In this document: in pieces, positions 1 to 64,000 of the stretch
Layout of the letters: each line of letters begins with the position of its first letter
How positions within the stretch are numbered: position 1 is the first letter of the stretch
NCBI RefSeq assembly: GCF_015999305.1
Contig: NZ_JAEAGP010000001.1
Location: 372,001-436,000, forward strand
Reading direction: 5' to 3'
DNA: 64,000 bases
Origin: Erythrobacter sp. YJ-T3-07
GTDB taxonomy: Bacteria > Pseudomonadota > Alphaproteobacteria > Sphingomonadales > Sphingomonadaceae
Position numbers and translations under genes: made by a program
The notes under the pieces: model-generated
What the model was told of the DNA's origin: nothing
Databases searched by the model: none
Seen by the model: only the letters and a program-made list of their open reading frames with translations

Positions 1-234
1 CCCTTCACGCTGGAAGGGCGGCTGCTGATGATCGACCACGGGATGGGGCTGAACAGCGCCTTCCTGCATTCCGCGACCATCGTGGTGCGCGAGGGGCAGC
101 GGGTAAAGCAGGGCCAGTATCTCGGCACAATCGGCGCGACCGGACGCGCGACCGGCCCGCATCTGCACTGGAGCCTCAAGTGGCAGGATTCGCGGCTCGA
201 CCCGCTGCTGTTCGTGGGGCCGATGCCCGACTGA
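1..234 (+). CDS. M23 (LytM) family peptidase, C-terminal fragment
   Basis: The reading frame is open from the first base, so the gene starts upstream of the window. The 77 visible residues form the end of a peptidase M23 domain, which in this family is a zinc metallopeptidase cutting peptidoglycan cross-links or acting as an amidase activator. The visible part has the conserved G-ATGRATGPHLHW stretch, where HLH carries a zinc ligand and a catalytic histidine. It ends in a typical 'DPLLFV' tail. The usual first motif (HxxxD) lies outside the window. It is probably an exported cell-wall hydrolase, but the signal peptide cannot be seen. A catalytically inactive EnvC/NlpD-like role cannot be excluded. 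Confidence 0.85.
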   Translation, partial: PFTLEGRLLMIDHGMGLNSAFLHSATIVVREGQRVKQGQYLGTIGATGRATGPHLHWSLKWQDSRLDPLLFVGPMPD

Positions 235-268
235 CCGCGTGGGGCGAGTCGCCCTCGCCGCCTAAGCC

Positions 269-286
269 CTGACACACCTGACACAC
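269..286. repeat. Tandem nonamer CTGACACAC x2 (copy 1)
   Basis: CTGACACAC occurs twice head to tail in the gap after the M23 gene. The arms CCCTGA (267-272) and TCAGGG (290-295) form a 6-bp dyad around it. The same 18 bases occur in inverse orientation at 56187-56204. Function is unknown; a protein-binding site or part of an interspersed repeat is possible. No gene was seen in 235-482. Confidence 0.6.
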
Positions 287-419
287 AGTTCAGGGGCTGA
301 AAAACCTCGCACTCTGTTGGCGTAAATCCGGCGGGTGGACCGACGATGTGAAAGAGCCGCGCCAGGCTAGCGCGGGCGAGCGATGTAGGACAGCAGCGCG
401 TGTCTTGCAGACACACGTA

Positions 420-452
420 GGGCGCGTTTCGCAGCAACCTGCGAACGCGCCC
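420..452. terminator. Long inverted repeat downstream of rpmB
   Basis: GGGCGCGTTTCGCAG (420-434) pairs with CTGCGAACGCGCCC (439-452), leaving one bulged base and a 4-base loop. It lies about 30 bases past the rpmB stop codon, where a terminator would be expected. Neither strand has a clear T-run after the stem, so intrinsic termination is uncertain. Confidence 0.4.
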
Positions 453-482
453 GACCTGATTCGAATGGGAAAGCCGAAAGGC

Positions 483-773
483 TCAGGCGGCGGGTGCAGC
501 CGCCTTCTTGAGCTCGCGCTTGACCTTGAGCGCACGGGCCGAGAGCTTCTCGTCCTTGGTCTTCAGCAGCCAGTTGTCGAGACCGCCATTGTGCTCGACC
601 GAACGCAGGCCCTGCGTCGAGACGCGGAACTTGAAGCTGCGGTCCAGTTTTTCGCTCATCAGAGTGACGTTCTGGAGGTTGGGCAGGAAGACACGCTTGG
701 TCTTGTTGTTCGCGTGGCTGACATTGTGGCCGACCTGGCGACCCTTGCCGGTCAGTTCGCAGATGCGCGACAT
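483..773 (-). CDS. rpmB: 50S ribosomal protein L28
   Basis: This 96-residue protein matches bacterial L28 along its length. It has the N-terminal [11 protein letters not shown] with a conserved cysteine, the NNKTKR stretch that binds rRNA, and the basic centre. L28 is a structural protein of the large ribosomal subunit. The C-terminus has a lysine-rich extension ending KKAAAPAA, common in alphaproteobacteria. The gene stands alone, divergent from tadA, and is not next to rpmG. Confidence 0.97.
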
Positions 774-823
774 GGCTTATCTCTTCTCAAAAATGGTGAT
801 CGGTCTGTGCCGGAAAGTCGCCG

Positions 824-852
824 CGCTTAGCGGCCAATTGCCGAATCGTCAA
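824..852 (-). promoter_or_regulatory. Candidate sigma70-type promoter for rpmB
   Basis: On the minus strand TTGACG (847-852) is followed after 17 bases by TAAGCG (824-829), about 50 bases before the rpmB start. The -35 box is good and the -10 box poor, so this is only a candidate. Confidence 0.3.
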
Positions 853-904
853 CAAGGACTCGCGCTTGCGAGCCGCTCGCTGCGCTTCTAGCGCATTTTT
901 CATC

Positions 905-1360
905 ATGACGCGATGGCCCTTGCCCGATCCGATGCAAGCCGCGCTGGCACAGGCGCAACTGGCCGCCGATGCAGGCGAAGTGCCGGTCGGCGCGGTGGTT
1001 ATGCGCGATGGCGAAGTGATCGCCTCGGCGCACAACGCACCGCGCACGCTCGCCGACCCGACCGCCCATGCCGAAGTGCTAGCGCTGCGCGCCGCGGCGA
1101 AGGCGCTGGGGCAGGAGCGACTCGAGGGCTGCGACCTGTGGGTGACGCTGGAGCCCTGCGCGATGTGCGCAGGCGCCATCGCCCACGCGCGAATCGGGCG
1201 GCTGTATTACGGAGCTGCCGATCCCAAGGGCGGCGCGGTGGCACACGGCGCGCGCGTGTTCGACCACCCGCAATGCCACCACCGGCCCGAAGTCTATTCG
1301 GGCATGGGTGAGGAAGAGGCGGCCGGACTGCTGAAGCAGTTCTTTGGCCAAAGGCGGTGA
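905..1360 (+). CDS. tadA: tRNA-specific adenosine deaminase TadA
   Basis: The 151-residue protein has the cytidine/deoxycytidylate deaminase zinc motifs HAE (55-57) and PCAMC (84-88); the glutamate is the proton shuttle. TadA converts A34 to inosine in tRNA-Arg(ACG) in the cytoplasm. The length fits the family (about 150-165). The frame is open further upstream, but the ATG at 905 puts the deaminase fold at the usual distance; an ATG at 932 is an alternative. No clear ribosome-binding site precedes it. It overlaps no gene and is followed two bases later by a small membrane-protein gene. Confidence 0.93.
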   Translation: MTRWPLPDPMQAALAQAQLAADAGEVPVGAVVMRDGEVIASAHNAPRTLADPTAHAEVLALRAAAKALGQERLEGCDLWVTLEPCAMCAGAIAHARIGRLYYGAADPKGGAVAHGARVFDHPQCHHRPEVYSGMGEEEAAGLLKQFFGQRR

Positions 1361-1362
1361 GA

Positions 1363-1674
1363 ATGGCGCATTCAGATCAACATATTCGCTGGATCAGCCG
1401 ACTAATGAGCTGGGCTGCCTACGGCGCGATGATTGTATCCTTCGCCACGATCATCTGTGGCATTCTCTCGCCGGGTGTCTGGATCTTGTGGCTTGTCGCT
1501 TTGGCCACGATCCTGATGCTAATTGCGATGGGGTTGGGTTTCTACGCTACGCTACAAGTCCGCTGCCCCGATTGCGGGGAACGATACTATTCCATCATCA
1601 CACCGTCGTTCCCAATCAACTGGCCACTGGAAAATCACTGCGTTTCCTGCGGGCACGCGGTCGAGGTTCTCTGA
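1363..1674 (+). CDS. Small membrane protein with C-terminal zinc-ribbon-like cysteines
   Basis: The predicted protein is 103 residues with two hydrophobic segments (about 13-33 and 38-60), followed by a cytoplasm-sized tail with two CxxC pairs (CPDC and CVSC, about 28 residues apart) that resemble a zinc ribbon. I do not recognise a named family. AAGG at 1351-1354 is well placed for the ATG at 1363; a GTG at 1357 overlapping the tadA stop is an alternative. It probably belongs to the tadA transcript. Role unknown. Confidence 0.6.
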   Translation: MAHSDQHIRWISRLMSWAAYGAMIVSFATIICGILSPGVWILWLVALATILMLIAMGLGFYATLQVRCPDCGERYYSIITPSFPINWPLENHCVSCGHAVEVL

Positions 1675-1683
1675 GAGGACTTT

Positions 1684-2400
1684 TCAGAGCCCTCGCCAGA
1701 TCTTCGCCGGAACATCATCCGCCGCCCCTCGCGCCGTGCGCTTGCATACCGCGGGAAGCCAGTTACGCCCGTAACACAGCCGGATTTCCTCCAACCAGCC
1801 GCGCTCGTTGAGCACGACGCCGATCATCTCGGGCCGCCAATTGGTGTTGGCCTGCATCCAGGCCTCGCGAATATCGGCTGCGGTCAGCCCCTCCTTGCGC
1901 GAGAGGCGGTCGAGGTCGGGCCAGTCGAGGCTGCGATGGAGGATGCGGGTGATGCGGAAATAGCGGTCGGGCCGGTCGGCCATGCAGCTGCCGTGCTTGG
2001 CCCATTGCCGCATTGCGAGGCTGGCGGAGGGCTGGACACACATCTGCCGGGCGAGCTGCGCGCCTGTGGGGCGCACGTTCCGCGCCGCGCACCATTGCGG
2101 CCAGTTACGTGCACCCGATCCGGCACCTTGCGGCCACAGCCCGTGGAGGATCAGCCCGAAGCTGCCGTTGCGGCCCGAGCATTGCTGCGCATGGCGTAGC
2201 GAATCCTTGCGGTTACGGCAGAACTCGGGGCTCCAGCTGAGCGAGAGGACGTAGCCGGTAACCGGCATCGCGCGGGTCGGCCCCTTGCGCGCGATATCCG
2301 GCACCGCGACGCTGCGTGGGGGCGTGCACTGATAGCTCTGCGCGCTGGCGGTGCCTGTAAGAGCGGCGCCCAGCGCCAGCGCCAGCGCGATTCGCCGCAT
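1684..2400 (-). CDS. Ribonuclease T2 family protein, exported
   Basis: The 238-residue protein starts with a cleavable signal peptide (about 1-20, ending ASAQ). It contains both catalytic blocks of the RNase T2 family: LHGLWPQ (85-91) and QWAKHGSC (132-139), each carrying a catalytic histidine. Several cysteines could form the disulfides usual for the family. It would cut RNA through a 2',3'-cyclic phosphate in the periplasm, probably for scavenging. It starts 3 bases after the stop of the upstream membrane-protein gene (2404-2835), so the two are co-transcribed. Confidence 0.92.
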   Translation of the reverse strand: MRRIALALALGAALTGTASAQSYQCTPPRSVAVPDIARKGPTRAMPVTGYVLSLSWSPEFCRNRKDSLRHAQQCSGRNGSFGLILHGLWPQGAGSGARNWPQWCAARNVRPTGAQLARQMCVQPSASLAMRQWAKHGSCMADRPDRYFRITRILHRSLDWPDLDRLSRKEGLTAADIREAWMQANTNWRPEMIGVVLNERGWLEEIRLCYGRNWLPAVCKRTARGAADDVPAKIWRGL

Positions 2401-2403
2401 GGC

Positions 2404-2835
2404 TCAGGCGGCGGGAGGCGGTGTGTCGTCCGTCGGCCTGTCGTTGAGCCAGCGGATCGCATCGCCGCGAAACAGCATGGCCACCGCCAGCGCCTGAGCA
2501 AGCAGGCCGACCAGGCCGTAAATGCGGGACAGGACCAGCGGCCCGCCGAAATAGTCGCCCACCCCGATCAGCGAGAACAGGAAGAAGGCGACGATCACCC
2601 ACTTGGCGATCACCACCCTGCGCTGCGACACCAGATACCACAGCAGCAGTCCGATCAGCACGCCGACGGCATAGCCGATCCAGATCACGCTCGGCGGCAC
2701 GGCGACGCCGGTCTGGGCACCTTGCGCTGCGAGCTGGGCCTTGAGCGTGGGATAGCTGCTGATGAAGGCCAGCAGGCCGAGAAACATCGACCCGAGGTAG
2801 AAATAGTCGAACAGTTTGATGGATTGCGGCTTCAC
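2404..2835 (-). CDS. Four-helix membrane protein, unknown function
   Basis: This 143-residue protein has four hydrophobic segments spread over its length (roughly 12-30, 45-68, 75-95 and 105-122) and a polar C-terminus ending in prolines and alanines. No ATG fits, so the start is taken as GTG at 2833-2835, preceded by an AGGGG ribosome-binding site 8 bases away. It sits between nadC and the RNase T2 gene on the same strand, likely in one operon. I cannot assign a function. Confidence 0.7.
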   Translation of the reverse strand: MKPQSIKLFDYFYLGSMFLGLLAFISSYPTLKAQLAAQGAQTGVAVPPSVIWIGYAVGVLIGLLLWYLVSQRRVVIAKWVIVAFFLFSLIGVGDYFGGPLVLSRIYGLVGLLAQALAVAMLFRGDAIRWLNDRPTDDTPPPAA

Positions 2836-2903
2836 CGATGTGCTCCCCTGGTGTCCCGAGGGCTCGACGGTGCCGCATGGCGCGGGTCTCCGCAAGCCGC
2901 GGG

Positions 2904-3770
2904 TCACGCCAAGGTGGTGAAATCGAGACCTATATCCGCTGCCGGCGCGCTCTGGGTGAGCCGCCCGACCGATACGTAATCGACCCCGGTCGCCGCCTTG
3001 GCGCGGATTGTATCCAAGTTGATCCCGCCAGAGGCCTCGGTCGGGACGCGCCCCGCCACCAGCGCGACCGCTTTGCGCAGGGTATCGGGTTCCATATTGT
3101 CGAGCAGCAGGCGGGTGGCGCCCGCATCCAGTGCGGGCCCGATCTGGTCGATCCGGTCGACCTCGCAGATGATGTCGGCGACGCCCGCATCGCGCGCGCG
3201 CCGCACCGCCTCGCCGACCGATCCGGCCACAGCGACGTGATTGTCCTTGATCATCGCGGCATCCCACAGCCCCATCCGGTGGTTTGCGCCGCCGCCCATC
3301 CGCACCGCGTATTTCTCGAGCATGCGCAGCCCGGGCAGGGTCTTGCGCGTGTCGAGCAAGGTGCAGTCCGGATTGTCCATCGCCTGCACGTAGCTGCGCA
3401 CCAGCGTGGCGATGCCGGAGAGGTGCTGCACCGTGTTGAGCGCGGCGCGCTCCGCGGTCAGCAGCGCGCGGGCATTGCCCTCGATCCGCATCAGGTCGGT
3501 GCCGGGCGCGACCTGCGCCCCGTCCTCGACCAGCTGCTCGATCGCGCATGTCGGGTCCAGCGCGCGGAAGAACGCCGCCGCGACCGGCAGCCCGGCAACG
3601 CTGATCGGATCGCGGCTGTCCATCACCCCGGTGAACTTCGCATCCGCCGGGATGACGGCTTGCGAGGTCACATCGCGCCCGCCGCCGGGCAGGCCTTCGC
3701 CCAGATCCTCGGCCAGCGTTGCGCGCACGAAGGCATCGAGGTCGAAGCCGGGAAGGGTGAAATCGCTCAT
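2904..3770 (-). CDS. nadC: Nicotinate-nucleotide pyrophosphorylase (carboxylating)
   Basis: The 288-residue product is a quinolinate phosphoribosyltransferase: it makes nicotinate mononucleotide, CO2 and PPi from quinolinate and PRPP in NAD synthesis. Recognisable pieces are the N-terminal 'LAEDLGEG..DVTS' block, the TARTRKT-type stretch (here DTRKTLPGLR), the HRMGLWDAAMIKDNH block that binds PRPP and quinolinate, and the C-terminal EASGGI-D motif. Length is normal. The frame stays open further upstream, but that part is read from a repeat element, so the ATG at 3768-3770 (MSDFTLPG) is taken as start. nadA and nadB are not in the window. Confidence 0.96.
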   Translation of the reverse strand: MSDFTLPGFDLDAFVRATLAEDLGEGLPGGGRDVTSQAVIPADAKFTGVMDSRDPISVAGLPVAAAFFRALDPTCAIEQLVEDGAQVAPGTDLMRIEGNARALLTAERAALNTVQHLSGIATLVRSYVQAMDNPDCTLLDTRKTLPGLRMLEKYAVRMGGGANHRMGLWDAAMIKDNHVAVAGSVGEAVRRARDAGVADIICEVDRIDQIGPALDAGATRLLLDNMEPDTLRKAVALVAGRVPTEASGGINLDTIRAKAATGVDYVSVGRLTQSAPAADIGLDFTTLA

Positions 3771-3781
3771 TGGCAAATCTT

Positions 3782-3861
3782 CGTCATTGCGAGCAGTCCG
3801 GGACTGCGCGGCAATCCATGGCACCATGGATCGCTTCGTCGCTCCGCTCCTCGCAATGACG
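3782..3861. repeat. REP-like palindromic repeat, CGTCATTGCGAG type
   Basis: CGTCATTGCGAG (3782-3793) is the inverse of CTCGCAATGACG (3850-3861). Nested inside are GCAGTCC-G-GGACTGC (3793-3807) and TCCATGG-CA-CCATGGA (3815-3830). The 80-base element fills the gap between the nadC start and the end of the response-regulator gene. Elements of this kind are scattered in alphaproteobacterial genomes; it may fold in RNA and could limit read-through between the two operons. Confidence 0.8.
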
Positions 3862-3871
3862 ACCTAAGCGG

Positions 3872-4669
3872 TCAATGCACGAACCGCGCGACGACGTCGC
3901 GGTAGGAGCGCGAGACCTTCACCTCCGCGCCCGAGCTCAGCACCAGGAAGCACTCGCCATTGGTGTGCGGCTTCACCTGCCGTACCTGGTCGAGATTGAC
4001 GATGGTCGAGCGGTGGACGCGCTGGAACTTGCGCGGGTCGAGCCGGCGTTCGAGATCCTTCATCGTTTCGCGCAGGATCAGCGAATTGTCGCCGGTATAG
4101 ATGCACATGTAGTCGCCCGCGGCCTCGATATGTTCGATCGATTCGACCTCGACGCGGAAGATCTTGCCCTGGTCCTTGACGTTGAGCAGCTTCTCGAACC
4201 GGTCAGAACCGTCGGCCGCACCGTCCTGCAGTTCCTCGGCCGCTTCGGGGGCGACTTCGGCGAGCACGTTCATCAGCTTTTCCGCCTCGTCCGCGCCGCG
4301 CTTTTCGGTCATCCGCTGGCGCACCCGCTCGATCACGTCGGCCAGCTTGTCCTCATCGACCGGCTTCATCAGGTAATGCAGCGCATTGGCCTGGAACGCG
4401 CGGATCGCGTGTTCCTGAAACGCGGTGACGAACACGAACAGCGGCGGTTCGATGTCCATCACGCCCTGGACCACGCCGAAGCCGTCGAACCCGGGCATCT
4501 GAATGTCGAGGAAGACGAGATCGGGGCGCAGGGTCTTGATCTTGCGGATCGCCTCGCGCCCGTTCGAGCAGGTATCGATGATCTCGACATCCTCGAACTT
4601 CTCGAGCCGCAGTTGCAGGCCCTGAATGGCCAGCTTCTCGTCGTCCACGATGATCGTCTTGATGGTCAT
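3872..4669 (-). CDS. LytTR-family response regulator
   Basis: The 265-residue protein has an N-terminal receiver domain (about 1-120) with acidic D9/D10, phospho-acceptor D55 (LVFLD) and K102. A linker of about 40 residues follows, then a C-terminal LytTR DNA-binding domain (about 165-263) with the usual 'EAAGDYMCIYTG', 'RVHRSTIVNLDQV' and 'VSRSY' blocks. It is a transcriptional regulator paired with the histidine kinase just upstream (gap 8 bases). The target is not visible; LytTR regulators in general control envelope, competence or virulence functions. The ATG at 4669 is preferred to an in-frame GTG at 4678. Confidence 0.93.
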   Translation of the reverse strand: MTIKTIIVDDEKLAIQGLQLRLEKFEDVEIIDTCSNGREAIRKIKTLRPDLVFLDIQMPGFDGFGVVQGVMDIEPPLFVFVTAFQEHAIRAFQANALHYLMKPVDEDKLADVIERVRQRMTEKRGADEAEKLMNVLAEVAPEAAEELQDGAADGSDRFEKLLNVKDQGKIFRVEVESIEHIEAAGDYMCIYTGDNSLILRETMKDLERRLDPRKFQRVHRSTIVNLDQVRQVKPHTNGECFLVLSSGAEVKVSRSYRDVVARFVH

Positions 4670-4677
4670 TTTTCTCA

Positions 4678-5970
4678 CTATCCAATCGGGCTGGGGCCCA
4701 TGGCGCGGGGGTACGCCGGTGAATCAACGGACGGCCCATCATCCTGTTTCCGGGCCTCCTGGCTGCCATCCACCGGCTGTACGCTCCGCGCTTCCGGGAG
4801 AAGCGAGGGATGGGTGGTCAGCTCGGGTGGCGGCACGAGCGCGGCGGCCTGTTCTTCGCCTTCGCGCTCGAAGGGTATTTCGACCACCACGGTGAAGCCG
4901 CCCTGAACCGGCGAGCGGATTTCGAACAGGTGGTTGTCGCCATAGGCCTGGGCGAGCCGGTTGCGGATATTGGCAAGGCCGACCCCGGTCGAATCGGGGC
5001 TATCGCTGCGCGGGAGCGCGGTGCCGGTGGCATCCAGCGGGGTCTTGAGTCCGGGCCCGGTGTCCGACACCACGAGACGCAGGCGCGAGCCGGACAATTG
5101 CGCGGTGAGCGAGATCTTCGCGCCCTCCTCAAGCGGGGAGACTGCGTACTTGATCGCGTTTTCGACCAGCGGCTGCAGCAGGAGCGAGGGCAGGCACGCC
5201 TCGGCAGCTTCGTCCGCGATGTCGAATTCGGTCTGCAAGCGCTCCTCGAACCGCATCCGCTCGATATCGAGATACAGTTTCAGCGTCTCGACCTCCTGCG
5301 CCACGGTCACCGTTCCGCCCGGCTGCGAGACCAGCGTGTGGCGCAGGAAGCGCGACAGGCGGGTGAGCATCGCATTGGCCGGCTCGGTCTGCTTGAGCAG
5401 CACCAGCGTGGAGATTGAGTTGAGCGTGTTGAACAGGAAATGCGGGTTGAGCTGATAGCGCAGCATCGCCAGCTGCGCGCTGGTTGCCTGCGCCTCCAGC
5501 CGTTCAAGCCGGTCCGCCTGTTCTTCCAGCTGGAGGAAATAGTTGATCGCGTAATAGAGCCCGGTCCAGGCCCCCAGCAGCGGGCCCTCCACCGCAAGGT
5601 AGAGGAAGAACAGCTGGGTCAGCGTGGTTTCGCGATCGAAATAGTACAGCCCCGCAACCCATGCCTCGATCAGGACCAGCGCACTCAGCGCGGTCGCGAG
5701 GGCGAGTGCGGTGAACCCCCAGGTGACCAGCGGCTGCCGACCCATCAGGTTGCGATAGATCACCGAAAGCACGAGGCTGAGCGACAGGCCCGTCACCGTG
5801 GCCGGGAGCACGATCGCCAGCAGGCCGAGGCCCTGCCCGTTGACGAGGCCCTGCACACAGCGCAGCAGCATCGCGCCGCCCCAGCCCGCGAATTGCAGGT
5901 TCCAGAAGGCGCGGTTCTTGTTCGCGAAGAACGGGGCGGGGCGATAGGGCAGCACGGCCATGGCCCCCAT
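4678..5970 (-). CDS. LytS/YehU-type sensor histidine kinase
   Basis: The 430-residue protein has an N-terminal membrane region with about four helices (30-145), a short coiled segment (146-165), a His_kinase domain with the hallmark QLNPHFLFNTLN (173-184; phospho-accepting H177), and a HATPase domain with N box (PLVENAIKY) and G boxes (DTGPGL, GVGLANIRNRL). The tail after about residue 375 is proline-rich and low in structure. It should phosphorylate the LytTR regulator encoded next. There is no extracellular sensor domain; the helices themselves may sense the signal. Start ATG at 5970, with another ATG at 5961. Confidence 0.93.
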   Translation of the reverse strand: MGAMAVLPYRPAPFFANKNRAFWNLQFAGWGGAMLLRCVQGLVNGQGLGLLAIVLPATVTGLSLSLVLSVIYRNLMGRQPLVTWGFTALALATALSALVLIEAWVAGLYYFDRETTLTQLFFLYLAVEGPLLGAWTGLYYAINYFLQLEEQADRLERLEAQATSAQLAMLRYQLNPHFLFNTLNSISTLVLLKQTEPANAMLTRLSRFLRHTLVSQPGGTVTVAQEVETLKLYLDIERMRFEERLQTEFDIADEAAEACLPSLLLQPLVENAIKYAVSPLEEGAKISLTAQLSGSRLRLVVSDTGPGLKTPLDATGTALPRSDSPDSTGVGLANIRNRLAQAYGDNHLFEIRSPVQGGFTVVVEIPFEREGEEQAAALVPPPELTTHPSLLPEARSVQPVDGSQEARKQDDGPSVDSPAYPRAMGPSPIG

Positions 5971-6107
5971 TTAGCGCAACCGGTCGCATTCTCACAAACT
6001 TTTGCGCAGGCCGCGGCGATCGGTTGGTTTCGCGCGCCGGGGAGAGCGCCCGCGCAGCCTTCGCAACCGCCGATATCCGAAGCACTCGCCAGCGATGACT
6101 GCGCTGG

Positions 6108-7142
6108 CTAGCGCCCGGCGAGATTCTTGCCCGGCAGCTCTTCGCGCCGGAAACCGGCGGCCCAGTCGGCCCCGTCGCCCTGTGCCAGCTGCGCTTCGAT
6201 CAGCGGGATTTCGGCGAGGATGAATTCGGCCCGTTCGTCCCACCCGTCATGGCTGCGCGCGCGGAAAATCCAGCCGCCGTGGCGGGGGCCCCAGCGTTCG
6301 AAGAAATGCGCCCCTGCGACCGGATCGAAGCCTGCATTGGCGAGCAGCCAGGGCATCAGCCGGTCCGCCTCACGCTCGGTCAGGCGCACGGTGCTCTGCT
6401 TGCGCCCGCCATTGGCGTCGAACCATTCGCGATGGCGCAGGATGTTGTGCGCGAACTCGTGCCCCAGCACCGCGGCGAGCAGCGGATCGGGATAGTCTAT
6501 CCCTGCAAATTCGGGGCCGATCACCACCCGGTGCCCGTCGGCCACAGCGCGGCCGCCTTCGCCGATCTCGAACCGGCTGCGGCAGGCGGGTTCGCCGGTG
6601 ATGGTCAGCGTGACCGGCCCGCCTGCGCGCCGAACGGTGAGCGGAAGGGCGCCGGTCTGCGCAAGCAGGCTTTCGCTCTTCGCGCGGATCGTCTCGATCC
6701 GCTCCCACGATTTGGCCTTCTCGATCGGGATATCGGCAATGACGAGGTCGCCGACAGCGAGCACGGTATCGTCCACCCGCAGCCCGGCGCGCGCGGCGGG
6801 ACCGTCCGGCACCAGCGCCTGCACTCCGATATCGCCGGTCAGGCCGAGCAGGCTGCGCAGCCTATCGCCCTCGCCATAGGCGCCCATATCGTGGAGCAGC
6901 AGCCCGGCGGTGTGCGTCCTGTCCGCGCAGAAGCGCGCATTGCCGGTGACGAGGCGATAGCCGAGCCGCAGGACGCGCTCGTCCTGCCGGCGCAGTTCGG
7001 CGATCTCCGGGGGCAGAGCTGCGCGCGGCGCGTCCACCGCAGCCGGAGGAGCCTCGGGCGTCTGCGCCTGCGCGGGCAGCGCGCCGAGCCCCGACGCGAG
7101 CGAAAGGGTGATCGACGCCGCGATGGAAACTGGGCGGATCAT
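6108..7142 (-). CDS. Exported M48-type metallopeptidase with PDZ domain
   Basis: The 344-residue protein has a signal peptide (1-26, AQAQ), a PDZ-like domain (about 98-185, including 'VPDGPAARAGLRVDD'), and a zinc peptidase region with HEFAH (228-232) and a downstream 'TEREADR' glutamate as third ligand. It probably degrades or surveys envelope proteins in the periplasm. Its ATG overlaps the stop of the DsbA-like gene (ATGA), the third gene of an operon that begins with the M48-TPR gene at 9253. The PDZ domain sits before the peptidase domain. Confidence 0.85.
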   Translation of the reverse strand: MIRPVSIAASITLSLASGLGALPAQAQTPEAPPAAVDAPRAALPPEIAELRRQDERVLRLGYRLVTGNARFCADRTHTAGLLLHDMGAYGEGDRLRSLLGLTGDIGVQALVPDGPAARAGLRVDDTVLAVGDLVIADIPIEKAKSWERIETIRAKSESLLAQTGALPLTVRRAGGPVTLTITGEPACRSRFEIGEGGRAVADGHRVVIGPEFAGIDYPDPLLAAVLGHEFAHNILRHREWFDANGGRKQSTVRLTEREADRLMPWLLANAGFDPVAGAHFFERWGPRHGGWIFRARSHDGWDERAEFILAEIPLIEAQLAQGDGADWAAGFRREELPGKNLAGR

Positions 7143-7846
7143 GGCTTGGCGGCGCTGTCCTCGATCGCCTTGGCCAGCCGCTCGGTGCCCTGCGCGCCTT
7201 GCAAAATCCGGTTGCCGGTGATCCACGCGGGGGTGCCGGTAAAGCCGAGATCCTGCGCGAGGGCGGCAGTGCGCATCAGCTCCATCGTCACATCCTGCCC
7301 CTGCGCATCCTTGCGCGCACGCTCCATGTCGAGGCCGATCGCCTGGCCAACCTGGTCGACCGTCTGGCTGTCGGCCACCTCCTTCGCGTAAAGCGCATCG
7401 TGGAACGCGGCGTATTTGCCCTGCTTGGCAGCGGCGAGCGCCATCCGCGCGGCAACGTCGCTGCCTTCGAAGATCGGCCATTCCTTGATCACCACGCGCA
7501 GCTCGGGGTCGCGCGCGATCAGTTGCTGCACGTGCTGCAGGCTCATCCGGCAATAGCCGCAATTATAGTCCGAGAACTCGAACAAAGTGCGGCTGCCGTT
7601 GGGATTGCCGAGGACCGCGCCGGGGAACGGCTCACGCCATTCGTCGCCCGCCTGTGCCAGCCGCCGTTCGGTTTCGCGTGTTTGCAACTCCTCCGCCATG
7701 CGCGGGAGGATTTCGGGATTGTCGAGCAGGTAGGCCTCTGTCCGCCGGTCGCCAAGGCCGGTCGCGGCGAACAGCCACGCGCCGAGAAAGCCGCCGAGGA
7801 GTGCGAGTGCGAGCACCCCCACCAGGCGCAGGATTTCGTTCTTCAT
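7139..7846 (-). CDS. DsbA-family thiol-disulfide oxidoreductase
   Basis: The 235-residue protein has an N-terminal membrane anchor or signal (about 8-30), a helical spacer of about 50 residues, and a DsbA-type thioredoxin fold with active site CGYC (96-99) in 'FSDYNCGYCR' and the cis-proline region 'GFTGTPAWITGNRILQGAQ'. It would make or isomerise disulfides in periplasmic proteins. The long spacer before the fold resembles the ScsC/BdbD-like branch, in which N-terminal helices can oligomerise. It lies between two M48 peptidase genes, pointing to a joint role in envelope protein quality control. Confidence 0.9.
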   Translation of the reverse strand: MKNEILRLVGVLALALLGGFLGAWLFAATGLGDRRTEAYLLDNPEILPRMAEELQTRETERRLAQAGDEWREPFPGAVLGNPNGSRTLFEFSDYNCGYCRMSLQHVQQLIARDPELRVVIKEWPIFEGSDVAARMALAAAKQGKYAAFHDALYAKEVADSQTVDQVGQAIGLDMERARKDAQGQDVTMELMRTAALAQDLGFTGTPAWITGNRILQGAQGTERLAKAIEDSAAKP

Positions 7847-7858
7847 GGGAAAGGGCCT

Positions 7859-9253
7859 CTAGCTGTCTTCGCGCGCGGCTTCGAGTGCGGCCTGCGCCTG
7901 CAGGCGCACATCCTGCGCGCGCAACCAGTCCGCGGAGCCTTCGGGAAGCGCGGATTCCGCAAGCTGCGCGCTGCGCAGCGCCTCGATATACTGGCGCTGC
8001 ATCACCTGCTGTTCCGCGCTGGCGAGATGCGCGCGCGGCATGTCGCCCTTCGCGGCATAGACCATGCCCAGCTGGTACCAGGCAAAGGGATTGCGGCGGT
8101 CCTTGGCGACGGCGGCGCGCAGCACGCTTTCCGCCTCGTCGTAGTGGCTGCGATCCTCGGTTGCGATCAGCGCATGGCCGAACAGCGACGCGATCAGCGG
8201 TTCGCTGTTGGTCAGCTCGGTCGCGCGGCGCAGCGCGGGCAGCGCTTCGCCGGGCCGCCCGGATTCGAGCAGCACCTGGCCGCGCAGTTCGAGGAAATAG
8301 GGATTGTCCGGCTCGGCCGCGATCAGCGCATCGGTTTCGGCCAGTGCCTGATCGATCCGCGCATCCTTGTGATAGGCATAGGCACGGGCATAGCGCGCGG
8401 GCACATCGGTCCGCGTCACGGGATAGGATTTGAGTGTGCGGACCGGCTCGGCGAGATAGCCGTAGAGCTTGGCCCTAACCCGTTCGAAGCGGACCTGCAG
8501 CTCGGGATCGGGCGGCGTGTTCCACGCAGGGTCCTTCTCGTACACCTCGCGCAGGCGCGCGATGCGATCGCCCGAGAGCGGGTGGGTCCGGTTGAACCCC
8601 GCCTCTTCGCTCTGGCTGCGGTTGTAGCGGTATTCCTGGTTGAGCAGCTTGCCGAAGAATTCGAGCGAGCCCTTGCCGGTGATCCCCGCGTCCGAGAGAA
8701 ACTGCGCCCCGGCGGCATCGGCCGAGGATTCCTGCGCGCGGTTGAAGGCGAGGTATTTGCCCATCGCCGCGCGCTGGCCGGCCATCATTGCGCCCATTGC
8801 CGCATCGCCGCCGCCTGCCGCTGCCAGGGCCACCCCGATCAGCAGAGAGAGGATCGAGATGGTCTGCGCCGCGCTCGCCCCGTCGGTGTTGATCACGTGG
8901 CCGCCGGTGATGTGGCCCAGCTCGTGCGCGATCACGCCCTGAACCTCGTTGGCGCTGTCCGCCGCGTTGATCAGGCCGGAATGGATATAGACCGCCTGGC
9001 CGCCCGCGACGAAGGCGTTGATCGACGGATCGTTGACCAGGATGATCTCGACATTGCCGGGCCGCAGCCCCGCAGCTTCGACCAGCGGATCGGCCATGTC
9101 GCGCAGCAACGCTTCGGTCTCCGCATCGCGCAGGATGCTCTGCGCCATGGCCGGTTGGGCGGTCAGCGAGAAAGCGACGAGCAGCGCGACGAATCGGGCC
9201 AGAGCGCGCCGCAGCGCAAGGTGCGGCGTGATGCGGGGGAGGTGCGCGATCAT
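7859..9253 (-). CDS. M48 family metalloprotease with TPR domain (BepA-like)
   Basis: The 464-residue protein has a signal peptide (about 12-38), an M48 peptidase domain with HELGH (110-114) and 'ESSADAAG' supplying the third ligand, then TPR-like helical repeats from about 290 to the end. This is the BepA/YfgC arrangement; BepA in E. coli assists or degrades LptD and BamA assembly intermediates at the outer membrane. The gene is first in a three-gene operon (12-base gap to the DsbA-like gene), which fits because LptD needs disulfides. The exact substrate here is inferred. Confidence 0.9.
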   Translation of the reverse strand: MIAHLPRITPHLALRRALARFVALLVAFSLTAQPAMAQSILRDAETEALLRDMADPLVEAAGLRPGNVEIILVNDPSINAFVAGGQAVYIHSGLINAADSANEVQGVIAHELGHITGGHVINTDGASAAQTISILSLLIGVALAAAGGGDAAMGAMMAGQRAAMGKYLAFNRAQESSADAAGAQFLSDAGITGKGSLEFFGKLLNQEYRYNRSQSEEAGFNRTHPLSGDRIARLREVYEKDPAWNTPPDPELQVRFERVRAKLYGYLAEPVRTLKSYPVTRTDVPARYARAYAYHKDARIDQALAETDALIAAEPDNPYFLELRGQVLLESGRPGEALPALRRATELTNSEPLIASLFGHALIATEDRSHYDEAESVLRAAVAKDRRNPFAWYQLGMVYAAKGDMPRAHLASAEQQVMQRQYIEALRSAQLAESALPEGSADWLRAQDVRLQAQAALEAAREDS

Positions 9254-9262
9254 GCCGCTATG

Positions 9263-10375
9263 CTAGCCCCCGGCGGGCTGAATGTCTCCTGAAGCTTGCG
9301 CCGCAGGAGGAGCCGCGTCGCGGACTTCGCGAGCGGGCGGGCTGTCGGCATCGCGGGTTGCCGCCATCTCGCGCGCGCGGCGCTCCGAACGGACGCGTTC
9401 GCGTGCGGCATCGCGGATCTGCTCGCGCAGGAAGCGGGATACCTCGTCCTTAACCCGCCGGTCGTGATCGAACGGCTTGGCGAGGCCCATCACGAGGGTG
9501 ATGTGGCCGATGTCATCCAGCACCACGCGCCGGACGGGTGCGCCCTTCGCGGCGAGCGCATCGTAGAGCTTGCGCACATTGTCGGGGCTCACCTGCTCGT
9601 CGTCCGCACCGGTGATCAGCAGCATGGGTGGCGCGCCCTTGCGCGCGAAGCGGATCGGCTGGGTCGCGGTGAGCGGCTTTGCTTCGCCGAACGCGTTTGT
9701 CATCCCCTCTCCCTCCAGCGGCAGGAAGTCGTACGGGCCGGCCAGCCCGATCACGCCGTCGATCGTGTCTTCGGGCAGGCCGAGGCGGCGGGTCCAGCGC
9801 CGGTCCAGCCCCAGCATCACCGCGTTATAGGCTCCGGCGGAATGGCCCATCAGGTAGATCTGGTCGGGATCGCCGCCATATCTGGCGATGTTGCGCGCGG
9901 TCCACTTCACCGCCGCCGCGCTGTCCGCCAGCATCGCCGGATAGCGCCCTTCGGGGACCAGCCGGTAACCGGCATTGACCACCACGAAGCCGCGCGGCGC
10001 GAAGTTGCGGCCGATGAAGCCGTAAGCCTCGGGGCTGCCATTCGCCCAGCTGCCGCCGTGGAAGAACACCAGTACGGGCAGCGCAGCATCGCTGCGCGCC
10101 GCCTCGCTGCGGGTGACGGTGAGAACCTGATCCTCATGCCGCCCGTACGCGATCGGCCCGCGCACCTCGACATCGTTGCGGAAGGTGAAGGCAAGGTCCG
10201 CCTTGTCGAGCAGGTGGTGGCGCAGATCGGGCCAGACCTGGTGGTACACGTTGTATGCGAGGACCGTCAGCGCGAGGACGAAGATCATCTGGACCAGGCA
10301 GCAGCCGCCCGGTTCCTTAGGCTTCTTCTCCATTTCGCGGACCCACCGTTTCCACGATGCGCGATGTTTCCCCAT
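9263..10375 (-). CDS. Membrane-anchored alpha/beta hydrolase (esterase-like)
   Basis: The 370-residue protein has one N-terminal membrane helix (about 28-46), then an alpha/beta hydrolase fold with the HGGSW oxyanion motif (106-110) of the hormone-sensitive lipase/carboxylesterase type, nucleophile S179 in GHSAG, an Asp in 'ITGADDEQV' and a His in 'DDIGHITLV'. The C-terminus (about 310-370) is charged and Ala/Pro-rich. The ATG at 10375 overlaps the App1-like gene by 59 bases; the internal ATG at 10333 would reduce this to 17. A role in lipid or ester breakdown together with the App1-like gene is plausible. Confidence 0.85.
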   Translation of the reverse strand: MGKHRASWKRWVREMEKKPKEPGGCCLVQMIFVLALTVLAYNVYHQVWPDLRHHLLDKADLAFTFRNDVEVRGPIAYGRHEDQVLTVTRSEAARSDAALPVLVFFHGGSWANGSPEAYGFIGRNFAPRGFVVVNAGYRLVPEGRYPAMLADSAAAVKWTARNIARYGGDPDQIYLMGHSAGAYNAVMLGLDRRWTRRLGLPEDTIDGVIGLAGPYDFLPLEGEGMTNAFGEAKPLTATQPIRFARKGAPPMLLITGADDEQVSPDNVRKLYDALAAKGAPVRRVVLDDIGHITLVMGLAKPFDHDRRVKDEVSRFLREQIRDAARERVRSERRAREMAATRDADSPPAREVRDAAPPAAQASGDIQPAGG

Positions 10376-11420
10376 GCGGTGCCACCCCTGCTGCTCTCAG
10401 GAAATCCCGGCCGATGGCATAGCTGTTCCCCAGCCACAGGGGCACCCCAAAGCTCTCGATGACCCGTTTCGCGTCAAGTTCCTTTTCCGACAGCGCCTTT
10501 TCGGTGGTGCGGATGAACACTGCCGCGATCCGATCGGGCTCGCGCGCGACCGCTTCGGCGAAGGCGGGCAGGTCGCCCTGGGTGTCGTCGCCGATGAAGG
10601 CGAAGCGCAGGTGTGAGAAATGCGCGAGGATCTCGCTGATCGCCTGATGCTTGTGCGCGCCGTGGCTCTTCTTGCCGATGGTCGCGCGGTTGAAGCCCCA
10701 GTTGCGCAGGAACAGCGCGCCGAGCGGCAATTCGCGCGAGCGCTGGAACGCGACGAGGTAGGAAAACAGGTTCCACGGCGAGGACGAGATGTAGAAGAAC
10801 GGCCTGTGCGTTGTGGGAATGACGGCACCGGTCGGCGGCTCCGCCGCGCTCACCGTCAGCCCGCCGCCGATCGCGCCGTAGAAGGAGTCTGCGCCCTCCA
10901 CCAGAATCCGCTCGTGCGGCATCTGCGCGAAGATCCGCTTCCAGTTGCGCACGACATTGTGCCACCCGCCGGTGATCCCGGTTTCGATGATCGTATCGTC
11001 GATATCGGAGATCACGCCGATCTGCGCGTCGGCCCCCGGCACCAGCACATGGCCGGTAACGCTCTGGTGCCCGTCGCGGTTGTCCCACCCCAGGCGGACG
11101 ACCTCCCACGCGGTTTGCGCGGGATAGGGCCAGTCGCCTTCCAGATCGATCTCGAAGCGGAAATAGCCGTCCTCGTCCGAAGTGGTCGTGTAGCTGAAAT
11201 CCTCCCCGTCCGAGCGGGTCAGGCACAGGGTCACGCCGACATTGCGCACTTCCGAGGCGAAGAACTGCGACATCATCACGCGAAACGTGCGCCAGCGGCC
11301 CGCTTGTTCGAACTCGGGCGGGCGCGAGCGCTGGGTCCGCCCCACGAGCACCAGCCGCTCGCGGTTGCGATACCCGAAGAAGGGTTGCACGCGGACCGGT
11401 CGGCGAGTGAAAATCCCCAT
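10317..11420 (-). CDS. App1 family protein (DUF2183), predicted phosphatidate phosphatase
   Basis: The 367-residue protein carries the DUF2183/App1 catalytic domain in its second half: DIDDT (139-143) is the HAD-like DxDxT phosphatase motif, and 'FFYISSSPWNLF' and 'GDDTQGD' are further family blocks. The yeast homologue App1p dephosphorylates phosphatidic acid. The N-terminal part (about 20-125) looks like a beta-rich domain. There is no signal peptide. The gene overlaps the esterase gene downstream, suggesting both act on membrane lipids. Confidence 0.85.
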   Translation of the reverse strand: MGIFTRRPVRVQPFFGYRNRERLVLVGRTQRSRPPEFEQAGRWRTFRVMMSQFFASEVRNVGVTLCLTRSDGEDFSYTTTSDEDGYFRFEIDLEGDWPYPAQTAWEVVRLGWDNRDGHQSVTGHVLVPGADAQIGVISDIDDTIIETGITGGWHNVVRNWKRIFAQMPHERILVEGADSFYGAIGGGLTVSAAEPPTGAVIPTTHRPFFYISSSPWNLFSYLVAFQRSRELPLGALFLRNWGFNRATIGKKSHGAHKHQAISEILAHFSHLRFAFIGDDTQGDLPAFAEAVAREPDRIAAVFIRTTEKALSEKELDAKRVIESFGVPLWLGNSYAIGRDFLRAAGVAPHGETSRIVETVGPRNGEEA

Positions 11421-11491
11421 TCCAGGCGCGCTAGCGGGCTTGGTGCGCGCAGTGAACCCCTCAATGCCGCAAGATGCGGCACAAACCGGGG

Positions 11492-12979
11492 TTATCGCGT
11501 GGCGTGGGCCAGATGTTTCGCCGCCCGGGCAAGCAGACGCTCGTCATCCGCGACTTCGCCGAGGAACGCGATCGCCCCGTCGGCATCGCGGCGGATCACG
11601 CAGACGGAGAACTCCGCGCCCTCTACCGGAATCGCATTGATCGGCTGGGCGGGCAGGGTGGCCAGCTTACGGCGCACACGTGCCTTTGCGCCGCCGGCGG
11701 CGGGCTTGCCCGCGGCTTCGCGGCGGAACGCCCGCTCGCGTGCAACCACGCCTTTCAGGCCGCCATCCGCGGCGTCGAGAAAGTCGGCGAGGGCGCCATG
11801 GGCGATCCCCTCGCGCTGCGCGAAGGCGAGCACTGCGGCATATTCGGCGATGCGCGACTTGTCGTAGTCCGCCCCGAAGACGAGCTTGACCACCGGGGTC
11901 ATCGGCGCGCGCGGTGCAGCCTCGATCGCGTGATCGTGCAGCAGCACGGCAAAGGCGTCGGGCTCCGCCTGCGCGGCGAGGGCGACATCATGCGCACGCG
12001 ACACCGCAGCGTAGAGTGCCACGCGGCTGCGTGCATCGGCCTGTCCGGCTGCTTCGACCAGCGCGCGTGCCTCGGCGAGGCAGACGTGGAGGCCGGTCGC
12101 GTTTGCGGACGCTCGTACTTCGGTAATATCGGTCGCGCTCGGCACGGGGGGCGAGAGGTGCCCACCGCCGACATGCGCGTCGAGCCGCGCGAACGTCGGG
12201 CTGGGTACGGGGCTTGGTACGGGGCGCGCGGTTTCGCGTGCGGTTTCCTCACCATGGGACTGATCGGCGGAAGAGCCGGGGCCATCCGCCCAGCGCGTGA
12301 TCGACGGGAGCGTGGTAACCCGCCGCTCGGGGGCGGGCAGTTCGTCGTCATCCTCGCTCTGCGGGCGGGCCCCGCTGTCGAGCGCCTGATCAATCTGGAG
12401 CAGCAGCGCGTCGGTGGTCAGCTGGTCGGCAACTTCCTTCCAGTTGATCACGCCATAGATGAAATCGATGGTCTCGTCGTCGGACGAGAAGGGCAGCAGG
12501 ATCCCGCGATAGAGCACGGTCGAGCCGGTATCGTTGACGAATTCCGCCTCGAACCCGATCGGTGCCTCGTTGGCGAGGATTTGCAGATAATGGTCGGTGA
12601 TGCGGCTCAGCAGCGATCGGCTGGGCACGTCGGCCAGCGTCCGGATCGGGTGATCGCAATGGCATTCGCCTGCCAGCTTGTCGCCCAGGAACACGATCGC
12701 GGGGTCTTCCGTGCCGCTGGTGAAATCCAGCAGCACGCTGTTTTGGCTGAAATCGGGCAGCCGGTCGGATTCGATATCCTCGACACTGGGGAAAGTCCGG
12801 TCGCCCAGCAGGCCCGCCCAGTAATTATAGGCGCGCACCTGCATCCGGCGCTCGTCCTGGCCGACAAGGGTAGGCGGCGTCTCGTCGACCGACAGCTCGC
12901 CGTCGGTGTCGCTCTCCTCCCACGACGTGTCGTCCGGCAGTTCGTCGAACACGCCAGGATTTCCGCGCAAGCTATCCAT
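11492..12979 (-). CDS. PAS-domain protein of unknown role
   Basis: The 495-residue protein has a very acidic N-terminus (1-45), then a region (about 45-190) that resembles the alphaproteobacterial PAS_5 family, with 'YNYWAGLLGDRTFPSVEDI..', 'FLGDKLAGEC' and 'YRGILLPFSSDDETIDFIYGVINWKE'. A low-complexity Pro/Ser/Glu linker (about 200-290) and a helical Ala-rich C-terminal half follow. There is no kinase, GGDEF or DNA-binding domain, so the output is unclear. An in-frame GTG precedes the chosen ATG by one codon. It appears monocistronic, with an AT-rich gap upstream (12980-13083). Confidence 0.65.
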   Translation of the reverse strand: MDSLRGNPGVFDELPDDTSWEESDTDGELSVDETPPTLVGQDERRMQVRAYNYWAGLLGDRTFPSVEDIESDRLPDFSQNSVLLDFTSGTEDPAIVFLGDKLAGECHCDHPIRTLADVPSRSLLSRITDHYLQILANEAPIGFEAEFVNDTGSTVLYRGILLPFSSDDETIDFIYGVINWKEVADQLTTDALLLQIDQALDSGARPQSEDDDELPAPERRVTTLPSITRWADGPGSSADQSHGEETARETARPVPSPVPSPTFARLDAHVGGGHLSPPVPSATDITEVRASANATGLHVCLAEARALVEAAGQADARSRVALYAAVSRAHDVALAAQAEPDAFAVLLHDHAIEAAPRAPMTPVVKLVFGADYDKSRIAEYAAVLAFAQREGIAHGALADFLDAADGGLKGVVARERAFRREAAGKPAAGGAKARVRRKLATLPAQPINAIPVEGAEFSVCVIRRDADGAIAFLGEVADDERLLARAAKHLAHATR

Positions 12980-13083
12980 CACAAAAACAGGCCCTTTTTA
13001 AACTTCGGGTCCGTTGTGCAGCACCGTGGTAAATTTAAGGTTATGCTTCGCACCGGGAAGGCGCGGTGCTGGTGCGCATGGCT

Positions 13084-13551
13084 CTAGCGGCTGAGATAGC
13101 GCATCCGGATCGTCTGATAGACCGGCGCATCCCGGCCCACGGTGAAGGCCGCGGCGGAGAATTGCGGCGGGCCGAAGCGGACCTTGGCATCGCGCGAGAA
13201 GCCGAACCCCTCCTTGGGGATGAACAGCGTCTTGTCCGCCTTGCCGTTGCCGTTCTCGTCATGCAGCAGCGAGATCGCATATTCGCCCGGCTGCACGTCG
13301 TTGAACACGATGGTAACCCGCGCATTGGCCCGCACGACCCGCTTTTGCGACGTCTCGTCGTCGGCGCAATCGGGGAAGGTGCCCGATCTGTCTGTCAGGC
13401 AGGCGAGCACGGTGCCCTGCGTCGAGCGCAGGTCAACCACGGTTACCACCACATCCTGCCGCGCGCCCGGCGCATTGCCGAGCGTGAGCATTGCCGCGGT
13501 GGCGAGCGTCAGGGTTGAAAGCTTTTCGAGAGACCTCGATCGGTTTTGCAT
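13084..13551 (-). CDS. DUF2141 family exported protein (copy 1)
   Basis: The 155-residue protein has a signal peptide (about 10-31) and a single DUF2141 domain, recognised by 'GTVLACLTD', 'FNDVQPGEYAISLLHDENGNGK', 'PKEGFGFS' and 'FGPPQFSAAAF'. The domain is a small beta-sandwich of unknown function. Its start lies 43 bases inside the end of the fatty-acid hydroxylase gene, so the two are translationally linked. A second, more divergent DUF2141 gene lies at 15519. Confidence 0.85.
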   Translation of the reverse strand: MQNRSRSLEKLSTLTLATAAMLTLGNAPGARQDVVVTVVDLRSTQGTVLACLTDRSGTFPDCADDETSQKRVVRANARVTIVFNDVQPGEYAISLLHDENGNGKADKTLFIPKEGFGFSRDAKVRFGPPQFSAAAFTVGRDAPVYQTIRMRYLSR

Positions 13552-14231
13552 AAACGATCCCAGAAACGGAAATAGAGCCCGTAATTGCATTGGTAGCGTT
13601 CGTGGTGGAGCTGGTGATGGCTCGCGGTGATGATCCATCCGCCCACAGGCGACCGGACCAGCCATCGCGGAAACATCTCCCACCCCATATGATTCGTCAC
13701 CCCCATGACGGTCATCACGGTCAGCACCACCCCCAGCATAGCGATGTGAATCGGCACGAGGAAGACGAGCAGCGGGATAACCACCGTACCTGTGAGTGCT
13801 TCTATCGGATGAAAGCTCATCGCGGCCCACGCGGTCGGCGGGCGGCTGGCATGATGGACTGCGTGCGCCACGCGGAACACGCGCGGCTCGTGCATCCAGC
13901 GATGCGTCCAGTAAAACCAGGTGTCGTGCGCGAAGAGGTAGAGGAACACCGACAGCGGCAGATACCACAGCGGGTAGGCGTTCCAGTCGGCGTAGATGCG
14001 GGTCCAGCCCAGGCTGTCCCAGCCCCAGGCGACCACGCCTGCGGGGATGCCGTAGATCGCGGCGGAGACCAGCGACCAGCCGATCTCGCGCCGGATCTGC
14101 CCACTGAGCCCCTTGTGATGGCCGGGCCGCACACGCGTGGTCAGCGCCGCGAAGGCCCCGCTGATCGCGAGGTAGCGCAGCGCCACGATGGCGACCATCG
14201 CGACGGTGGAAAGGATCAGGGCAGTCAGCAT
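13509..14231 (-). CDS. Sterol desaturase / fatty acid hydroxylase family protein
   Basis: The 240-residue membrane protein has several hydrophobic helices and the three histidine clusters of the di-iron hydroxylase family: HDTWFYWTHRWMH, HAVHH and SHHQLHHERYQCNYG. In this family these bind two irons and oxygen to hydroxylate or desaturate lipids such as sterols, carotenoids (CrtZ/CrtR relatives) or ceramides. The substrate cannot be named from the sequence. The ATG at 14231 gives a normal hydrophobic N-terminus; the frame upstream is arginine-rich and not convincing. It overlaps the DUF2141 gene. Confidence 0.9.
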   Translation of the reverse strand: MLTALILSTVAMVAIVALRYLAISGAFAALTTRVRPGHHKGLSGQIRREIGWSLVSAAIYGIPAGVVAWGWDSLGWTRIYADWNAYPLWYLPLSVFLYLFAHDTWFYWTHRWMHEPRVFRVAHAVHHASRPPTAWAAMSFHPIEALTGTVVIPLLVFLVPIHIAMLGVVLTVMTVMGVTNHMGWEMFPRWLVRSPVGGWIITASHHQLHHERYQCNYGLYFRFWDRLCKTDRGLSKSFQP

Positions 14232-14319
14232 GCTGGCGCGCCTTATGCCGCGCGCGCGAAGATTAGGCGAGGGGCTTGTGCGAAGCCCCGGCATGCGGCC
14301 ATTTTACCGCGCTGCTCCG

Positions 14320-14841
14320 CTATTTCTCGCCGCCCCAGGGCGCGCAATCGGGATCGCAGGCGACCGTCGCCCGGCGCATCGCTGTGCGGGCGAGCCGCTC
14401 CACCTCGACCTTGCGCCGCGCCGGTGCCAGCGGGTGGCGCGCCGCCGGGCGAATGATCTCCGCATCGTAGCCATCGGCGACGATCAGCCCGCACCGTTCC
14501 GGCAGGAAGGCTTCTCCTTCGAGGATTGCCCGGTCGAGATGCGTGCCGATGCCCCAGTAGAACTTGTCGCAATGGTCCAGATAATCGGTCCACTTGGCAT
14601 CGCCCGTCAGATCGGCACGCGACACCTTGATCTCGACGATGATCACGTGGCCCTTGGCATCGATCCCCATCAGGTCTGCGCGGCGGCCTCCGCGCAGCGG
14701 CATCTCGGTGGTGCACCAGATATCGTTGCGCGCAAACAGCCGCATGATCCCGCGCGCCGCGCCGCTCGCATCGCACGGATGCTGCGCCGCCGGGGATGCC
14801 GGGCTGATGGAAGGGTCGAGCAGGAAAGACGATTCGGCCAT
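14320..14841 (-). CDS. mmcB: MmcB family DNA repair protein
   Basis: The 173-residue protein matches the MmcB family (known for mitomycin C sensitivity in Caulobacter). It has a PD-(D/E)xK nuclease-like core: 'RRADLMGIDAKGHVIIVEIKVSRADL' supplies the D...ExK residues, followed by 'DAKWTDYLDHCDKFYW'. It is thought to act in repair of damaged DNA. The ATG at 14841 (MAESSFLL) is chosen; the longer frame upstream has an unlikely composition. No LexA-type site was recognised in the short gap upstream. Confidence 0.85.
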   Translation of the reverse strand: MAESSFLLDPSISPASPAAQHPCDASGAARGIMRLFARNDIWCTTEMPLRGGRRADLMGIDAKGHVIIVEIKVSRADLTGDAKWTDYLDHCDKFYWGIGTHLDRAILEGEAFLPERCGLIVADGYDAEIIRPAARHPLAPARRKVEVERLARTAMRRATVACDPDCAPWGGEK

Positions 14842-14887
14842 GCGCCTCAAGAACAGGAGGTGAACACCGCTGTCAAGCGCGGCGTGG

Positions 14888-15295
14888 TCAGCTGCGCGTT
14901 GCCAGCGCCGCTTCGCGCAGGGTCGCCGCGCGGCCGCGCTCGTATTCACGCCACAGGCAGTTCGCCGCGGGGCGCGGATCGGCGCTCGTCCCGTGCGCGG
15001 CGAGCAGCGCGTCGAGCCCGAAGCGCATCGTCGCCACCAGTTCGTCGAGCGCCAGGATGGAGGCTTGCACGCGGCCCGCGTCGGCTCTGGTGAGGCGGGC
15101 GATCAGCATTCTGGCAGAGGCGTCGTGGTCGGGCGCAGGCTGGCCCGCGAGCAGCGCGACCACCCGGGCGGCATCTTCCACCGCCGCCCACTGCTCGATC
15201 AGGGTCGCATTGCCCCGGGCGAACCCGTCGCTGTCGTTACCGGGCGCGCGGACGGGCGGATGGCCGGGAAAATGATCGGGGGCGAGATCGCTCAT
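14888..15295 (-). CDS. Hypothetical protein, helical, unknown
   Basis: The 135-residue product is Ala/Arg-rich and probably all-helical, with no signal peptide, membrane segment or cysteine motif that I recognise. Segments such as 'LIEQWAAVEDAARVVALLAG' and 'QASILALDELVATMRFGLDALLAAHG' suggest amphipathic helices. It lies 46 bases upstream of mmcB on the same strand and may be co-transcribed with it. Third-position GC is high, as expected of a real gene here. Confidence 0.6.
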   Translation of the reverse strand: MSDLAPDHFPGHPPVRAPGNDSDGFARGNATLIEQWAAVEDAARVVALLAGQPAPDHDASARMLIARLTRADAGRVQASILALDELVATMRFGLDALLAAHGTSADPRPAANCLWREYERGRAATLREAALATRS

Positions 15296-15421
15296 GACCG
15301 CACAAGGCTAGCGATCGTCCCTTGCCAATCCGCTAACGCGCGGCAAGATGATGCGCGGTGCGGATTTTCCGTTGGCGCAGCGGCGATCGCTTTGCTAAGC
15401 GCGCCATCCGCATCGCGCGAT

Positions 15422-15498
<77 letters not shown>

Positions 15499-15518
15499 TT
15501 CGGCAGGAATGCGCGGGC

Positions 15519-16037
15519 TCAGTCCTTGTAGTGCATGTCGATCCGCAGTCTGGTCACGCCCGGACCGGCGGAAAAGCTCGCACTGCTCAGCGACGGGGGG
15601 AGCGGGATGCCGAGCAGGGTCTTGACCGGGGGATTGTTCGAGATCCCGCCGCCGTCGACCGACAGGTCGCTCTTGCGGTTGTCGTTGACGTCGTGATGCA
15701 CGGTCAGCGCGTAGTTGCCGGTGGTGTCCAGCGGCACGCAGACGGTCATCGTGCCCTTGCGCGGCTTGGTTTCCAGCCGGGTAAGGTAGCGTTGCGAGCG
15801 CAGCCATTCGGAATCGCGCGCGCGGAACGTGCGCACGTACAGGCCGCCCTCATTCGAGCGCAGACCGGTGACCGTGATCCGGATCGCCGGGCCTGCACCG
15901 CTGCTGCATTTGCTGAGGTCGTTGTAGATTACCTTGGCATAGGCGACCTTCTGCGCCGCGACCGGCGAGAGGGCGAGGCTGCCCAGCGCGACCGCGAATG
16001 TGGCGCGTGCGGCAAGGCTAACGGGGCTGAAAAGCAT
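15519..16037 (-). CDS. DUF2141 family exported protein (copy 2, divergent)
   Basis: The 172-residue product has a signal peptide (about 1-27, ending VAAQ) and a DUF2141-like domain: '[20 protein letters not shown]', '[19 protein letters not shown]' and '[13 protein letters not shown]'. The insertion '[19 protein letters not shown]' replaces the usual short 'EGYGFSN' loop. GGA before the ATG at 16037 favours this start; an ATG six codons upstream (16055) is possible. Function unknown. It is convergent with the tRNA-Arg gene and divergent from rpe. Confidence 0.75.
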
Positions 16038-16271
16038 CGATCTTTTTCCGTCCATGAGGGTGGGATGTGGGGCAATGGCGATCGCGTCGCAAGCCTGCCC
16101 GCTTTCCCTGTCCAATATCGGCAAGGCGGTGAATTGCCCATGAACTGCCCCATCCTTGCGGCGGATCGACGACTCGCGGGGGAAAACGTGGTTGCTGCTG
16201 TCTCTTTCCGATTCGCCGCGCGCTAAGGGGAACCGAAGCTCCCGCCTGTCATACAAGCCGATTTCGCCCAG

Positions 16272-16937
16272 ATGACCGTACCGCTGATTGCCCCGTCCAT
16301 CCTTTCCGCCGATTTCGCCCGGCTTGGGGAAGAGGTGCGCAGCGTCGATGCTGCGGGTGCGGACTGGATCCATATCGATGTGATGGACGGGCACTTCGTG
16401 CCCAACCTCACAATCGGCCCGGGCGTGGTGAAGGTGCTGCGCCCGCATAGCGACAAGCCGTTCGACGTGCACCTGATGGTCAGCCCGGTCGACCAGTGGC
16501 TCGAAGCCTTTGCCGAGGCGGGTGCCGATCACATCACGATCCATCCCGAGGCAGGCCCGCACACGCACCGCACGCTGCAGACGATTCGTTCGCTGGGCAA
16601 GAAGGCGGGCGTGGTGCTCAACCCCGGCACGCCGGAAAGCGTCCTCGAATACCTGATCGACATGGTCGACCTGGTGCTGGTGATGAGCGTCAATCCAGGG
16701 TTCGGCGGGCAGAGCTTCATCGACAGCCAGCTGCGCAAGATCGAGGCGATCCGGACGATGATCAATGCGACCGGGCGGGACATCTGGCTGGAGGTCGACG
16801 GCGGAGTGGATGCGGAGACCGCACCGCGCTGCGTCGCCGCCGGGGCCGATGTGCTGGTGGCGGGATCGGCGACGTTCAGAGGCGGACCCGATCGCTACGC
16901 CGCCAATATCGAAAGACTGAAGGGCAGGGAGAGCTGA
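16272..16937 (+). CDS. rpe: Ribulose-phosphate 3-epimerase
   Basis: The 221-residue TIM-barrel enzyme interconverts D-ribulose 5-phosphate and D-xylulose 5-phosphate in the pentose phosphate pathway. Family blocks are '[15 protein letters not shown]', '[18 protein letters not shown]' (metal-binding H and catalytic D), 'DVHLMV', '[10 protein letters not shown]' and 'EVDGGV'. Length is standard. Its stop overlaps the start of the heparinase-like gene (TGATG). Xylulose 5-phosphate metabolism is not otherwise represented next to it. Confidence 0.97.
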
Positions 16938-18877
16938 TGGTCGAACGGGTGGGGCATGGTCCGGCAGGAAGCGCGCAGGACGACGCGCATGAAGAGGTGC
17001 CCGATCGTGAGGAACGCGCCGCGCGCCAGCTGATCATGACGCTGGCCGATAAGCCCGAGCCGACCGCGCTGAGCGCGCCGGAAGACCCACCCGCTCCGCT
17101 CCCAATGGCATCAGCCGAAACCCCGCCCGCGTCTCGCGATATCCCGCAGGTCGAAGTTCTGGCCCCCTCGCGTGCACTGGTTCCGCAGGAAATCGGTGCA
17201 CCGCGGGTGAGTGCGGGCGAGCGGCTGGTGCGGATCGCCTATGCCGCCGGCATCCGCGGGCGGCTGATCACCTCGCCGCTGTCGAAGCCTGCCAAGCGCC
17301 GCGTGCTCGCGACCGTCACGCCCCCGCTGCCGGGCGACCGGGCGGCGGGAATTGCGCTCAGGGCCGGGCATTTCCTGGTCCACGGGGTCAAGCTGCCGAT
17401 CGCCCAGCTCGACTTCAAGAATGGCACCCGGCTGGCTCCGCCGCTGGAGCGTGCGGTGCATTCCTATCTCTGGCTGCGCGATCTGGCCGGCTCCGGCGCG
17501 CGCCCGCAGGTCGAGGCGACCGCGCTGCGCATCCACCGCATGTGGCTGGATGCCTTCGCCGTGCCCGGCAAGGGCCATGCGTGGGAGGTCGAGGCGGCCG
17601 GCAGGCGGCTGCTTGCCTGGCTGGTCCACGCGCCGCTGATCCTGTCCAACAAGGCGGTGCGCGGGCGCACGCTGACCGCGCTGGACAAGACGGCCGACTG
17701 GCTCGATTCGCATGTCACCAAGGCACCCGACCGGGAGGCCGAGATTCACGCCTGGGCCGGGCTGGTCGCCGCAGGCCTGCTGCTGCCCGAGGGCAAGCCG
17801 CGCCGTCTCTATGCCGAGGCCGGGCTGGCCCGCGCGCTGGGCGATTTCGTGGGCGAGGATGGCGGTGTGCAGTCGCGCAGCCCGCTGTCGCAGATGGACA
17901 TGCTCGAACTGCTGACCGATCTGGCAGCCTGCTATCGCTCGATGAAGATCGAGCCGCCCAAGTTCGTCGGCGCGGTTTCCGAACTGCTGGTCCCGCCGCT
18001 GCTCGCGGTGGTTCATGGCGAGGGCGGGCTGGGCAACTGGCAGGGCGCGGGTGCCGTGGCGTCCGAACGGGTCAGCGAGCTGATCGGCGCGAGCGGGGTG
18101 CGCACCCGCCCGCTGAAGGAGCCACGCGGCTGGGGCTATCACCGGGCGGATGCGGGCAAGACGGTGCTGCAGTTCGATGCGGCCCCGCCGCCTCTGGCCC
18201 GCTACGCGCGGTCGGGCTGCGCCTCTACGCTGGCCTTCGAACTCTCGTCCGCGGGCCAGCGCCTGATCGTCAATTGCGGCGGTGCGGCGTGGGCCGGGGG
18301 GCAGGTGCCCGCGCGGATCGAGCAGGGGCTGCGCGCGACCGCGGCGCATTCCACGCTGGTTCTCGAAGACGTCAATTCGACTGCGATCCTGATCAAGGGC
18401 AAGCTCGGCGCGGGCGTGGGCGAGGTCGAGGTCGACCGGCGCACGGTCGGCGGCACGCGCGGCGGTGCGACCCGGATCGAGGCAACGCATGACGGCTATG
18501 CCGGACGCTTCGGCCTCAACCACAAACGCGTGCTGGTGCTGCGCGAGGATGGGACGGAGCTGGCCGGGGAAGACGTGCTGTTGCCCGCGAGCAAGCGCGG
18601 CAAGCGCGGCAAGGTGGGCTATGCGATCCGTTTCCACCTCGGCCCGGGCATCCTCGCGCGGCTGTCCGAAGACCGCAAAGGCGCAGGACTCGCACTGCCC
18701 GACGGTTCGCACTGGCAATTCCGCGTGGCGGGTGAATATACGGGCACGCTCTCGATCGAAGACAGCCTCTTCGTCGACGGACAGGGTCGGCCGCAGCCGA
18801 TCCAGCAGCTCGTATTGCAGGGGATGGCTCCGCGCAGCGGCGGCAGCTTCGCCTGGCTGTTCAAGAAGATGGGATAA
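16937..18877 (+). CDS. Heparinase II/III family protein
   Basis: The 646-residue protein has a long Pro/Glu-rich N-terminus (1-95) with no clear signal peptide, an all-helical toroid region (about 120-400) and a C-terminal beta-sandwich of the heparinase II/III type (about 430-620), including 'SGCASTLAFELSSAGQRLIVNCGGAAWAG' and 'ATAAHSTLVLEDVNS'. Members are polysaccharide lyases or are linked to surface glycan synthesis. The lack of an export signal argues against extracellular heparin breakdown. It is coupled to rpe by TGATG and followed 3 bases later by purH. Confidence 0.85.
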   Translation: MVERVGHGPAGSAQDDAHEEVPDREERAARQLIMTLADKPEPTALSAPEDPPAPLPMASAETPPASRDIPQVEVLAPSRALVPQEIGAPRVSAGERLVRIAYAAGIRGRLITSPLSKPAKRRVLATVTPPLPGDRAAGIALRAGHFLVHGVKLPIAQLDFKNGTRLAPPLERAVHSYLWLRDLAGSGARPQVEATALRIHRMWLDAFAVPGKGHAWEVEAAGRRLLAWLVHAPLILSNKAVRGRTLTALDKTADWLDSHVTKAPDREAEIHAWAGLVAAGLLLPEGKPRRLYAEAGLARALGDFVGEDGGVQSRSPLSQMDMLELLTDLAACYRSMKIEPPKFVGAVSELLVPPLLAVVHGEGGLGNWQGAGAVASERVSELIGASGVRTRPLKEPRGWGYHRADAGKTVLQFDAAPPPLARYARSGCASTLAFELSSAGQRLIVNCGGAAWAGGQVPARIEQGLRATAAHSTLVLEDVNSTAILIKGKLGAGVGEVEVDRRTVGGTRGGATRIEATHDGYAGRFGLNHKRVLVLREDGTELAGEDVLLPASKRGKRGKVGYAIRFHLGPGILARLSEDRKGAGLALPDGSHWQFRVAGEYTGTLSIEDSLFVDGQGRPQPIQQLVLQGMAPRSGGSFAWLFKKMG

Positions 18878-18880
18878 CAC

Positions 18881-20470
18881 GTGACTGACATCGCTATCCG
18901 CAGGGCTCTCCTTTCGGTTTCCGACAAGGAGGGATTGCCCCAGCTTGGCCGCGCCCTCGCCGACCGGGGCGTGGAACTCGTATCGACCGGTGGCACCGCC
19001 AGGGCGCTGCGCGAAGCGGGGCTGGAGGTGCGCGATGTCTCCGACCTGACGGGCTTCCCCGAGATGATGGACGGGCGGGTCAAGACGCTCCACCCCAAGG
19101 TCCACGGCGGGCTGCTGGCGCTGCGCGACAACGACGATCACGTCGCCTCGATGCAGGAACACGATATCGGCGCGATCGACCTGGTGGTGGTCAATCTCTA
19201 CCCGTTCGAGGCGACCGTTGCGAAGGGCGCGGACCGGCCCGAGGTGATCGAGAATATCGATATCGGCGGGCCTTCGATGGTCCGCTCGGCAGCGAAGAAC
19301 CACCAGTTCGTCACCATCCTTACCGATCCGGCGGATTATCCCACGCTGATCGCGGAACTGGAAAGCGGCAAGGGCTGCACCAGCCTCGATTTCCGGCGGA
19401 AGATGGCGGCCAAGGCCTTCGCCGCAACCGCCGCCTATGATGCGATGATCAGCCAGTGGTTCGCCTTTGCCGACCAGCAGCAGCAGTTTCCCGACTACCT
19501 CTCGGTCGGGGGCAAGGCACCCACGGTGCTGCGCTATGGCGAGAACCCGCACCAGCAGGCCGCGCTCTACACGCCGACCGGGCCGCACGCGCAGGGCATT
19601 GCGCAGGCCGAGCAGCTGCAGGGCAAGGAGCTGAGCTACAACAACTACAACGACGCCGACGCCGCGCTGGAACTGTGCGCGGAATTTGCCGGGCAGGATC
19701 CTGCGGTGGTGATCGTCAAGCACGCCAACCCGTGCGGCGTGGCCCAGCGTGGCACGCTGATCGATGCATGGAACGAAGCACTCGCCTGCGATAGCGTCTC
19801 GGCCTTCGGCGGGATCGTCGCGGTCAATCGCGAGCTCGACGGCGAGACCGCGCGCGCGATCTGCGAGATCTTCACCGAAGTCGTCATCGCGCCGAGTGTG
19901 AGCGACGAGGCGCGCGAGGCCTTTGCCAAGAAGAAGAACCTGCGCCTGCTGACCGTGGGCGACCTGCCCGATCCGCGGCGCGAGGGGCTCAGCGTCAAGC
20001 CGATCACCGGCGGCCTGCTGGTGCAGAGCCGCGACAACGCGACCATTTCGACCGATGATCTGAAGGTCGTGACGACGCGCGAACCGACGCAGCAGGAACT
20101 CAAGGACTGCCTGTTCGCGTGGACCGTGGCGCGCCACGTCAAGTCCAACGCGATCGTCTATGCCAAGGACGGCGCGACCGCCGGGATCGGCGCGGGCCAG
20201 ATGAACCGCCGCGATTCGAGCCGGATCGCCGCGATCAAGGCCGCCGAAGCCGCCGAGAAATACGGCTGGGCAGCGTCGCGCACGGTCGGCAGTGCAGTCG
20301 CCTCCGATGCGTTCTTCCCCTTCGCCGACGGCCTGCTGGCTGCGGCCGAGGCGGGCGCGACCGCGATCATCCAGCCGGGTGGTTCGATGCGCGACCAGGA
20401 AGTGATCGACGCCGCGAACGAGGCCGGTCTGGCGATGGTTTTCACCGGAATGCGCCACTTCCGCCACTGA
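18881..20470 (+). CDS. purH: Bifunctional AICAR transformylase / IMP cyclohydrolase
   Basis: The 529-residue enzyme performs the last two steps of IMP synthesis. The N-terminal MGS/IMP cyclohydrolase domain (about 1-200) has '[10 protein letters not shown]', 'STGGTARAL' and '[13 protein letters not shown]'. The C-terminal transformylase domain has '[12 protein letters not shown]', 'KHANPCGVA' (catalytic Lys-His) and '[14 protein letters not shown]'. Length is typical. It starts with GTG, 3 bases after the heparinase-like gene, so the rpe, heparinase and purH genes form one transcript. Confidence 0.98.
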
Positions 20471-20547
20471 TCCGGTCGCGCGGGGCATGTCCCGTCGCAG
20501 GCCTTGCACGGTTAGCCGTCGCTGTTCGTCGAATTCACCGCGACGAC

Positions 20548-20584
20548 AGGGATGCATCCCTACATCCATAGCTCACGTAGCTAT
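20548..20584. promoter_or_regulatory. Two adjacent dyads upstream of the 39-residue ORF and msrA
   Basis: AGGGATGCATCCCT (20548-20561) is a perfect 14-base palindrome, and ATAGCT-CACGT-AGCTAT (20568-20584) is a 6-bp inverted repeat. Both lie in the 138-base gap between purH and the small gene. The second ends 24 bases before that gene's ATG. They could be an operator, a weak terminator for purH or 5' UTR hairpins. No T-run follows either. Confidence 0.45.
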
Positions 20585-20608
20585 TGAGACACACGAACGA
20601 GCAGCCCC

Positions 20609-20728
20609 ATGAAGTTCTTCAGTTCCGACCTTTTCCGCCATTTCGGCATCGGCTTCGGCCTTGGTGCCGTCGCATTGCTGGCAACCCGCTTCGGCGGTGT
20701 AGAAGGCCTCGCGCTGGGGATCTTCTGA
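20609..20728 (+). CDS. 39-residue hydrophobic protein, translationally coupled to msrA
   Basis: This short frame encodes 39 residues beginning MKFFSSDLFRHFGIGFGLGA and ending GLALGIF. A basic, aromatic amphipathic start is followed by a Gly/Ala-rich hydrophobic stretch (about 13-37) able to cross or lie on the membrane. Its TGA overlaps the ATG of msrA (TGATG), so ribosomes finishing here could restart on msrA. Codon use is GC-rich at third positions like the neighbours. I know no family name; it could be a small membrane protein or a leader that sets msrA translation. Confidence 0.55.
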   Translation: MKFFSSDLFRHFGIGFGLGAVALLATRFGGVEGLALGIF

Positions 20729-21423
20729 TGGCCGCACGCCGCCCCCGCCTTGCCTCCGGCATGCTCGGCCTGCTGCTTGCAGGATCGCTCGCGCTGGCGG
20801 GGTGCGGACAGGCGATGGCGGCGGAAAACCACGTCCGCGCGCCGATCGCGCAGGCCAAGGCGAAGGAAAGCGGACTCAAGACCGCGATCTTCGCAGGCGG
20901 GTGCTTCTGGGGTGTCGAGGCGGTGTTCAGCCACGTCAAAGGCGTCAAGAGCGCGGTCGCCGGCTATCACGGCGGGACCGAGCGGCAGGCGAGCTACAAC
21001 CTCGTCTCCAGCGGGGTGACCGACCATGTCGAGGCGGTGAAGATCACCTATGATCCTTCGCAGATCCGTTACGACCAGCTGCTGCGAATCTTCTTCTCTG
21101 TCGTCGCCGACCCGACCCTGCGCAACCGGCAGGGCCCCGATAGGGGCGCGCAGTATAATGCCGAGCTTGCCCCGACCTCGGCCGAGCAGTTGCGCGTGGC
21201 CAAGGCCTATCTTGCGCAGATGAAACGCTCCGGCGTGTGGGACAAGCCGATCGTGACCGATATCGTGCGCGCGCAGGCCTTCTATCCGGCGGAGGACTAC
21301 CACCAGAACTTCGCGCTCAGGAACCCGCGCCATGGATATATCCTGCGCTGGGATGCGCCCAAGGTTGCCGCGCTCAAGCAGTTCTACCCTGCGGTCTACC
21401 GCGCCAGCTTCCTGAAGGATTGA
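20728..21423 (+). CDS. msrA: Peptide-methionine (S)-S-oxide reductase, exported lipoprotein form
   Basis: The 231-residue protein is MsrA with an N-terminal lipoprotein signal (lipobox LAGC, Cys26). The catalytic domain has GGCFWG (nucleophile C59), 'GYHGGTERQASYNLVSSGVTDHVEAVKITYDP' and 'AEDYHQNF'. It reduces the S epimer of methionine sulfoxide in proteins. The signal places it in the periplasm, so its reductant must be a periplasmic thiol system, not visible here. The family core is about 170 residues; the extra length is the signal and linker. The start codon overlaps the preceding 39-residue ORF. Confidence 0.95.
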   Translation: MAARRPRLASGMLGLLLAGSLALAGCGQAMAAENHVRAPIAQAKAKESGLKTAIFAGGCFWGVEAVFSHVKGVKSAVAGYHGGTERQASYNLVSSGVTDHVEAVKITYDPSQIRYDQLLRIFFSVVADPTLRNRQGPDRGAQYNAELAPTSAEQLRVAKAYLAQMKRSGVWDKPIVTDIVRAQAFYPAEDYHQNFALRNPRHGYILRWDAPKVAALKQFYPAVYRASFLKD

Positions 21424-21480
21424 AGCGGCCCCGCACGCGCGAACTGGAAAGGCGCTCCGCGGCACGCTATCTAGTCAGGC

Positions 21481-21951
21481 ATGGCTACTGCACACCGACA
21501 CACGCACAAGGAACACGAGGGCGAGGCCCTTGCCGAGGCCGCGAAGCGCTCGCTCGAAGAACAGGGCGAACGCTGGACCGGCATGCGCGCCGAGGTGTTC
21601 GATGAACTGGCCAAGCATACAAGGCCGGTTTCGGCCTATGACATTGCCGAAAACCTCAGCAAGCAGCGTGGCAGCCGGGTCGCGCCCAACAGCGTGTACC
21701 GCATTCTCGACATCTTCGTGCGCGGCAACCTCGCCAACCGGATCGAGAGCGCGAACGCCTTCCTCGTCAACTCGCATCCCGGGTGTCGGCACGACTGCAT
21801 CTTCCTGATCTGCGACGATTGCGGCGCGGCGGACCATATCGACGATGACCGCGTGACCGGCGCGCTGCGCGAAGCGGGCCGCGATGCGGGCTATTCCGAT
21901 GTCCGCCCGGTGGTCGAGCTGCGCGGCCTGTGCGCGGAATGCAGCCGCTAG
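21481..21951 (+). CDS. Fur family transcriptional regulator, Zur-like
   Basis: The 156-residue protein has a histidine-rich N-terminus, the Fur winged helix (about 25-90: 'RAEVFDELAKHTRPVSAYDIAENL' and 'APNSVYRILDIFVRGNL'), and structural zinc-binding cysteine pairs CDDC (111-114) and CAEC (151-154). The helix pattern and lack of the long Fur histidine cluster favour a zinc-responsive Zur. It would repress zinc uptake genes when Zn is replete; no such genes are in the window. It lies 57 bases after msrA on the same strand. Confidence 0.88.
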   Translation: MATAHRHTHKEHEGEALAEAAKRSLEEQGERWTGMRAEVFDELAKHTRPVSAYDIAENLSKQRGSRVAPNSVYRILDIFVRGNLANRIESANAFLVNSHPGCRHDCIFLICDDCGAADHIDDDRVTGALREAGRDAGYSDVRPVVELRGLCAECSR

Positions 21952-21954
21952 GGC

Positions 21955-22512
21955 CTAAGGCACGCCTCTTCCCGAAACCGAGCTGTCGGGCCGGTAGCCG
22001 GTCGATGGCGCATAGCCATATGGAGCATTGGCAGGGTTGAGCGGGCTGCTGTCGAGCGGCGCGCCGGGGCCGGTGAAAGTATCGAGGATGGTGACCGCGG
22101 TATCGGCCCACTGCTGCTGTGTCGCGATTTTGGATTCGACCCGGTCGAGATCGGCCCATTTCCTCTCCAGCGCAAAATCGACACCGCTCCAGTCGAGATC
22201 GGGGAAATCATCGCGAATCTCGTCCACACGCCAGGTCAGCCGTTCCAGCCGATTGGCTTCGCTGACATAGGCGCGCTCCAGACATTGCTCGAAGACCACG
22301 CGGCGGCGCATCGCCGCATCCTGTTCCCAGGACGGCGCGTTCCAGGTGGCCGGGATGGGGACCGAACAGCCGGTGGTCTGAGACACCACATGCGCCTCGA
22401 CCATCGATCGCGCGGCGGCGAGCGGGTCTTCATTCGGCGTCGTTGTCTGCTGGGCCGAGAGCGGCGCGGCAGCGAACACGGCGAGTAGAGCCACAGGACG
22501 AAGTGAAACCAT
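21955..22512 (-). CDS. Exported hypothetical protein
   Basis: The 185-residue protein has a signal peptide (1-20, PLSAQ) and a mature part rich in Trp, Glu and Arg, with two cysteines ('QTTGCSVP' and 'FEQCLERAY') that could form a disulfide. The middle is predicted helical ('ANRLERLTWRVDEIRDDFPDLDWSGVDFALERKWADLDRVESKI'), the C-terminus Pro/Gly/Ser-rich. I do not recognise a family. The ATG at 22512 is the only start that gives a proper signal peptide. It is convergent with the Fur-family gene (3-base gap). Confidence 0.65.
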   Translation of the reverse strand: MVSLRPVALLAVFAAAPLSAQQTTTPNEDPLAAARSMVEAHVVSQTTGCSVPIPATWNAPSWEQDAAMRRRVVFEQCLERAYVSEANRLERLTWRVDEIRDDFPDLDWSGVDFALERKWADLDRVESKIATQQQWADTAVTILDTFTGPGAPLDSSPLNPANAPYGYAPSTGYRPDSSVSGRGVP

Positions 22513-22645
22513 ACCCAAACCCCCGACGGTGCGACCCGTCTCACAAAGGTCTGCCGAAAGGCTTGAACGCCCCGTGAATGCCCCCACGCGGCGCAGCTGC
22601 CGTTTTGCGTTCGACACGAACCGGGGCTGGCGATAGGATGATCCA

Positions 22646-24568
22646 ATGACTGAACGTCCCGATACACCCCTGCTCGATCAGGTTAATCTTCCCGCCGACC
22701 TCCGGAAACTCGAGCGCGGCAAGCTCCGGCAGCTGGCCGACGAATTGCGCACCGAAATGATCGATGCGGTCGGCACCACCGGCGGGCATCTTGGCTCCGG
22801 CCTCGGCGTGGTCGAGCTGACCGTGGCGATCCATTACATCTTCAACACGCCCGAAGACCGCCTGATCTGGGACGTGGGCCACCAGTGCTACCCGCACAAG
22901 ATCCTGACCGGGCGGCGCGATCGCATCCGCACTTTGCGCCAAGGCGGCGGCCTGTCGGGCTTCACCAAGCGTTCCGAGAGCGAGTACGACCCCTTCGGCG
23001 CGGCGCACTCCTCCACCTCGATCAGCGCGGGGCTGGGCTTTGCCATGGCCAACAAGCTGCAGGACAAGCCGGGCCGCGCGATCGCGGTGATCGGCGATGG
23101 CGCGATGAGCGCGGGCATGGCCTACGAGGCGATGAACAATGCCGAGCAGGCGGGCAACCGGCTCGTGGTGATCCTCAACGACAACGACATGTCGATCGCG
23201 CCGCCGGTGGGCGGCCTGTCGGCCTATCTGGCGCGCGTCGTTTCCAGCGGCGAATATCTCGGCCTGCGCAGCCTTGCCTCCAAGGTCGCCAAGAAGATGC
23301 ATCGCCGGATTCACTCCTCGCTCGGCAAGGCGGAGGAATTCACCCGCGGCATGGTGACCGGCGGGACCCTGTTCGAGGAACTGGGCTTCTATTACGTCGG
23401 GCCCATTGATGGGCACAATCTCGACCACCTGATCCCGGTGCTGGAGAACGTGCGTGATTCCGATCAGGGCCCGGTGTTGATCCACGTCGTGACCGAGAAG
23501 GGCAAAGGCTACAAGTTCGCCGAACAGGCGTCCGACAAGTACCACGGCGTCTCCAAGTTCGACGTCATCACCGGCGAACAGAAGAAATCGTCGGGCGGCC
23601 CGCCCAACTACCAGAACGTGTTCGGCGAGACGCTCGCCAAGCTGGCCGAGACCGACAAGCGGATCGTGGCGATCACCGCCGCCATGCCGAGCGGCACGGG
23701 CGTCGACAAGTTTGCCAAGGCGCACCCGGAGCGCACCTTCGATGTAGGTATCGCCGAACAGCATGGGGTGACCTTTGCCGCCGGCCTCGCCGCGCAGGGT
23801 ATGCGGCCCTTTGCCGCGATCTATTCGACCTTCCTCCAGCGCGCCTACGACCAGGTGGTCCACGATGTTGCGATCCAGAACCTGCCGGTGCGCTTCGCGA
23901 TCGACCGCGCCGGGCTGGTCGGCGCGGATGGCGCGACCCATGCGGGCAGCTTCGACGTCACCTATCTCGCCACGCTGCCCAACATGGTGGTGATGGCCGC
24001 CGCCGACGAGGCGGAGCTGGCGCACATGACCTACACCGCCGCCGAATACGACGACGGGCCCATCGCCTTCCGCTACCCGCGCGGCGCGGGCACGGGAGTG
24101 GCAATCCCCGAGAAGCTGGAAAAGCTGGAGATCGGCAAGGGCCGCATCGTCAAGGAAGGCTCCAAGGTCGCGATCCTCTCGCTCGGCACGCGTCTGGGCG
24201 AAGCGCTCGACGCGGCGGAGCAGCTGGAGGCACGCGGCCTGTCGACCACGGTGGCGGACATGCGCTTCGCCAAGCCGCTCGACACCGCGCTGATCGAGAA
24301 GGCGATGCGCGATCACGAGGTCGTGATCACGATCGAGGAAGCCGCGATCGGCGGGCTCGGCGCGCACGTGCTGACCTTCGCCAGCGATTCCGGCCTGCTC
24401 GATGAAGGGCTGAAAGTGCGTACCATGCGTCTGCCCGATATCTTCCAGGATCAGGACGATCCCAAGAAGCAGTACGACGAGGCCGGGCTCAACGCCGCGA
24501 ACATCCTCGACACCGTGCTGGCCGCGCTGCGCCACAATTCGGCAGGGGTCGAAGAGGCGCGGGCCTAG
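22646..24568 (+). CDS. dxs: 1-Deoxy-D-xylulose-5-phosphate synthase
   Basis: The 640-residue thiamine diphosphate enzyme condenses pyruvate and glyceraldehyde 3-phosphate, the first step of the MEP isoprenoid pathway. Blocks include '[16 protein letters not shown]', the TPP motif '[20 protein letters not shown]', '[12 protein letters not shown]', '[15 protein letters not shown]' and the C-terminal 'LGTRLGEAL' domain. Full-length and intact. In carotenoid-producing sphingomonads this step often limits flux. A short gap of 7 bases separates it from the LuxR-type gene downstream. Confidence 0.98.
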
Positions 24569-24575
24569 AGCGCGA

Positions 24576-25253
24576 ATGGTGGCGGCACCCGGCGAACTGA
24601 CCGCCCGGGAGCGCGCCATCCTCCGCCTGCTGGCCGAAGGGCACACCGTCAAAAGCGCGATCGCGCATACCGGCGACAGCGAAGCGGCGGCGAACGAGCT
24701 GCTGCGCAGCGCCCGGCGTAAGCTGGGCGTGGGCAGCAGCCGCGAGGCCGCGAGGATCTACGCCGCCCAGAAAAATCGTGACGAGATTTCCGTGATGGAC
24801 GGGGCCGCCCCGCGGCGGTCAGGGCCATGGCCGTTCATCACAGGAGGCATCATCGTGGCACTGACCGTTCTCATCATACTCATGGCGTCCGGCAGCCTGT
24901 CGACGGGCGGCAAGCCTGCGGCTTCGGGTTCGACCGCGCCGCAGGTCGTATCGAGCAGCCCGGCAGACGGCAGCGTCGTCGAACCCGGTCCTTTCACGCT
25001 GTCGGTCACGTTCGATCGCGAAATGCAGCGCGACAGCTTCAGCTTCGCGAGCGGCCCGGAGAACGCGCCGCCGCAATGCGATGGCAAGGTGCGGGCGTCC
25101 GATGACGGACGGACCTTCTCGATGGAGTGTGCGGCCGCGCCCGGGCAGAAGTATGTGATCTGGGCCAATCACGGTCGCTTCATGAATTTCCGCTCCGCCG
25201 AAACGGGCATGCCGGCCATGCCGTACCGGATCACATTTTCGTCCACGCGCTGA
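24576..25253 (+). CDS. Membrane-anchored LuxR-type HTH protein with extracytoplasmic Ig-like domain
   Basis: The 225-residue protein combines an N-terminal LuxR-type helix-turn-helix (about 6-63: 'LTARERAILRLLAEGHTVKSAIAHTG..ELLRSARRKLGVGSSREAARI'), one membrane helix (87-106) and a C-terminal Big_5/SbsA-like beta-sandwich (about 123-224, 'VVSSSPADGSVVEPGPFTLSVTFDREMQ'). This predicts cytoplasmic DNA binding and a periplasmic sensor, a ToxR-like one-component layout. The target is unknown. It lies 7 bases after dxs and is probably on its transcript. Confidence 0.75.
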   Translation: MVAAPGELTARERAILRLLAEGHTVKSAIAHTGDSEAAANELLRSARRKLGVGSSREAARIYAAQKNRDEISVMDGAAPRRSGPWPFITGGIIVALTVLIILMASGSLSTGGKPAASGSTAPQVVSSSPADGSVVEPGPFTLSVTFDREMQRDSFSFASGPENAPPQCDGKVRASDDGRTFSMECAAAPGQKYVIWANHGRFMNFRSAETGMPAMPYRITFSSTR

Positions 25254-25442
25254 GCTTGCCGACGAACGCTGTCGGGGCCGCACCGGGCCATCACCCGGCG
25301 GGGGAGGCGAACCGGAGCGGGCGCAAGCGCGCCTTGCGTCCCTGCCGAAAAGGCGAGGCGGGCTATAGACTTATATCTGACCGAACTTTGCTGTAGAAGG
25401 CATCAGCCTTGCGCTGACAGGCGCCTCTGGGGAGATGGTTTG

Positions 25443-28019
25443 ATGAGTGATATCCAGTATATTGTCGAGGATGGTTCGCGGACTCTGGTGCCCACGCCGC
25501 CGCCGCCCGATGCCAATTATACCTACGACATCGGAGATCGCTTCCAGCTGGCCATGCCGGATGGCGGAACGGTCGTCTTCTACGAGCTCACCCGGTCGCG
25601 CAACGGATCGTCCGACGTCCTTCACACGCTGTACGTGCAGCGGTTCGATGCCGCGGGGAATGCGGTCGGCTCTCCTGTCCAGGCCGGCAACGCAGCGTCA
25701 CCGACGTTCACCGGATTCTACGGGCTTACCGGCGTCGCGTTCGAGGATGGCAGTTTCGCGTTCCAGACATCGCAACTGAACGGCTATCCGCGATACATCT
25801 TCGACTTCGCGCCCGACGGCACGTTTCTGAACCAGTATCCGTGGCCGGAGTTCGCCTCCGATATCACGGACATGATCCGGCTCCCCGATGGCTCGCTGCA
25901 GGTCTATTACGACTATCTCCAGCGAACCGAGCAGGGCGTGGAAACGCGAGACGTCCGGGTCGCCATTCTCGATGATGGAACCACCACCACCCTCAACCTT
26001 GTTGCCGACCCTGCAGGCGATCAGCGTTCCGTGCGGGCGGCCGAGCTTGGCAGCGGCACCCTTGTGATCTGGCAGGATGCCGGGCCCGAAGGTGGCAACG
26101 GCACCTTCAATCTGGTCGGCGAACGCGTCGATGCCTCGGGCCAGCGGGTCGGCACCAGCTTTACGATCGCAACCTCGACCAGCGGGTTTCAGAGCGATGT
26201 CTTCGCCCTGGCCGATGGCAACGCGGCAGTCGTCTGGGGTGACGGCGGGGATCTGCATGTCCGCCACTACGGAACCGATGGACAGCCGGTCGGAACCGAG
26301 GTCGTGGTTCCCGACGTGTCGGGCGGAAGCGTGACGGTGCTGCCCGACGGAACGATCGTCTGGTCCCGCCCGGAGGTCGCGGAGACCGACCGCGCTATCA
26401 TCCAGCTCTTCGATCCCTCCGGCAATGCCCTGGGCGACCCGTTCTATGCCGCCGAGCAGACCGAGGGACAGCTTCTGCAGTATAATGCCGAGACTGGTCA
26501 GCTGTTCATCAACAGCGGCTTTCCGGCGGTGAATACGCAATATGTCTACGACCTTCCCGATCGCTTCTTCGGCACCCCGAACCCGGACACGCTGACCGGC
26601 GGTGACGGGCGCGACATCCTGCTCGGCTATGAAGACGACGATATCCTCTCCGGCCTGCTCGGCGATGACCAGATCGACGGCGGCGCGGGGAACGACCAGA
26701 TCTTCGGCGGTGGCGGCAACGACAGGCTGTGGGGCGAAGCGGGCAACGACCTGCTCGTTGGCGGTCTGGGCGACGATGAAATCTTCGGCGGCACCGGCAC
26801 CGATGTGGCCCGCTTCAGCGGCAACAGCAGCGAGTACTCGATCGAGCGTCTGAGTGACGGGCGGGTCCGGATCACCGGCGCGGATGGCATCGATACGCTG
26901 TCCGGGGTGGAGCGTGCGCAGTTCGACGACGGCACGATCAATATCGGCCTGTTCGGCGATCCGACGCTGGCGATCGCCAGTTTCGGCTATTCGGACGCCG
27001 GCGGCGGCTGGGTCAACAACACCATCTATCCGCGCACCGCAGCGGACGTGAACGGAGACGGGCGCGCCGATCTGATCGGTTTCGGATCGGCGGGCGTGTA
27101 CGTCGCGCTGGCTGATGCCAATGGCAATTTCGGTGCGGTCACTCTGGCCTATCAAGGCTTCGGCGCGGCCGATGAAGCCGGTGGCTGGGTCGATGCCAAC
27201 CGCTATCCGCGCATGCTCGCCGACGTGAACGGCGACGGCAATGCCGACATCGTCGGCTTCGGCGCGGGCGGCACCTATGTCGCGCTGGCCGATGGCAATG
27301 GCGGCTTTGGTGCTACGCTGCTCGCAACGGCCGGTTTCGGCACCAGTGACGAGGCCGGCGGCTGGGTGAGTGCGGACCGCTATCCCCGCGTCATGGGCGA
27401 TGTGAACGGCGATGGCCGCGCCGATATCGTCGGGTTCGCGGCCAATGGTACCTATGTCGCGCTTGGTCAGGCGAACGGAACCTTCGGCGACGCCTTCCTC
27501 GGTATCGACGCCTTTGGCGAATCGCCCACCGCAGGCGGCTTCGTCAGCAATGATCGCTATCCGCGCACCGTCGCGGACGTGAACGGCGATGGTCGTGCCG
27601 ATATCGTCGGGTTCGGGTCGGCGGGCGTCTTCGTCGCGCTGGGCGAGACGGACGGTACCTTCGGCGATTACTTCCTCGCGACCAATGCCTTCGGAACCGC
27701 CGCGAGTGCGGGGGGCTGGTCCAGCGACGATCTCTTCCCGCGCGAGGTGGCCGATGTGAACGGCGACGGGCGGGCGGACATCGTCGGCTTCGGCCGTGAT
27801 GGCGTCTATGTCGCCTATGGCCAGAGCGACGGCAGCTTCGGCGCATGGGAGCAGGCACTCGAAGCCTTCGGTTCGGACGACAGCGCGGGCGGGTGGAGCA
27901 GCAATGATCGCTTCCCGCGCATCGTTGCGGATGTGAACGGCGATGGCCACGCAGACCTGATCGGTTTCGGCGCCGACGGCACCTTCGTCTCGCTGAGCAA
28001 CGACATCGGGGTGTTCTAG
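25443..28019 (+). CDS. RTX / FG-GAP repeat protein, probably secreted
   Basis: The 858-residue acidic protein has no N-terminal signal peptide. Residues about 15-375 form a beta-rich domain with recurring 'ADG' and 'DGT' turns. Residues 386-457 are eight RTX nonapeptides (GGxGxDxxx, such as GGAGNDQIF), which bind calcium in secreted proteins. After a 'ERAQFDDGTI' block, residues 514-858 hold six 59-residue FG-GAP/VCBS-like repeats with the core 'ADVNGDGRADIVGFG', the sixth cut at 50. RTX repeats usually mark type I secretion; no TISS genes lie nearby. It could be an adhesin or matrix protein. GGAGA precedes the ATG at 25443. Confidence 0.85.
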   Translation: MSDIQYIVEDGSRTLVPTPPPPDANYTYDIGDRFQLAMPDGGTVVFYELTRSRNGSSDVLHTLYVQRFDAAGNAVGSPVQAGNAASPTFTGFYGLTGVAFEDGSFAFQTSQLNGYPRYIFDFAPDGTFLNQYPWPEFASDITDMIRLPDGSLQVYYDYLQRTEQGVETRDVRVAILDDGTTTTLNLVADPAGDQRSVRAAELGSGTLVIWQDAGPEGGNGTFNLVGERVDASGQRVGTSFTIATSTSGFQSDVFALADGNAAVVWGDGGDLHVRHYGTDGQPVGTEVVVPDVSGGSVTVLPDGTIVWSRPEVAETDRAIIQLFDPSGNALGDPFYAAEQTEGQLLQYNAETGQLFINSGFPAVNTQYVYDLPDRFFGTPNPDTLTGGDGRDILLGYEDDDILSGLLGDDQIDGGAGNDQIFGGGGNDRLWGEAGNDLLVGGLGDDEIFGGTGTDVARFSGNSSEYSIERLSDGRVRITGADGIDTLSGVERAQFDDGTINIGLFGDPTLAIASFGYSDAGGGWVNNTIYPRTAADVNGDGRADLIGFGSAGVYVALADANGNFGAVTLAYQGFGAADEAGGWVDANRYPRMLADVNGDGNADIVGFGAGGTYVALADGNGGFGATLLATAGFGTSDEAGGWVSADRYPRVMGDVNGDGRADIVGFAANGTYVALGQANGTFGDAFLGIDAFGESPTAGGFVSNDRYPRTVADVNGDGRADIVGFGSAGVFVALGETDGTFGDYFLATNAFGTAASAGGWSSDDLFPREVADVNGDGRADIVGFGRDGVYVAYGQSDGSFGAWEQALEAFGSDDSAGGWSSNDRFPRIVADVNGDGHADLIGFGADGTFVSLSNDIGVF

Positions 28020-28082
28020 CGGACGCGAGCGCGCTCCGGCGTAGCGGTTTACGAACCGGCGGGCGGCGCGCTAGGCAGGCGC

Positions 28083-28880
28083 ATGTCCGTTCTCGACCAT
28101 AGCGCCACCGGCGCAATCGCCACGCTGACCCTCACCCGGCCGGAGAGCATGAATGCTCTCGGCCAGGCGGGGGACGGCGATGCCTTTGCGGCCGCCTGCG
28201 ACGCGATCAATGTCGACAGCACCATCCGCTGCGCGATCCTGACCGGCGCGGGGCGGGCGTTCAGCGCGGGCGGCGATGTGAAGGCGATGCAGAACCGCAC
28301 CGGCAATTTCGCCGGATCGCCGGTGACCATCGCCAACGGTTATCGCGACAATATCCACCGCATCCTGCGCGCGCTGCACGGCCTGCGCGTTCCGCTGATC
28401 GCGGCAATCAACGGCTCTGCGATCGGTCTGGGCTGCGATCTCGCCTGCCTCGCCGACATGCGCATTGCGAGCAGCAGCGCGAAGTTCGGCGTGACCTTCC
28501 TCAAGCTCGGTCTGGTGCCCGGCGACGGCGGCACCTGGCTGCTGCCGCGGGTGATCGGCGATGCGCGCGCGGCGGAGCTGTTCTTCACCGGGGATGTGAT
28601 CGACGCGGCCACCGCGCAGGAATGGGGCCTCGTCTCCCGTGTCGTCGAACCCGACGCGCTGATGGACGAAGCGCAGGCGCTCGCCGTAAAGGTCGCCGCG
28701 ATGCCGCCCGCCGCGCTGCGCCAGACCAAGATGCTGCTGCGCCAGTCGCGCGGGTTGAGCTACGACGGCGCGCTCGAACTTGCGGCCAATACGCAGGGGC
28801 TGATGCACCACACGGCGGATCACGCGGAAGGTGTCGCCGCGCTCCTGGGAAAGCGCGGGGCCGATTTCAGGGGCGAGTAA
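28083..28880 (+). CDS. Enoyl-CoA hydratase/isomerase family protein
   Basis: The 265-residue protein is a crotonase-fold enzyme. Oxyanion-hole blocks are 'GAGRAFSAGGDVKAM' and 'INGSAIGLGCDLACLADMRIAS'; 'FGVTFLKLGLVPGDGGTWLLPRVIG' is the second conserved block. One catalytic glutamate position of classical hydratases is occupied by Asp (CDLA), so activity could be isomerase or hydratase on a particular acyl-CoA. It is cytoplasmic. Its stop overlaps the next gene (TAATG). No other beta-oxidation genes are adjacent. Confidence 0.88.
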   Translation: MSVLDHSATGAIATLTLTRPESMNALGQAGDGDAFAAACDAINVDSTIRCAILTGAGRAFSAGGDVKAMQNRTGNFAGSPVTIANGYRDNIHRILRALHGLRVPLIAAINGSAIGLGCDLACLADMRIASSSAKFGVTFLKLGLVPGDGGTWLLPRVIGDARAAELFFTGDVIDAATAQEWGLVSRVVEPDALMDEAQALAVKVAAMPPAALRQTKMLLRQSRGLSYDGALELAANTQGLMHHTADHAEGVAALLGKRGADFRGE

Positions 28881-29323
28881 TGGCCGGACTTCTCGGGATG
28901 CCCGAGTGGCTGGCGGGTACGCTGTTCGTGGGCGCCGGACTTGTTATCTGGTTTGCAGTCGGCTTCCTGGCCTTGAGACGCGCTTACAAACGCCTCGCCG
29001 ACAGGCGTCCCAGTCCCGACCGAGAGACATTCCTTGAGATGCTCGGAAGGGACGTGGATCGGGATGTTGCCGAATGGGTGTGGGAGACGGTCGTTTTTTA
29101 CTACCGTGCTCCGGTGGTTCCGCATCCTGACGATCACCTGATCGACGATGCGAGGATCGATGGCGATGATATCGATATGGACTGGATACCCCGGTTCATC
29201 GCCGAGATGGGGATGGATCCCGGACTGTGGCCCACGGCCTGGCCTGGCTGGCCGCAGGAGTGGGGCCTGACAGTGCGCAATTTGGCCCGCTACCTGCAAC
29301 ATGGGCGTGAGCTATTGGGCTAG
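28880..29323 (+). CDS. Membrane-anchored hypothetical protein
   Basis: The 147-residue protein has one N-terminal membrane helix (about 12-33), followed by a soluble domain rich in Asp and Trp ('DDHLIDDARIDGDDIDMDWI', 'LWPTAWPGWPQEWGLTVRNLARYL'). The fold is not recognised. Its ATG overlaps the stop of the crotonase gene, and its stop shares the tetranucleotide CTAG with the convergent NnrU gene. Role unknown. Confidence 0.65.
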   Translation: MAGLLGMPEWLAGTLFVGAGLVIWFAVGFLALRRAYKRLADRRPSPDRETFLEMLGRDVDRDVAEWVWETVVFYYRAPVVPHPDDHLIDDARIDGDDIDMDWIPRFIAEMGMDPGLWPTAWPGWPQEWGLTVRNLARYLQHGRELLG

Positions 29324-29988
29324 ACCCAGCGCCACACACCTGCATCCATCGTATGCCACCAGGTCGCGCCCAGCCAGATCGCGATACCGCCGATCCACGG
29401 CACGATTCCGACCGAGAAGATCCGGCCGAGGCGGGGCCAGTAGCTGGTGTTCGCCTCCCACTGCCGCCACGCATCGCCCATCAGCAGCTCTTTCTTGTGG
29501 TCCTGCAGCCGTGCGCCGACCAGTGCGAGCACTCCGATCGCGAGGGCGACCACCACGGTGCGCGATGTCGGTGCGGCGATCAGGTGCGCGAAGGCCCACA
29601 GGCCGAAGCCCCACATCATCGGGTGGCGGGTCACCTTGAAGACGCCCGACGGCGCCTGCAGCGCGGCCTTCTCTGCGCCCGGCGCGGGCAGGGCCGGGTT
29701 GCCGATCAGCGAACCCGCGAACAGCACCAGCGCCAGCAGCGTGATGATGCTCGCCACGATCCACACGCCGTCGCCATAGCCGCCCCATAGCGGCGCGCCC
29801 GCGGGCGTGGCGACGAAGGCGAAATACATCCACGCCATCGTGGCGGCGCTGACCAGCGAATAGGCGATCATGAAACCGCCATCGCCCAGCAGGCGGACCA
29901 TCGGTGCGCGAAGCGGGTGCGACATGGCGAAATGCGTGCCGACGAAGGCGATGCTTGCGGCTATCAGCGAAACCAGCGGGTCGACCAT
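29320..29988 (-). CDS. NnrU family membrane protein
   Basis: The 222-residue protein has about six membrane helices and the NnrU/ICMT-like signature 'GVFKVTRHPMMWGFGLWAFAHL' plus 'LQDHKKELLMGDAW'. NnrU is named from denitrifier loci but is widespread in bacteria without denitrification; a methyltransferase-like fold is likely, function unclear. GGAGGG precedes the ATG at 29988. It is the last gene of the operon that starts with the peptide transporter, 26 bases after the FKBP gene. Confidence 0.85.
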   Translation of the reverse strand: MVDPLVSLIAASIAFVGTHFAMSHPLRAPMVRLLGDGGFMIAYSLVSAATMAWMYFAFVATPAGAPLWGGYGDGVWIVASIITLLALVLFAGSLIGNPALPAPGAEKAALQAPSGVFKVTRHPMMWGFGLWAFAHLIAAPTSRTVVVALAIGVLALVGARLQDHKKELLMGDAWRQWEANTSYWPRLGRIFSVGIVPWIGGIAIWLGATWWHTMDAGVWRWV

Positions 29989-30014
29989 CACAATCCCTCC
30001 CTGCGCCAATGCGG

Positions 30015-30494
30015 CTATTCGATACCGAGCAATTCCACCTTGAACACCAGCGTCGCATTGCCCGGGATCGGGCCCTTGCCGACCGGGCCATAGGCCAGGT
30101 CGGCCGGGGTATAGAGTTCGATCGTATCGCCCACGCCCATCTGCGGAATCGCGAGCTGCCATGCCTTCACCAGCCGCCCGAGCGGGAAGGTCGCGGGTTC
30201 GCCCCGGTCGTAGGAACTGTCGAACTGCGTCCCGTCGAGCAGGCGTCCGGCATAGTGCACCGTCACCGTATCCTCGACCGTCGGCTTCGGCCCGCTGCCG
30301 TCCCCGGTGAGGCGACGCCACTTGAGCCCGCCGGGCAACACCTGCCAGCCATCCTCCGCCTTCAGCTCGGCAATCGCCGCCTGCTGACGGTTGTGCCACG
30401 CGAGGTCGTGCGCGGGCTGTTCGGGCGTTGCGCCATCCTGCGCAATGGCCGCGCAGGGCAGCGCGAGTGCCGCAAGGGCGAGCGCGAGCTTCAC
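30015..30494 (-). CDS. FKBP-type peptidyl-prolyl cis-trans isomerase, exported
   Basis: The 159-residue protein has a signal peptide (1-18, AIAQ), a short helical spacer and one FKBP domain (about 70-157) with 'VTVHYAGRLLDGTQFDSSYDRGEPATFPLGRLVKAWQLAIPQMGVGDTIELYTPADLAYG' features typical of active FKBPs. It would speed proline isomerisation in periplasmic proteins or peptides. It starts with GTG overlapping the stop of the preceding amidohydrolase (GTGA). The position among amidohydrolase and peptide-transport genes suggests it may assist those exported enzymes. Confidence 0.92.
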   Translation of the reverse strand: MKLALALAALALPCAAIAQDGATPEQPAHDLAWHNRQQAAIAELKAEDGWQVLPGGLKWRRLTGDGSGPKPTVEDTVTVHYAGRLLDGTQFDSSYDRGEPATFPLGRLVKAWQLAIPQMGVGDTIELYTPADLAYGPVGKGPIPGNATLVFKVELLGIE

Positions 30495-31873
30495 CAGTCG
30501 TAAGCCTGCGGCAGGTCGGCTTCGTCGATGTCGCGATAGCGTTCGCGCAGGCCCGACTGGTGCGTGTCGGTCGGCTGGCGGACGCCGTCGATGAACACGG
30601 CTTCGGGCACCGTGCCCACCTCCAGCGGATCGCCATCCCAGATCACCACATCGGCTGCGGCATTGCTGGTGAGCGTGCCTAGTCGCCCGCCGAAGCCGGA
30701 AATGCGCGCCGGGATCGAGGTGATCGTCGCCAGTGCTTCACCCCAGGTCAGGCCCGTGGCTCCGGGCAACCGCGACAGCGCGACGAGGTTGCCGGCATAC
30801 TGGCGCGCGTTGCGCGGCTGTTCGCCGGTCCCGCCGCTCATCCGGCCGATCGCGACGGTGACGCCCGCATCGCGCATCCGCCCGATATTGCTCTGCGTCG
30901 CGGCGAGCTGGTCGAACCCGGTTGGCAGATCGTCGAGCGGGTCGGCGATCACCGGCACATTGGCGGCGGCGATCTCGTTCGCGACCAGCCAGCCCTCGCT
31001 CGCGCCGAGGATGACGAGGTCGAGCCGGGGGAAATCCCGCTTGAGCCTGATCGCCTCGCGAATGTCCGAAGCGCGCTCTGCCACCACGTAGAGCGGCTGC
31101 TCGCCACGCACGACGGGCACCAGTGCGGCCGCATCGAAGCGGGTCAGCAGCACGTCGCCCGCCCGCTCGCTGTCGCGGCCCGAGAGACGCGGGTCGAGCG
31201 GAACGTCGTCCCCGAAGCTGGTGTTCGAAGGCCGTGCGGTGGCGGCACCGATGGCAGCGCGATCGCCGTAGGACTGCGCCTCGCGCAGCGCATTGCGCAG
31301 CAGCGCGTGGGCGCTGGTGCGGCTGCCACCCGAAATGCGCGCGCCGGTCTCGCCCAGATCGACCAGCTGGAATGCGCGCGGACGGGTGACCATCTCCGGA
31401 TCTGCGCCCAGATCGATCACCGCACCCTGGCCGCCGAAGATCGATGCGGAGGGGCGGGTGGAAACGCTTGCCCGGGTGATCCCGTCGGCGCGCGCGACCA
31501 TCACGTCCTGCGAATTGGGGTTGAGCGCGGTCGACGCGTCGAGCGCGGCGCTGAAGGGCGAATTGCCCGCCGCGGTATCATTGCTCTCGCTCACACCGTC
31601 AACGTCGGACAGGCCGAGATCGGTGACGGCGGAGAAGATCCCCGGAGTCACCCACTTGCCGGTGCCGTCGATGACTTCGCCGCCTGCAGGCACGGTGACG
31701 CCCGCGCCCGCTGCGACGATCCGCCCGTTGCGGACCACCACGGTGGCGTTCTCGACCGGTTCGGAGCCGTCGCCGGTTGCGACGGTCGCATTGGTGATGG
31801 TGAAGTCCTGCGCGGCGGCAGGGGCGACCAGGGCGAGCGCGGCGGCGCTGCCCAGCAGAGCGAGGCGGATCAT
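30491..31873 (-). CDS. Amidohydrolase-like exported protein lacking the metal ligands
   Basis: The 460-residue protein has a signal peptide (1-21) and the composite fold of imidazolonepropionase-like amidohydrolases ('VRNGRIVAAGAGVTVPAGGEVIDGTGKWVTPG' and the C-terminal 'NAAADVVIWDGDPLE'). The metal motif that should follow VTPG is gone: the two histidines of HxH are replaced by Val83 and Asp85, and the late metal-binding Asp segment reads 'VAIGRMSGG'. It is likely a pseudoenzyme or structural partner of the intact amidohydrolase upstream, with which it overlaps by ATGA. The reading frame itself is intact. Confidence 0.85.
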   Translation of the reverse strand: MIRLALLGSAAALALVAPAAAQDFTITNATVATGDGSEPVENATVVVRNGRIVAAGAGVTVPAGGEVIDGTGKWVTPGIFSAVTDLGLSDVDGVSESNDTAAGNSPFSAALDASTALNPNSQDVMVARADGITRASVSTRPSASIFGGQGAVIDLGADPEMVTRPRAFQLVDLGETGARISGGSRTSAHALLRNALREAQSYGDRAAIGAATARPSNTSFGDDVPLDPRLSGRDSERAGDVLLTRFDAAALVPVVRGEQPLYVVAERASDIREAIRLKRDFPRLDLVILGASEGWLVANEIAAANVPVIADPLDDLPTGFDQLAATQSNIGRMRDAGVTVAIGRMSGGTGEQPRNARQYAGNLVALSRLPGATGLTWGEALATITSIPARISGFGGRLGTLTSNAAADVVIWDGDPLEVGTVPEAVFIDGVRQPTDTHQSGLRERYRDIDEADLPQAYDW

Positions 31874-33258
31874 TTGACGTCTCCCGCACCGGGCTGGCCG
31901 AGTTCGAAATCGCTCACCGGGCGGCGGCTGCGATCGAGCGCGTCGTAAAGCAGCGCGCCGTCGATCCAGACCTTCTCGGGCCGTGAATAGACGCTCAGCG
32001 GGTCGCCGTTCCACAGCACCACATCGGCCATCTTGCCGGGTTCGAGGCTGCCGGTCATTTTATCGATGCCCATCGCCTTGGCCGCGTTGAGCGTGAACCA
32101 GCCGACCACGTCGGCATCGGGAATGTCGAGCCCCATGCGTCGCCCTGCGGCCTGCGCCTTGGCGGCTTCCTGGTTGAGGCGCTGGATACCGTTCTCGTCG
32201 TCCGAGTGGATCACCACGCAGGCGCCCGATTTCCACAGCAGCGCCGCGTTTTCGCGGATGCCGTCGTAGCTTTCCATCTTGAAGCCGTACCAGTCGGCCC
32301 AGATCGCGCTGCACACGTCGTTTTCGCGCAGCAGATCGGCGATCTTGTAGCTTTCGACAGCGTGGTGGAAGGCGGTGACCTTGTAGCCCATCTCCTTGGC
32401 CATATCCATCACCAGCGCCATCTCGTCCGCGCGGTAGCAGTGGTTGTGGATCAGGATGTCACCGTCGAGAACGCCTGCCAGCGTCTCCTTGGCGAGGTCG
32501 CGCTTGGAGCGGTCGCCCGCGGCATAGGCGCGCGCGTCGAGCCACATCTGCCGGTTGACCGCGAAGTTGCCCATCCGGGTGGAGGGCATGCGTCCACGGC
32601 TGCCATAGACGCGCTTGGGATTCTCCCCGCAGGCCATCTTCATGCCGTAGGGCGCGCCGGGGAACTTCATCCCCTGCACGGTGCGCGAGGCGACGTTCTT
32701 CAGAGTGACCGAGCGGCCGCCGGTGAGGTTGGCAGAACCGGGGAGGATCTGCAGCGCAGTGATCCCGCCATTTGCGAGCGCGCGGCTGAAGCCCGGATCC
32801 TGCGGCCAGACCGAATGTTCGGCCCAGACTTCGGGCGTGGTCGGGCTGGTCGCCTCGTTCCCGTCGCTATGCGCCTCGACCGAAGGGGTGGGATAGTCGC
32901 CGAGGTGCGAGTGGATGTCGATCACGCCGGGGGTCACGAACTTGCCGGTGCCCTCGATCACGTCGTAACCGTCGGTGGACAGTCCAGTGCCCACCTCAAC
33001 CACTTCGCCATCGCGGAACAGCACGGTCGCATTGTCGAACCGGTTGCCCGCGCCGTCGAACACGGTCGCGCCGACCAGTGCGGTCGGCCGCCCCGGATAG
33101 CGCTGGTAGGTCGAGGCGTAGGGCGTGCCCCCGTCCGCACCCACCAACGGCGAGGCGGCGGACGCGCTGCGCGTCTCGCCCCCCGTGCCGCCGTCCATCC
33201 CCGTACAGGCCCCCAGCGCGAGCGCGCAGGCGGTTGCGATCAGTGTCCGTGTGCGCAT
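31870..33258 (-). CDS. Amidohydrolase family lipoprotein with complete metal site
   Basis: The 462-residue protein has a lipoprotein signal (lipobox LGAC, Cys18) and an amidohydrolase domain with HSH (H116, H118) in 'VTPGVIDIHSHLGD', later histidines in 'ILIHNHCYRADEM' and 'AFHHAVES', and the catalytic Asp in 'VIHSDDEN'. The family cleaves amide or C-N bonds in cyclic amides and dipeptides. The lipid anchor puts it in the periplasm, next to the peptide transporter gene (22-base gap), so a substrate of peptide type is plausible but unproven. GGGGGGA precedes the ATG. Confidence 0.9.
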   Translation of the reverse strand: MRTRTLIATACALALGACTGMDGGTGGETRSASAASPLVGADGGTPYASTYQRYPGRPTALVGATVFDGAGNRFDNATVLFRDGEVVEVGTGLSTDGYDVIEGTGKFVTPGVIDIHSHLGDYPTPSVEAHSDGNEATSPTTPEVWAEHSVWPQDPGFSRALANGGITALQILPGSANLTGGRSVTLKNVASRTVQGMKFPGAPYGMKMACGENPKRVYGSRGRMPSTRMGNFAVNRQMWLDARAYAAGDRSKRDLAKETLAGVLDGDILIHNHCYRADEMALVMDMAKEMGYKVTAFHHAVESYKIADLLRENDVCSAIWADWYGFKMESYDGIRENAALLWKSGACVVIHSDDENGIQRLNQEAAKAQAAGRRMGLDIPDADVVGWFTLNAAKAMGIDKMTGSLEPGKMADVVLWNGDPLSVYSRPEKVWIDGALLYDALDRSRRPVSDFELGQPGAGDVK

Positions 33259-33280
33259 CGTTCCCCCCTTACGTGCTGGC

Positions 33281-34942
33281 TTAGTGGTTCGGCCGCGTGG
33301 TCGGGTGGATACCCGCACCCTGCGCCTCGCCCGGGCCTTCGCGCTGGCCTTCGAGGTCGTCGCCGACATCTTCGTCGGCAAGCGTGTCGAGGTGCATCAG
33401 CTTCTTCACCAGCGGGCTGACGACCATCACCACCACGCCTACGCCGATCGCGAACCAGCCGACCGTCGAATAGACGTCCAGCACGACCTGCTTGCCTGCC
33501 TCTTCGCCGATACCCTCGGCACCGGTTGCCGAAGCGATCAGGCCGGCGGCGAAGTTGCCGGTGGCGGAAGCGAAGAACCACGTGCCCATGATGAGCGAGG
33601 CCATGTGGCCGGGGCTCAGGCGGTTCATCGCCGAGAGACCCACGGGCGACAGGCAAAGCTCACCGGTCGTGTGCAGCAGATAGATGAGGAAGATGAAAAT
33701 CACGGGAGTGGGCACGTTCACGCCAACGCTCTCCGCGCCCCACACCAGCACCAGGAAGCCCAGGCCGACCTGCACCACGCCGAGACCGAACTTCATCGGC
33801 GTGGAAGGCTCTGCCCCCCGCTTGCCCAGCATCTGCCACAGACCGGCGAAAACCGGCGCGAGCAGGATGATGTAGATCGCATTGATCGACTGGAACATCG
33901 ATGCAGCCACGCCCTGCGTATCGACATGGCGATCGGTAAACAGGTTGAGGCTCGAGCCTGCCTGTTCGAACAGCGCCCAGAAGACGATCGAAACGAAGAT
34001 CAGGAAAATTGCCGCGAAGATCCGGTCGCGCTCTTCGCGCGGAAGCCGCACGATGGCGAGATAAAGGACGTAAGCGACAAGGCCGAGTCCGAAGAAGCCC
34101 AGCACCCAGCCCACGAGCTGCTGGAACTGGATCGCCAGCCAGCACAGGCCGACCATGCCGAGGCCAAGGCCGTAGATGCCGAACTCCCGGAAGCCGGCGA
34201 TCTTCGCAGGATCCTTGGGCTCGCCCTTGCCCAGCAGCAGGGGCTTGCCGATGATGAAGAACACCAGGCCCAGCAGCATGCCGATGCCGGCAAGGCCGAA
34301 GCCGTAGGCCCAGCCAACCGTCTGGCCGAGGAAGCCGCAGATGATCGACGCGGTCGCCGCGCCGACGTTAATGCCCATGTAGAAAATGGTGTAGGCGGGA
34401 TCGCGGCGGATGTCCGTACGCGTATAGAGCTGCCCGACCAGCACCGAGATATTGGCCTTGAGGAAGCCCGAGCCCACGATGATCAGCGCGAGGGCCAGCC
34501 AGAAAATATTGATCGTCGCATCGGCCTGACCACCATCGCCCTCAAAGGCCATGAAGAAGTGACCGAAGGTCAGCAGGACGGCGCCAAAGAGCACTGCCTT
34601 ACGCTGCCCGAGGAACCGATCGGCAAGGAAGCCGCCGACCACTGGGGTAATATAGACCAAGGCCGTGTAGGCTCCGTAGATCACGCTCGCCTCGCTGTCG
34701 GAGAACAGCCAGTGCTGCACGAGATAGAAGATCAGCAGCGCGCGCATGCCGTAGTAGGAAAAGCGCTCCCACATTTCGGCCATGAAGAGGAGGAACAGGC
34801 CCTTGGGATGCCCGATCACCTCCGCCTGAGGGCGTGTGGTGAGGAAAACCCCTCCAAGCAGGAAGGTGACTAGCGCCACCACCGCGATCCAGAATGCCCA
34901 CAACTCGTACGCCGAGTCGAATAACGCATTAAATTCGGCCAT
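33281..34942 (-). CDS. POT family proton-dependent peptide transporter
   Basis: The 553-residue protein has about 14 membrane helices of the major facilitator fold and the POT signature ExxER in 'FMAEMWERFSYYGMRALLIFYL', plus the PTR2 block 'FYMGINVGAATASIICG'. It imports di- and tripeptides with protons across the inner membrane. It heads a five-gene operon with two amidohydrolases, an FKBP and NnrU; this could be a module that trims and takes up peptides. A GntR-type regulator gene is divergent, 183 bases away. Confidence 0.93.
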   Translation of the reverse strand: MAEFNALFDSAYELWAFWIAVVALVTFLLGGVFLTTRPQAEVIGHPKGLFLLFMAEMWERFSYYGMRALLIFYLVQHWLFSDSEASVIYGAYTALVYITPVVGGFLADRFLGQRKAVLFGAVLLTFGHFFMAFEGDGGQADATINIFWLALALIIVGSGFLKANISVLVGQLYTRTDIRRDPAYTIFYMGINVGAATASIICGFLGQTVGWAYGFGLAGIGMLLGLVFFIIGKPLLLGKGEPKDPAKIAGFREFGIYGLGLGMVGLCWLAIQFQQLVGWVLGFFGLGLVAYVLYLAIVRLPREERDRIFAAIFLIFVSIVFWALFEQAGSSLNLFTDRHVDTQGVAASMFQSINAIYIILLAPVFAGLWQMLGKRGAEPSTPMKFGLGVVQVGLGFLVLVWGAESVGVNVPTPVIFIFLIYLLHTTGELCLSPVGLSAMNRLSPGHMASLIMGTWFFASATGNFAAGLIASATGAEGIGEEAGKQVVLDVYSTVGWFAIGVGVVVMVVSPLVKKLMHLDTLADEDVGDDLEGQREGPGEAQGAGIHPTTRPNH

Positions 34943-35125
34943 GAATTCCCGATCCCCAAACTTCCGCGTCCCTGCGCGGGTGCAATCAAAGCGCGCACCC
35001 TAGCGCGCAAAAACGCTGTGTGAAGCCCAAGTGACGCCTATCTGCCTGATTATGGGCTGAACAAGCTCCGCCCGAGGCGTGCAGGAACCTTGACCCGACC
35101 CGCTGTGTTATGTCACTGAACCACC

Positions 35126-35485
35126 ATGGCAAGCACCGGCCCCACCTCCCAGCGACCCGTCTATCTGCGTTTGCGCGACCTGATTGCGGCAAACATCATG
35201 GACGGGGTGTTCGCGGAAGGGGAGATGCTCCCCTCGGTCCGCGCATTTGCGGCAGAGCATGGTGCCAACCCTCTGACCGTGGCCAAGGCGTTCCAGCAAT
35301 TCCAGACCAATGGGCTGATCGCGGTGCGCCGCGGGGTCGGCATGTATGTGCGCGAGGGCGCGGCGGCAAAGCTGCGCGCGGCGGAGCGCAAGAGCTTCCT
35401 CAAGGACGAATGGCCCGCGATCCGCGAGCGACTCGATCGGCTGGGCCTGTCTGCGCGCGAACTGCTGGACTCCGCCGACGCCTGA
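35126..35485 (+). CDS. GntR family regulator, YtrA-like
   Basis: The 119-residue protein has a GntR winged helix (about 10-75: 'PVYLRLRDLIAANIMDGVFAEGEMLPSVRAFAAEHGANPLTVAKAFQQFQTNGLIAVRRGVGMYV') and only a short C-terminal tail, 'FLKDEWPAIRERLDRLGLSARELL', as in the YtrA subfamily that usually controls ABC transporters. No ligand domain of the FadR/HutC type is present. It is divergent from the peptide transporter operon and may regulate it, though YtrA proteins more often act on their own operon. Confidence 0.9.
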   Translation: MASTGPTSQRPVYLRLRDLIAANIMDGVFAEGEMLPSVRAFAAEHGANPLTVAKAFQQFQTNGLIAVRRGVGMYVREGAAAKLRAAERKSFLKDEWPAIRERLDRLGLSARELLDSADA

Positions 35486-35496
35486 GACGCCATGGG

Positions 35497-35519
35497 GCCC
35501 GACGCGCCGTTCGTCGGGC
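35497..35519 (+). terminator. Candidate terminator after the GntR gene
   Basis: GCCCGACG (35497-35504) pairs perfectly with CGTCGGGC (35512-35519) around a 7-base loop, 12 bases after the GntR stop. The bases after the stem are AT-rich (TAAAATTCACATTTATC) but have no unbroken T-run. Confidence 0.5.
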
Positions 35520-35664
35520 TAAAATTCACATTTATCATGTTGGTGCATTGCAAAATCGAACCGGCTTTGCCACGAAGGCTCCCGCATTAGGTCATCGTAT
35601 TGAAGAGCCGGGACGCATTCGCGGGTGAACCGGCCGGGCACGCTTTAGACGGAAGGCGCGAGGC

Positions 35665-35946
35665 ATGATCAGATCCGAGCTTTTGCAGAAGCTTGCGCAG
35701 GACAACCCCGAATTGCGCGCCCAGGAAGTCGAGCAGGTGGTCGACATCTTTTTCGAGGAAATCGCCCAGCGTCTGGCCGAGGGCGGACGGATCGAACTGC
35801 GCGGTTTCGGCGCCTTCTCGACCCGCGAGCGCGAAGCGCGCACCGGGCGCAACCCGCGCACCGGCGAAGCGGTCGACGTGCCGGCGAAGCGCGTGCCCTA
35901 TTTCAAGCCGGGCAAGGAAATGCGCAACGCGCTCAACCCGGACTGA
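35665..35946 (+). CDS. ihfB: Integration host factor subunit beta
   Basis: The 93-residue protein is a DNABII-family DNA-bending protein. '[17 protein letters not shown]', '[50 protein letters not shown]' match IhfB rather than HU or IhfA. It forms the IHF heterodimer with IhfA (not in the window), bending DNA in replication, recombination and transcription. In many proteobacteria it follows rpsA, but here it stands alone after an AT-rich 145-base gap that probably holds its promoter. Confidence 0.95.
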
Positions 35947-36033
35947 TCGCCCGGACCGGCCCGACACCGCCCGACACGCATCGGGCGCTCGCCATAACAG
36001 CAAAACACGGCTATTCGCGCCCGCTCCGGCTGC

Positions 36034-36118
36034 GCGGGTGTGGCGGAATGGTAGACGCCGGGGACTTAAAATCCCCTGTCCTTAGGACGTGTGGGTTCGA
36101 GTCCCACCACCCGCACCA
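36034..36118 (+). tRNA. tRNA-Leu (anticodon TAA)
   Basis: The 85-base gene shows acceptor GCGGGTG/CACCCGC, anticodon stem GGGGA/TCCCC around loop CTTAAAA (anticodon TAA), a long variable arm (TCC TTA GGA) as in class II tRNAs, T arm GTGGGTTCGAGTCCCAC, and encoded CCA. It reads UUA and UUG codons. The UUA codon is rare in this GC-rich genome. Confidence 0.97.
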
Positions 36119-36228
36119 GCGACTGCGACGGTGCCGCCCTGCGCACTCTTTCCTCGCCAGTCGATCATCGCCAGGAGCACGGCTGCGATAATCGTGTATG
36201 CGGGCCGCCCGCAGACTGAGGATGACTC

Positions 36229-38556
36229 ATGGCCACGAAGACCAAGCCGGGGATCGAACCGGACCGTATCACCCTGCTCGAAACGCTGGACCGGCGGCTG
36301 CGCTGGCTGTCCGCGTGGACGATCCACAACGCCAATAATATTCGCGAAAGCCGCGACCAGCTGAAGGTCGGCGGGCACCAGGCGAGCTGCGCATCGATCA
36401 GCAGCATCATGGCCGCGCTCTATTTCCATGCGCTGGGCCCGAACGACAAGGTCGCGGTGAAGCCGCACGCGGGGCCGGTCCTCCACGCCATCCACTACCT
36501 GCTCGGCAGCCAGTCGCGCGACCAGCTGGAGGCGTTTCGCGGCTTCGGGGGCGCGCAGAGCTATCCCAGCCGGACCAAGGACCGCATCCCGGTCGATTTC
36601 TCCACCGGCTCGGTCGGGCTGGGCGTGGCGGTGACCGCCTTTGCCAGCCTGGTGCAGGATTATCTGGTCGCCCACGGCGCGCTCGCGCCTGAAAAGACCG
36701 GGCGAATGGTAGCGCTGATGGGCGATGCTGAACTCGACGAGGGCAATATCTATGAATGCCTGATCGAGGGCTACAAGCACGACGTGCGCAATTGCTGGTG
36801 GATCGTCGACTACAACCGCCAGTCGCTCGACCATACAACCGCCGACCGCATGTTCCGCCGCTTCGACGACATCTTCCGCACCTGCGGCTGGCGGGTCGTC
36901 ACGCTCAAATATGGCAAGCTGATGGAGCAGGCCTTCAACGAGCCCGGCGGCGAGGCGCTGCGCGAATGGATCGATACCACCTCCAACGCCGAATATGCCG
37001 CGCTGACCTATCAGGGCGGCGAGCAATGGCGCGCGCGTCTGACCCGGGATATCGGCGAGCAGGAGGGTGTGGCCAAGCTGCTTGAGCGGCGCGACGACGA
37101 GGCGCTGGCTCGGCTGATGACCAATCTGGGCGGCCATTGCATGGAAAGCCTGACCGAAGCCTTCGATGCGGCCGACGATGACACGCCCACGCTGTTCATC
37201 GCCTACACCATCAAGGGCTACGGCCTGCCCTTCGCCGGCCACAAGGACAATCATGCCGGCCTCATGAACACCACCCAGATCGAGGCGCTGCGCGACCAGC
37301 AGGGCATCGCCGAAGGCAGCGAGTGGGAACCCTACGCGGGGATTGGCGACAACATCGAATCCGCCCTGCGCGATCTGGTCGAGGGGACGAAGATCGCGCG
37401 CGAGAAGGCGGATGCCAGCGCGCCCACCTTCGATGTGCCCGCGATCGCCGCGCCCGAAGGCAGCGAACAGGCGACGCAGACCGCGTTCGGCAAGATTCTG
37501 CTGGAACTGGCCAAGGGCGGCTCGCCGCTCGCCGACCGGATCATCACCACCTCGCCCGATGTGACTGTGTCGACCAACCTCGGCGCATGGGTGAACCAGC
37601 GCGGCCTGTTCCGGCGCCAGCAGATGGAGGACGTGTTCCGCAAGGCGCGCATCCCCTCGGCCCAGAAGTGGGAGGGCGATACGGCGGGCCAGCATCTCGA
37701 ACTGGGCATTGCGGAGAACAACCTGTTCCTTGCGCTGGCCGCGATGGGGCTGTCGGGCGCGCTGTTCGGCGAAAGGCTGCTGCCGATCGGCACGGTCTAC
37801 GATCCCTTCATCGCGCGCGGCCTCGATGCGCTCAATTACGGCTGCTATCAGGACGCCCGGTTCATGCTGGTCGCGACCCCTGCCGGGGTCACGCTGGGGC
37901 CGGAAGGCGGAGCGCACCAGTCGATCAACCCGCCGCTGATCGCGATGGGTCAGCCGGGCCTGCGCCATTACGAACCCGCCTTCGTCGACGAACTGGCGCT
38001 GCTGATGGAAGAGGCGTTCGCGCTTCTGCAGGCTCCCGACGGGGAATCGGTCTATTTCCGCCTCACCACGCGCGCCATTCCGCAGATCGAGCGCACCGAC
38101 GATGCGTGGCGCGAGGGTGCCAAGAAGGGGGCTTACTGGTTGCGTCCGCCCGGCCCGAAGGCCGAAGCCGCAATTGTCACCATGGGCGCGATTACACCCG
38201 AAGCCATCGCGGCCTGCGATGCGATGGCGGACGACCTGCCCGGCCTCGGCCTGCTGGTGGTGACATCGCCCGATCTGCTCCACCGCGAATGGAGCGCGCG
38301 CATGGCGCAGGATGGCGCGGAACCTTCCCATATCGAAAGCCTGCTGTCGCAGCTGCCTGCCGGTGCACAGCTCGTCACGCTGCTCGACGGATCGCCGGGT
38401 GCGCTTTCCTGGCTGGGCGGGGTCGACGGGCGCCGCGTCTCGCCACTGGGCGTCGACCGCTTCGGCCAGACCGGCGATCTGGTCGATCTCTACCGCGAAT
38501 ATCGCCTCGATTCGGACGCCGTGATCGGTGCGATGGCACGGCTGTTCACGCGGTGA
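36229..38556 (+). CDS. AceE-like thiamine-dependent 2-oxoacid dehydrogenase E1 (homodimeric type)
   Basis: The 775-residue protein has the layout of homodimeric pyruvate dehydrogenase E1/transketolase: 'GGHQASCASISSIMAALYFHAL', the TPP region from residue 165 ('GDAELDEGNIYE..' to 'VDYNRQSLD'), a pyrimidine domain with 'ELGIAENNLFLALAAMGLSG', and a transketolase C-domain. It is shorter than typical AceE (about 890). Sphingomonads usually have a separate PdhA/PdhB E1, so this is probably a paralogue with another or auxiliary 2-oxoacid substrate. No E2 or E3 gene is adjacent. A Cds1-like gene, whose product would release pyruvate, follows by 85 bases. Confidence 0.85.
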   Translation: MATKTKPGIEPDRITLLETLDRRLRWLSAWTIHNANNIRESRDQLKVGGHQASCASISSIMAALYFHALGPNDKVAVKPHAGPVLHAIHYLLGSQSRDQLEAFRGFGGAQSYPSRTKDRIPVDFSTGSVGLGVAVTAFASLVQDYLVAHGALAPEKTGRMVALMGDAELDEGNIYECLIEGYKHDVRNCWWIVDYNRQSLDHTTADRMFRRFDDIFRTCGWRVVTLKYGKLMEQAFNEPGGEALREWIDTTSNAEYAALTYQGGEQWRARLTRDIGEQEGVAKLLERRDDEALARLMTNLGGHCMESLTEAFDAADDDTPTLFIAYTIKGYGLPFAGHKDNHAGLMNTTQIEALRDQQGIAEGSEWEPYAGIGDNIESALRDLVEGTKIAREKADASAPTFDVPAIAAPEGSEQATQTAFGKILLELAKGGSPLADRIITTSPDVTVSTNLGAWVNQRGLFRRQQMEDVFRKARIPSAQKWEGDTAGQHLELGIAENNLFLALAAMGLSGALFGERLLPIGTVYDPFIARGLDALNYGCYQDARFMLVATPAGVTLGPEGGAHQSINPPLIAMGQPGLRHYEPAFVDELALLMEEAFALLQAPDGESVYFRLTTRAIPQIERTDDAWREGAKKGAYWLRPPGPKAEAAIVTMGAITPEAIAACDAMADDLPGLGLLVVTSPDLLHREWSARMAQDGAEPSHIESLLSQLPAGAQLVTLLDGSPGALSWLGGVDGRRVSPLGVDRFGQTGDLVDLYREYRLDSDAVIGAMARLFTR

Positions 38557-38641
38557 CGCAGGCGCAATCAGACTCTTTCCGGTCGAACGCGGGCGGGGCG
38601 ATGGCTTGCCCTTGGCGGACGCATGACGCAGGGGCGCGCGC

Positions 38642-39694
38642 ATGACCCGGGAAACATGGCTCAACCGCGCAATCCGCCTGATCGAAGCGGATTATAACCG
38701 CTCCTCCGACACCCACCTCATCCGGGTGCCGCTGCCGCATTGCCGGGGGATCGAGCTCTATCTCAAGGACGAAAGCTCGCACCCCACGGGCAGCCTCAAG
38801 CACCGGCTCGCCCGCTCGCTGTTCCTCTACGGCTTGTGCAACGGCTGGATCGGGGAGGGCACCACGCTGATCGAAGCCTCGTCGGGCTCGACTGCGGTCT
38901 CCGAAGCCTATTTCGCCAAACTGCTCGACCTGCCGTTCATCGCGGTGGTGCCCGCCAGCACCGCCGAAGCGAAGCTGGAGCAGATCCGGTTCTACGGCGG
39001 GCAGATCCACCCGGTCGACGATCCGGGCATGGTTTACGCGGAATCGGAGCGGCTCGCGGCGGAGACGGGCGGGCATTATCTCGACCAGTTCACTTTTGCC
39101 GAACGGGCGACCGACTGGCGCGGCAACAACAATATCGCGCAGAGCATCTTCTCGCAGATGAGCGAGGAGGATCATCCCGATCCCGCATGGGTCGTGTGCG
39201 GCGCGGGCACCGGCGGGACTTCGGCCACGCTGGGCCGCTATATCCGCTACCAGCGCCGCCCGACGCAATTGTGCGTCGCCGATCCGGCAGGCTCTGTCTT
39301 CCACCGCCACTACGCCAACCGCGCGGTCGAGACGCTGGACGGTCGCTGCGAATGCCGGATCGAAGGAATCGGGCGCGCGCGGGTCGAACCGAGTTTCGAG
39401 CCGGGCGTGATCGACCGAATGATCGCGGTTGAGGATGCCGATTCGATCGGCGCGATGTTCGCCCTGTCCAAAACGCTGGGTCGAAAGGTCGGCGGATCGA
39501 CCGGCACCAACCTGTTCGCCTGCCTCCAGCTGATCGAGGAAATGGCCTCCGCCGGGCAGACCGGCAGCATCGTGACCCTGCTGTGCGACGACGGCGCGCG
39601 CTACGCCTCGACCTATTACAGCGAGGAATGGCTGGCCGAATGGGGCGGAGATTGGCGCCCGGCGTATGAGCGGCTACTCGAAATTCTCGAATAG
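38642..39694 (+). CDS. PLP-dependent cysteine synthase-family enzyme, Cds1-like cysteine desulfhydrase
   Basis: The 350-residue protein is a fold-type II PLP enzyme. The lysine that binds PLP is K53 in '[19 protein letters not shown]'; '[18 protein letters not shown]' is the substrate loop and '[15 protein letters not shown]' binds the phosphate. The closest type I recall is mycobacterial Cds1, which splits L-cysteine to H2S, pyruvate and ammonia. A cysteine synthase role is less likely because no partner acetyltransferase gene is near. Co-orientation with the E1 gene hints at use of the pyruvate formed. Confidence 0.82.
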
Positions 39695-39782
39695 CGTACC
39701 GGCGCGGCCAGCGCTTTCGTTTACGGCTCCCTAACCAATTTCCTTCACTCCCCGGTCAAGCGAACAGCAACCGGGGGGTCTG

Positions 39783-41396
39783 ATGACCGAAGCGAACCGA
39801 CCAGCTCTCAATGTCCCGTCACTCGATGTAGACGTGGCGATCATCGGTGCAGGCCCCGCAGGGCTCACCGCAGGCTACCTGCTGACCAAGGCGGGCAAGA
39901 GTGTGGCCATCATCGAGAAGGACCAAACCTACGTGGGCGGCATCAGCCGTACCGTGGAGCACGAGGGCTACCGCTTCGATATCGGCGGGCACCGGTTCTT
40001 TTCCAAGTCGCAAGCGGTCGTCGACCTGTGGAACGAGATCTTGCCTGATGACTTCATCGAGCGCCCGCGGATGAGCCGCATCTATTACGAGGGCAAGTTC
40101 TACTCCTACCCGCTGCGCGCGTTCGAGGCGCTGGGCAATCTCGGCCTGTGGCGCTCGACCATGTGTATGGCGAGCTACCTGTGGGCGCGTGCCTTTCCCA
40201 ACCGGAACGTGAAAAGCTTCGAGGACTGGACCACGAACCAGTTCGGCAAGAAGCTTTATTCGATCTTCTTCAAGACCTACACGGAGAAGGTGTGGGGCAT
40301 GCCCTGCGACGAAATGAGCGCGGACTGGGCGGCGCAGCGGATCAAGGGGCTTTCGCTGATGGGCGCGGTGGTCGACGGGCTGAAGCGCAGCCTCGGCCTC
40401 AACAGGAAACCCAATGACGGGATGCAGGCCAAGACTCTGCTCGAAAGCTTCCGCTATCCGCGCCAGGGCCCCGGAATGATGTGGGAAGCCGCGCGCGACA
40501 AGATCATCGCCAGCGGCAGGGGGCAGGTCATCATGGGCCATGGCCTCGAACAGCTCGCCAGCGATGGCGAGGGCGGCTGGCGGATGAGCGCGGTGGGCAA
40601 GGATGGATCGAAGATCGTCGTCAACGCCGCCCACGCGATCAGCTCCGCGCCGATGCGCGAACTGGGCGCGCGGTTGCATCCGCTGCCCGAGACCAGCTGG
40701 AACGGCAGCAATCTGCGCTACCGCGACTTCCTGACCGTCGCGCTGATGGTCGAGGGAGAAGACCTGTTCCCCGACAACTGGATCTACATCCACGACAGCA
40801 AGGTGAAGGTCGGCCGCGTGCAGAACTTCCGCAGCTGGTCGCCCGAGATGATCCCGGACGAGAGCATGGCCTGCGTCGGCCTCGAATATTTCTGCTTCGA
40901 AGGCGACGGGCTGTGGTCGATGGACGATGCCGACCTGATCGAGCTGGCGACCACCGAGATGAAGGTGCTCGGCCTGCTCGACCCGAAGAAGGTCAAGGGC
41001 GGCGCGGTCGTGCGGCAGGAAAAGGCCTATCCCGTCTATGACGAGGATTACGCCGCCAATGTCGCCGCGATGCGCGGCGAGCTGGAGTCGAAGTACCCAA
41101 CTCTGCACCTGGTGGGGCGCAACGGCATGCACCGCTACAACAACCAGGATCACGCGATGATGACCGCGATGCTGACGGTCGAGAACATCCTCGCCGGCGC
41201 GCGCGTCTACGACATCTGGTGCGTCAACGAGGATGCGGAATACCACGAAGCGGGCGACGAGGGTGCGGACAAGGCGCTGCCTGCCCGCGAACCCGTGACG
41301 ACCGATCAGGCCGCCGCGCTCAATTCGATGCGCGATGTGCCGACCCGTATCGTCGAGGATGGCGAAAGCGACGCCGACAAGCGCCGCGCCGCCTGA
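39783..41396 (+). CDS. NAD(P)/FAD-dependent oxidoreductase, UDP-galactopyranose mutase-like
   Basis: The 537-residue flavoprotein has the dinucleotide fold GAGPAG (22-27) and the 'GGISRTVEHEGYRFDIGGHRFFSKS' block shared with UDP-galactopyranose mutase, protoporphyrinogen oxidase and amine oxidase relatives. 'GRNGMHRYNNQDHAMMTAMLTVENI' closes the FAD site. The C-terminal 50 residues are acidic and probably flexible. In sugar gene clusters such proteins modify nucleotide-linked or lipid-linked sugars. Here it is followed by GtrA and GT-C-like genes, which supports a glycan role; the actual reaction is unknown. Confidence 0.85.
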   Translation: MTEANRPALNVPSLDVDVAIIGAGPAGLTAGYLLTKAGKSVAIIEKDQTYVGGISRTVEHEGYRFDIGGHRFFSKSQAVVDLWNEILPDDFIERPRMSRIYYEGKFYSYPLRAFEALGNLGLWRSTMCMASYLWARAFPNRNVKSFEDWTTNQFGKKLYSIFFKTYTEKVWGMPCDEMSADWAAQRIKGLSLMGAVVDGLKRSLGLNRKPNDGMQAKTLLESFRYPRQGPGMMWEAARDKIIASGRGQVIMGHGLEQLASDGEGGWRMSAVGKDGSKIVVNAAHAISSAPMRELGARLHPLPETSWNGSNLRYRDFLTVALMVEGEDLFPDNWIYIHDSKVKVGRVQNFRSWSPEMIPDESMACVGLEYFCFEGDGLWSMDDADLIELATTEMKVLGLLDPKKVKGGAVVRQEKAYPVYDEDYAANVAAMRGELESKYPTLHLVGRNGMHRYNNQDHAMMTAMLTVENILAGARVYDIWCVNEDAEYHEAGDEGADKALPAREPVTTDQAAALNSMRDVPTRIVEDGESDADKRRAA

Positions 41397-41420
41397 CGAG
41401 ATACTGGGAAGGGCACGCAC

Positions 41421-41831
41421 ATGCAGGCCATGCTGCACCGGCTGAGCGATCTGACGATCCTGCGCTACCTGCTCGCAAGCGTGGGGGCGCTGGCGGTCGA
41501 CATGGGATCCTTCCTCGGCCTGATGGCGCTGGGCCTCGCCGCGACGCCTGCGTCTGCTGCAGGTTACACGCTGGGCATCCTTGCGCACTGGCTGCTGTCG
41601 AGCCGCGCGGTCTTTACCGGGCGCGTCGCACGGAGCGGGACCGCACGCACGCGCCAGAAGGTGCTGTTCGTCGTCTCCGCACTCGCCGGGCTGGCGCTGA
41701 CCACCGGCATCGTCGCCGCAGCGCAGGCGCTGTCGATCGATCCGCGCGCGGGCAAGCTGGTCGCAATCGTGCTCAGCTTCGCGCTCACCTGGTGGCTGCG
41801 CAACGTGGTGGTGTTTCGTGCGCTCGCCTAG
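41421..41831 (+). CDS. GtrA family membrane protein
   Basis: The 136-residue protein has four membrane helices and the GtrA pattern 'LRYLLASVGALAVDMGSFLGLM' and 'FALTWWLRNVVVF'. GtrA-like proteins are thought to flip or handle polyprenyl-phosphate-linked sugars for later transfer on the outer face of the inner membrane. It lies 24 bases after the flavoprotein gene and its end overlaps the next gene by 14 bases, so the three form an operon. A second ATG three codons in is an alternative start. Confidence 0.9.
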   Translation: MQAMLHRLSDLTILRYLLASVGALAVDMGSFLGLMALGLAATPASAAGYTLGILAHWLLSSRAVFTGRVARSGTARTRQKVLFVVSALAGLALTTGIVAAAQALSIDPRAGKLVAIVLSFALTWWLRNVVVFRALA

Positions 41832-43638
41832 AGCGGGCACCAGCCTGCCGCGCACAAGCCTCGCCGATATGCCGCATATCGTGCGGATGTGGGCGTTGCT
41901 CGCGCTTATCCTCCTGCTGGTATCGGCCGGGCGCATCGCGCACTGGCAGTTCCCCGATCCCGACGACATCCTGCGCCTCGTGCAGGTGCGCGATCTGCTG
42001 GGCGGGCAGGGCTGGTTCGATCTCGACCAGCACCGGATCGATCCCTTGCGCGAAGTGCCGATGCACTGGTCTCGGCTGGTCGATATCCCGCTCGCGCTGG
42101 TTATCGGCGGGCTGACCCCGCTGGTCGGCCAAAGCGCTGCCGAAGGCGTCGCGCTGATTGCGGTGCCGCTGCTGACCCTGCTGGTCGCGATGGCGTTCGT
42201 CGCGCCGGTCGCGATCCGCCTGTTCGGGCGTGAGACCGGCGGGTGGGCGGTGCTGGTCGCAGGGATGATGCCGCTGCTCTCCTATCAGTTCCAGCCTTTG
42301 CGGATCGACCATCACGGCTGGCAGATCGCGTGCTTCGCCGCCGCCTTCTGGGGCCTGTCGCAACGCGACAACCCGCGCGGGCCGATCGTCGCAGGGCTTG
42401 CGATGGCGAGTGGCCTGATGATTTCCATCGAGGGGCTGCCGCTGGCCGCACTGGTGGCTGCGATCCTGGCGCTACGCTGGTTGCGCGATCCCTCGACGCG
42501 CCTTGGCCTGACCCATTACCTGCAGGCGCTCGCAGGCGGGCTGGTCGCGCTCTATCTCGCGACCCGGGGCTGGCCGCATGCTGCGCAATATTGCGATGCA
42601 ATCACCCCGACGCATCTCGGATTTTTCCTCGTCGTCGCGCTCGGCACCAGTGTGCTGAGCCATGCGCGCCCGCTGCCGCCGATCGCGGTGCTTGGCGCGC
42701 TGGGAGCGATCGGCGCAGGCGGCGTCGCGCTGTTCGGCGCAGCCTCGCCCGCGTGCCTGACCACGCCGTTCGGCTCGCTCGACCCGCTGGTGCACGATTA
42801 CTGGTACGTCAACGTGATCGAGGGGCGCCCGGTATGGGATCAGACCGCCACGATCATTCCGGCTCTGCTCCAGCTCGCGCTCGCCTTCGCGGTTGCGGTG
42901 CGGCTGTGGCTGCGCGCCCCGCTGCCACAGCGTGCGCAGCTGGGCGAGTTCGTGCTGCTTTTCGCGGGCACGCTGGTTCTGGGCCTGCTGGTTTCGCGCT
43001 CGCTCGCGTTCGCATCCCTGCTGGCGACGGTACCGCTGGCATGGCTGCTGGGCGAGGCGCTGCACCGCTTGCGCACGGCGCGCAAGGCAGTCCCCAAGAT
43101 TGCGGTCGGCGTGGCGACGCTGCTCGCGCTGCTGCCGATGGCCCCGGTCGCGCTGGCGGAGAACCTCGCCTCGAGCGCGCCGGCCGCACCCCGCCTCACT
43201 GCGCAGGTCGGTGGTGAGGCCGCCGGGACGCAGGCCGCAGGTATCGTCGAGAGTTCGTGCGACCTGCAGGCCAGCGCCGCGCGCCTGAATGCACTGCCGA
43301 ACGGTACGGTGTTCGCCCCGCTCGATATCGGGCCGAGCGTGCTGCTCGAAACCGGACACAGCGTGATCGCCACCGGGCACCACCGCGCCGAGGCGGCGAT
43401 GCATGATGTGATCGGCGCGTTCCTGGTCGAACCCAAGGTCTCGCGCAGGATCCTGCGCCGTTATGGCGCGGATTATCTGGTGCTGTGCGACGATCTGGCC
43501 GAGCCCGATCTCTACGCCCGGCGGGGCGGCGCGCGCAGCTTTGCCGCGCGGCTGCTGGCGGATGATGCGCCCGACTGGCTGGAGAGGGTCGAAACCGGCG
43601 CGCCCGCCAGTTTTCGCGTGTGGAAAGTGCGCGACTAG
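41818..43638 (+). CDS. GT-C fold membrane protein (glycosyltransferase-like)
   Basis: The 606-residue protein has an estimated 11-13 membrane helices and a soluble C-terminal domain (about 470-606). The first outside loop holds an acidic motif (PDPDD, 46-50, with 'RLVQVRDLLGGQGWFDLDQHR') and a later loop has 'LRIDHHGWQ', both reminiscent of the STT3/PglB and ArnT group that uses polyprenyl-linked sugars. With the GtrA partner it probably adds a sugar to a surface lipid or protein. The GTG at 41818 overlaps gtrA; an ATG at 41869 is an alternative. Its stop shares CTAG with convergent msrB. Confidence 0.75.
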   Translation: MRSPRAGTSLPRTSLADMPHIVRMWALLALILLLVSAGRIAHWQFPDPDDILRLVQVRDLLGGQGWFDLDQHRIDPLREVPMHWSRLVDIPLALVIGGLTPLVGQSAAEGVALIAVPLLTLLVAMAFVAPVAIRLFGRETGGWAVLVAGMMPLLSYQFQPLRIDHHGWQIACFAAAFWGLSQRDNPRGPIVAGLAMASGLMISIEGLPLAALVAAILALRWLRDPSTRLGLTHYLQALAGGLVALYLATRGWPHAAQYCDAITPTHLGFFLVVALGTSVLSHARPLPPIAVLGALGAIGAGGVALFGAASPACLTTPFGSLDPLVHDYWYVNVIEGRPVWDQTATIIPALLQLALAFAVAVRLWLRAPLPQRAQLGEFVLLFAGTLVLGLLVSRSLAFASLLATVPLAWLLGEALHRLRTARKAVPKIAVGVATLLALLPMAPVALAENLASSAPAAPRLTAQVGGEAAGTQAAGIVESSCDLQASAARLNALPNGTVFAPLDIGPSVLLETGHSVIATGHHRAEAAMHDVIGAFLVEPKVSRRILRRYGADYLVLCDDLAEPDLYARRGGARSFAARLLADDAPDWLERVETGAPASFRVWKVRD

Positions 43639-44129
43639 GCGGGTTTGAAGTCCAGCGCGACGCCGTTGATGCAGTGGCGCTTGCCGGTCGGCCGGGGGCC
43701 GTCGTTGAAGATATGCCCCAGATGCCCGCCGCAGCGCGCGCAGTGCACTTCGGTGCGGGGCACGCCGATCTTGTAATCGGTGGAGGTGCCCACCGCCCCG
43801 CTGCGGATCGGCTGCCAGAAGCTGGGCCAGCCGGTGCCGCTGTCGTATTTGTGCTTCGATGAATAGACCGGGTTGCCGCAACCGGCGCAGGCGAAGATCC
43901 CGGCGCGCTTTTCCTTGTCGAGCGGAGAGCTGTAGGCGCGCTCCGTGCCTTCCTCGCGCAGCACGTAGAACTCGGCCTTGGTCAGCCGCTTGCGCCATTC
44001 GGCCTCGCTGCGGCTGACGGGAAAGCTCTTCGCCTCGGCGCTGCGCCCGCAGGCGACCAGCGCGAGACTGGCGACACCGCCCCCAAACAGGGCGAGCGCG
44101 GAGCGGCGATTGGCGGTCGGTCGGGTCAT
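43635..44129 (-). CDS. msrB: Peptide-methionine (R)-S-oxide reductase, exported
   Basis: The 164-residue protein is MsrB: zinc-binding CAGC and CARC pairs, 'GTGWPSFWQPI' and the catalytic cysteine in 'KRHCINGVAL'. The N-terminus 'NRRSALALFGGGVASLALVAC' has a twin-arginine start, hydrophobic core and possible lipobox (VAC), so it is probably a Tat-exported lipoprotein. It reduces the R epimer of methionine sulfoxide, complementing the exported MsrA encoded at 20728. The ATG at 44129 is chosen over an upstream ATG because it gives a proper signal. Confidence 0.95.
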   Translation of the reverse strand: MTRPTANRRSALALFGGGVASLALVACGRSAEAKSFPVSRSEAEWRKRLTKAEFYVLREEGTERAYSSPLDKEKRAGIFACAGCGNPVYSSKHKYDSGTGWPSFWQPIRSGAVGTSTDYKIGVPRTEVHCARCGGHLGHIFNDGPRPTGKRHCINGVALDFKPA

Positions 44130-44210
44130 GGCATCATTCTCTCGCATAGCGTGCATGTAGGGACGCTGAAGGAGATACGAAGCCCGCGTGCCGCCGGATG
44201 CGGCCCAGCG

Positions 44211-45542
44211 TCAGAACTCGGTGACCTCGACCTCCAGCTTGCGGAATCCCTCGACGAAGTTGGCGCGCACCCGCTGCACATCGCCCGCGACATGCACGCG
44301 CAGGCGGCGCTTGTGCATCTCCTCCAGCAGCACGCGCAGCTGCAGCTCGGCGAGCCGCGCACCCACGCAGCGGTGAATGCCGTAGCCGAAGGCGAGGTGT
44401 CGCCGGGCGTTTTCGCGGCGGATGTCGAGCTTTTCGGCATCCTCGAACACGCTCTCGTCCCGGTTGGCCGAATTGTACCACAGCAGCACCTTGTCGCCCG
44501 CCGCGATGTTCTGGCCGAACAGCTCGGTATCCTGCGTCGCGGTGCGGCGCATGTGCTTCAGGGGCGTCTGGTAACGGATGCATTCCTGCACCGCATTGGG
44601 GATCAGGCTCGCGTCTTCCTCGAAAGCTTTGCGCTGGTCGGGAAAGCGGTCGAGCGCGTGGACGATGCCGCTCATGGTGTTGCGCGTGGTGTCGTTGCCG
44701 CCGACGATCAGCAGCACCAGATTGCCCATGAATTCCTGCGGGTCCATCTGGTTCATCGCAGGCGAATGGATCATCCGGCTGATCAGGTCCGGCGCTTCAC
44801 CCTTCTGCGCCCGCTCGGCCCACAGCAGCTGGAAATAGGCCGCCATTTCGTGGAGCATCCCGCGCCGCGTCTCGTCGAGCGCGCGCACGGTCGCCAGTTC
44901 GGTATCGCCCGCCCAGTCGGACCAGTGGGTCAGCAGGTCGCGGTCTTCCCACGGGAAGTCGAACAGGATCGCCAGCATTCCGGTGGTCAGCGGGATCGAG
45001 ACCGTGTTGACCCAGTCGAACACTTCGCCACGCGGCAGCGCGTCCAGCGTTTCGCCGGTGCGCTGGCGGATGTCGTCTTCCAGCCGCTTCATCTCCGCCG
45101 GGGTGAAGGCGGGGGCCACGGTCTTGCGCTGGCCGGTATGCTTGGGCCGGTCCATCGCGATGAACATCGGCAGCCGCATCCGCTCTTCTTCGGGGATGTC
45201 GGGCAGATCGTCGAGGATGGTGATGCCGCCATATTCCCAGCTCGAGGAGAATATGTCGGGCAGCGCCTCGGTATGCTGGATCGCCTTGTGGCCGACCACC
45301 GACCAGTAGGGGCCGAAGGGGCTTTCGGGGATGTAATGCACCGGGCCCGCCGCGCGCATTTCCTTGAAGATCGGCTCCCACCGATTCTCGAAATAGATGT
45401 CGCTGCGGCTGGTATCCCACTTGTGCGGGTGCGGTGGGCGCGTGTCCGGATTGGCCGCGTAGTGCGCCTCCAGCGCTTCGTGCGGGCTGGGCGATCGGCT
45501 CCACTGGTGCGTGCCGGCGGGGGATTGGGCGATGGTAGCCAT
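44211..45542 (-). CDS. Cytochrome P450, CYP153-like
   Basis: The 443-residue soluble P450 has the I-helix 'LLIVGGNDTTRNTMSG', ExxR in 'NAVQECIRYQTPLKHMRRTA', and the haem loop 'FGYGIHRCVGARLAE' with Cys392 as ligand. The I-helix and 'QTPLKHMRRTA' strings are characteristic of CYP153, which hydroxylates alkanes or fatty acids at the terminal carbon using ferredoxin and ferredoxin reductase. No ferredoxin gene is adjacent; a ferredoxin reductase-like gene lies at 49127. GAGAGG is best spaced for the ATG at 45542, with another at 45548. Confidence 0.9.
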   Translation of the reverse strand: MATIAQSPAGTHQWSRSPSPHEALEAHYAANPDTRPPHPHKWDTSRSDIYFENRWEPIFKEMRAAGPVHYIPESPFGPYWSVVGHKAIQHTEALPDIFSSSWEYGGITILDDLPDIPEEERMRLPMFIAMDRPKHTGQRKTVAPAFTPAEMKRLEDDIRQRTGETLDALPRGEVFDWVNTVSIPLTTGMLAILFDFPWEDRDLLTHWSDWAGDTELATVRALDETRRGMLHEMAAYFQLLWAERAQKGEAPDLISRMIHSPAMNQMDPQEFMGNLVLLIVGGNDTTRNTMSGIVHALDRFPDQRKAFEEDASLIPNAVQECIRYQTPLKHMRRTATQDTELFGQNIAAGDKVLLWYNSANRDESVFEDAEKLDIRRENARRHLAFGYGIHRCVGARLAELQLRVLLEEMHKRRLRVHVAGDVQRVRANFVEGFRKLEVEVTEF

Positions 45543-45639
45543 GGGCATTCCTCTCTCGCGTCCGGCGCGCCTGCATGGGCGCACCGTGACGTGAGAGCAT
45601 CCTGCCCGACCTTGGGCTCAAGTCAAGGTAGGTTCCTAA

Positions 45640-46869
45640 TCAGGACTGATTGGGGGCGCTGCCGAACAGCCCCAGCAGACCTTTGCGCCCCGCGCCCTTG
45701 TCCCGCCCGGCGGTGCCCGACTTGAGCACCTTGGCGCGGAACAGGCTGGCGCCGATCTTCACGAAGATCGCGACCCACAGCACCTGCCAGGCGATCGCAG
45801 CGAGGTGCCACCACATGACGCCCTCCTTCGCTGCGCGCGCGACCATCATGTACGGGCTCGACAGCGGGAAGATCGCGGCGAAGATCTCCAGCGCGGAGCC
45901 AGGCTGGCCGACCGCGAAATTGGCGAGGAAGAAGATCAGCAGCTGCAGGATCGTGGCGGGCATGCTGACCGTCTGCACGTCGCGTACGGTGGGCGCGAGC
46001 GATCCGACCGCGAGGAACACCGACCCGATCAGCAGGTAGGCCATCGCGAAGTAGATCACGAACAGCGCGAAGAACAGCGGCCAGCCGACTGCGGGCGGCG
46101 GGATCACGGGCAGCGCGCCCGCTCCCAGAATCAGGATCACCCCGGCGGCCGCGCCCCACACGGTCAGCCCGACCAGGCTGACGCCGAGCATCGCGAACAG
46201 CTTGCCCACGAACACCGCATCCATCGGGATTGCCGCTGCAAGGATCTCGATGATCTTGTTGCCCTTCTCCTCGACCAGGTTGGACAAGACCATGCCGGCA
46301 AGGAAGATCGTCAGCATGAACAGCATGACGATCCCTGCGCGCGCGGTCGCATCCTGCGCGGTCTGGCGGTTGATCGCGCCGTCGGTCATGTCGATCGCGA
46401 TGTTCGCCTGCGGGATCGCTTCGCCGCGCGCCGCGCCGACCATGATGGCGACTTCGCCCTCCCACCGCTCGACGTCTTCCTTCGGGCCGGTCAGCAGCGG
46501 ATCGGCGAGGCTGCCCGACAGCACGCCGAGCAGATTGCGGTCCTCATCCTCCAGCAGCGCGCGCGGATCGGCCCCGTCGGCCCGATCGACCAGCGTCACC
46601 TCGGGCATCCCGACCAGCGGCTCCAGCTCGTCGCGCGACTTTTCGATCGCCGCATTGGCATCGGGCGTGAACGCGACCGCGAGCTGCGGCTCGTCCGCGC
46701 TGTCCGCCGCCATCGCGCCGACATAGCCGCCGCCTGCCGAAATCCCGAGGAAGAACAGCGGGCCGATCAGGAACAGCAGGAACACCTTGCTGAACACGAT
46801 CGCGGTGAAATCGCGCCGCGCGATGACCCATGCGGCCTGCCACAGGGAGAGACGTGCCGAACTGCTCAT
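45640..46869 (-). CDS. ABC-2 type transporter permease, NatB-like
   Basis: The 409-residue protein has one N-terminal membrane helix (about 28-50), a large soluble periplasmic domain (about 55-175) and five or six C-terminal helices (180-395). This is the NatB/YhaP-type ABC-2 permease. 'LVEEKGNKIIEILAAAIPMDAVFVGKLFAML' is the typical coupling block. With the ATPase it forms an exporter, perhaps of sodium or a small toxic compound. Its start overlaps the ATPase stop (ATGA). Confidence 0.9.
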   Translation of the reverse strand: MSSSARLSLWQAAWVIARRDFTAIVFSKVFLLFLIGPLFFLGISAGGGYVGAMAADSADEPQLAVAFTPDANAAIEKSRDELEPLVGMPEVTLVDRADGADPRALLEDEDRNLLGVLSGSLADPLLTGPKEDVERWEGEVAIMVGAARGEAIPQANIAIDMTDGAINRQTAQDATARAGIVMLFMLTIFLAGMVLSNLVEEKGNKIIEILAAAIPMDAVFVGKLFAMLGVSLVGLTVWGAAAGVILILGAGALPVIPPPAVGWPLFFALFVIYFAMAYLLIGSVFLAVGSLAPTVRDVQTVSMPATILQLLIFFLANFAVGQPGSALEIFAAIFPLSSPYMMVARAAKEGVMWWHLAAIAWQVLWVAIFVKIGASLFRAKVLKSGTAGRDKGAGRKGLLGLFGSAPNQS

Positions 46870-47870
46870 GCCGCAATCTCCTCAGCGGGGGCGTCGCTTC
46901 GCATCGCCTCGGCCGCCGCCTCGCCCGCGATCTGGACGAAGGCATCGTGCAGCCCGGCGCGCTCGATCGAGAGCGAGCGGATGCCTGCATCGCCTTCGAT
47001 CAGCGCGCGCAGCAGCGGCTCGATCCCGGTGTCGGGCACCTCGAAGATCCACGCATCGCCGTCGCGCGTCGCGCTTGCGGGCAGGGCATTGCGCCACGCG
47101 CCGCTCTCGTTCTTCGTCTCCAGCCGCACCTGCGGCGGCAGGCGGTCGCGCGCGACTTCGACCGATCCGGCATAGGGCACCTGCCCGCCCGCGATGATCG
47201 CGACATCGCTGCACAGGCGTTCCGCATGGTGGATCACGTGGGTCGAGAAGATCACCGTGGTGCCATCGGCTGCCAGCTGGCGGATCAGCCCTTCCAGCTT
47301 GCCCTGGTTGATCGCGTCGAGGCCGGAAAACGGCTCGTCCAGAATCACCAGTTCGGGCCGGTGCACCAGCGTGCCGAGCAGCTGGACGGTCTGCGCCATG
47401 CCCTTGGACAATTCCTTGATCTTCTTGTCGACCGCGTGGCCGAGGCCGTATTCTTCCATCATCGCGATGCCGCGCTTGCGGCCCTCGGCGCGGGGCAGGC
47501 CGCGCAGGGATCCCATGAAGGCGATCGCGTCGGGTGCCTTCATCGCCGGATAGAGCCCGCGTTCCTCGGGCAGGTAGCCGATCCGGCGGGCGATCCGCTG
47601 CGGGCGATCCTCGCCGAAGATGCGCCGGACGCCTTCGTCGGGGTCGATAATGCCGAGGATCATGCGCAAAGTGGTGGTCTTGCCTGCGCCATTGGGCCCC
47701 AGGATGCCGTAGATCGCGCCGCGCGGCACGGTCAGGTCCACGCCCTTCACCGCCAGCGTGTCGCCGAAACGCTTGACCAGTCCGCGCGCCTCGATCGCAT
47801 AGGCGTGGCTTTCGAAAGGTTTGTCGGCGGGTTTGTCGCCGGCGGGCGCTTGGTCTAGCAGATCGTTCAT
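46866..47870 (-). CDS. ABC transporter ATP-binding protein, NatA-like
   Basis: The 334-residue protein has Walker A GPNGAGKT (58-65), signature 'ELSKGMAQTVQL', Walker B 'LVILDEPFSGLD' and the H-loop 'FSTHVIHHAE'. The signature reads LSKGM rather than LSGGQ, as is common in NatA/YhaQ relatives. The C-terminal part (about 240-334) matches the DUF4162 extension of these proteins. It powers the permease encoded next. It is divergent from queG with a 45-base gap, so the promoters overlap. Confidence 0.93.
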   Translation of the reverse strand: MNDLLDQAPAGDKPADKPFESHAYAIEARGLVKRFGDTLAVKGVDLTVPRGAIYGILGPNGAGKTTTLRMILGIIDPDEGVRRIFGEDRPQRIARRIGYLPEERGLYPAMKAPDAIAFMGSLRGLPRAEGRKRGIAMMEEYGLGHAVDKKIKELSKGMAQTVQLLGTLVHRPELVILDEPFSGLDAINQGKLEGLIRQLAADGTTVIFSTHVIHHAERLCSDVAIIAGGQVPYAGSVEVARDRLPPQVRLETKNESGAWRNALPASATRDGDAWIFEVPDTGIEPLLRALIEGDAGIRSLSIERAGLHDAFVQIAGEAAAEAMRSDAPAEEIAA

Positions 47871-47915
47871 CACCGCAGAGCGTGCCGTGGTCCGCATGAA
47901 GGAGCAAGCCCGTCG

Positions 47916-49013
47916 ATGAGCGAACGCTCTGAAATCGACCAACTGCAAACCGAGCTCGTCGAAAAGGCGTGCGAGCTGGGCTTTGCCAGTATCGGCTTTG
48001 CCGACGCGCACGACGACCCGCGCATGGCCGAGCGGCTGTCTGCATGGCTGGAGGCGGGCCACCACGGGTCGATGGGCTGGATGGAGCGCGATCCCTCGGT
48101 GCGCAGCGGCCCGCAGGGCATGTGGCCCGAGGCGCGCAGCGTGATCGCGCTGGGGGCGAATTACGCCCCGGCGGACAATCCGCTGAACGCGGCCGAGCCG
48201 GAAGACCGCGCGCGCATATCGGTCTACGCGCAGGGGCAGGATTACCACGACGTGCTCAAGAAAGCGCTCAAGGCGCTGGCCCGCTGGCTGGTCGCCGAGA
48301 CGGAGAAGCGCGGGCTGGGCGAGACGCGGATGAAGCTGTTCGTCGACACCGCGCCGGTGATGGAAAAGCCGCTGGCGCAGCGCGCGGGGCTGGGCTGGCA
48401 GGGCAAGCACACCAATCTGGTCAGCATGGAACACGGCAGCTGGCTGTTCCTCGCCGCGGTCTACACCACGCTGCCCTTCACGCCCGACGGCCCGCACGAG
48501 GACCGCTGCGGATCGTGCCGCGCGTGCCAGGATGCGTGCCCGACCGACGCCTTCCCCCGCGCTTACACTATCGATGCGCGGCGCTGCATCTCCTACCTCA
48601 CGATCGAGCATTCGGGGCCGATCCCCGAGGAATTTCGCGAGGCGATGGGCAACCGCATCTATGGCTGCGACGATTGCCTGAGCGTGTGCCCGTGGAACAA
48701 GTTCGCGAGCAGTGCGGCGGCCAACCGCGCCTTCCTGCCGCGCGCCGAACTGGTGCGCCCGGCGCTGGCCGACCTGTTGCAGCTGGACGATGCGGGCTTC
48801 CGCAAGCTTTTCAGCAAGTCGCCGATCAAGCGGATCGGGCGCGACCGCTTCGTGAGAAACTGCCTGATCGCGGCGGGCAATAGCGGGGAGGGCGCGTTGC
48901 TGGCGCAGGTCGAGCCGCTGCTGGCCGACCCCGACCCGGTGGTGGCGGAGGCTGCGGAGTGGGCGGCGGCGCGGCTCATGCACACCGCCCCCATCCCGTC
49001 ATCCCGAACTTGA
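47916..49013 (+). CDS. queG: Epoxyqueuosine reductase
   Basis: The 365-residue protein reduces epoxyqueuosine to queuosine at tRNA position 34. It has a cobalamin-binding N-terminal half ('SVIALGANYAP', 'VDTAPVMEKPLAQRAGLGWQGKHTNL') and two [4Fe-4S] sites: CGSCRACQDACP (from C198) and CDDCLSVCPW (from C251). A HEAT-like helical end follows. The last codons and the TGA come from the inverted-repeat element that starts at 48997, so the final seven residues or so are repeat-derived. Confidence 0.96.
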   Translation: MSERSEIDQLQTELVEKACELGFASIGFADAHDDPRMAERLSAWLEAGHHGSMGWMERDPSVRSGPQGMWPEARSVIALGANYAPADNPLNAAEPEDRARISVYAQGQDYHDVLKKALKALARWLVAETEKRGLGETRMKLFVDTAPVMEKPLAQRAGLGWQGKHTNLVSMEHGSWLFLAAVYTTLPFTPDGPHEDRCGSCRACQDACPTDAFPRAYTIDARRCISYLTIEHSGPIPEEFREAMGNRIYGCDDCLSVCPWNKFASSAAANRAFLPRAELVRPALADLLQLDDAGFRKLFSKSPIKRIGRDRFVRNCLIAAGNSGEGALLAQVEPLLADPDPVVAEAAEWAAARLMHTAPIPSSRT

Positions 49014-49105
49014 TCCGGGATCCCGCTTTCTTCGTGCGGCGTTCTCAAAGGTAGCGGGACCCCGGATCCCCTGCCTGCGCAGGGGCAGGCAAGTCCGGGG
49101 TGACG
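48997..49105. repeat. REP-like palindromic repeat, CGTCATCCCG type, overlapping the queG end
   Basis: CGTCATCCCGAACTTGATCC at the left end pairs with the GTCCGGGGTGACG at the right. AGCGGGACCCCGGATC in the middle is the inverse of the left GATCCGGGATCCCGCT, with small differences. A nested palindrome CCTGCCTGCGCAGGGGCAGG lies near 49070-49089. It is a different family from the repeat at 3782. It supplies the queG stop codon. Confidence 0.8.
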
Positions 49106-49126
49106 ATTATATTGTGAGTGAGGTGC

Positions 49127-50368
49127 CTAAAGCAGCATCTTCAGCGCCACATCGGGATCGGCGAGCGCGTCCAGATCGGGCTCGCTGCGCGCCTCGATCA
49201 ACCGCCGCCCCTGCGCATAGTCGCGCGTGGCGTTGACGCAGTCGAGCGCGACCACCCGGCCTTCGCGCAGGTACACGATCGAGAAGCTGCGGCTGTCCGG
49301 ATCGCCGCGCAGCACGGTATCGTCGTCGTCGCGGGAGAAGCCGACCGTCTGCAGCTTCAGATCGTACTGGTTGGACCAGAACCAGGGGACGGTGTTGTAC
49401 GCCTCGGGCTCGCCGGTGATGTGCTTGGCCACGGTGTTGGCCATGTCGGTCGCGTTCTGGACCGATTCGAGGCGGATCACGCGGTTGTCCGCGTAAGGAT
49501 TGGAATGCGCCGCGCAGTCGCCGATCGCATAGGTATCGTCCAGCGTGGTGCGGCAGAAATCGTCTACGTCGACGCCGTTGGTGCCCGCCGCGCCGGCCGC
49601 CAGCAGCGGGCCGACTGCGGGGACGATGCCGATCCCGGCGATAACCAGATCGGCTTCCACCTCGCTGCGGTTGCCATCGCCCGATTCGATCGCGACCGCG
49701 CGTACCCGGCCCTGATCGTCGCCCAGCAGGCATTCGACATTCTGGCCCAGCAGCAGCTCGACGCCCTGCCGCTGGTGCTCTGCCTCGTAGAAGCCGGACA
49801 GGTCCGGCCCGGCCACCCGGCTGAGTACGCGGTCCTCCCGCTCGATCACGGTCACCGGTAGGCCTAGCTTGCGGAACACCGCCGCGGCTTCCAGCCCGAT
49901 ATAGCCGCCGCCGATCACCGCGACGTGTTTGACCCCGCCGCCCAGCTGCGCGCGAATCCGGTCGACATCGCCGCGCGTGCGGATCGAATGGACCCCGTCC
50001 AGATCCGCGCCGTCGCACGGCAGGCGTCGCGGATCGCCGCCCGCGGCCCAGATCAGCGTGTGGTAATCGAGCGTGCTGCCATCGCCCAGTTCGGCCGATC
50101 GCGCCTGCGGATCGATCGCCACCACCGGGGTGCGGGTGCGGATGTCGATCTTCCGCTCCGCCCAGAAGCTTTCCGGGCGGATCAGGATCTTCTCGAATGG
50201 GCGCTCGCCCGCGAGATAATCCTTCGACAGCGGCGGCCGCTCGTAAGGGGGATGCGCCTCGCGGGTGGCGATCGTGATGCGGCCTTCGAAGCCGCGCTGC
50301 CGCAGCGCCAGCGCCGCCTGCGCGCCGCCGTGGCCGCCGCCCACGATCAGGACATCCGCAAAGCTCAT
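49127..50368 (-). CDS. FAD-dependent ferredoxin/rubredoxin reductase-type protein
   Basis: The 413-residue protein has an FAD-binding GGGHGG (10-15), an NAD-binding GGGYIG (about 152-157) and the 'YAIGDCAAHSNPYA' block, then a C-terminal reductase domain. It resembles putidaredoxin reductase (CamA) and other ferredoxin-NAD reductases that feed P450s. The P450 at 44211 is a possible partner. It starts 13 bases after the NAD-GDH gene on the same strand, so it is probably on the GDH transcript. GGAGAGCGAGGGG precedes the ATG. Confidence 0.9.
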   Translation of the reverse strand: MSFADVLIVGGGHGGAQAALALRQRGFEGRITIATREAHPPYERPPLSKDYLAGERPFEKILIRPESFWAERKIDIRTRTPVVAIDPQARSAELGDGSTLDYHTLIWAAGGDPRRLPCDGADLDGVHSIRTRGDVDRIRAQLGGGVKHVAVIGGGYIGLEAAAVFRKLGLPVTVIEREDRVLSRVAGPDLSGFYEAEHQRQGVELLLGQNVECLLGDDQGRVRAVAIESGDGNRSEVEADLVIAGIGIVPAVGPLLAAGAAGTNGVDVDDFCRTTLDDTYAIGDCAAHSNPYADNRVIRLESVQNATDMANTVAKHITGEPEAYNTVPWFWSNQYDLKLQTVGFSRDDDDTVLRGDPDSRSFSIVYLREGRVVALDCVNATRDYAQGRRLIEARSEPDLDALADPDVALKMLL

Positions 50369-50381
50369 CCCCTCGCTCTCC

Positions 50382-53300
50382 TTACCGGCCCAGCAGGTTG
50401 CGCGCCTGGCTGGCGATCTGCGCCAGCGTGGCGGGGGCAACAGGGTTTTGCGCCTGTGCGCGGCGGATGATGCTGCGGAACTGGCGCACCGCGGCCTCGT
50501 GCCGTTCGAGCCACGCGGCGACGATTGCCGCCGGATCGCCCGCCTGATCGTCGTCCTGCGCGAACATGCGGCGCAGGAATTCCAGCCGCATGTGCTGGAA
50601 ATCGCGGGCAAGCCCGGCGACCAGCAGACGGTCCCACACGTCGGACGGGCTCATCAGAGCGGCGGTGCCCTGCGCCCAGTCGAGCCCAAGCTCGCCGCCC
50701 AGCGCGGTGAAGGCCTTGGCCAGCTCGCGCGGGTCCACGTCGAGATCCTTCGCCAGCCGGGCAAGCCCGATCCCGCCGTCCAGATCGAACAGGTGGGCGA
50801 CCGCGGCCGCGATATCCTCCGGCGCGCCCGCCTTGGCGAATTCGGCGCGCATCCGGGCGGATCGCTGGCGGCTTTCCGCCCCCAGCAGGTTGACCGTGCC
50901 CTGCGACAAGATGTCGAGCGTGGGCCGCAGGTCCTCGACGATCGCGCTCGGGCTGGCGGTGTCGCCGCACACCCGGATCGCGTCCGCCATCTGGATCCGC
51001 ATCGCCATCGCCACCCGGTCGAACAGGGTGAGGCGCGCGTCTTCGGGCATCGCGGCCTCGTCCAGCGCTTCCCAGATCTTGGTCACGTCGAACAGCCGGT
51101 CGGCGGTGACGAAGGCGCTGGCGACCTCGTGCAGGCCGACGCCCTCTTCCTCCGCCAGTTCGAACGGATGGACCATGCCCATCCGGTTGACGATCCGGTT
51201 GGCGAGCGCGGTCGCGATGATCTCGTTGCGCAGGCGGTGCTGGCGGATCTGTTCGGCAAAGCGCGTGCGCAGCGGGGTCGGGAAGGCGGTGAACAGAGTG
51301 CTTTCCATCTCCGGATCGCTGGTCAGGCTGCCCGCCTCGATCGCGTCCTGCAGGGTCAGCTTGCTGCTCGACAGCAGCACCGCGAGTTCGGGCCGGGTCA
51401 AGCCGATGCCTTCGCCCGCGCGGCGGGTGAAGACCTCGTTCTCGCCGATGCCCTCGGTCCGCCGGTCGAGCATGCCGGCATCTTCCAGCGTCTCGATCAG
51501 GCGGATGGTCGATGCGGTCGCCTGCTCTCCGCCCTGTTCGGCGATCGACACGGCGAGCGCTTGGAGGCGGTTGTCTTCGAGAACGATCGCGGCGACCTCG
51601 GCGGTCATTTCGGACAGCAGCGTGTTGCGCTCTTCCTCCGACAATTCGCCCGCGCGGCGCGCGGCGGCGAGTGCGATCTTTATGTTGACCTCGTTGTCCG
51701 AGCAGTCGACGCCCGCCGAATTGTCGATGAAGTCGGTGTTGAGCCGCCCGCCGTTCAGCGCGAACTCGATCCGCCCTGCCTGCGTGACGCCGAGGTTGGC
51801 GCCTTCGCCGATCACCTTCACGCGCAGGTCTTCGCCATTGACGCGCAGCGCGTCGTTGGCGGGGTCGCCGACCTGGATGTTGTTCTCCCTCTCGGCCTTC
51901 ACATAGGTGCCGATGCCGCCGAACCAGAGCAGGTCGGCAGGCGCCTTGAGGATGGCGGAGATGAGCGATTCAGGATCGAACTCGGCCCGGTCGACGCCCA
52001 GCGCAGAGCGTGCTTCCTGCGACAGGGTGATCGATTTCTCGGTCCGCGGGTACACCCCGCCGCCCTTCGAGATCAGCTCCTTGGCGTAATCGTCCCAGCT
52101 GGAGCGGGGCAGGTCGAACAGCCGCTTGCGTTCCTGCCAGCTTGCCTCGGGGTCGGGATCGGGGTCGATGAAGATGTGCCGGTGGTCGAACGCGGCGACC
52201 AGCCGGATCGACCTCGACAGCAGCATGCCGTTGCCGAACACGTCGCCCGACATGTCGCCGCAGCCCACGACCTTCACCGGATCGCTCTGCACATCGACGC
52301 CCATTTCGCGGAAGTGCCGCTGGACGGAAACCCACGCGCCGCGCGCCGTGATGCCCATCGCCTTGTGGTCGTAGCCGTGGCTGCCGCCGCTGGCGAAGGC
52401 ATCGTCGAGCCAGAAGTCCGCGCTTTCCGCGATCGCGTTGGCGACGTCGGAGAAGCTCGCCGTGCCCTTGTCCGCCGCGACCACGAAATAGGGGTCCGCC
52501 TCGTCGAGGATGCGGATGCCTTCGGGGTGAACCACCTCGTCCTCGACGATGTTGTCGGTGATCGACAGCAGCGAACGGATGAAGATCTGGTAGCTCGCCT
52601 TGCCTTCCGCGGCCCACGCATCGCGATCATGCGCGGGATCGGGCAGCTGCTTGGGATAGAAGCCGCCCTTCGCGCCGGTCGGCACGATGACCGCGTTCTT
52701 GACCCGCTGCGCCTTCATCAGGCCGAGGATTTCGGTGCGGAAGTCGTCGCGCCGGTCGGACCAGCGCAGCCCGCCGCGCGCGACCGGGCCGGCGCGCAGG
52801 TGAATGCCTTCGACCCGGCGCGAATAGACGAAGATCTCGCGATAGGGGATCGGCTTGGGCAGGCCCGGCACCTTTTCCGAATCGAACTTGAACGACAGTG
52901 CGATCCCCGGGTGCAGCGCGAAGGCGTTGGTCCGCAGCATCGCCTCGATCACGCTGCGATAGAGCCGCAGCAGCCGGTCGTCGTTGATCGCGGCGACGTT
53001 CTGCAACCCGTCCTTGATCGCGGATTGCGCGGTCTTTTCGGCCGTCTTGCGATCGCCCTCGAACGCGGGGTCGTGGCGGGCGACGAACAGGTCGATCAGG
53101 GCACGGGTCACCGCCGGGGCCTTCGCCAGCGCATCGACCACGGTGTAGATCGTGAAGCTCATCCCCGTCTGGCGCAGGTAGCGATAGATCGCGCGCAGCC
53201 ATTCCGCCTCGCGCGCATCCAGCCCCACGCTCAGCACCAGGCGGTTGAACGCATCGTCTTCCGCATGGCCGTTGAGCACCGCCGCGATCGCGGTTTCGAT

Positions 53301-55097
53301 CGGCTCCGCACGGGCCAGCAGCTCCGCCGGGTCGACTCCGGGGCCGAGGTCGCAGTTGAAATCGTGAATTGCGCCGAGCGCGCCGCCGTCCAGCAGCGTG
53401 GGCACTTCGCTGATCGTCTTGAGCCCGAAGTTCTCCAGCGCCGGCACCGCTTCCGACAAGGGGAGCGTGCCTTCGTGCTGGTAGATCTTGAGGCGCAGGT
53501 TGCCCCCGTGCTGGGCCTCGCTGCGGCGCAGGCGGACCCCGCGTTCGTCGGGCGTGTCATCGCCGCTTTCGCCCGCGTGGCTCGCCAGATCGCGCATCCG
53601 CGCAATGTCGAGCGCGGCCTCGCCCGCGCCGCTATCGGCACGGTAGAAGCTGGGGAAGTTGTCCGCGTAACGCTGCGCCAGCGATTCCGCGTCCTTGCCC
53701 TCGAATGCCTTGGCGAGCTCGGTCTCGACCGCTTCGGACCAGCCGCGCAGCATTTCCTGCACGCGCGCCTGCATGTCTTCTTCGCGATAGGCCGTGGTGC
53801 TTTCGCGGAAATCGAGCACGAAGCGCAGCAGCGCGAGCGCGCCGCCTTCGATCTCCACGCTCCAGTCGAGCAGGGTAGAGCCGGTCTGGTCTTCCAGCAG
53901 GGCCTGGATCTGGTGGCGCACCTCGGTCGACATCATGTCGCGCGGCAGCCACACGAAGGCGAACAGGTGTCGCGCGAGCGGGGCCTCGACTACCGCCACC
54001 CGGGGGCGGGGGCGATCGTTGAGCGTCATCGTGGTGGTCGCGATCCGGCGCACGTCCTCGTCGCGGAATCCGATCAGCAGGTCGTGCGGCAGCGCGGTCA
54101 GCGCGTGGACCAGCGCCTTGCCCGCGTGGCCACCCGGATCGAATTCGAGCTGGTCCATCAGCTCGCCCAGCTGGCGGCGCAGGCGCGGCACTGCGTGCGG
54201 ATCGGTGGTCAGCGCGGCGCTGGTCCAGATCCCGGCATGGATCGAGATCGCCACGGTCTTGCCCTCGGCGCTGCCGCCTTCGCGGATCGGCACCAGGAAC
54301 AGGTCCAGCGGGACCCGGCGGTGGACGTTGGAGACGCGGTTGGCCTTGACGATCAGCGGCATCCGCGCGGTCGCGTTGGCGGGATCGTCGAACCAGTCGA
54401 ACGCGCGGGCGTAGGACTGGTCGGCCAGGATTTCGCGCGCGCTGGCCCGGCAGATGCCCAGCGTGTTTTCCTCGCGCCCGTCGGCATGGCGGACCAGATG
54501 GCCCAGCTGGGTCAGCATCCCGCCGCTCAGCCAGTCGAGCAGCGCGGAGCCTTCCTTGTCGGCAAGGTTGGTCGCGTCGTGCTGCATCGCCTTGCGCATC
54601 GCCTCCCAGTCGGCGACCGCTGCGCGCACATCGGCGAGCGTCGCGGTGAGCGCCTGCTCCAGCTCGCCCTGCACCTCGTCGTCGCCATGGTCGGTTTCGA
54701 GGAAGATCATCGATTCGCGCGGGGCGTTGCTGGCCTTTCCGGGAAGGTCTTCCAGCTTGCCTTGCGCATCGCGTTCGACCCGCAGCACGGGGTGAACCAG
54801 CCGGTCGATCGAGAGGCCGAACTCGGCCACCTGCGCGGAGATCGAATCGACCAGGAACGGCATGTCGTCGTTGACCAGCGCCAGCCGCAGCTTGCTGCGG
54901 GTGCCGGATTCGACGCTGGTGATCGCGATGGCAGGCTCGCCCGGCTGGCGCTGCTCGGCGGTCTCCAGCACCAGCGATGCGGCGGCTTCGATCTCGCCCT
55001 CGTCAAAAGGCCGGTCGACCGGCAGCAGGGATTCGCGCATCCGGGTGGCCAGTTGCTGCAACAAATCGGCTTCGGACTGCCTGTGGTCGGCTGCCAT
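50382..55097 (-). CDS. NAD-dependent glutamate dehydrogenase, large (180 kDa) class
   Basis: The 1571-residue protein belongs to the large bacterial NAD-GDH class (BacNAD_GDH), which deaminates glutamate to 2-oxoglutarate, mainly in catabolism. The central catalytic domain has 'ARGGLRWSDRRDDFRTEILGLMKAQRVKNAVIVPTGAKGGF' (about 770-830) and the dinucleotide region 'VVGCGDMSGDVFGNGML'. The long N-terminal region has ACT-like modules ('LRLALVNDDMPFLVDSISAQVAEFGL'). The length is right for the class. The ATG at 55097 is preferred over an upstream ATG. Confidence 0.96.
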   Translation of the reverse strand: MAADHRQSEADLLQQLATRMRESLLPVDRPFDEGEIEAAASLVLETAEQRQPGEPAIAITSVESGTRSKLRLALVNDDMPFLVDSISAQVAEFGLSIDRLVHPVLRVERDAQGKLEDLPGKASNAPRESMIFLETDHGDDEVQGELEQALTATLADVRAAVADWEAMRKAMQHDATNLADKEGSALLDWLSGGMLTQLGHLVRHADGREENTLGICRASAREILADQSYARAFDWFDDPANATARMPLIVKANRVSNVHRRVPLDLFLVPIREGGSAEGKTVAISIHAGIWTSAALTTDPHAVPRLRRQLGELMDQLEFDPGGHAGKALVHALTALPHDLLIGFRDEDVRRIATTTMTLNDRPRPRVAVVEAPLARHLFAFVWLPRDMMSTEVRHQIQALLEDQTGSTLLDWSVEIEGGALALLRFVLDFRESTTAYREEDMQARVQEMLRGWSEAVETELAKAFEGKDAESLAQRYADNFPSFYRADSGAGEAALDIARMRDLASHAGESGDDTPDERGVRLRRSEAQHGGNLRLKIYQHEGTLPLSEAVPALENFGLKTISEVPTLLDGGALGAIHDFNCDLGPGVDPAELLARAEPIETAIAAVLNGHAEDDAFNRLVLSVGLDAREAEWLRAIYRYLRQTGMSFTIYTVVDALAKAPAVTRALIDLFVARHDPAFEGDRKTAEKTAQSAIKDGLQNVAAINDDRLLRLYRSVIEAMLRTNAFALHPGIALSFKFDSEKVPGLPKPIPYREIFVYSRRVEGIHLRAGPVARGGLRWSDRRDDFRTEILGLMKAQRVKNAVIVPTGAKGGFYPKQLPDPAHDRDAWAAEGKASYQIFIRSLLSITDNIVEDEVVHPEGIRILDEADPYFVVAADKGTASFSDVANAIAESADFWLDDAFASGGSHGYDHKAMGITARGAWVSVQRHFREMGVDVQSDPVKVVGCGDMSGDVFGNGMLLSRSIRLVAAFDHRHIFIDPDPDPEASWQERKRLFDLPRSSWDDYAKELISKGGGVYPRTEKSITLSQEARSALGVDRAEFDPESLISAILKAPADLLWFGGIGTYVKAERENNIQVGDPANDALRVNGEDLRVKVIGEGANLGVTQAGRIEFALNGGRLNTDFIDNSAGVDCSDNEVNIKIALAAARRAGELSEEERNTLLSEMTAEVAAIVLEDNRLQALAVSIAEQGGEQATASTIRLIETLEDAGMLDRRTEGIGENEVFTRRAGEGIGLTRPELAVLLSSSKLTLQDAIEAGSLTSDPEMESTLFTAFPTPLRTRFAEQIRQHRLRNEIIATALANRIVNRMGMVHPFELAEEEGVGLHEVASAFVTADRLFDVTKIWEALDEAAMPEDARLTLFDRVAMAMRIQMADAIRVCGDTASPSAIVEDLRPTLDILSQGTVNLLGAESRQRSARMRAEFAKAGAPEDIAAAVAHLFDLDGGIGLARLAKDLDVDPRELAKAFTALGGELGLDWAQGTAALMSPSDVWDRLLVAGLARDFQHMRLEFLRRMFAQDDDQAGDPAAIVAAWLERHEAAVRQFRSIIRRAQAQNPVAPATLAQIASQARNLLGR

Positions 55098-55118
55098 GTA
55101 TCGGTCCTGTCTTCCGCG

Positions 55119-55167
55119 CCCGGCTTTGCCGGGACATTGGTTGTGCATCAGTGCCGTTACGGCACTG
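55119..55167 (-). promoter_or_regulatory. Paired hairpins in the NAD-GDH 5' region
   Basis: CCCGGC-TTT-GCCGGG (55119-55133) and CAGTGCCG-TTA-CGGCACTG (55149-55167) are two perfect inverted repeats, 6 and 8 bp, within 70 bases upstream of the GDH start. They lie between the hydrolase stop and GDH. They may fold in the GDH leader RNA or end the upstream transcript; no T-run follows either. Confidence 0.45.
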
Positions 55168-55225
55168 CCTCTCCATCGCCGCCGTTAGATGGTCGCACGA
55201 GTGCCCGCAAGGATCGCGGCATCGA

Positions 55226-55978
55226 TCATGCGGTCAGCAGATGCTGCCCGACGGTGGCCAGCAGCCGCGCCACGTCTTCTTCGCGCGACAGGCGGTGGTC
55301 GCCATCCTTTGCCAGCTGAACCAGCACCTTGTCGGAAACCAGCCGCTCGGCGAGCCGCAGCGCGGTCTCCCACGGTACCTCCGCATCGCGCTGGCCCTGC
55401 AGCAGGGTGACCGGGCAGGTGATCGGGACCGGCGCGCCCAGCAGCAGGTGCTGGCGCGCATCGGCCCAGAACCCGGGATGCGTCGGGGTCGGCTCGGGGC
55501 CGTAGGGGGTGTCTTCCAGCACGGTTTCGCCGCGTGCCAGCTGCGCCTTCTGCGCGTCGTCATATCCCCAGTCGGTAAAGTCGGGTGCGGCGGCGATGCC
55601 GACCAGTCCGGCCAGCCGATCAGGGGCCTTGGCGGTCAGCTCCAGTGCGACCAGCAGCATCAGCCAGCCACCCATCGACGATCCCACCAGCACCACCGGC
55701 CCGCTCAGCTTCGCCTCGATCAGCGCGAGCACTTCGTCGCGCCAGCGTGACAGCGTGCCATCGGCGAAGTCGCCATCCGATTCGCCGCAGCCCGAATAGT
55801 CGAGCAGCAGGCAGGTGTGGCCGTTCGCTTCCGCCCAGTCGAACAGCGCACTCGCCTTCGATCCTGCCATGTCGGACATGTAGCCGGGCAGGAACACGAG
55901 TCCGGGCGCGCTGCCGGAGCCTTGCGTCAGGCGGTAGGCGATCCGCCGCCCGTCGGGCATTGCATGATAGTCGCTCAT
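55226..55978 (-). CDS. Alpha/beta hydrolase, ABHD10-like
   Basis: The 250-residue protein has the alpha/beta hydrolase nucleophile elbow GSSMGG (S101), a likely Asp in 'LLQGQRDAEVPWE' and a His in 'KDGDHRLSREED'. The strings 'LVFLPGYMSDMAGSKA' and 'DYSGCGESDGDFADGTLSRWRDEV' match the ABHD10/palmitoyl-acyl thioesterase-like group common in alphaproteobacteria. It is cytoplasmic. The ATG at 55978 is chosen; longer upstream frames are low in quality. It lies upstream of the GDH gene on the same strand. Confidence 0.88.
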   Translation of the reverse strand: MSDYHAMPDGRRIAYRLTQGSGSAPGLVFLPGYMSDMAGSKASALFDWAEANGHTCLLLDYSGCGESDGDFADGTLSRWRDEVLALIEAKLSGPVVLVGSSMGGWLMLLVALELTAKAPDRLAGLVGIAAAPDFTDWGYDDAQKAQLARGETVLEDTPYGPEPTPTHPGFWADARQHLLLGAPVPITCPVTLLQGQRDAEVPWETALRLAERLVSDKVLVQLAKDGDHRLSREEDVARLLATVGQHLLTA

Positions 55979-56186
55979 CCGTGTGGGGTACGGGCGGGGC
56001 AGGGGCCTGTCCATTCCCCGCAGGCGGGCGAGGGTGTGCGAGCATGCACCGGATTTTCCTACTTGGACGGGGCGCGCTAGCAGTGGGGCCATGCCCTTTG
56101 TGCCCGCCCCTGCCGATGCTGTTCTTGCGCGTCGCATCGCGTCGGCGCGCGGGGTTGGGTGGGGGCAGGTTTTTTGCCTTTGGACA

Positions 56187-56204
56187 GTGTGTCAGGTGTG
56201 TCAG
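56187..56204. repeat. Tandem nonamer CTGACACAC x2, inverse orientation (copy 2)
   Basis: GTGTGTCAGGTGTGTCAG is the exact reverse complement of 269-286. A hairpin CAGACC-TTGCT-GGTCTG (56202-56218) adjoins it. It lies 64 bases before the PhoD-type gene in the 289-base gap 55979-56267, which holds no gene that I can see. Confidence 0.6.
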
Positions 56205-56267
56205 ACCTTGCTGGTCTGCGACAGGCCGTGTCTCGGATGTTTCACGAACCCGGTCTAGGCGGACGCC

Positions 56268-57944
56268 ATGTCGAACCTCCTCGCTCCTCCCCCCGCCAGC
56301 GGCACTGCCCGCTCCGCCCTTTCACTCGATCGCCGCAGCCTGCTTGCGGGCGGCATCATGGGGGCCGGCCTGCTCGCTATGCCGCTCTCCGCGCAGGTTG
56401 GCGCGAAGGGCTTCACCCACGGCATCGCCAGCGGCGAACCGAGTCAGGACGGCGTGCTGCTGTGGACCCGCTTCGTCGGCTCGAACGAGGCGAAGCTGGC
56501 GTGGCAGGTGAGCGACAATGCCGAATTCACCCGCGTGCTGGCGGAGGGCGAGACCCTCGCCGCGCCGGGCAAGGACTGGTGCGCCAAAGCGCAAGTCAGC
56601 GGGCTCGATCCCGATAGCTGGTACTATTACCGCTTCGTCGGGCCGGATGGCTCCCGCTCCGCCACCGGGCGCACCCGCACCCTGCCGCAGGGGCCGACCG
56701 GCCGGTTCCGGATGGGCGTGTTCTCCTGCTCGAACCTCGGGTTCGGCTATTTCAACGCCTATGGCCACGCCGCCCAAGCCAACGACCTCGATCTGCTGGT
56801 CCACCTTGGCGACTATTACTACGAATACGACGCGCAGCATTACCCGACCCCCGACCAGATCGTGCCGGGCCGGGTAGACGCGCCCGAGAACGAGATCGTG
56901 CAGCTGGCCGATTACCGCCTGCGCCACGCGACCTATCGCGCCGATCCGGACCTGCAGCGGCTGACCCAGCTCTACCCGATGATCCTCGTGTGGGACGATC
57001 ACGAGACCGCGAACGATTCGTGGGAAAGCGGGGCGCAGAACCACCAGCCCGAAACCGAAGGATCGTGGGACGCGCGCAAGGCCGCCGCCATGCGCGCCTA
57101 TCGCGAGTGGCTGCCGGTGTCGGACGATCCGTGGAAGGCCTATCAGGTCGGCGATCTCGCCACGCTGTTCCGGCTGGAGACGCGACTTACCGCGCGGTCC
57201 GAGCAGCTCGATGTGGCGACGGTGCTGGCGGGCAAGTCCACGCCCGACGAGATGATGGCTGCGCTGAAAGCGTTCCACGATGGCGCCTGGGCCGATCCGT
57301 CGCGCCAGATGATGGGCGCGGCGCAGGAGGCATGGCTGGCCGACGGGCTCAAGGCCTCGACCCGCGCCGGTACGCGCTGGCAGGTGCTGGTCCAGCAGGT
57401 GCTGATGGGCAATCTCAGCACGCCGACCGGACTGGCGGACGCGCTGCCCAAGTCGATGCCCGATGCGCTGCGCCAGCGGCTGATGGCGGGGGCGATGGCC
57501 TCTTCCGCAGGCATTCCGTTCAACATGGACGCGTGGGACGGCTATCCCGCCGCGCGCAAGCGGGTGTTCGACGCGGCACTGGCCGCCGATGCCAATCTGG
57601 TGGTGCTCGCGGGCGATACGCATAATGGCTGGGCGTTCGACCTGGCGCAGGACGGCACGCCGGTGGGCGTCGAGTTCGGCGTGTCTTCGGTGACCTCGCC
57701 CGGCTTCGAAGGCTATCTGCCGCAGATCCCGACGCAGTTCCTGGAACGCGCTCTGGTCGACGCCAACCCGCAGCTGCAATGGGCGGATACCTCGCGCCGT
57801 GGATACATGGCGGTCGAGCTGACCCCGCAGGCGGCGAACTGCGAATGGCGCTTCGTCTCGGGTGTCCGCCAGCGCGGCACTGCGCTGGGCGGCACGCACA
57901 ATATGGCGAGCGCGCTCGGATCGAACACGCTCGCCAAGGGATAA
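56268..57944 (+). CDS. phoD: Alkaline phosphatase D family protein, Tat-exported
   Basis: The 558-residue protein has a twin-arginine signal (DRRSLLAGG, 21-29) and the PhoD layout: an N-terminal Ig-like 'PhoD_N' domain (about 48-145) and a metallophosphatase domain with 'LLVHLGDYYYEYD', 'ILVWDDHETANDSWE' and 'VVLAGDTHNGWAFDL'. PhoD enzymes release phosphate from phosphodiesters and monoesters in the periplasm using Fe and Ca. No clear Pho box was recognised upstream. It is convergent with the hydrolase gene (6-base gap). Confidence 0.93.
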   Translation: MSNLLAPPPASGTARSALSLDRRSLLAGGIMGAGLLAMPLSAQVGAKGFTHGIASGEPSQDGVLLWTRFVGSNEAKLAWQVSDNAEFTRVLAEGETLAAPGKDWCAKAQVSGLDPDSWYYYRFVGPDGSRSATGRTRTLPQGPTGRFRMGVFSCSNLGFGYFNAYGHAAQANDLDLLVHLGDYYYEYDAQHYPTPDQIVPGRVDAPENEIVQLADYRLRHATYRADPDLQRLTQLYPMILVWDDHETANDSWESGAQNHQPETEGSWDARKAAAMRAYREWLPVSDDPWKAYQVGDLATLFRLETRLTARSEQLDVATVLAGKSTPDEMMAALKAFHDGAWADPSRQMMGAAQEAWLADGLKASTRAGTRWQVLVQQVLMGNLSTPTGLADALPKSMPDALRQRLMAGAMASSAGIPFNMDAWDGYPAARKRVFDAALAADANLVVLAGDTHNGWAFDLAQDGTPVGVEFGVSSVTSPGFEGYLPQIPTQFLERALVDANPQLQWADTSRRGYMAVELTPQAANCEWRFVSGVRQRGTALGGTHNMASALGSNTLAKG

Positions 57945-57950
57945 GGTCGG

Positions 57951-58880
57951 CTATTTGGCCGCGGCCGCGCGGATTTCGGCGCGGACGATCTCCGGCTGGT
58001 CGAGCTGGACGAAGTGCAGTGAGTTGTCGACCGGCACGAGGCGGACGCCGGGCAGCGCGGCATAGTCGGTCGCGTAGCGCTCGATCGCCATCTCGCGGTA
58101 CGGGCCGTTGGCCATGTGAACGACAGTGACCGGCATCTTGAGGCCCGCGATTTCGCTGCGCAGGTCGGTCATCGCGTCCTCGTACACCAGCTCGGCCACC
58201 GCCAGCGGCTCGGCGTCGAGCGACCAGTTGGCGATGCGCACGCGGGTCGCCTCGTCGATCGACATGCCCGCTGCGCCCGCGCCGCTGGTGGTGTTGGCAA
58301 GGCCCGCCGCGCGCATCTGCTCGGCGCCCGCGATCATCATGTCGCGCATCTGCTTCGCCTGCGGCTCGACCTTCTCCAGCGTCATGTCGGGCGCGAAGAC
58401 CATGCCGAAGAAGGGCAGCGAATCGAGGATGACGAGGCTCTTCGCCTGCTCCGCATGGGCCAGCCCGAACTCCATCGCGATCAGCCCGCCAAGGCTGTGG
58501 CCGACGATGGTGGCAGGGCCGAGATTGCGGGCGGCGAGATCGGCGGAGATGTCCGCCACGATCCCGTCGATCGCACCCGCGCTCTCGTTCGCGGTGCCCC
58601 GTTCGCCAGCGAACCCGCGCACCTCGACGGTCAGCACGCGGTGGTCGTCGGCCAGCGAGGCGACGGTATCGTCCCACACCGCAGCCGGGGTCGACATGCC
58701 GGGGATCAGCACAACCACGGGGCCGGTGCTGCCGTAGAGGCGGGTGCGGATGTGGTCGTGCTGCACCGCGTCGCTGGCCGGGGCGGCCTGCTGGGCATGG
58801 GCCTGATAGCCCGGTGCGGCAGGTGCCATCAGGGCGAGCGCAAGGGTCGCGGCCGCGATGGCCGGGCAGAAGCGTTTCAT
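57951..58880 (-). CDS. Exported alpha/beta hydrolase
   Basis: The 309-residue protein has a signal peptide (about 1-29), an HGxx-like 'LIPGMSTPAAVWDD' oxyanion block and nucleophile GHSLGG (S129). The 'VPVDNSLHFVQLDQPEIV' end carries the catalytic His. It is of the general alpha/beta hydrolase type, so the substrate is open: esters, lactones or similar. It lies 27 bases downstream of the XRE regulator gene on the same strand and may be read from that operon. Confidence 0.88.
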   Translation of the reverse strand: MKRFCPAIAAATLALALMAPAAPGYQAHAQQAAPASDAVQHDHIRTRLYGSTGPVVVLIPGMSTPAAVWDDTVASLADDHRVLTVEVRGFAGERGTANESAGAIDGIVADISADLAARNLGPATIVGHSLGGLIAMEFGLAHAEQAKSLVILDSLPFFGMVFAPDMTLEKVEPQAKQMRDMMIAGAEQMRAAGLANTTSGAGAAGMSIDEATRVRIANWSLDAEPLAVAELVYEDAMTDLRSEIAGLKMPVTVVHMANGPYREMAIERYATDYAALPGVRLVPVDNSLHFVQLDQPEIVRAEIRAAAAK

Positions 58881-58907
58881 CGGTCTGGTCCTTGGTTGGT
58901 GGCGGGG

Positions 58908-59099
58908 TCAGTCCCGCAGGAAAATCTCTTCGATCGTGAGTTCGAACACTTCGGCGATCTGGAAGGCGAGGGGGAGCGAGGGGTCGTAGCGGCCTGTCTC
59001 GATCGCATTGACGCTCTGGCGGCTGACGCCCAGCTCCTCGGCGAGTGCCTGCTGGCTCCAGTTGCGCTCGGCGCGCAGGACCTTGAGGCGGTTCTTCAT
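58908..59099 (-). CDS. XRE-family helix-turn-helix regulator (short)
   Basis: The 63-residue protein is a bare helix-turn-helix domain: 'MKNRLKVLRAERNWSQQALAEELGVSRQSVNAIETGRYDPSLPLAFQIAEVFELTIEEIF'. This short class in Bacillus and many proteobacteria accompanies membrane proteins and often represses its own operon. It is the third gene of an operon with two membrane proteins; its ATG overlaps the stop of the second (ATGA). Candidate operators with the dyad AAG-N4-CTT lie upstream of the first gene. Confidence 0.93.
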   Translation of the reverse strand: MKNRLKVLRAERNWSQQALAEELGVSRQSVNAIETGRYDPSLPLAFQIAEVFELTIEEIFLRD

Positions 59100-59719
59100 G
59101 ACTCGTCGCCCAGGCCATCATTGGCGCGCCGGTCGGCCAGCGTCATCCAGCACTGGCCGAGCCCCATGCCGATCGCCCACACGGGGAAGACCCACCAGGC
59201 CCAGATGTGCGGGACCACTTCGAAGGTTTCGAGAAAGCCCCAGAAGGTGCCCAGCGTCAGCACTCCGCCGAGCCCGAACAGGCTCGCCATGATCGCGCGA
59301 TGACGCAGGAACTCGTCCTCTTCCTCGATCAGGTAGCGCGCCATGGTCCAGATCATGCCGAATATCGGGACGACCGGCAGCAGGGCGATCAGGAAGCTCT
59401 CGATCTCGCTCAAATCGACCCGGTCCGCGATCGTCACCGCGATGCCGAGCCCCAGCATGTAGCCGAAGCTGGCAAGCAGGAAGCGGCGCGTATAGCGTAC
59501 GCTCGCCGCGCTGAGATCGCCGGTGGAGCGCTGCTTCGCGAGGCTCGCCCGGGTGAGCGGGACGATCTGCAGCATCGCGATCACCATCAGGATGAAGCCG
59601 GTTGTGCTGCCGATCGCATCGGTCATGCGCAGGACCGAGATGATCCCGAAGGCGGCAAAGATGCCCGCCGCCCAGAAGGCCGGGCGCCGACGCAGCGGGA
59701 GCCGGGCCGCCTCGCTCAC
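59096..59719 (-). CDS. Multi-spanning membrane protein in the XRE operon
   Basis: The 207-residue protein has about six membrane helices: 'FWAAGIFAAFGIISVL', 'GFILMVIAMLQIVPLT', 'FLLASFGYMLGLGIAVTIA', 'FLIALLPVVPIFGMIWTMARYL', 'ASLFGLGGVLTLGTFWGFL' and 'WAWWVFPVWAIGMGLGQ', with an 'EEEDEFLRHRAIMAS' loop. The pattern resembles small regulators' partner proteins of unknown function (DUF2178-like), but I cannot fix a family. GAGGAAA precedes the GTG at 59719, which overlaps the previous gene (GTGA). Likely controlled by the XRE protein. Confidence 0.8.
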   Translation of the reverse strand: MSEAARLPLRRRPAFWAAGIFAAFGIISVLRMTDAIGSTTGFILMVIAMLQIVPLTRASLAKQRSTGDLSAASVRYTRRFLLASFGYMLGLGIAVTIADRVDLSEIESFLIALLPVVPIFGMIWTMARYLIEEEDEFLRHRAIMASLFGLGGVLTLGTFWGFLETFEVVPHIWAWWVFPVWAIGMGLGQCWMTLADRRANDGLGDES

Positions 59720-59880
59720 GACGATTTCCTCAGGCTGCAGCGCGTGCCGGTGGCGACTGCCAGGAACGGCAGGGTCAGGATGGCGGCAATGGTCGCCCAG
59801 TCGGGCAGCACGTCGGCGATGTTGAGCAGCGCGACGATGATGATGGCGGCGCCCCAAAGGACAGGTGCAATGGCTTTCAT
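59716..59880 (-). CDS. 54-residue small membrane protein, first gene of the XRE operon
   Basis: This short frame encodes 54 residues with two hydrophobic segments (about 5-22 and 30-42), starting MKAIAPVLWGAAIIIVALLN and ending in a basic tail. AAGGAA lies 9 bases before its ATG. Its TGA overlaps the GTG of the next gene (GTGA), so it belongs to the operon by spacing, strand and start signal. I know no name for it. Together with the next gene it may form a small membrane complex. Confidence 0.7.
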   Translation of the reverse strand: MKAIAPVLWGAAIIIVALLNIADVLPDWATIAAILTLPFLAVATGTRCSLRKSS

Positions 59881-59899
59881 GGTCAAGGTTCCTTTCTTC

Positions 59900-59973
59900 T
59901 ATGGAAAGTACACTTGTCATAACTCGTTCGCCGTGTCAACCACCCTTTCCATATATGAAAGCGCCCTTGTCAA
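59900..59973. promoter_or_regulatory. Duplicated site AAAG-N4-CTTGTCA in the divergent control region
   Basis: AAAGTACACTTGTCA (59905-59919) and AAAGCGCCCTTGTCA (59958-59972) share 11 of 15 bases in the same orientation, 53 bases apart (start to start). Each is preceded by TATG and contains the dyad AAG-N4-CTT, fitting a dimeric XRE repressor. One copy lies 24 bases before the XRE operon start; the other lies just upstream of the candidate thrS leader promoter. Confidence 0.6.
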
Positions 59974-59982
59974 ATATGGTGC

Positions 59983-60010
59983 TGGACCTCGCGCGCTTGC
60001 GGCCTATATT
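59983..60010 (+). promoter_or_regulatory. Candidate sigma70 promoter of the thrS leader
   Basis: TGGACC (59983-59988) and TATATT (60005-60010) are separated by 16 bases; the -10 box matches 5 of 6 consensus bases. Transcription would begin near 60017-60018, which is the A of the leader ATG, so the transcript would start at or next to the leader start codon. Confidence 0.5.
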
Positions 60011-60017
60011 CGCGCCC

Positions 60018-60089
60018 ATGGCCATCGTGATCGCCTCGACTACGACCACCACGACCTCGGGCAACCGGGGGCGGATGGTCGCGTATTGA
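60018..60089 (+). CDS. Candidate thrS leader peptide with six consecutive Thr codons
   Basis: The 23-residue frame reads MAIVIASTTTTTTSGNRGR then MVAY and a TGA. Residues 8-13 are all Thr (60039-60056), encoded by ACT, ACG, ACC, ACC, ACG, ACC. It lies 225 bases upstream of thrS. Runs of the cognate amino acid mark attenuator leaders such as ThrL (Thr/Ile run) and PheM upstream of pheST. There is no ribosome-binding site, but the candidate promoter would make the RNA start at the ATG, as described for the leaderless trpL of Sinorhizobium. Ribosome stalling here would report low charged tRNA-Thr. Confidence 0.65.
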   Translation: MAIVIASTTTTTTSGNRGRMVAY

Positions 60090-60122
60090 GACGCGATTAT
60101 CGCCACCCGGGTTCGGGTGGCG
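60065..60122 (+). promoter_or_regulatory. Mutually exclusive RNA helices (putative attenuator) upstream of thrS
   Basis: CCGGGGGCG (60065-60073) can pair with CGCCACCCGG (60101-60110), 9 bp with one bulged A. The same second arm (60101-60109) pairs perfectly with CGGGTGGCG (60114-60122), 9 bp with loop GGTT. A third hairpin, GTCGCG/CGCGAT (60078-60083 and 60092-60097), has the leader stop codon in its loop. A ribosome paused on the Thr run leaves the first pairing free; one at the stop codon blocks it and lets the second form. No T-run follows, so the second hairpin may not act as a simple intrinsic terminator. Confidence 0.5.
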
Positions 60123-60176
60123 CTGCGCCTGCTTCCCCGAACCTGCAACCGGACGTCACGGCGCGGCAGGAATCCC

Positions 60177-60263
60177 ATGCGGTATTACATCGACACCGAA
60201 TTCAATGGCACCGACGGCCTGCGGCGAGAGCACCGTTGCCTAGCCGCGCTGTGCCGACCATAG
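60177..60263 (+). pseudogene. 28-codon remnant resembling a 3'-5' exonuclease N-terminus
   Basis: The frame begins MRYYIDTEFNG, which matches the first strand and D-x-E motif of DEDD-type 3'-5' exonucleases (RNase H fold), then turns into unrelated residues and stops at 60261-60263. GGCAGGA lies before the ATG. No in-frame continuation is seen, so this looks like a decayed or truncated copy sitting between the leader and thrS, or a chance resemblance of a short string. Confidence 0.4.
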
Positions 60264-60313
60264 GCGCTTGAACCTTATTCTCCCGAACCCTGCTCGGACG
60301 AAAGCACGACACA

Positions 60314-62314
60314 ATGACCGAACTGCTCAAGATCAGCCTGCCCGATGGCTCCGTGCGCGAGATGCCGGGAGGATCGACTCCGGCGGATGTCGCCGCCGCG
60401 ATCGGCCCCGGTCTCGCCAAGGCGGCGATTGCTGCCCGCGTGAACGGCGAACTGCGCGACATCACGCGACCCTTCGAAGGAGACGCGCAGCTTGCGCTGG
60501 TGACCAGCAAGGATGTCGACGAGGCGCTGGAGCTGGCCCGGCACGACTATGCGCACGTGCTCGCCGAAGCGGTGCAGAACCTGTTCCCCGGCACCCAGAT
60601 CACCTTCGGCCCGGCAACCGATGACGGCTTCTATTACGACTTCGCCCCTTCGGCGGAGCGTGGCGCTTTCACCGAGGAAGACCTCCCGAAAATCGAGGAG
60701 GAGATGCGCCGGATCATCGCCGCCGACACGCCTCTCGAACGCGAAGTCTGGACCCGCCAGCAGCTGATCCAGTGGTTCAAGGACCACGGCGAGAGCTTCA
60801 AGGCCGAATGGGCCGCCGAGCTCCCCGAGGGCGAGGAGCTGACGATCTACCGTCAGGGCGACTGGCTCGACATGTGCCGCGGGCCGCACCTTGCCAGCAC
60901 CGGCAAGCTCGACCCGCAGGCGTTCAAGCTGACGCGCGTGAGCGGTGCCTACTGGCGCGGCGACCAGAAGAACGCGATGCTCAGCCGCATCTACGGCACC
61001 GGCTGGCTCAACAAGAAGCAGCTGAACGAGCATCTCCAGCGGCTGGAGGATGCGGCCAAGCGCGACCACCGCAAGCTGGGCCGCGAGATGGACCTGTTCC
61101 ACCTGCAGGAAGAGGCGCATGGCAGCGTGTTCTGGCACCCGCAAGGCTACAAGATCTGGCGCCAGCTCGAATCCTACATGCGCCGCAAGATGGACGGTGC
61201 GGGCTATCGCGAGATCAAGACCCCGCAGGTGATGGACGCGCGCCAGTGGGAGCAGTCCGGCCACTGGGGCAAGTATCGCGAGAACATGTTCGTCATCCCC
61301 GACGAGGTGCCCAATACCGAGGACGGGGGCGAGCTGGTGTCCAAGGACGCCGACTGGATGGCCTTGAAGCCGATGAACTGCCCCGCGCATGTGCTCGTCT
61401 TCAAGCAGGGCATCACCTCCTATCGCGAGCTGCCGATCCGGCTGGGCGAGATGGGCTGCTGCCACCGCAACGAACCGCACGGCGCACTTCACGGGCTGAT
61501 GCGCGTGCGCCAGTTCACGCAGGACGACGCGCATATCTTCTGCACCGAGAAACAGGTGGTCGAAGAGGTTCGCGCCTTCATCGAACTGGCCGACAGCGTC
61601 TACAAGGATTTCGGCTTCAAATACGCGATCAAGCTGGCGCTGCGCCCCGAACAGCGCTTTGGCTCGGATGCCGATTGGGACAAGGCCGAGCAGGAAATGC
61701 GCGATGCCGTGGCCGAAGCGGGCATGATGAACGACGAGTACGGCTGGGAAGAGCTGCCGGGTGAGGGCGCGTTCTATGCCCCCAAACTCGAATGGCATCT
61801 GACCGACGCGATCGGGCGGACCTGGCAGGTCGGCACGATCCAGGGCGACCGCGTGCTGCCCGAGCGGCTCGATGCGAGCTATATCGGCGAGGATGGCGAG
61901 AAGCATCGCCCGGTGATGCTCCACCGCGCGATCTTCGGTTCCTACGAACGCTTCATCGGTATCCTGATCGAGCATTTCGCCGGCAAGCTGCCCGTGTGGC
62001 TCGCCCCGACGCAGGCGGTGGTCGCGACCATCGTTTCGGATGCGGACGACTACGCCAGCGAAGCGCTGGCCAAGCTGCGTGCCGCGGGCATTCGCGCCGA
62101 AAGCGATCTTCGCAACGAGAAGATCAACTACAAGGTGCGCGAGCACTCGCTCGCCAAGGTTCCGCATCTGCTGGTGGTCGGCAAGCGTGAGGCGGAGGAG
62201 GGCACGGTCGCCGTCCGCACGCTGGGTGAGAAGGAACAGCGCGTGATGAGCCTCGACGAGGCGATCGCGATGCTGCGCGACGGGGCCACGCCACCCGACC
62301 TGCGCGACGGATAG
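60314..62314 (+). CDS. thrS: Threonyl-tRNA synthetase
   Basis: The 666-residue class II enzyme charges tRNA-Thr. Domains: TGS (about 1-65), the editing domain with '[11 protein letters not shown]' and 'CRGPHL' (about 75-230) that clears Ser-tRNA-Thr, the catalytic core with the zinc cysteine C356 in 'MNCPAHV', '[12 protein letters not shown]' and '[14 protein letters not shown]', and the anticodon-binding domain (about 560-650). Length is standard. Upstream, a Thr-rich leader ORF and competing hairpins suggest expression rises when charged tRNA-Thr is short. Confidence 0.98.
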
Positions 62315-62328
62315 GCCGAGGCGTGCCG

Positions 62329-62676
62329 ATGCAGCTCATGATCATCTTGTCGCTGCTGCTCAACGTGGCGGTGTTGGTCCCGGTAACCGGGAGCCTGATC
62401 CTGCGCGCGGGCTGGATTGAGGCAGCCTACGGCCCGGCCACCCCCGCGCGCGGCATCCTGCTGTCGATCTATCTGGCGATCCTTGTCGCTTCGGTGGTGC
62501 TGCTGTTCTATCCATTGCCGCAGATGGTCGCGGCGCTGCTCGCGGTGCAGGTGATCTACAAGATCACCACGCCATTCACCGCGGACTGGCGCAATCCGGT
62601 GGTGCTGAGCAATCTGGCGATTGCCGCGGTCCACGCGATCACAGTGTGGCTGGTACTCCCGGGAATCGCGAACTGA
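62329..62676 (+). CDS. Small four-helix membrane protein
   Basis: The 115-residue protein has four hydrophobic segments covering most of its length and few charged residues ('GWIEAAYGPATPARG' and 'TTPFTADWRNP' are the main loops). No family is recognised. GAGG is well spaced for the ATG at 62329; an upstream GTG is too close to it. It is 14 bases after thrS and directly abuts the TSUP gene (stop TGA followed by ATG), so it may be transcribed with either. Confidence 0.65.
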   Translation: MQLMIILSLLLNVAVLVPVTGSLILRAGWIEAAYGPATPARGILLSIYLAILVASVVLLFYPLPQMVAALLAVQVIYKITTPFTADWRNPVVLSNLAIAAVHAITVWLVLPGIAN

Positions 62677-63423
62677 ATGGAACTCTTCGCCGGTTTCACC
62701 TGGCTGCAACTCGCAGTCGCGCTGGGCACGGGGCTCACGGCCGCGTTCATTCGCGGGCTGGCGGGCTTCGGGCTCGCCATCCTGCTGGTGCCGGTGCTCG
62801 CGCTGACGCTGAGCCCGGTGGAGGCGGTGCTGACCACCAATGTGGTCGCCTTGCTGATCGGCGGGCTCGAACTGCCGCGCCTGCTGCGCGAGGCGGAGCG
62901 CAGCGTGTGGACGATCATCGTGCTGGTCCTGCTGACCACGCTGCCGGGCCTCGCGCTGCTCGCGGCGACTCCGCCGAACATCGCGCGCCTGCTGATCGCG
63001 CTGGTCGCGCTTTCCGCCTTTGTCGCGATGCTGTTCCCGGTCCGCGAGCCGGAGCGGCCCGGCATGGTGACCACCGGGCTGACCGGCGTGGCGACCGGTA
63101 TTCTGACAGGTTTCGCAGGGATGCCCGGGCCGCCGGTGGTGCCTTATTACGTCGGGCGCGCGATTCCCCGGCAGATGGCGAAGAGCTCGATGATCCTGAT
63201 CTTCACCTTCGCCGCAGCGATCGGAATCGGGTCGGGTGTGGCGCTCGGTCGGATGGAATGGCGACTCGCGCTGCTGGGCGCGATGCTGCTGCCGGTCGTG
63301 ATCCTGGGCACATGGCTGGGGCGCAAGGCGGACGGGCACGTATCCGACCGTGCGTGGCGGATATTCGTGGGTGTGGTGCTGGCCGCAGCGGCGCTGGCCG
63401 CGCTCCTCAAGCTGGTCGTCTAG
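62677..63423 (+). CDS. TSUP (TauE/SafE) family membrane transporter
   Basis: The 248-residue protein has about seven membrane helices with the TauE/SafE pattern: an N-terminal 'AAFIRGLAGFGLAILLVPVLAL' block and an internal repeat 'TGILTGFAGMPGPPVVPYYVGRAI'. Members export sulfite, sulfoacetate and related organosulfur compounds. The true substrate is unknown, but the Cds1-like sulfide-producing gene elsewhere in the window shows that sulfur metabolism is active here. The start abuts the small membrane protein gene. Confidence 0.9.
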   Translation: MELFAGFTWLQLAVALGTGLTAAFIRGLAGFGLAILLVPVLALTLSPVEAVLTTNVVALLIGGLELPRLLREAERSVWTIIVLVLLTTLPGLALLAATPPNIARLLIALVALSAFVAMLFPVREPERPGMVTTGLTGVATGILTGFAGMPGPPVVPYYVGRAIPRQMAKSSMILIFTFAAAIGIGSGVALGRMEWRLALLGAMLLPVVILGTWLGRKADGHVSDRAWRIFVGVVLAAAALAALLKLVV

Positions 63424-63539
63424 AAGACCGGGACGAAGCGCTCGGCCACGATCAGCGCGATCGCGCAGGCCGATACGATGATCGTGCGGGCGGCGGAAAG
63501 CGCCTCGAACCGGCGGGCGATGGCGATGGAGCGGGTCAT
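63420..63539 (-). CDS. 39-residue single-helix protein (small ORF)
   Basis: The frame encodes MTRSIAIARRFEALSAARTI followed by a hydrophobic helix 'IIVSACAIALIVAERFVPVF'. A basic amphipathic start and one membrane segment are typical of small bacterial membrane proteins, but length alone makes this uncertain. Its stop shares CTAG with the convergent TSUP gene. It lies 35 bases downstream of the agmatine deiminase-like gene on the same strand and may be its partner. Confidence 0.4.
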   Translation of the reverse strand: MTRSIAIARRFEALSAARTIIVSACAIALIVAERFVPVF

Positions 63540-63574
63540 GCGCACCAGCTTGGCGGGCGCGCCTTAAGAAAGTC

Positions 63575-64000
63575 CTACCGCGCCGGGGTGCCGGGCATCT
63601 GCATGCTGGCGCAATGGAAGCCGCCACCGCCTGCCAGCACTGCGCGCATCGGCAGGCCGATCGCGGAGCGATCCGGAAACAGCGCGTCGAGCGCGGCGAC
63701 AGCGTCATCGTCCTGCGGTACGCCGAAGGTCGGCACCGCGACGATCGAATTGGCGATCAGGAAATTGGCGTAGCTGGCAGGCTCCACCCAGTCCCCGCGC
63801 GTGACGAGGCCGGGCGAGGGGATCGCCGCGACCGTCAGCCCTGCGGCTTCGAGCCGGGCCTTCGCATCGGCATAGACTGCCGCATTGGGATCGTCGCTGC
63901 CGCAAGGTTCGGCCAAGGCGACCGTGCCCGGCGCGACGAACCGCGCGAGGTTGTCGACATGGCCGTCGGTATGGTCATTGAGCAGTCCGTCGCCGAGCCA
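63575..64000 (-). CDS. Agmatine deiminase family protein, C-terminal part
   Basis: The gene runs off the window end; 141 residues of the C-terminus are visible. The visible part starts '[21 protein letters not shown]' and ends with the catalytic cysteine in '[14 protein letters not shown]', both hallmarks of the PAD_porph/agmatine deiminase fold (amidinotransferase superfamily). It hydrolyses agmatine to N-carbamoylputrescine and ammonia, or peptidyl-arginine in some members. The HTDGHVD block supplies the His and Asp of the active site. Its upstream half and start lie beyond the window. Confidence 0.93.

Follow-up and report, generated by a model that had tools for sequence, protein, structure and literature searches.

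The thrS locus of Erythrobacter sp. YJ-T3-07 raises the question of whether expression of a threonyl-tRNA synthetase is adjusted by a short, threonine-rich reading frame in front of its gene, and if so, through which RNA structures. The window, the whole 64,000-nucleotide stretch of DNA analysed, carries the threonine--tRNA ligase gene thrS at 60314-62314 (+ strand, as are all features of the leader region described here); its identity is certain from TIGR00418, and its Pfam domains agree. The sequence comparisons reported below indicate that a Thr-sensing leader very probably controls this gene. If so, many sphingomonads would read charged tRNA-Thr directly at thrS, a task that falls to T-boxes in Firmicutes and, in E. 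coli, to ThrRS acting on its own mRNA.

A threonine-rich leader ORF upstream of thrS

As the initial annotation had described, a 23-codon ORF (60018-60089; MAIVIASTTTTTTSGNRGRMVAY*) with six consecutive Thr codons (60039-60056) precedes thrS. The end of its stop codon lies 224 nt before the thrS ATG at 60314. The Thr run is the presumed sensor of charged tRNA-Thr; from the last Thr codon to the end of the stop codon the distance is 33 nt in 61 of the 78 leaders compared. Six-frame translation of the window contains only two runs of at least six Thr codons, the leader's own and one at 19638, which is out of frame within an ORF (18881-20470) that we take to be purH-like. Named sphingomonad loci, counted without the 1000 nt that precede thrS, contain a single run of at least five Thr codons and none of at least six in 837,902 strand-bases. 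Conservation, presented below, is nevertheless stronger evidence than this rarity that the run exceeds chance.

Thr codons in the 78 leaders comprise 281 ACC, 117 ACT, 114 ACG and 24 ACA, and leaders may be biased towards rarely used Thr codons. ACT makes up 117 of these 536 codons, compared with a single one of the 27 Thr codons of thrS in the window.

The RNA from 60018 to 60177 is more stable than shuffled sequences (z -2.43; 3 of 200 shuffles as good). Searched against Rfam, T-box included, at the gathering threshold, the whole window returns two tRNAs only, and the segment 59900-60400 has no match even at E ≤ 5, with the thr leader among the models. Between the leader and the opposite-strand genes there is a direct repeat, TATGGAAAGTACACTTGTCA (59900-59919) and TATGAAAGCGCCCTTGTCA (59954-59972); ACTTGTC stretches resembling it also precede thrS at loci L199-L204.

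Alternative pairing arms and their distribution

The competing arms proposed in the initial annotation, at 60065-60073, 60101-60110 and 60114-60122, proved exact in position and form part of a longer series. Arm 1 (CCTCGG, 60055-60060) can pair with arm 2 (CCGGGGGCG, 60065-60073), which has an alternative partner in arm 3 (CGCCACCCGG, 60101-60110). Arm 3 may instead pair with arm 4 (GGGTTCGGGTGGCG, 60109-60122), which engages arm 3 through 60114-60122 or arm 5 (CCCCGAACC, 60135-60143) through 60109-60120. Arm 5 lies within the loop of a last hairpin, formed by arm E (60122-60130) and arm F (60160-60169), and folds of the window RNA contain a stop-codon helix (60075-60084 with 60091-60100) that extends 2:3. 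The first reading had missed arm 5, hairpin E:F and the stop-codon helix, together with a promoter-like element, P2, at 60235-60263.

A crude scan for Thr-run ORFs up to 1500 nt upstream of thrS found one in 35 of 110 collected thrS loci. Two were removed, L018, judged by eye to be part of a coding frame, and L106, from another order, leaving 33 sphingomonad leaders. A covariance model was built from arms 2-4 of 25 leaders with the Thr codons left out; near copies (L002, L003, L005) and long or shifted leaders (L031, L039, L044, L069, L074) did not enter it. The model was restricted to these arms because MAFFT displaced arm 5 in full-length alignments.

Against 199 genomes of the family, the model gave 52 matches at E ≤ 1e-4, all 52 upstream of thrS. 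Of these, 51 are on the same strand as thrS at a distance of 148 to 688 nt, and the remaining one lies ahead of a thrS start close to the end of its contig. Relaxing the cutoff to E ≤ 0.01 gives 62 matches, 58 of them before thrS, and at E ≤ 0.05 the element is present in 61 of the 199 genomes, representing 30 of the 96 genera. It is an RNA element kept before the same gene in almost a third of the sampled genera of the family, and one that no Rfam model reports at the locus. A Thr-rich ORF lies ahead of arm 2 in 50 of 50 pre-thrS matches fetched from new genomes (E up to 0.02), a few of which are genomes also present under a public name. The initial annotation had made its proposal depend on conservation of the Thr run and the helices in relatives; a Thr run is present in the 33 sphingomonad leaders and a Thr-rich ORF in all 50 fetched matches, and helices covary as described below, so the proposal withstands this check.

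A search of the class (289 genomes) gave matches at E ≤ 0.01 in eight genomes: three strong ones, belonging to the sphingomonad family, and five weak ones with no preceding Thr run. Matches away from thrS number nine in family and class together at E ≤ 0.01, and the eight examined (all but G125) follow no Thr run, so they were rejected as leaders. Conversely, among seven thrS loci without a model match, six have no Thr run and one (L203) has a short run, which indicates that the model misses degenerate copies; the stricter filters applied in searches of more than 40 genomes also lose weak matches. The 55 thrS loci without a leader show that thrS dispenses with it in many genomes.

Covariation of the pairing arms

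To assess covariation, the energies of duplexes formed by arms of one genome were set against those obtained when arms were exchanged among genomes (5000 permutations); the statistic is not tree-aware, so that relatedness may inflate z. In the first set of 25 leaders, z was -0.6 for 1:2, -3.8 for 2:3, -2.1 for 3:4, -8.0 for 4:5 and -5.2 for E:F, with five control pairings at -0.8 to +0.2. A hold-out set of 45 leaders, from which L150, L152, L195, L158 and L185 were excluded (same genome or near copies), gave -3.0, -4.6, -3.1, -8.1 and -2.8 for the same pairings. Seven control pairings in the hold-out set range from -2.7 to +2.8, and a z near 3 therefore means little there.

The covariation of 4:5 is firm, being matched by none of the 5000 permutations in either set, and that of 2:3 good. 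Hold-out leaders were picked by the model of arms 2-4, and because that model contains arms 2, 3 and 4, the values for 2:3 and 3:4 are not independent in this set; arms 5, E and F lie outside the model. The E:F helix is likely to be real. Its hold-out z depends on the sequence windows used: -2.8 with wide windows that include the P2 region, about 0 when they cut into E, and -5.7 (control +0.7) with windows reset after the sequences had been read. The pairings 3:4 and 1:2, which hardly vary, give weak signals in this test. Inserts between arms 3 and 4 occur in L187 and L192; by eye, they both extend 2:3 and change along with the leader (GGTTTCCC/GGGAAACC and GGCTTCCC/GGGAAGCC).

These patterns also bear on whether the conserved item is a peptide or trans-acting small RNA rather than a cis-acting switch. 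The class offers a precedent in peTrpL of Sinorhizobium meliloti, a trans-acting leader peptide according to the accessible part of PMC7298713. Here, however, the conserved residues other than the Thr run fall on pairing arms, the choice of Thr codon varies, paired arms change together, and every strong match precedes thrS, which makes action in trans very improbable.

Promoters and the end of the leader transcript

A candidate promoter, P1 (TGGACC-16-TATATT, 59983-60010, with the -10 at 60005-60010), was the single hit of a consensus scan for which shuffled sequence gave a mean of 0.2. Its placement predicts an RNA start at or beside the leader ATG, as had been suggested from the window alone, and the spacing of -10 elements in relatives fits this. 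A box agreeing with the -10 consensus GCTANAWC in at least five of seven positions stands upstream of the ATG in 57 of 78 leaders (mean 24.4 and maximum 34 in shuffled sequence), and one agreeing in at least six does so in 29 (shuffled mean 3.0). The gap from box to ATG is 6-7 nt in 44 of the 57 box-bearing leaders; 21 of the 78 leaders have no such box. The leader transcript is, on this evidence, probably leaderless. Shine-Dalgarno-like bases stand in front of 4 of the 78 leaders, which is weak evidence for the same point because thrS starts also have few (8 of 33 in the same test).

The second element, P2 (GTTGCC-17-CCATAG, 60235-60263), belongs to a pattern shared with relatives, in which a [CG]TT block is followed after 17 nt by a CCATNG-like block, 25-58 nt upstream of thrS. 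It occurs at 56 of 76 leader-bearing loci and at 13 of 55 loci without a leader, against about 0.6 and 0.4 in shuffles; the pattern was composed after the sequences had been seen, and L147 and L159 were left out of its count. P2 looks like a second, putative thrS promoter.

The lack of a T-run after the second hairpin, which the initial annotation had regarded as its weak point, persists: no intrinsic terminator was found in 59850-60350, and no U-tract follows F in the window or in its sphingomonad relatives. In relatives, T-rich bases just after F had been considered as a terminator tail and are better read as the -35 block of the P2 pattern. They were not counted as a terminator because the CTT block keeps a spacing of 17 nt from the CCATNG block.

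An inserted gene between leader and thrS

A 168-codon gene, intact, fills the interval from leader to thrS in 8 of 9 fetched genus mates; for the ninth, G005, the scan gave no leader. The gene is present at L002-L009 and L159; its carriers are the eight genus mates and a single genome from a different genus (G091). Comparison with genus mates shows that the window retains a 28-codon remnant (60177-60263) after a 440-nt deletion, its two matches to an intact relative overlapping by 8 nt. A search that finds the gene in 4 of 10 genomes detects no second copy in the window's genome. The product matches no Pfam or NCBIfam model at 1e-3; its start, MRYYIDTEFNG, suggests to us a presumed DEDD-type exonuclease.

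In the eight genus mates the ATG of this gene lies 158-163 nt past the leader ATG, just after F. With the ATG so placed and no U-tract after F, the last hairpin could, in this genus, mask the ribosome site of the inserted gene and so act on translation. As a general mechanism this does not hold, because the gene is deleted in the window and missing in most relatives, where only about 150-180 nt separate the element from thrS; a hairpin followed by six U in a second alphaproteobacterial family, described below, also argues against it. We therefore give translational control very little weight.

Predicted folding under assumed ribosome positions

RNAs of 76 of the 78 leaders were folded with assumed ribosome footprints, the other two being omitted for a short run or odd spacing, and a helix was scored if at least four base pairs were expected for it. 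The folds represent equilibrium, not kinetics. With the ribosome in the middle of the Thr run and the RNA cut before F, 2:3 forms in 59 of 76 leaders, 4:5 in 50 and 3:4 in 13; for a ribosome that has advanced to the last Thr codon, the corresponding numbers are 51, 51 and 27, and across folds in this position 3:4 persists in 27 to 36 of 76. A ribosome at the stop codon reverses the preference (3:4 in 52, 2:3 in 7, 4:5 in 16), and in the full RNA 3:4 rises to 60 of 76. The last hairpin, E:F, forms in the full RNA in 28 of 76 leaders with the ribosome at the stop codon, 21 ribosome-free, 15 with a mid-run stall and 8 with a stall on the last codon. This predicted ranking agrees with a relay of helices, yet E:F is a minority structure in every state. 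The window RNA folds as the relay predicts, except in its full length with a ribosome on the last Thr codon, where 3:4 and E:F win.

Median spacing is 7 nt from the last Thr codon to the start of arm 2 and 9 nt from the stop codon to the start of arm 3. Together with the folds, this spacing implies that a Thr stall would set 2:3 and 4:5, and that a finished leader would set 3:4 and sometimes E:F. The predicted switch thus has the polarity that a synthetase gene calls for.

The prominence of 3:4 at the stop codon, compared with that of E:F, would suit a simpler switch with the same Thr sensor and two states, in which 3:4 is the sole off structure, acting through Rho or pausing, while arms 5, E and F serve other ends such as P2, which F adjoins, or the 5' end of thrS. 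The strongest covariation, however, belongs to 4:5, which can form only when 3:4 is absent, and E:F covaries as well. This account consequently seems unlikely to us, and 3:4 was rejected as the whole switch since 4:5 covaries best of all helices. Of the attenuation reading in the initial annotation, the Thr leader, the pairing of the arm at 60101-60110 either way and the preference for the upstream partner on stalling are upheld. Its assignment of the final step to 3:4 (60101-60122) is probably incorrect, because arm 4, once freed, pairs with arm 5 (60135-60143) in the best covarying helix, across E:F.

Proposed mechanism

Our preferred reading, which we consider somewhat more probable than its alternatives taken together, is that the whole relay is a ribosome-mediated attenuator through which charged tRNA-Thr controls thrS. 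RNA would begin at the ATG of the leaderless 23-codon ORF. During a shortage of charged tRNA-Thr, the ribosome would stop within the Thr run and cover arm 1; arm 2 would then pair with arm 3, freeing arm 4 for arm 5, and the 4:5 pairing would impede E:F, so that RNA polymerase continues towards thrS. With tRNA-Thr in its charged form, the ribosome would reach the stop codon, arm 3 would pair with arm 4, arm 5 would stay unpaired, and E:F could form, cutting the transcript short. The second promoter beside thrS would provide basal expression.

Comparison of the leaders shows the linkage of the conserved Thr ORF to thrS, covarying arms in 2:3, 4:5 and E:F, a constant spacing and the promoter-like elements. 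From these we infer leaderless translation, the Thr stall and the order of events; E:F (or 3:4) would be the off structure, transcription would end without a U-tract, and P2 would be active. The relay and the missing U-tract make the mode of transcription stop a testable question.

Comparison with known systems

The sphingomonad element has several attributes of leader-peptide attenuators: a short ORF with a codon run for the amino acid of the controlled gene, mutually exclusive helices that sequence and folding predict to be set by ribosome position, and conservation upstream of thrS among relatives (61 of the 199 genomes of the family at E ≤ 0.05). A U-tract intrinsic terminator as the off structure is missing at the locus, and for this reason the claim is limited to an element that works like such an attenuator. 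The leader of the E. coli thr operon, a Thr-codon-rich peptide with competing hairpins, is similar in both respects; it differs in serving a biosynthetic operon, and its type gives no Rfam match at the sphingomonad locus. A chain of alternative helices is likewise known from the his attenuator, which alternates between a state of three hairpins and a state of two. There the 5' stem of the terminator takes part in the second alternative helix. The sphingomonad arm 5 instead sits within the loop that the stem of the last hairpin encloses, and that hairpin has no U-tract behind it. E. coli ThrRS autocontrol has the same target, thrS, and differs in that the enzyme represses translation by binding a tRNA-like element, without a leader peptide.

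Thr leaders with a classical terminator exist before thrS elsewhere in Alphaproteobacteria, as judged from sequence. In a Rhodospirillaceae bin (L106), thrS is preceded by MTARTTTTATTTRTSCGGP*, whose ATG comes directly after a TTGACA/GATATT promoter, and by a hairpin with six T behind it. Within the family of this genome (bin65), 10 of 11 genomes have a thrS match at E ≤ 1e-100, and a Thr leader is present at 8 of the 10 thrS loci (L207, L209, L211-L216); L208 is a cut contig with, by eye, the tail of a Thr leader, and L210 has none. These leaders share with the sphingomonads a Thr-run ORF by a promoter, competing hairpins and thrS next in line. They differ in the hairpin with six T, seen by eye in seven of the eight, L209 having a different hairpin with a short T-run. 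At L213, GATGCCGGTTTTTTC after the terminator hairpin is repeated, giving three successive T-runs before thrS. This second leader type in another alphaproteobacterial family raises the question of two origins.

The closest published case found is the leaderless thrL before thrS in Streptomyces lividans TK24, with two Thr in 18 residues and a hairpin that, according to its authors, has no clear U-tract (PMC8079986, as far as its accessible text describes). It shares these traits with the sphingomonad leader, and differs in having two Thr rather than six in a row, in belonging to another phylum, and in the single hairpin, with no relay, that this text describes. This was the only report of a Thr leader before thrS, alphaproteobacterial or otherwise, in a literature search outside of which most subscription papers lay; because of it, the novelty is smaller than the initial annotation had stated. 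The trpL attenuator of S. meliloti, also alphaproteobacterial and with an RNA that starts at the ATG, differs in its amino acid (Trp), its biosynthetic target gene and its transcription terminator, in the portion of PMC7298713 available. Binding of E. coli ThrRS to its own mRNA is reported in the accessible part of PMC8058203, and the corresponding part of PMC2965389 treats threonyl-tRNA synthetase for E. coli only.

Against these systems, the sphingomonad element appears to differ in its conserved 4:5 helix across the last hairpin, its missing U-tract and its putative second promoter. It is conceivable, if short of an even chance, that these features amount to a new layout: a leaderless Thr leader in which 2:3 followed by 4:5 opposes 3:4 followed by E:F, stopping transcription without an intrinsic terminator, via Rho or the crossing of 4:5 and E:F, directly atop a second thrS promoter.
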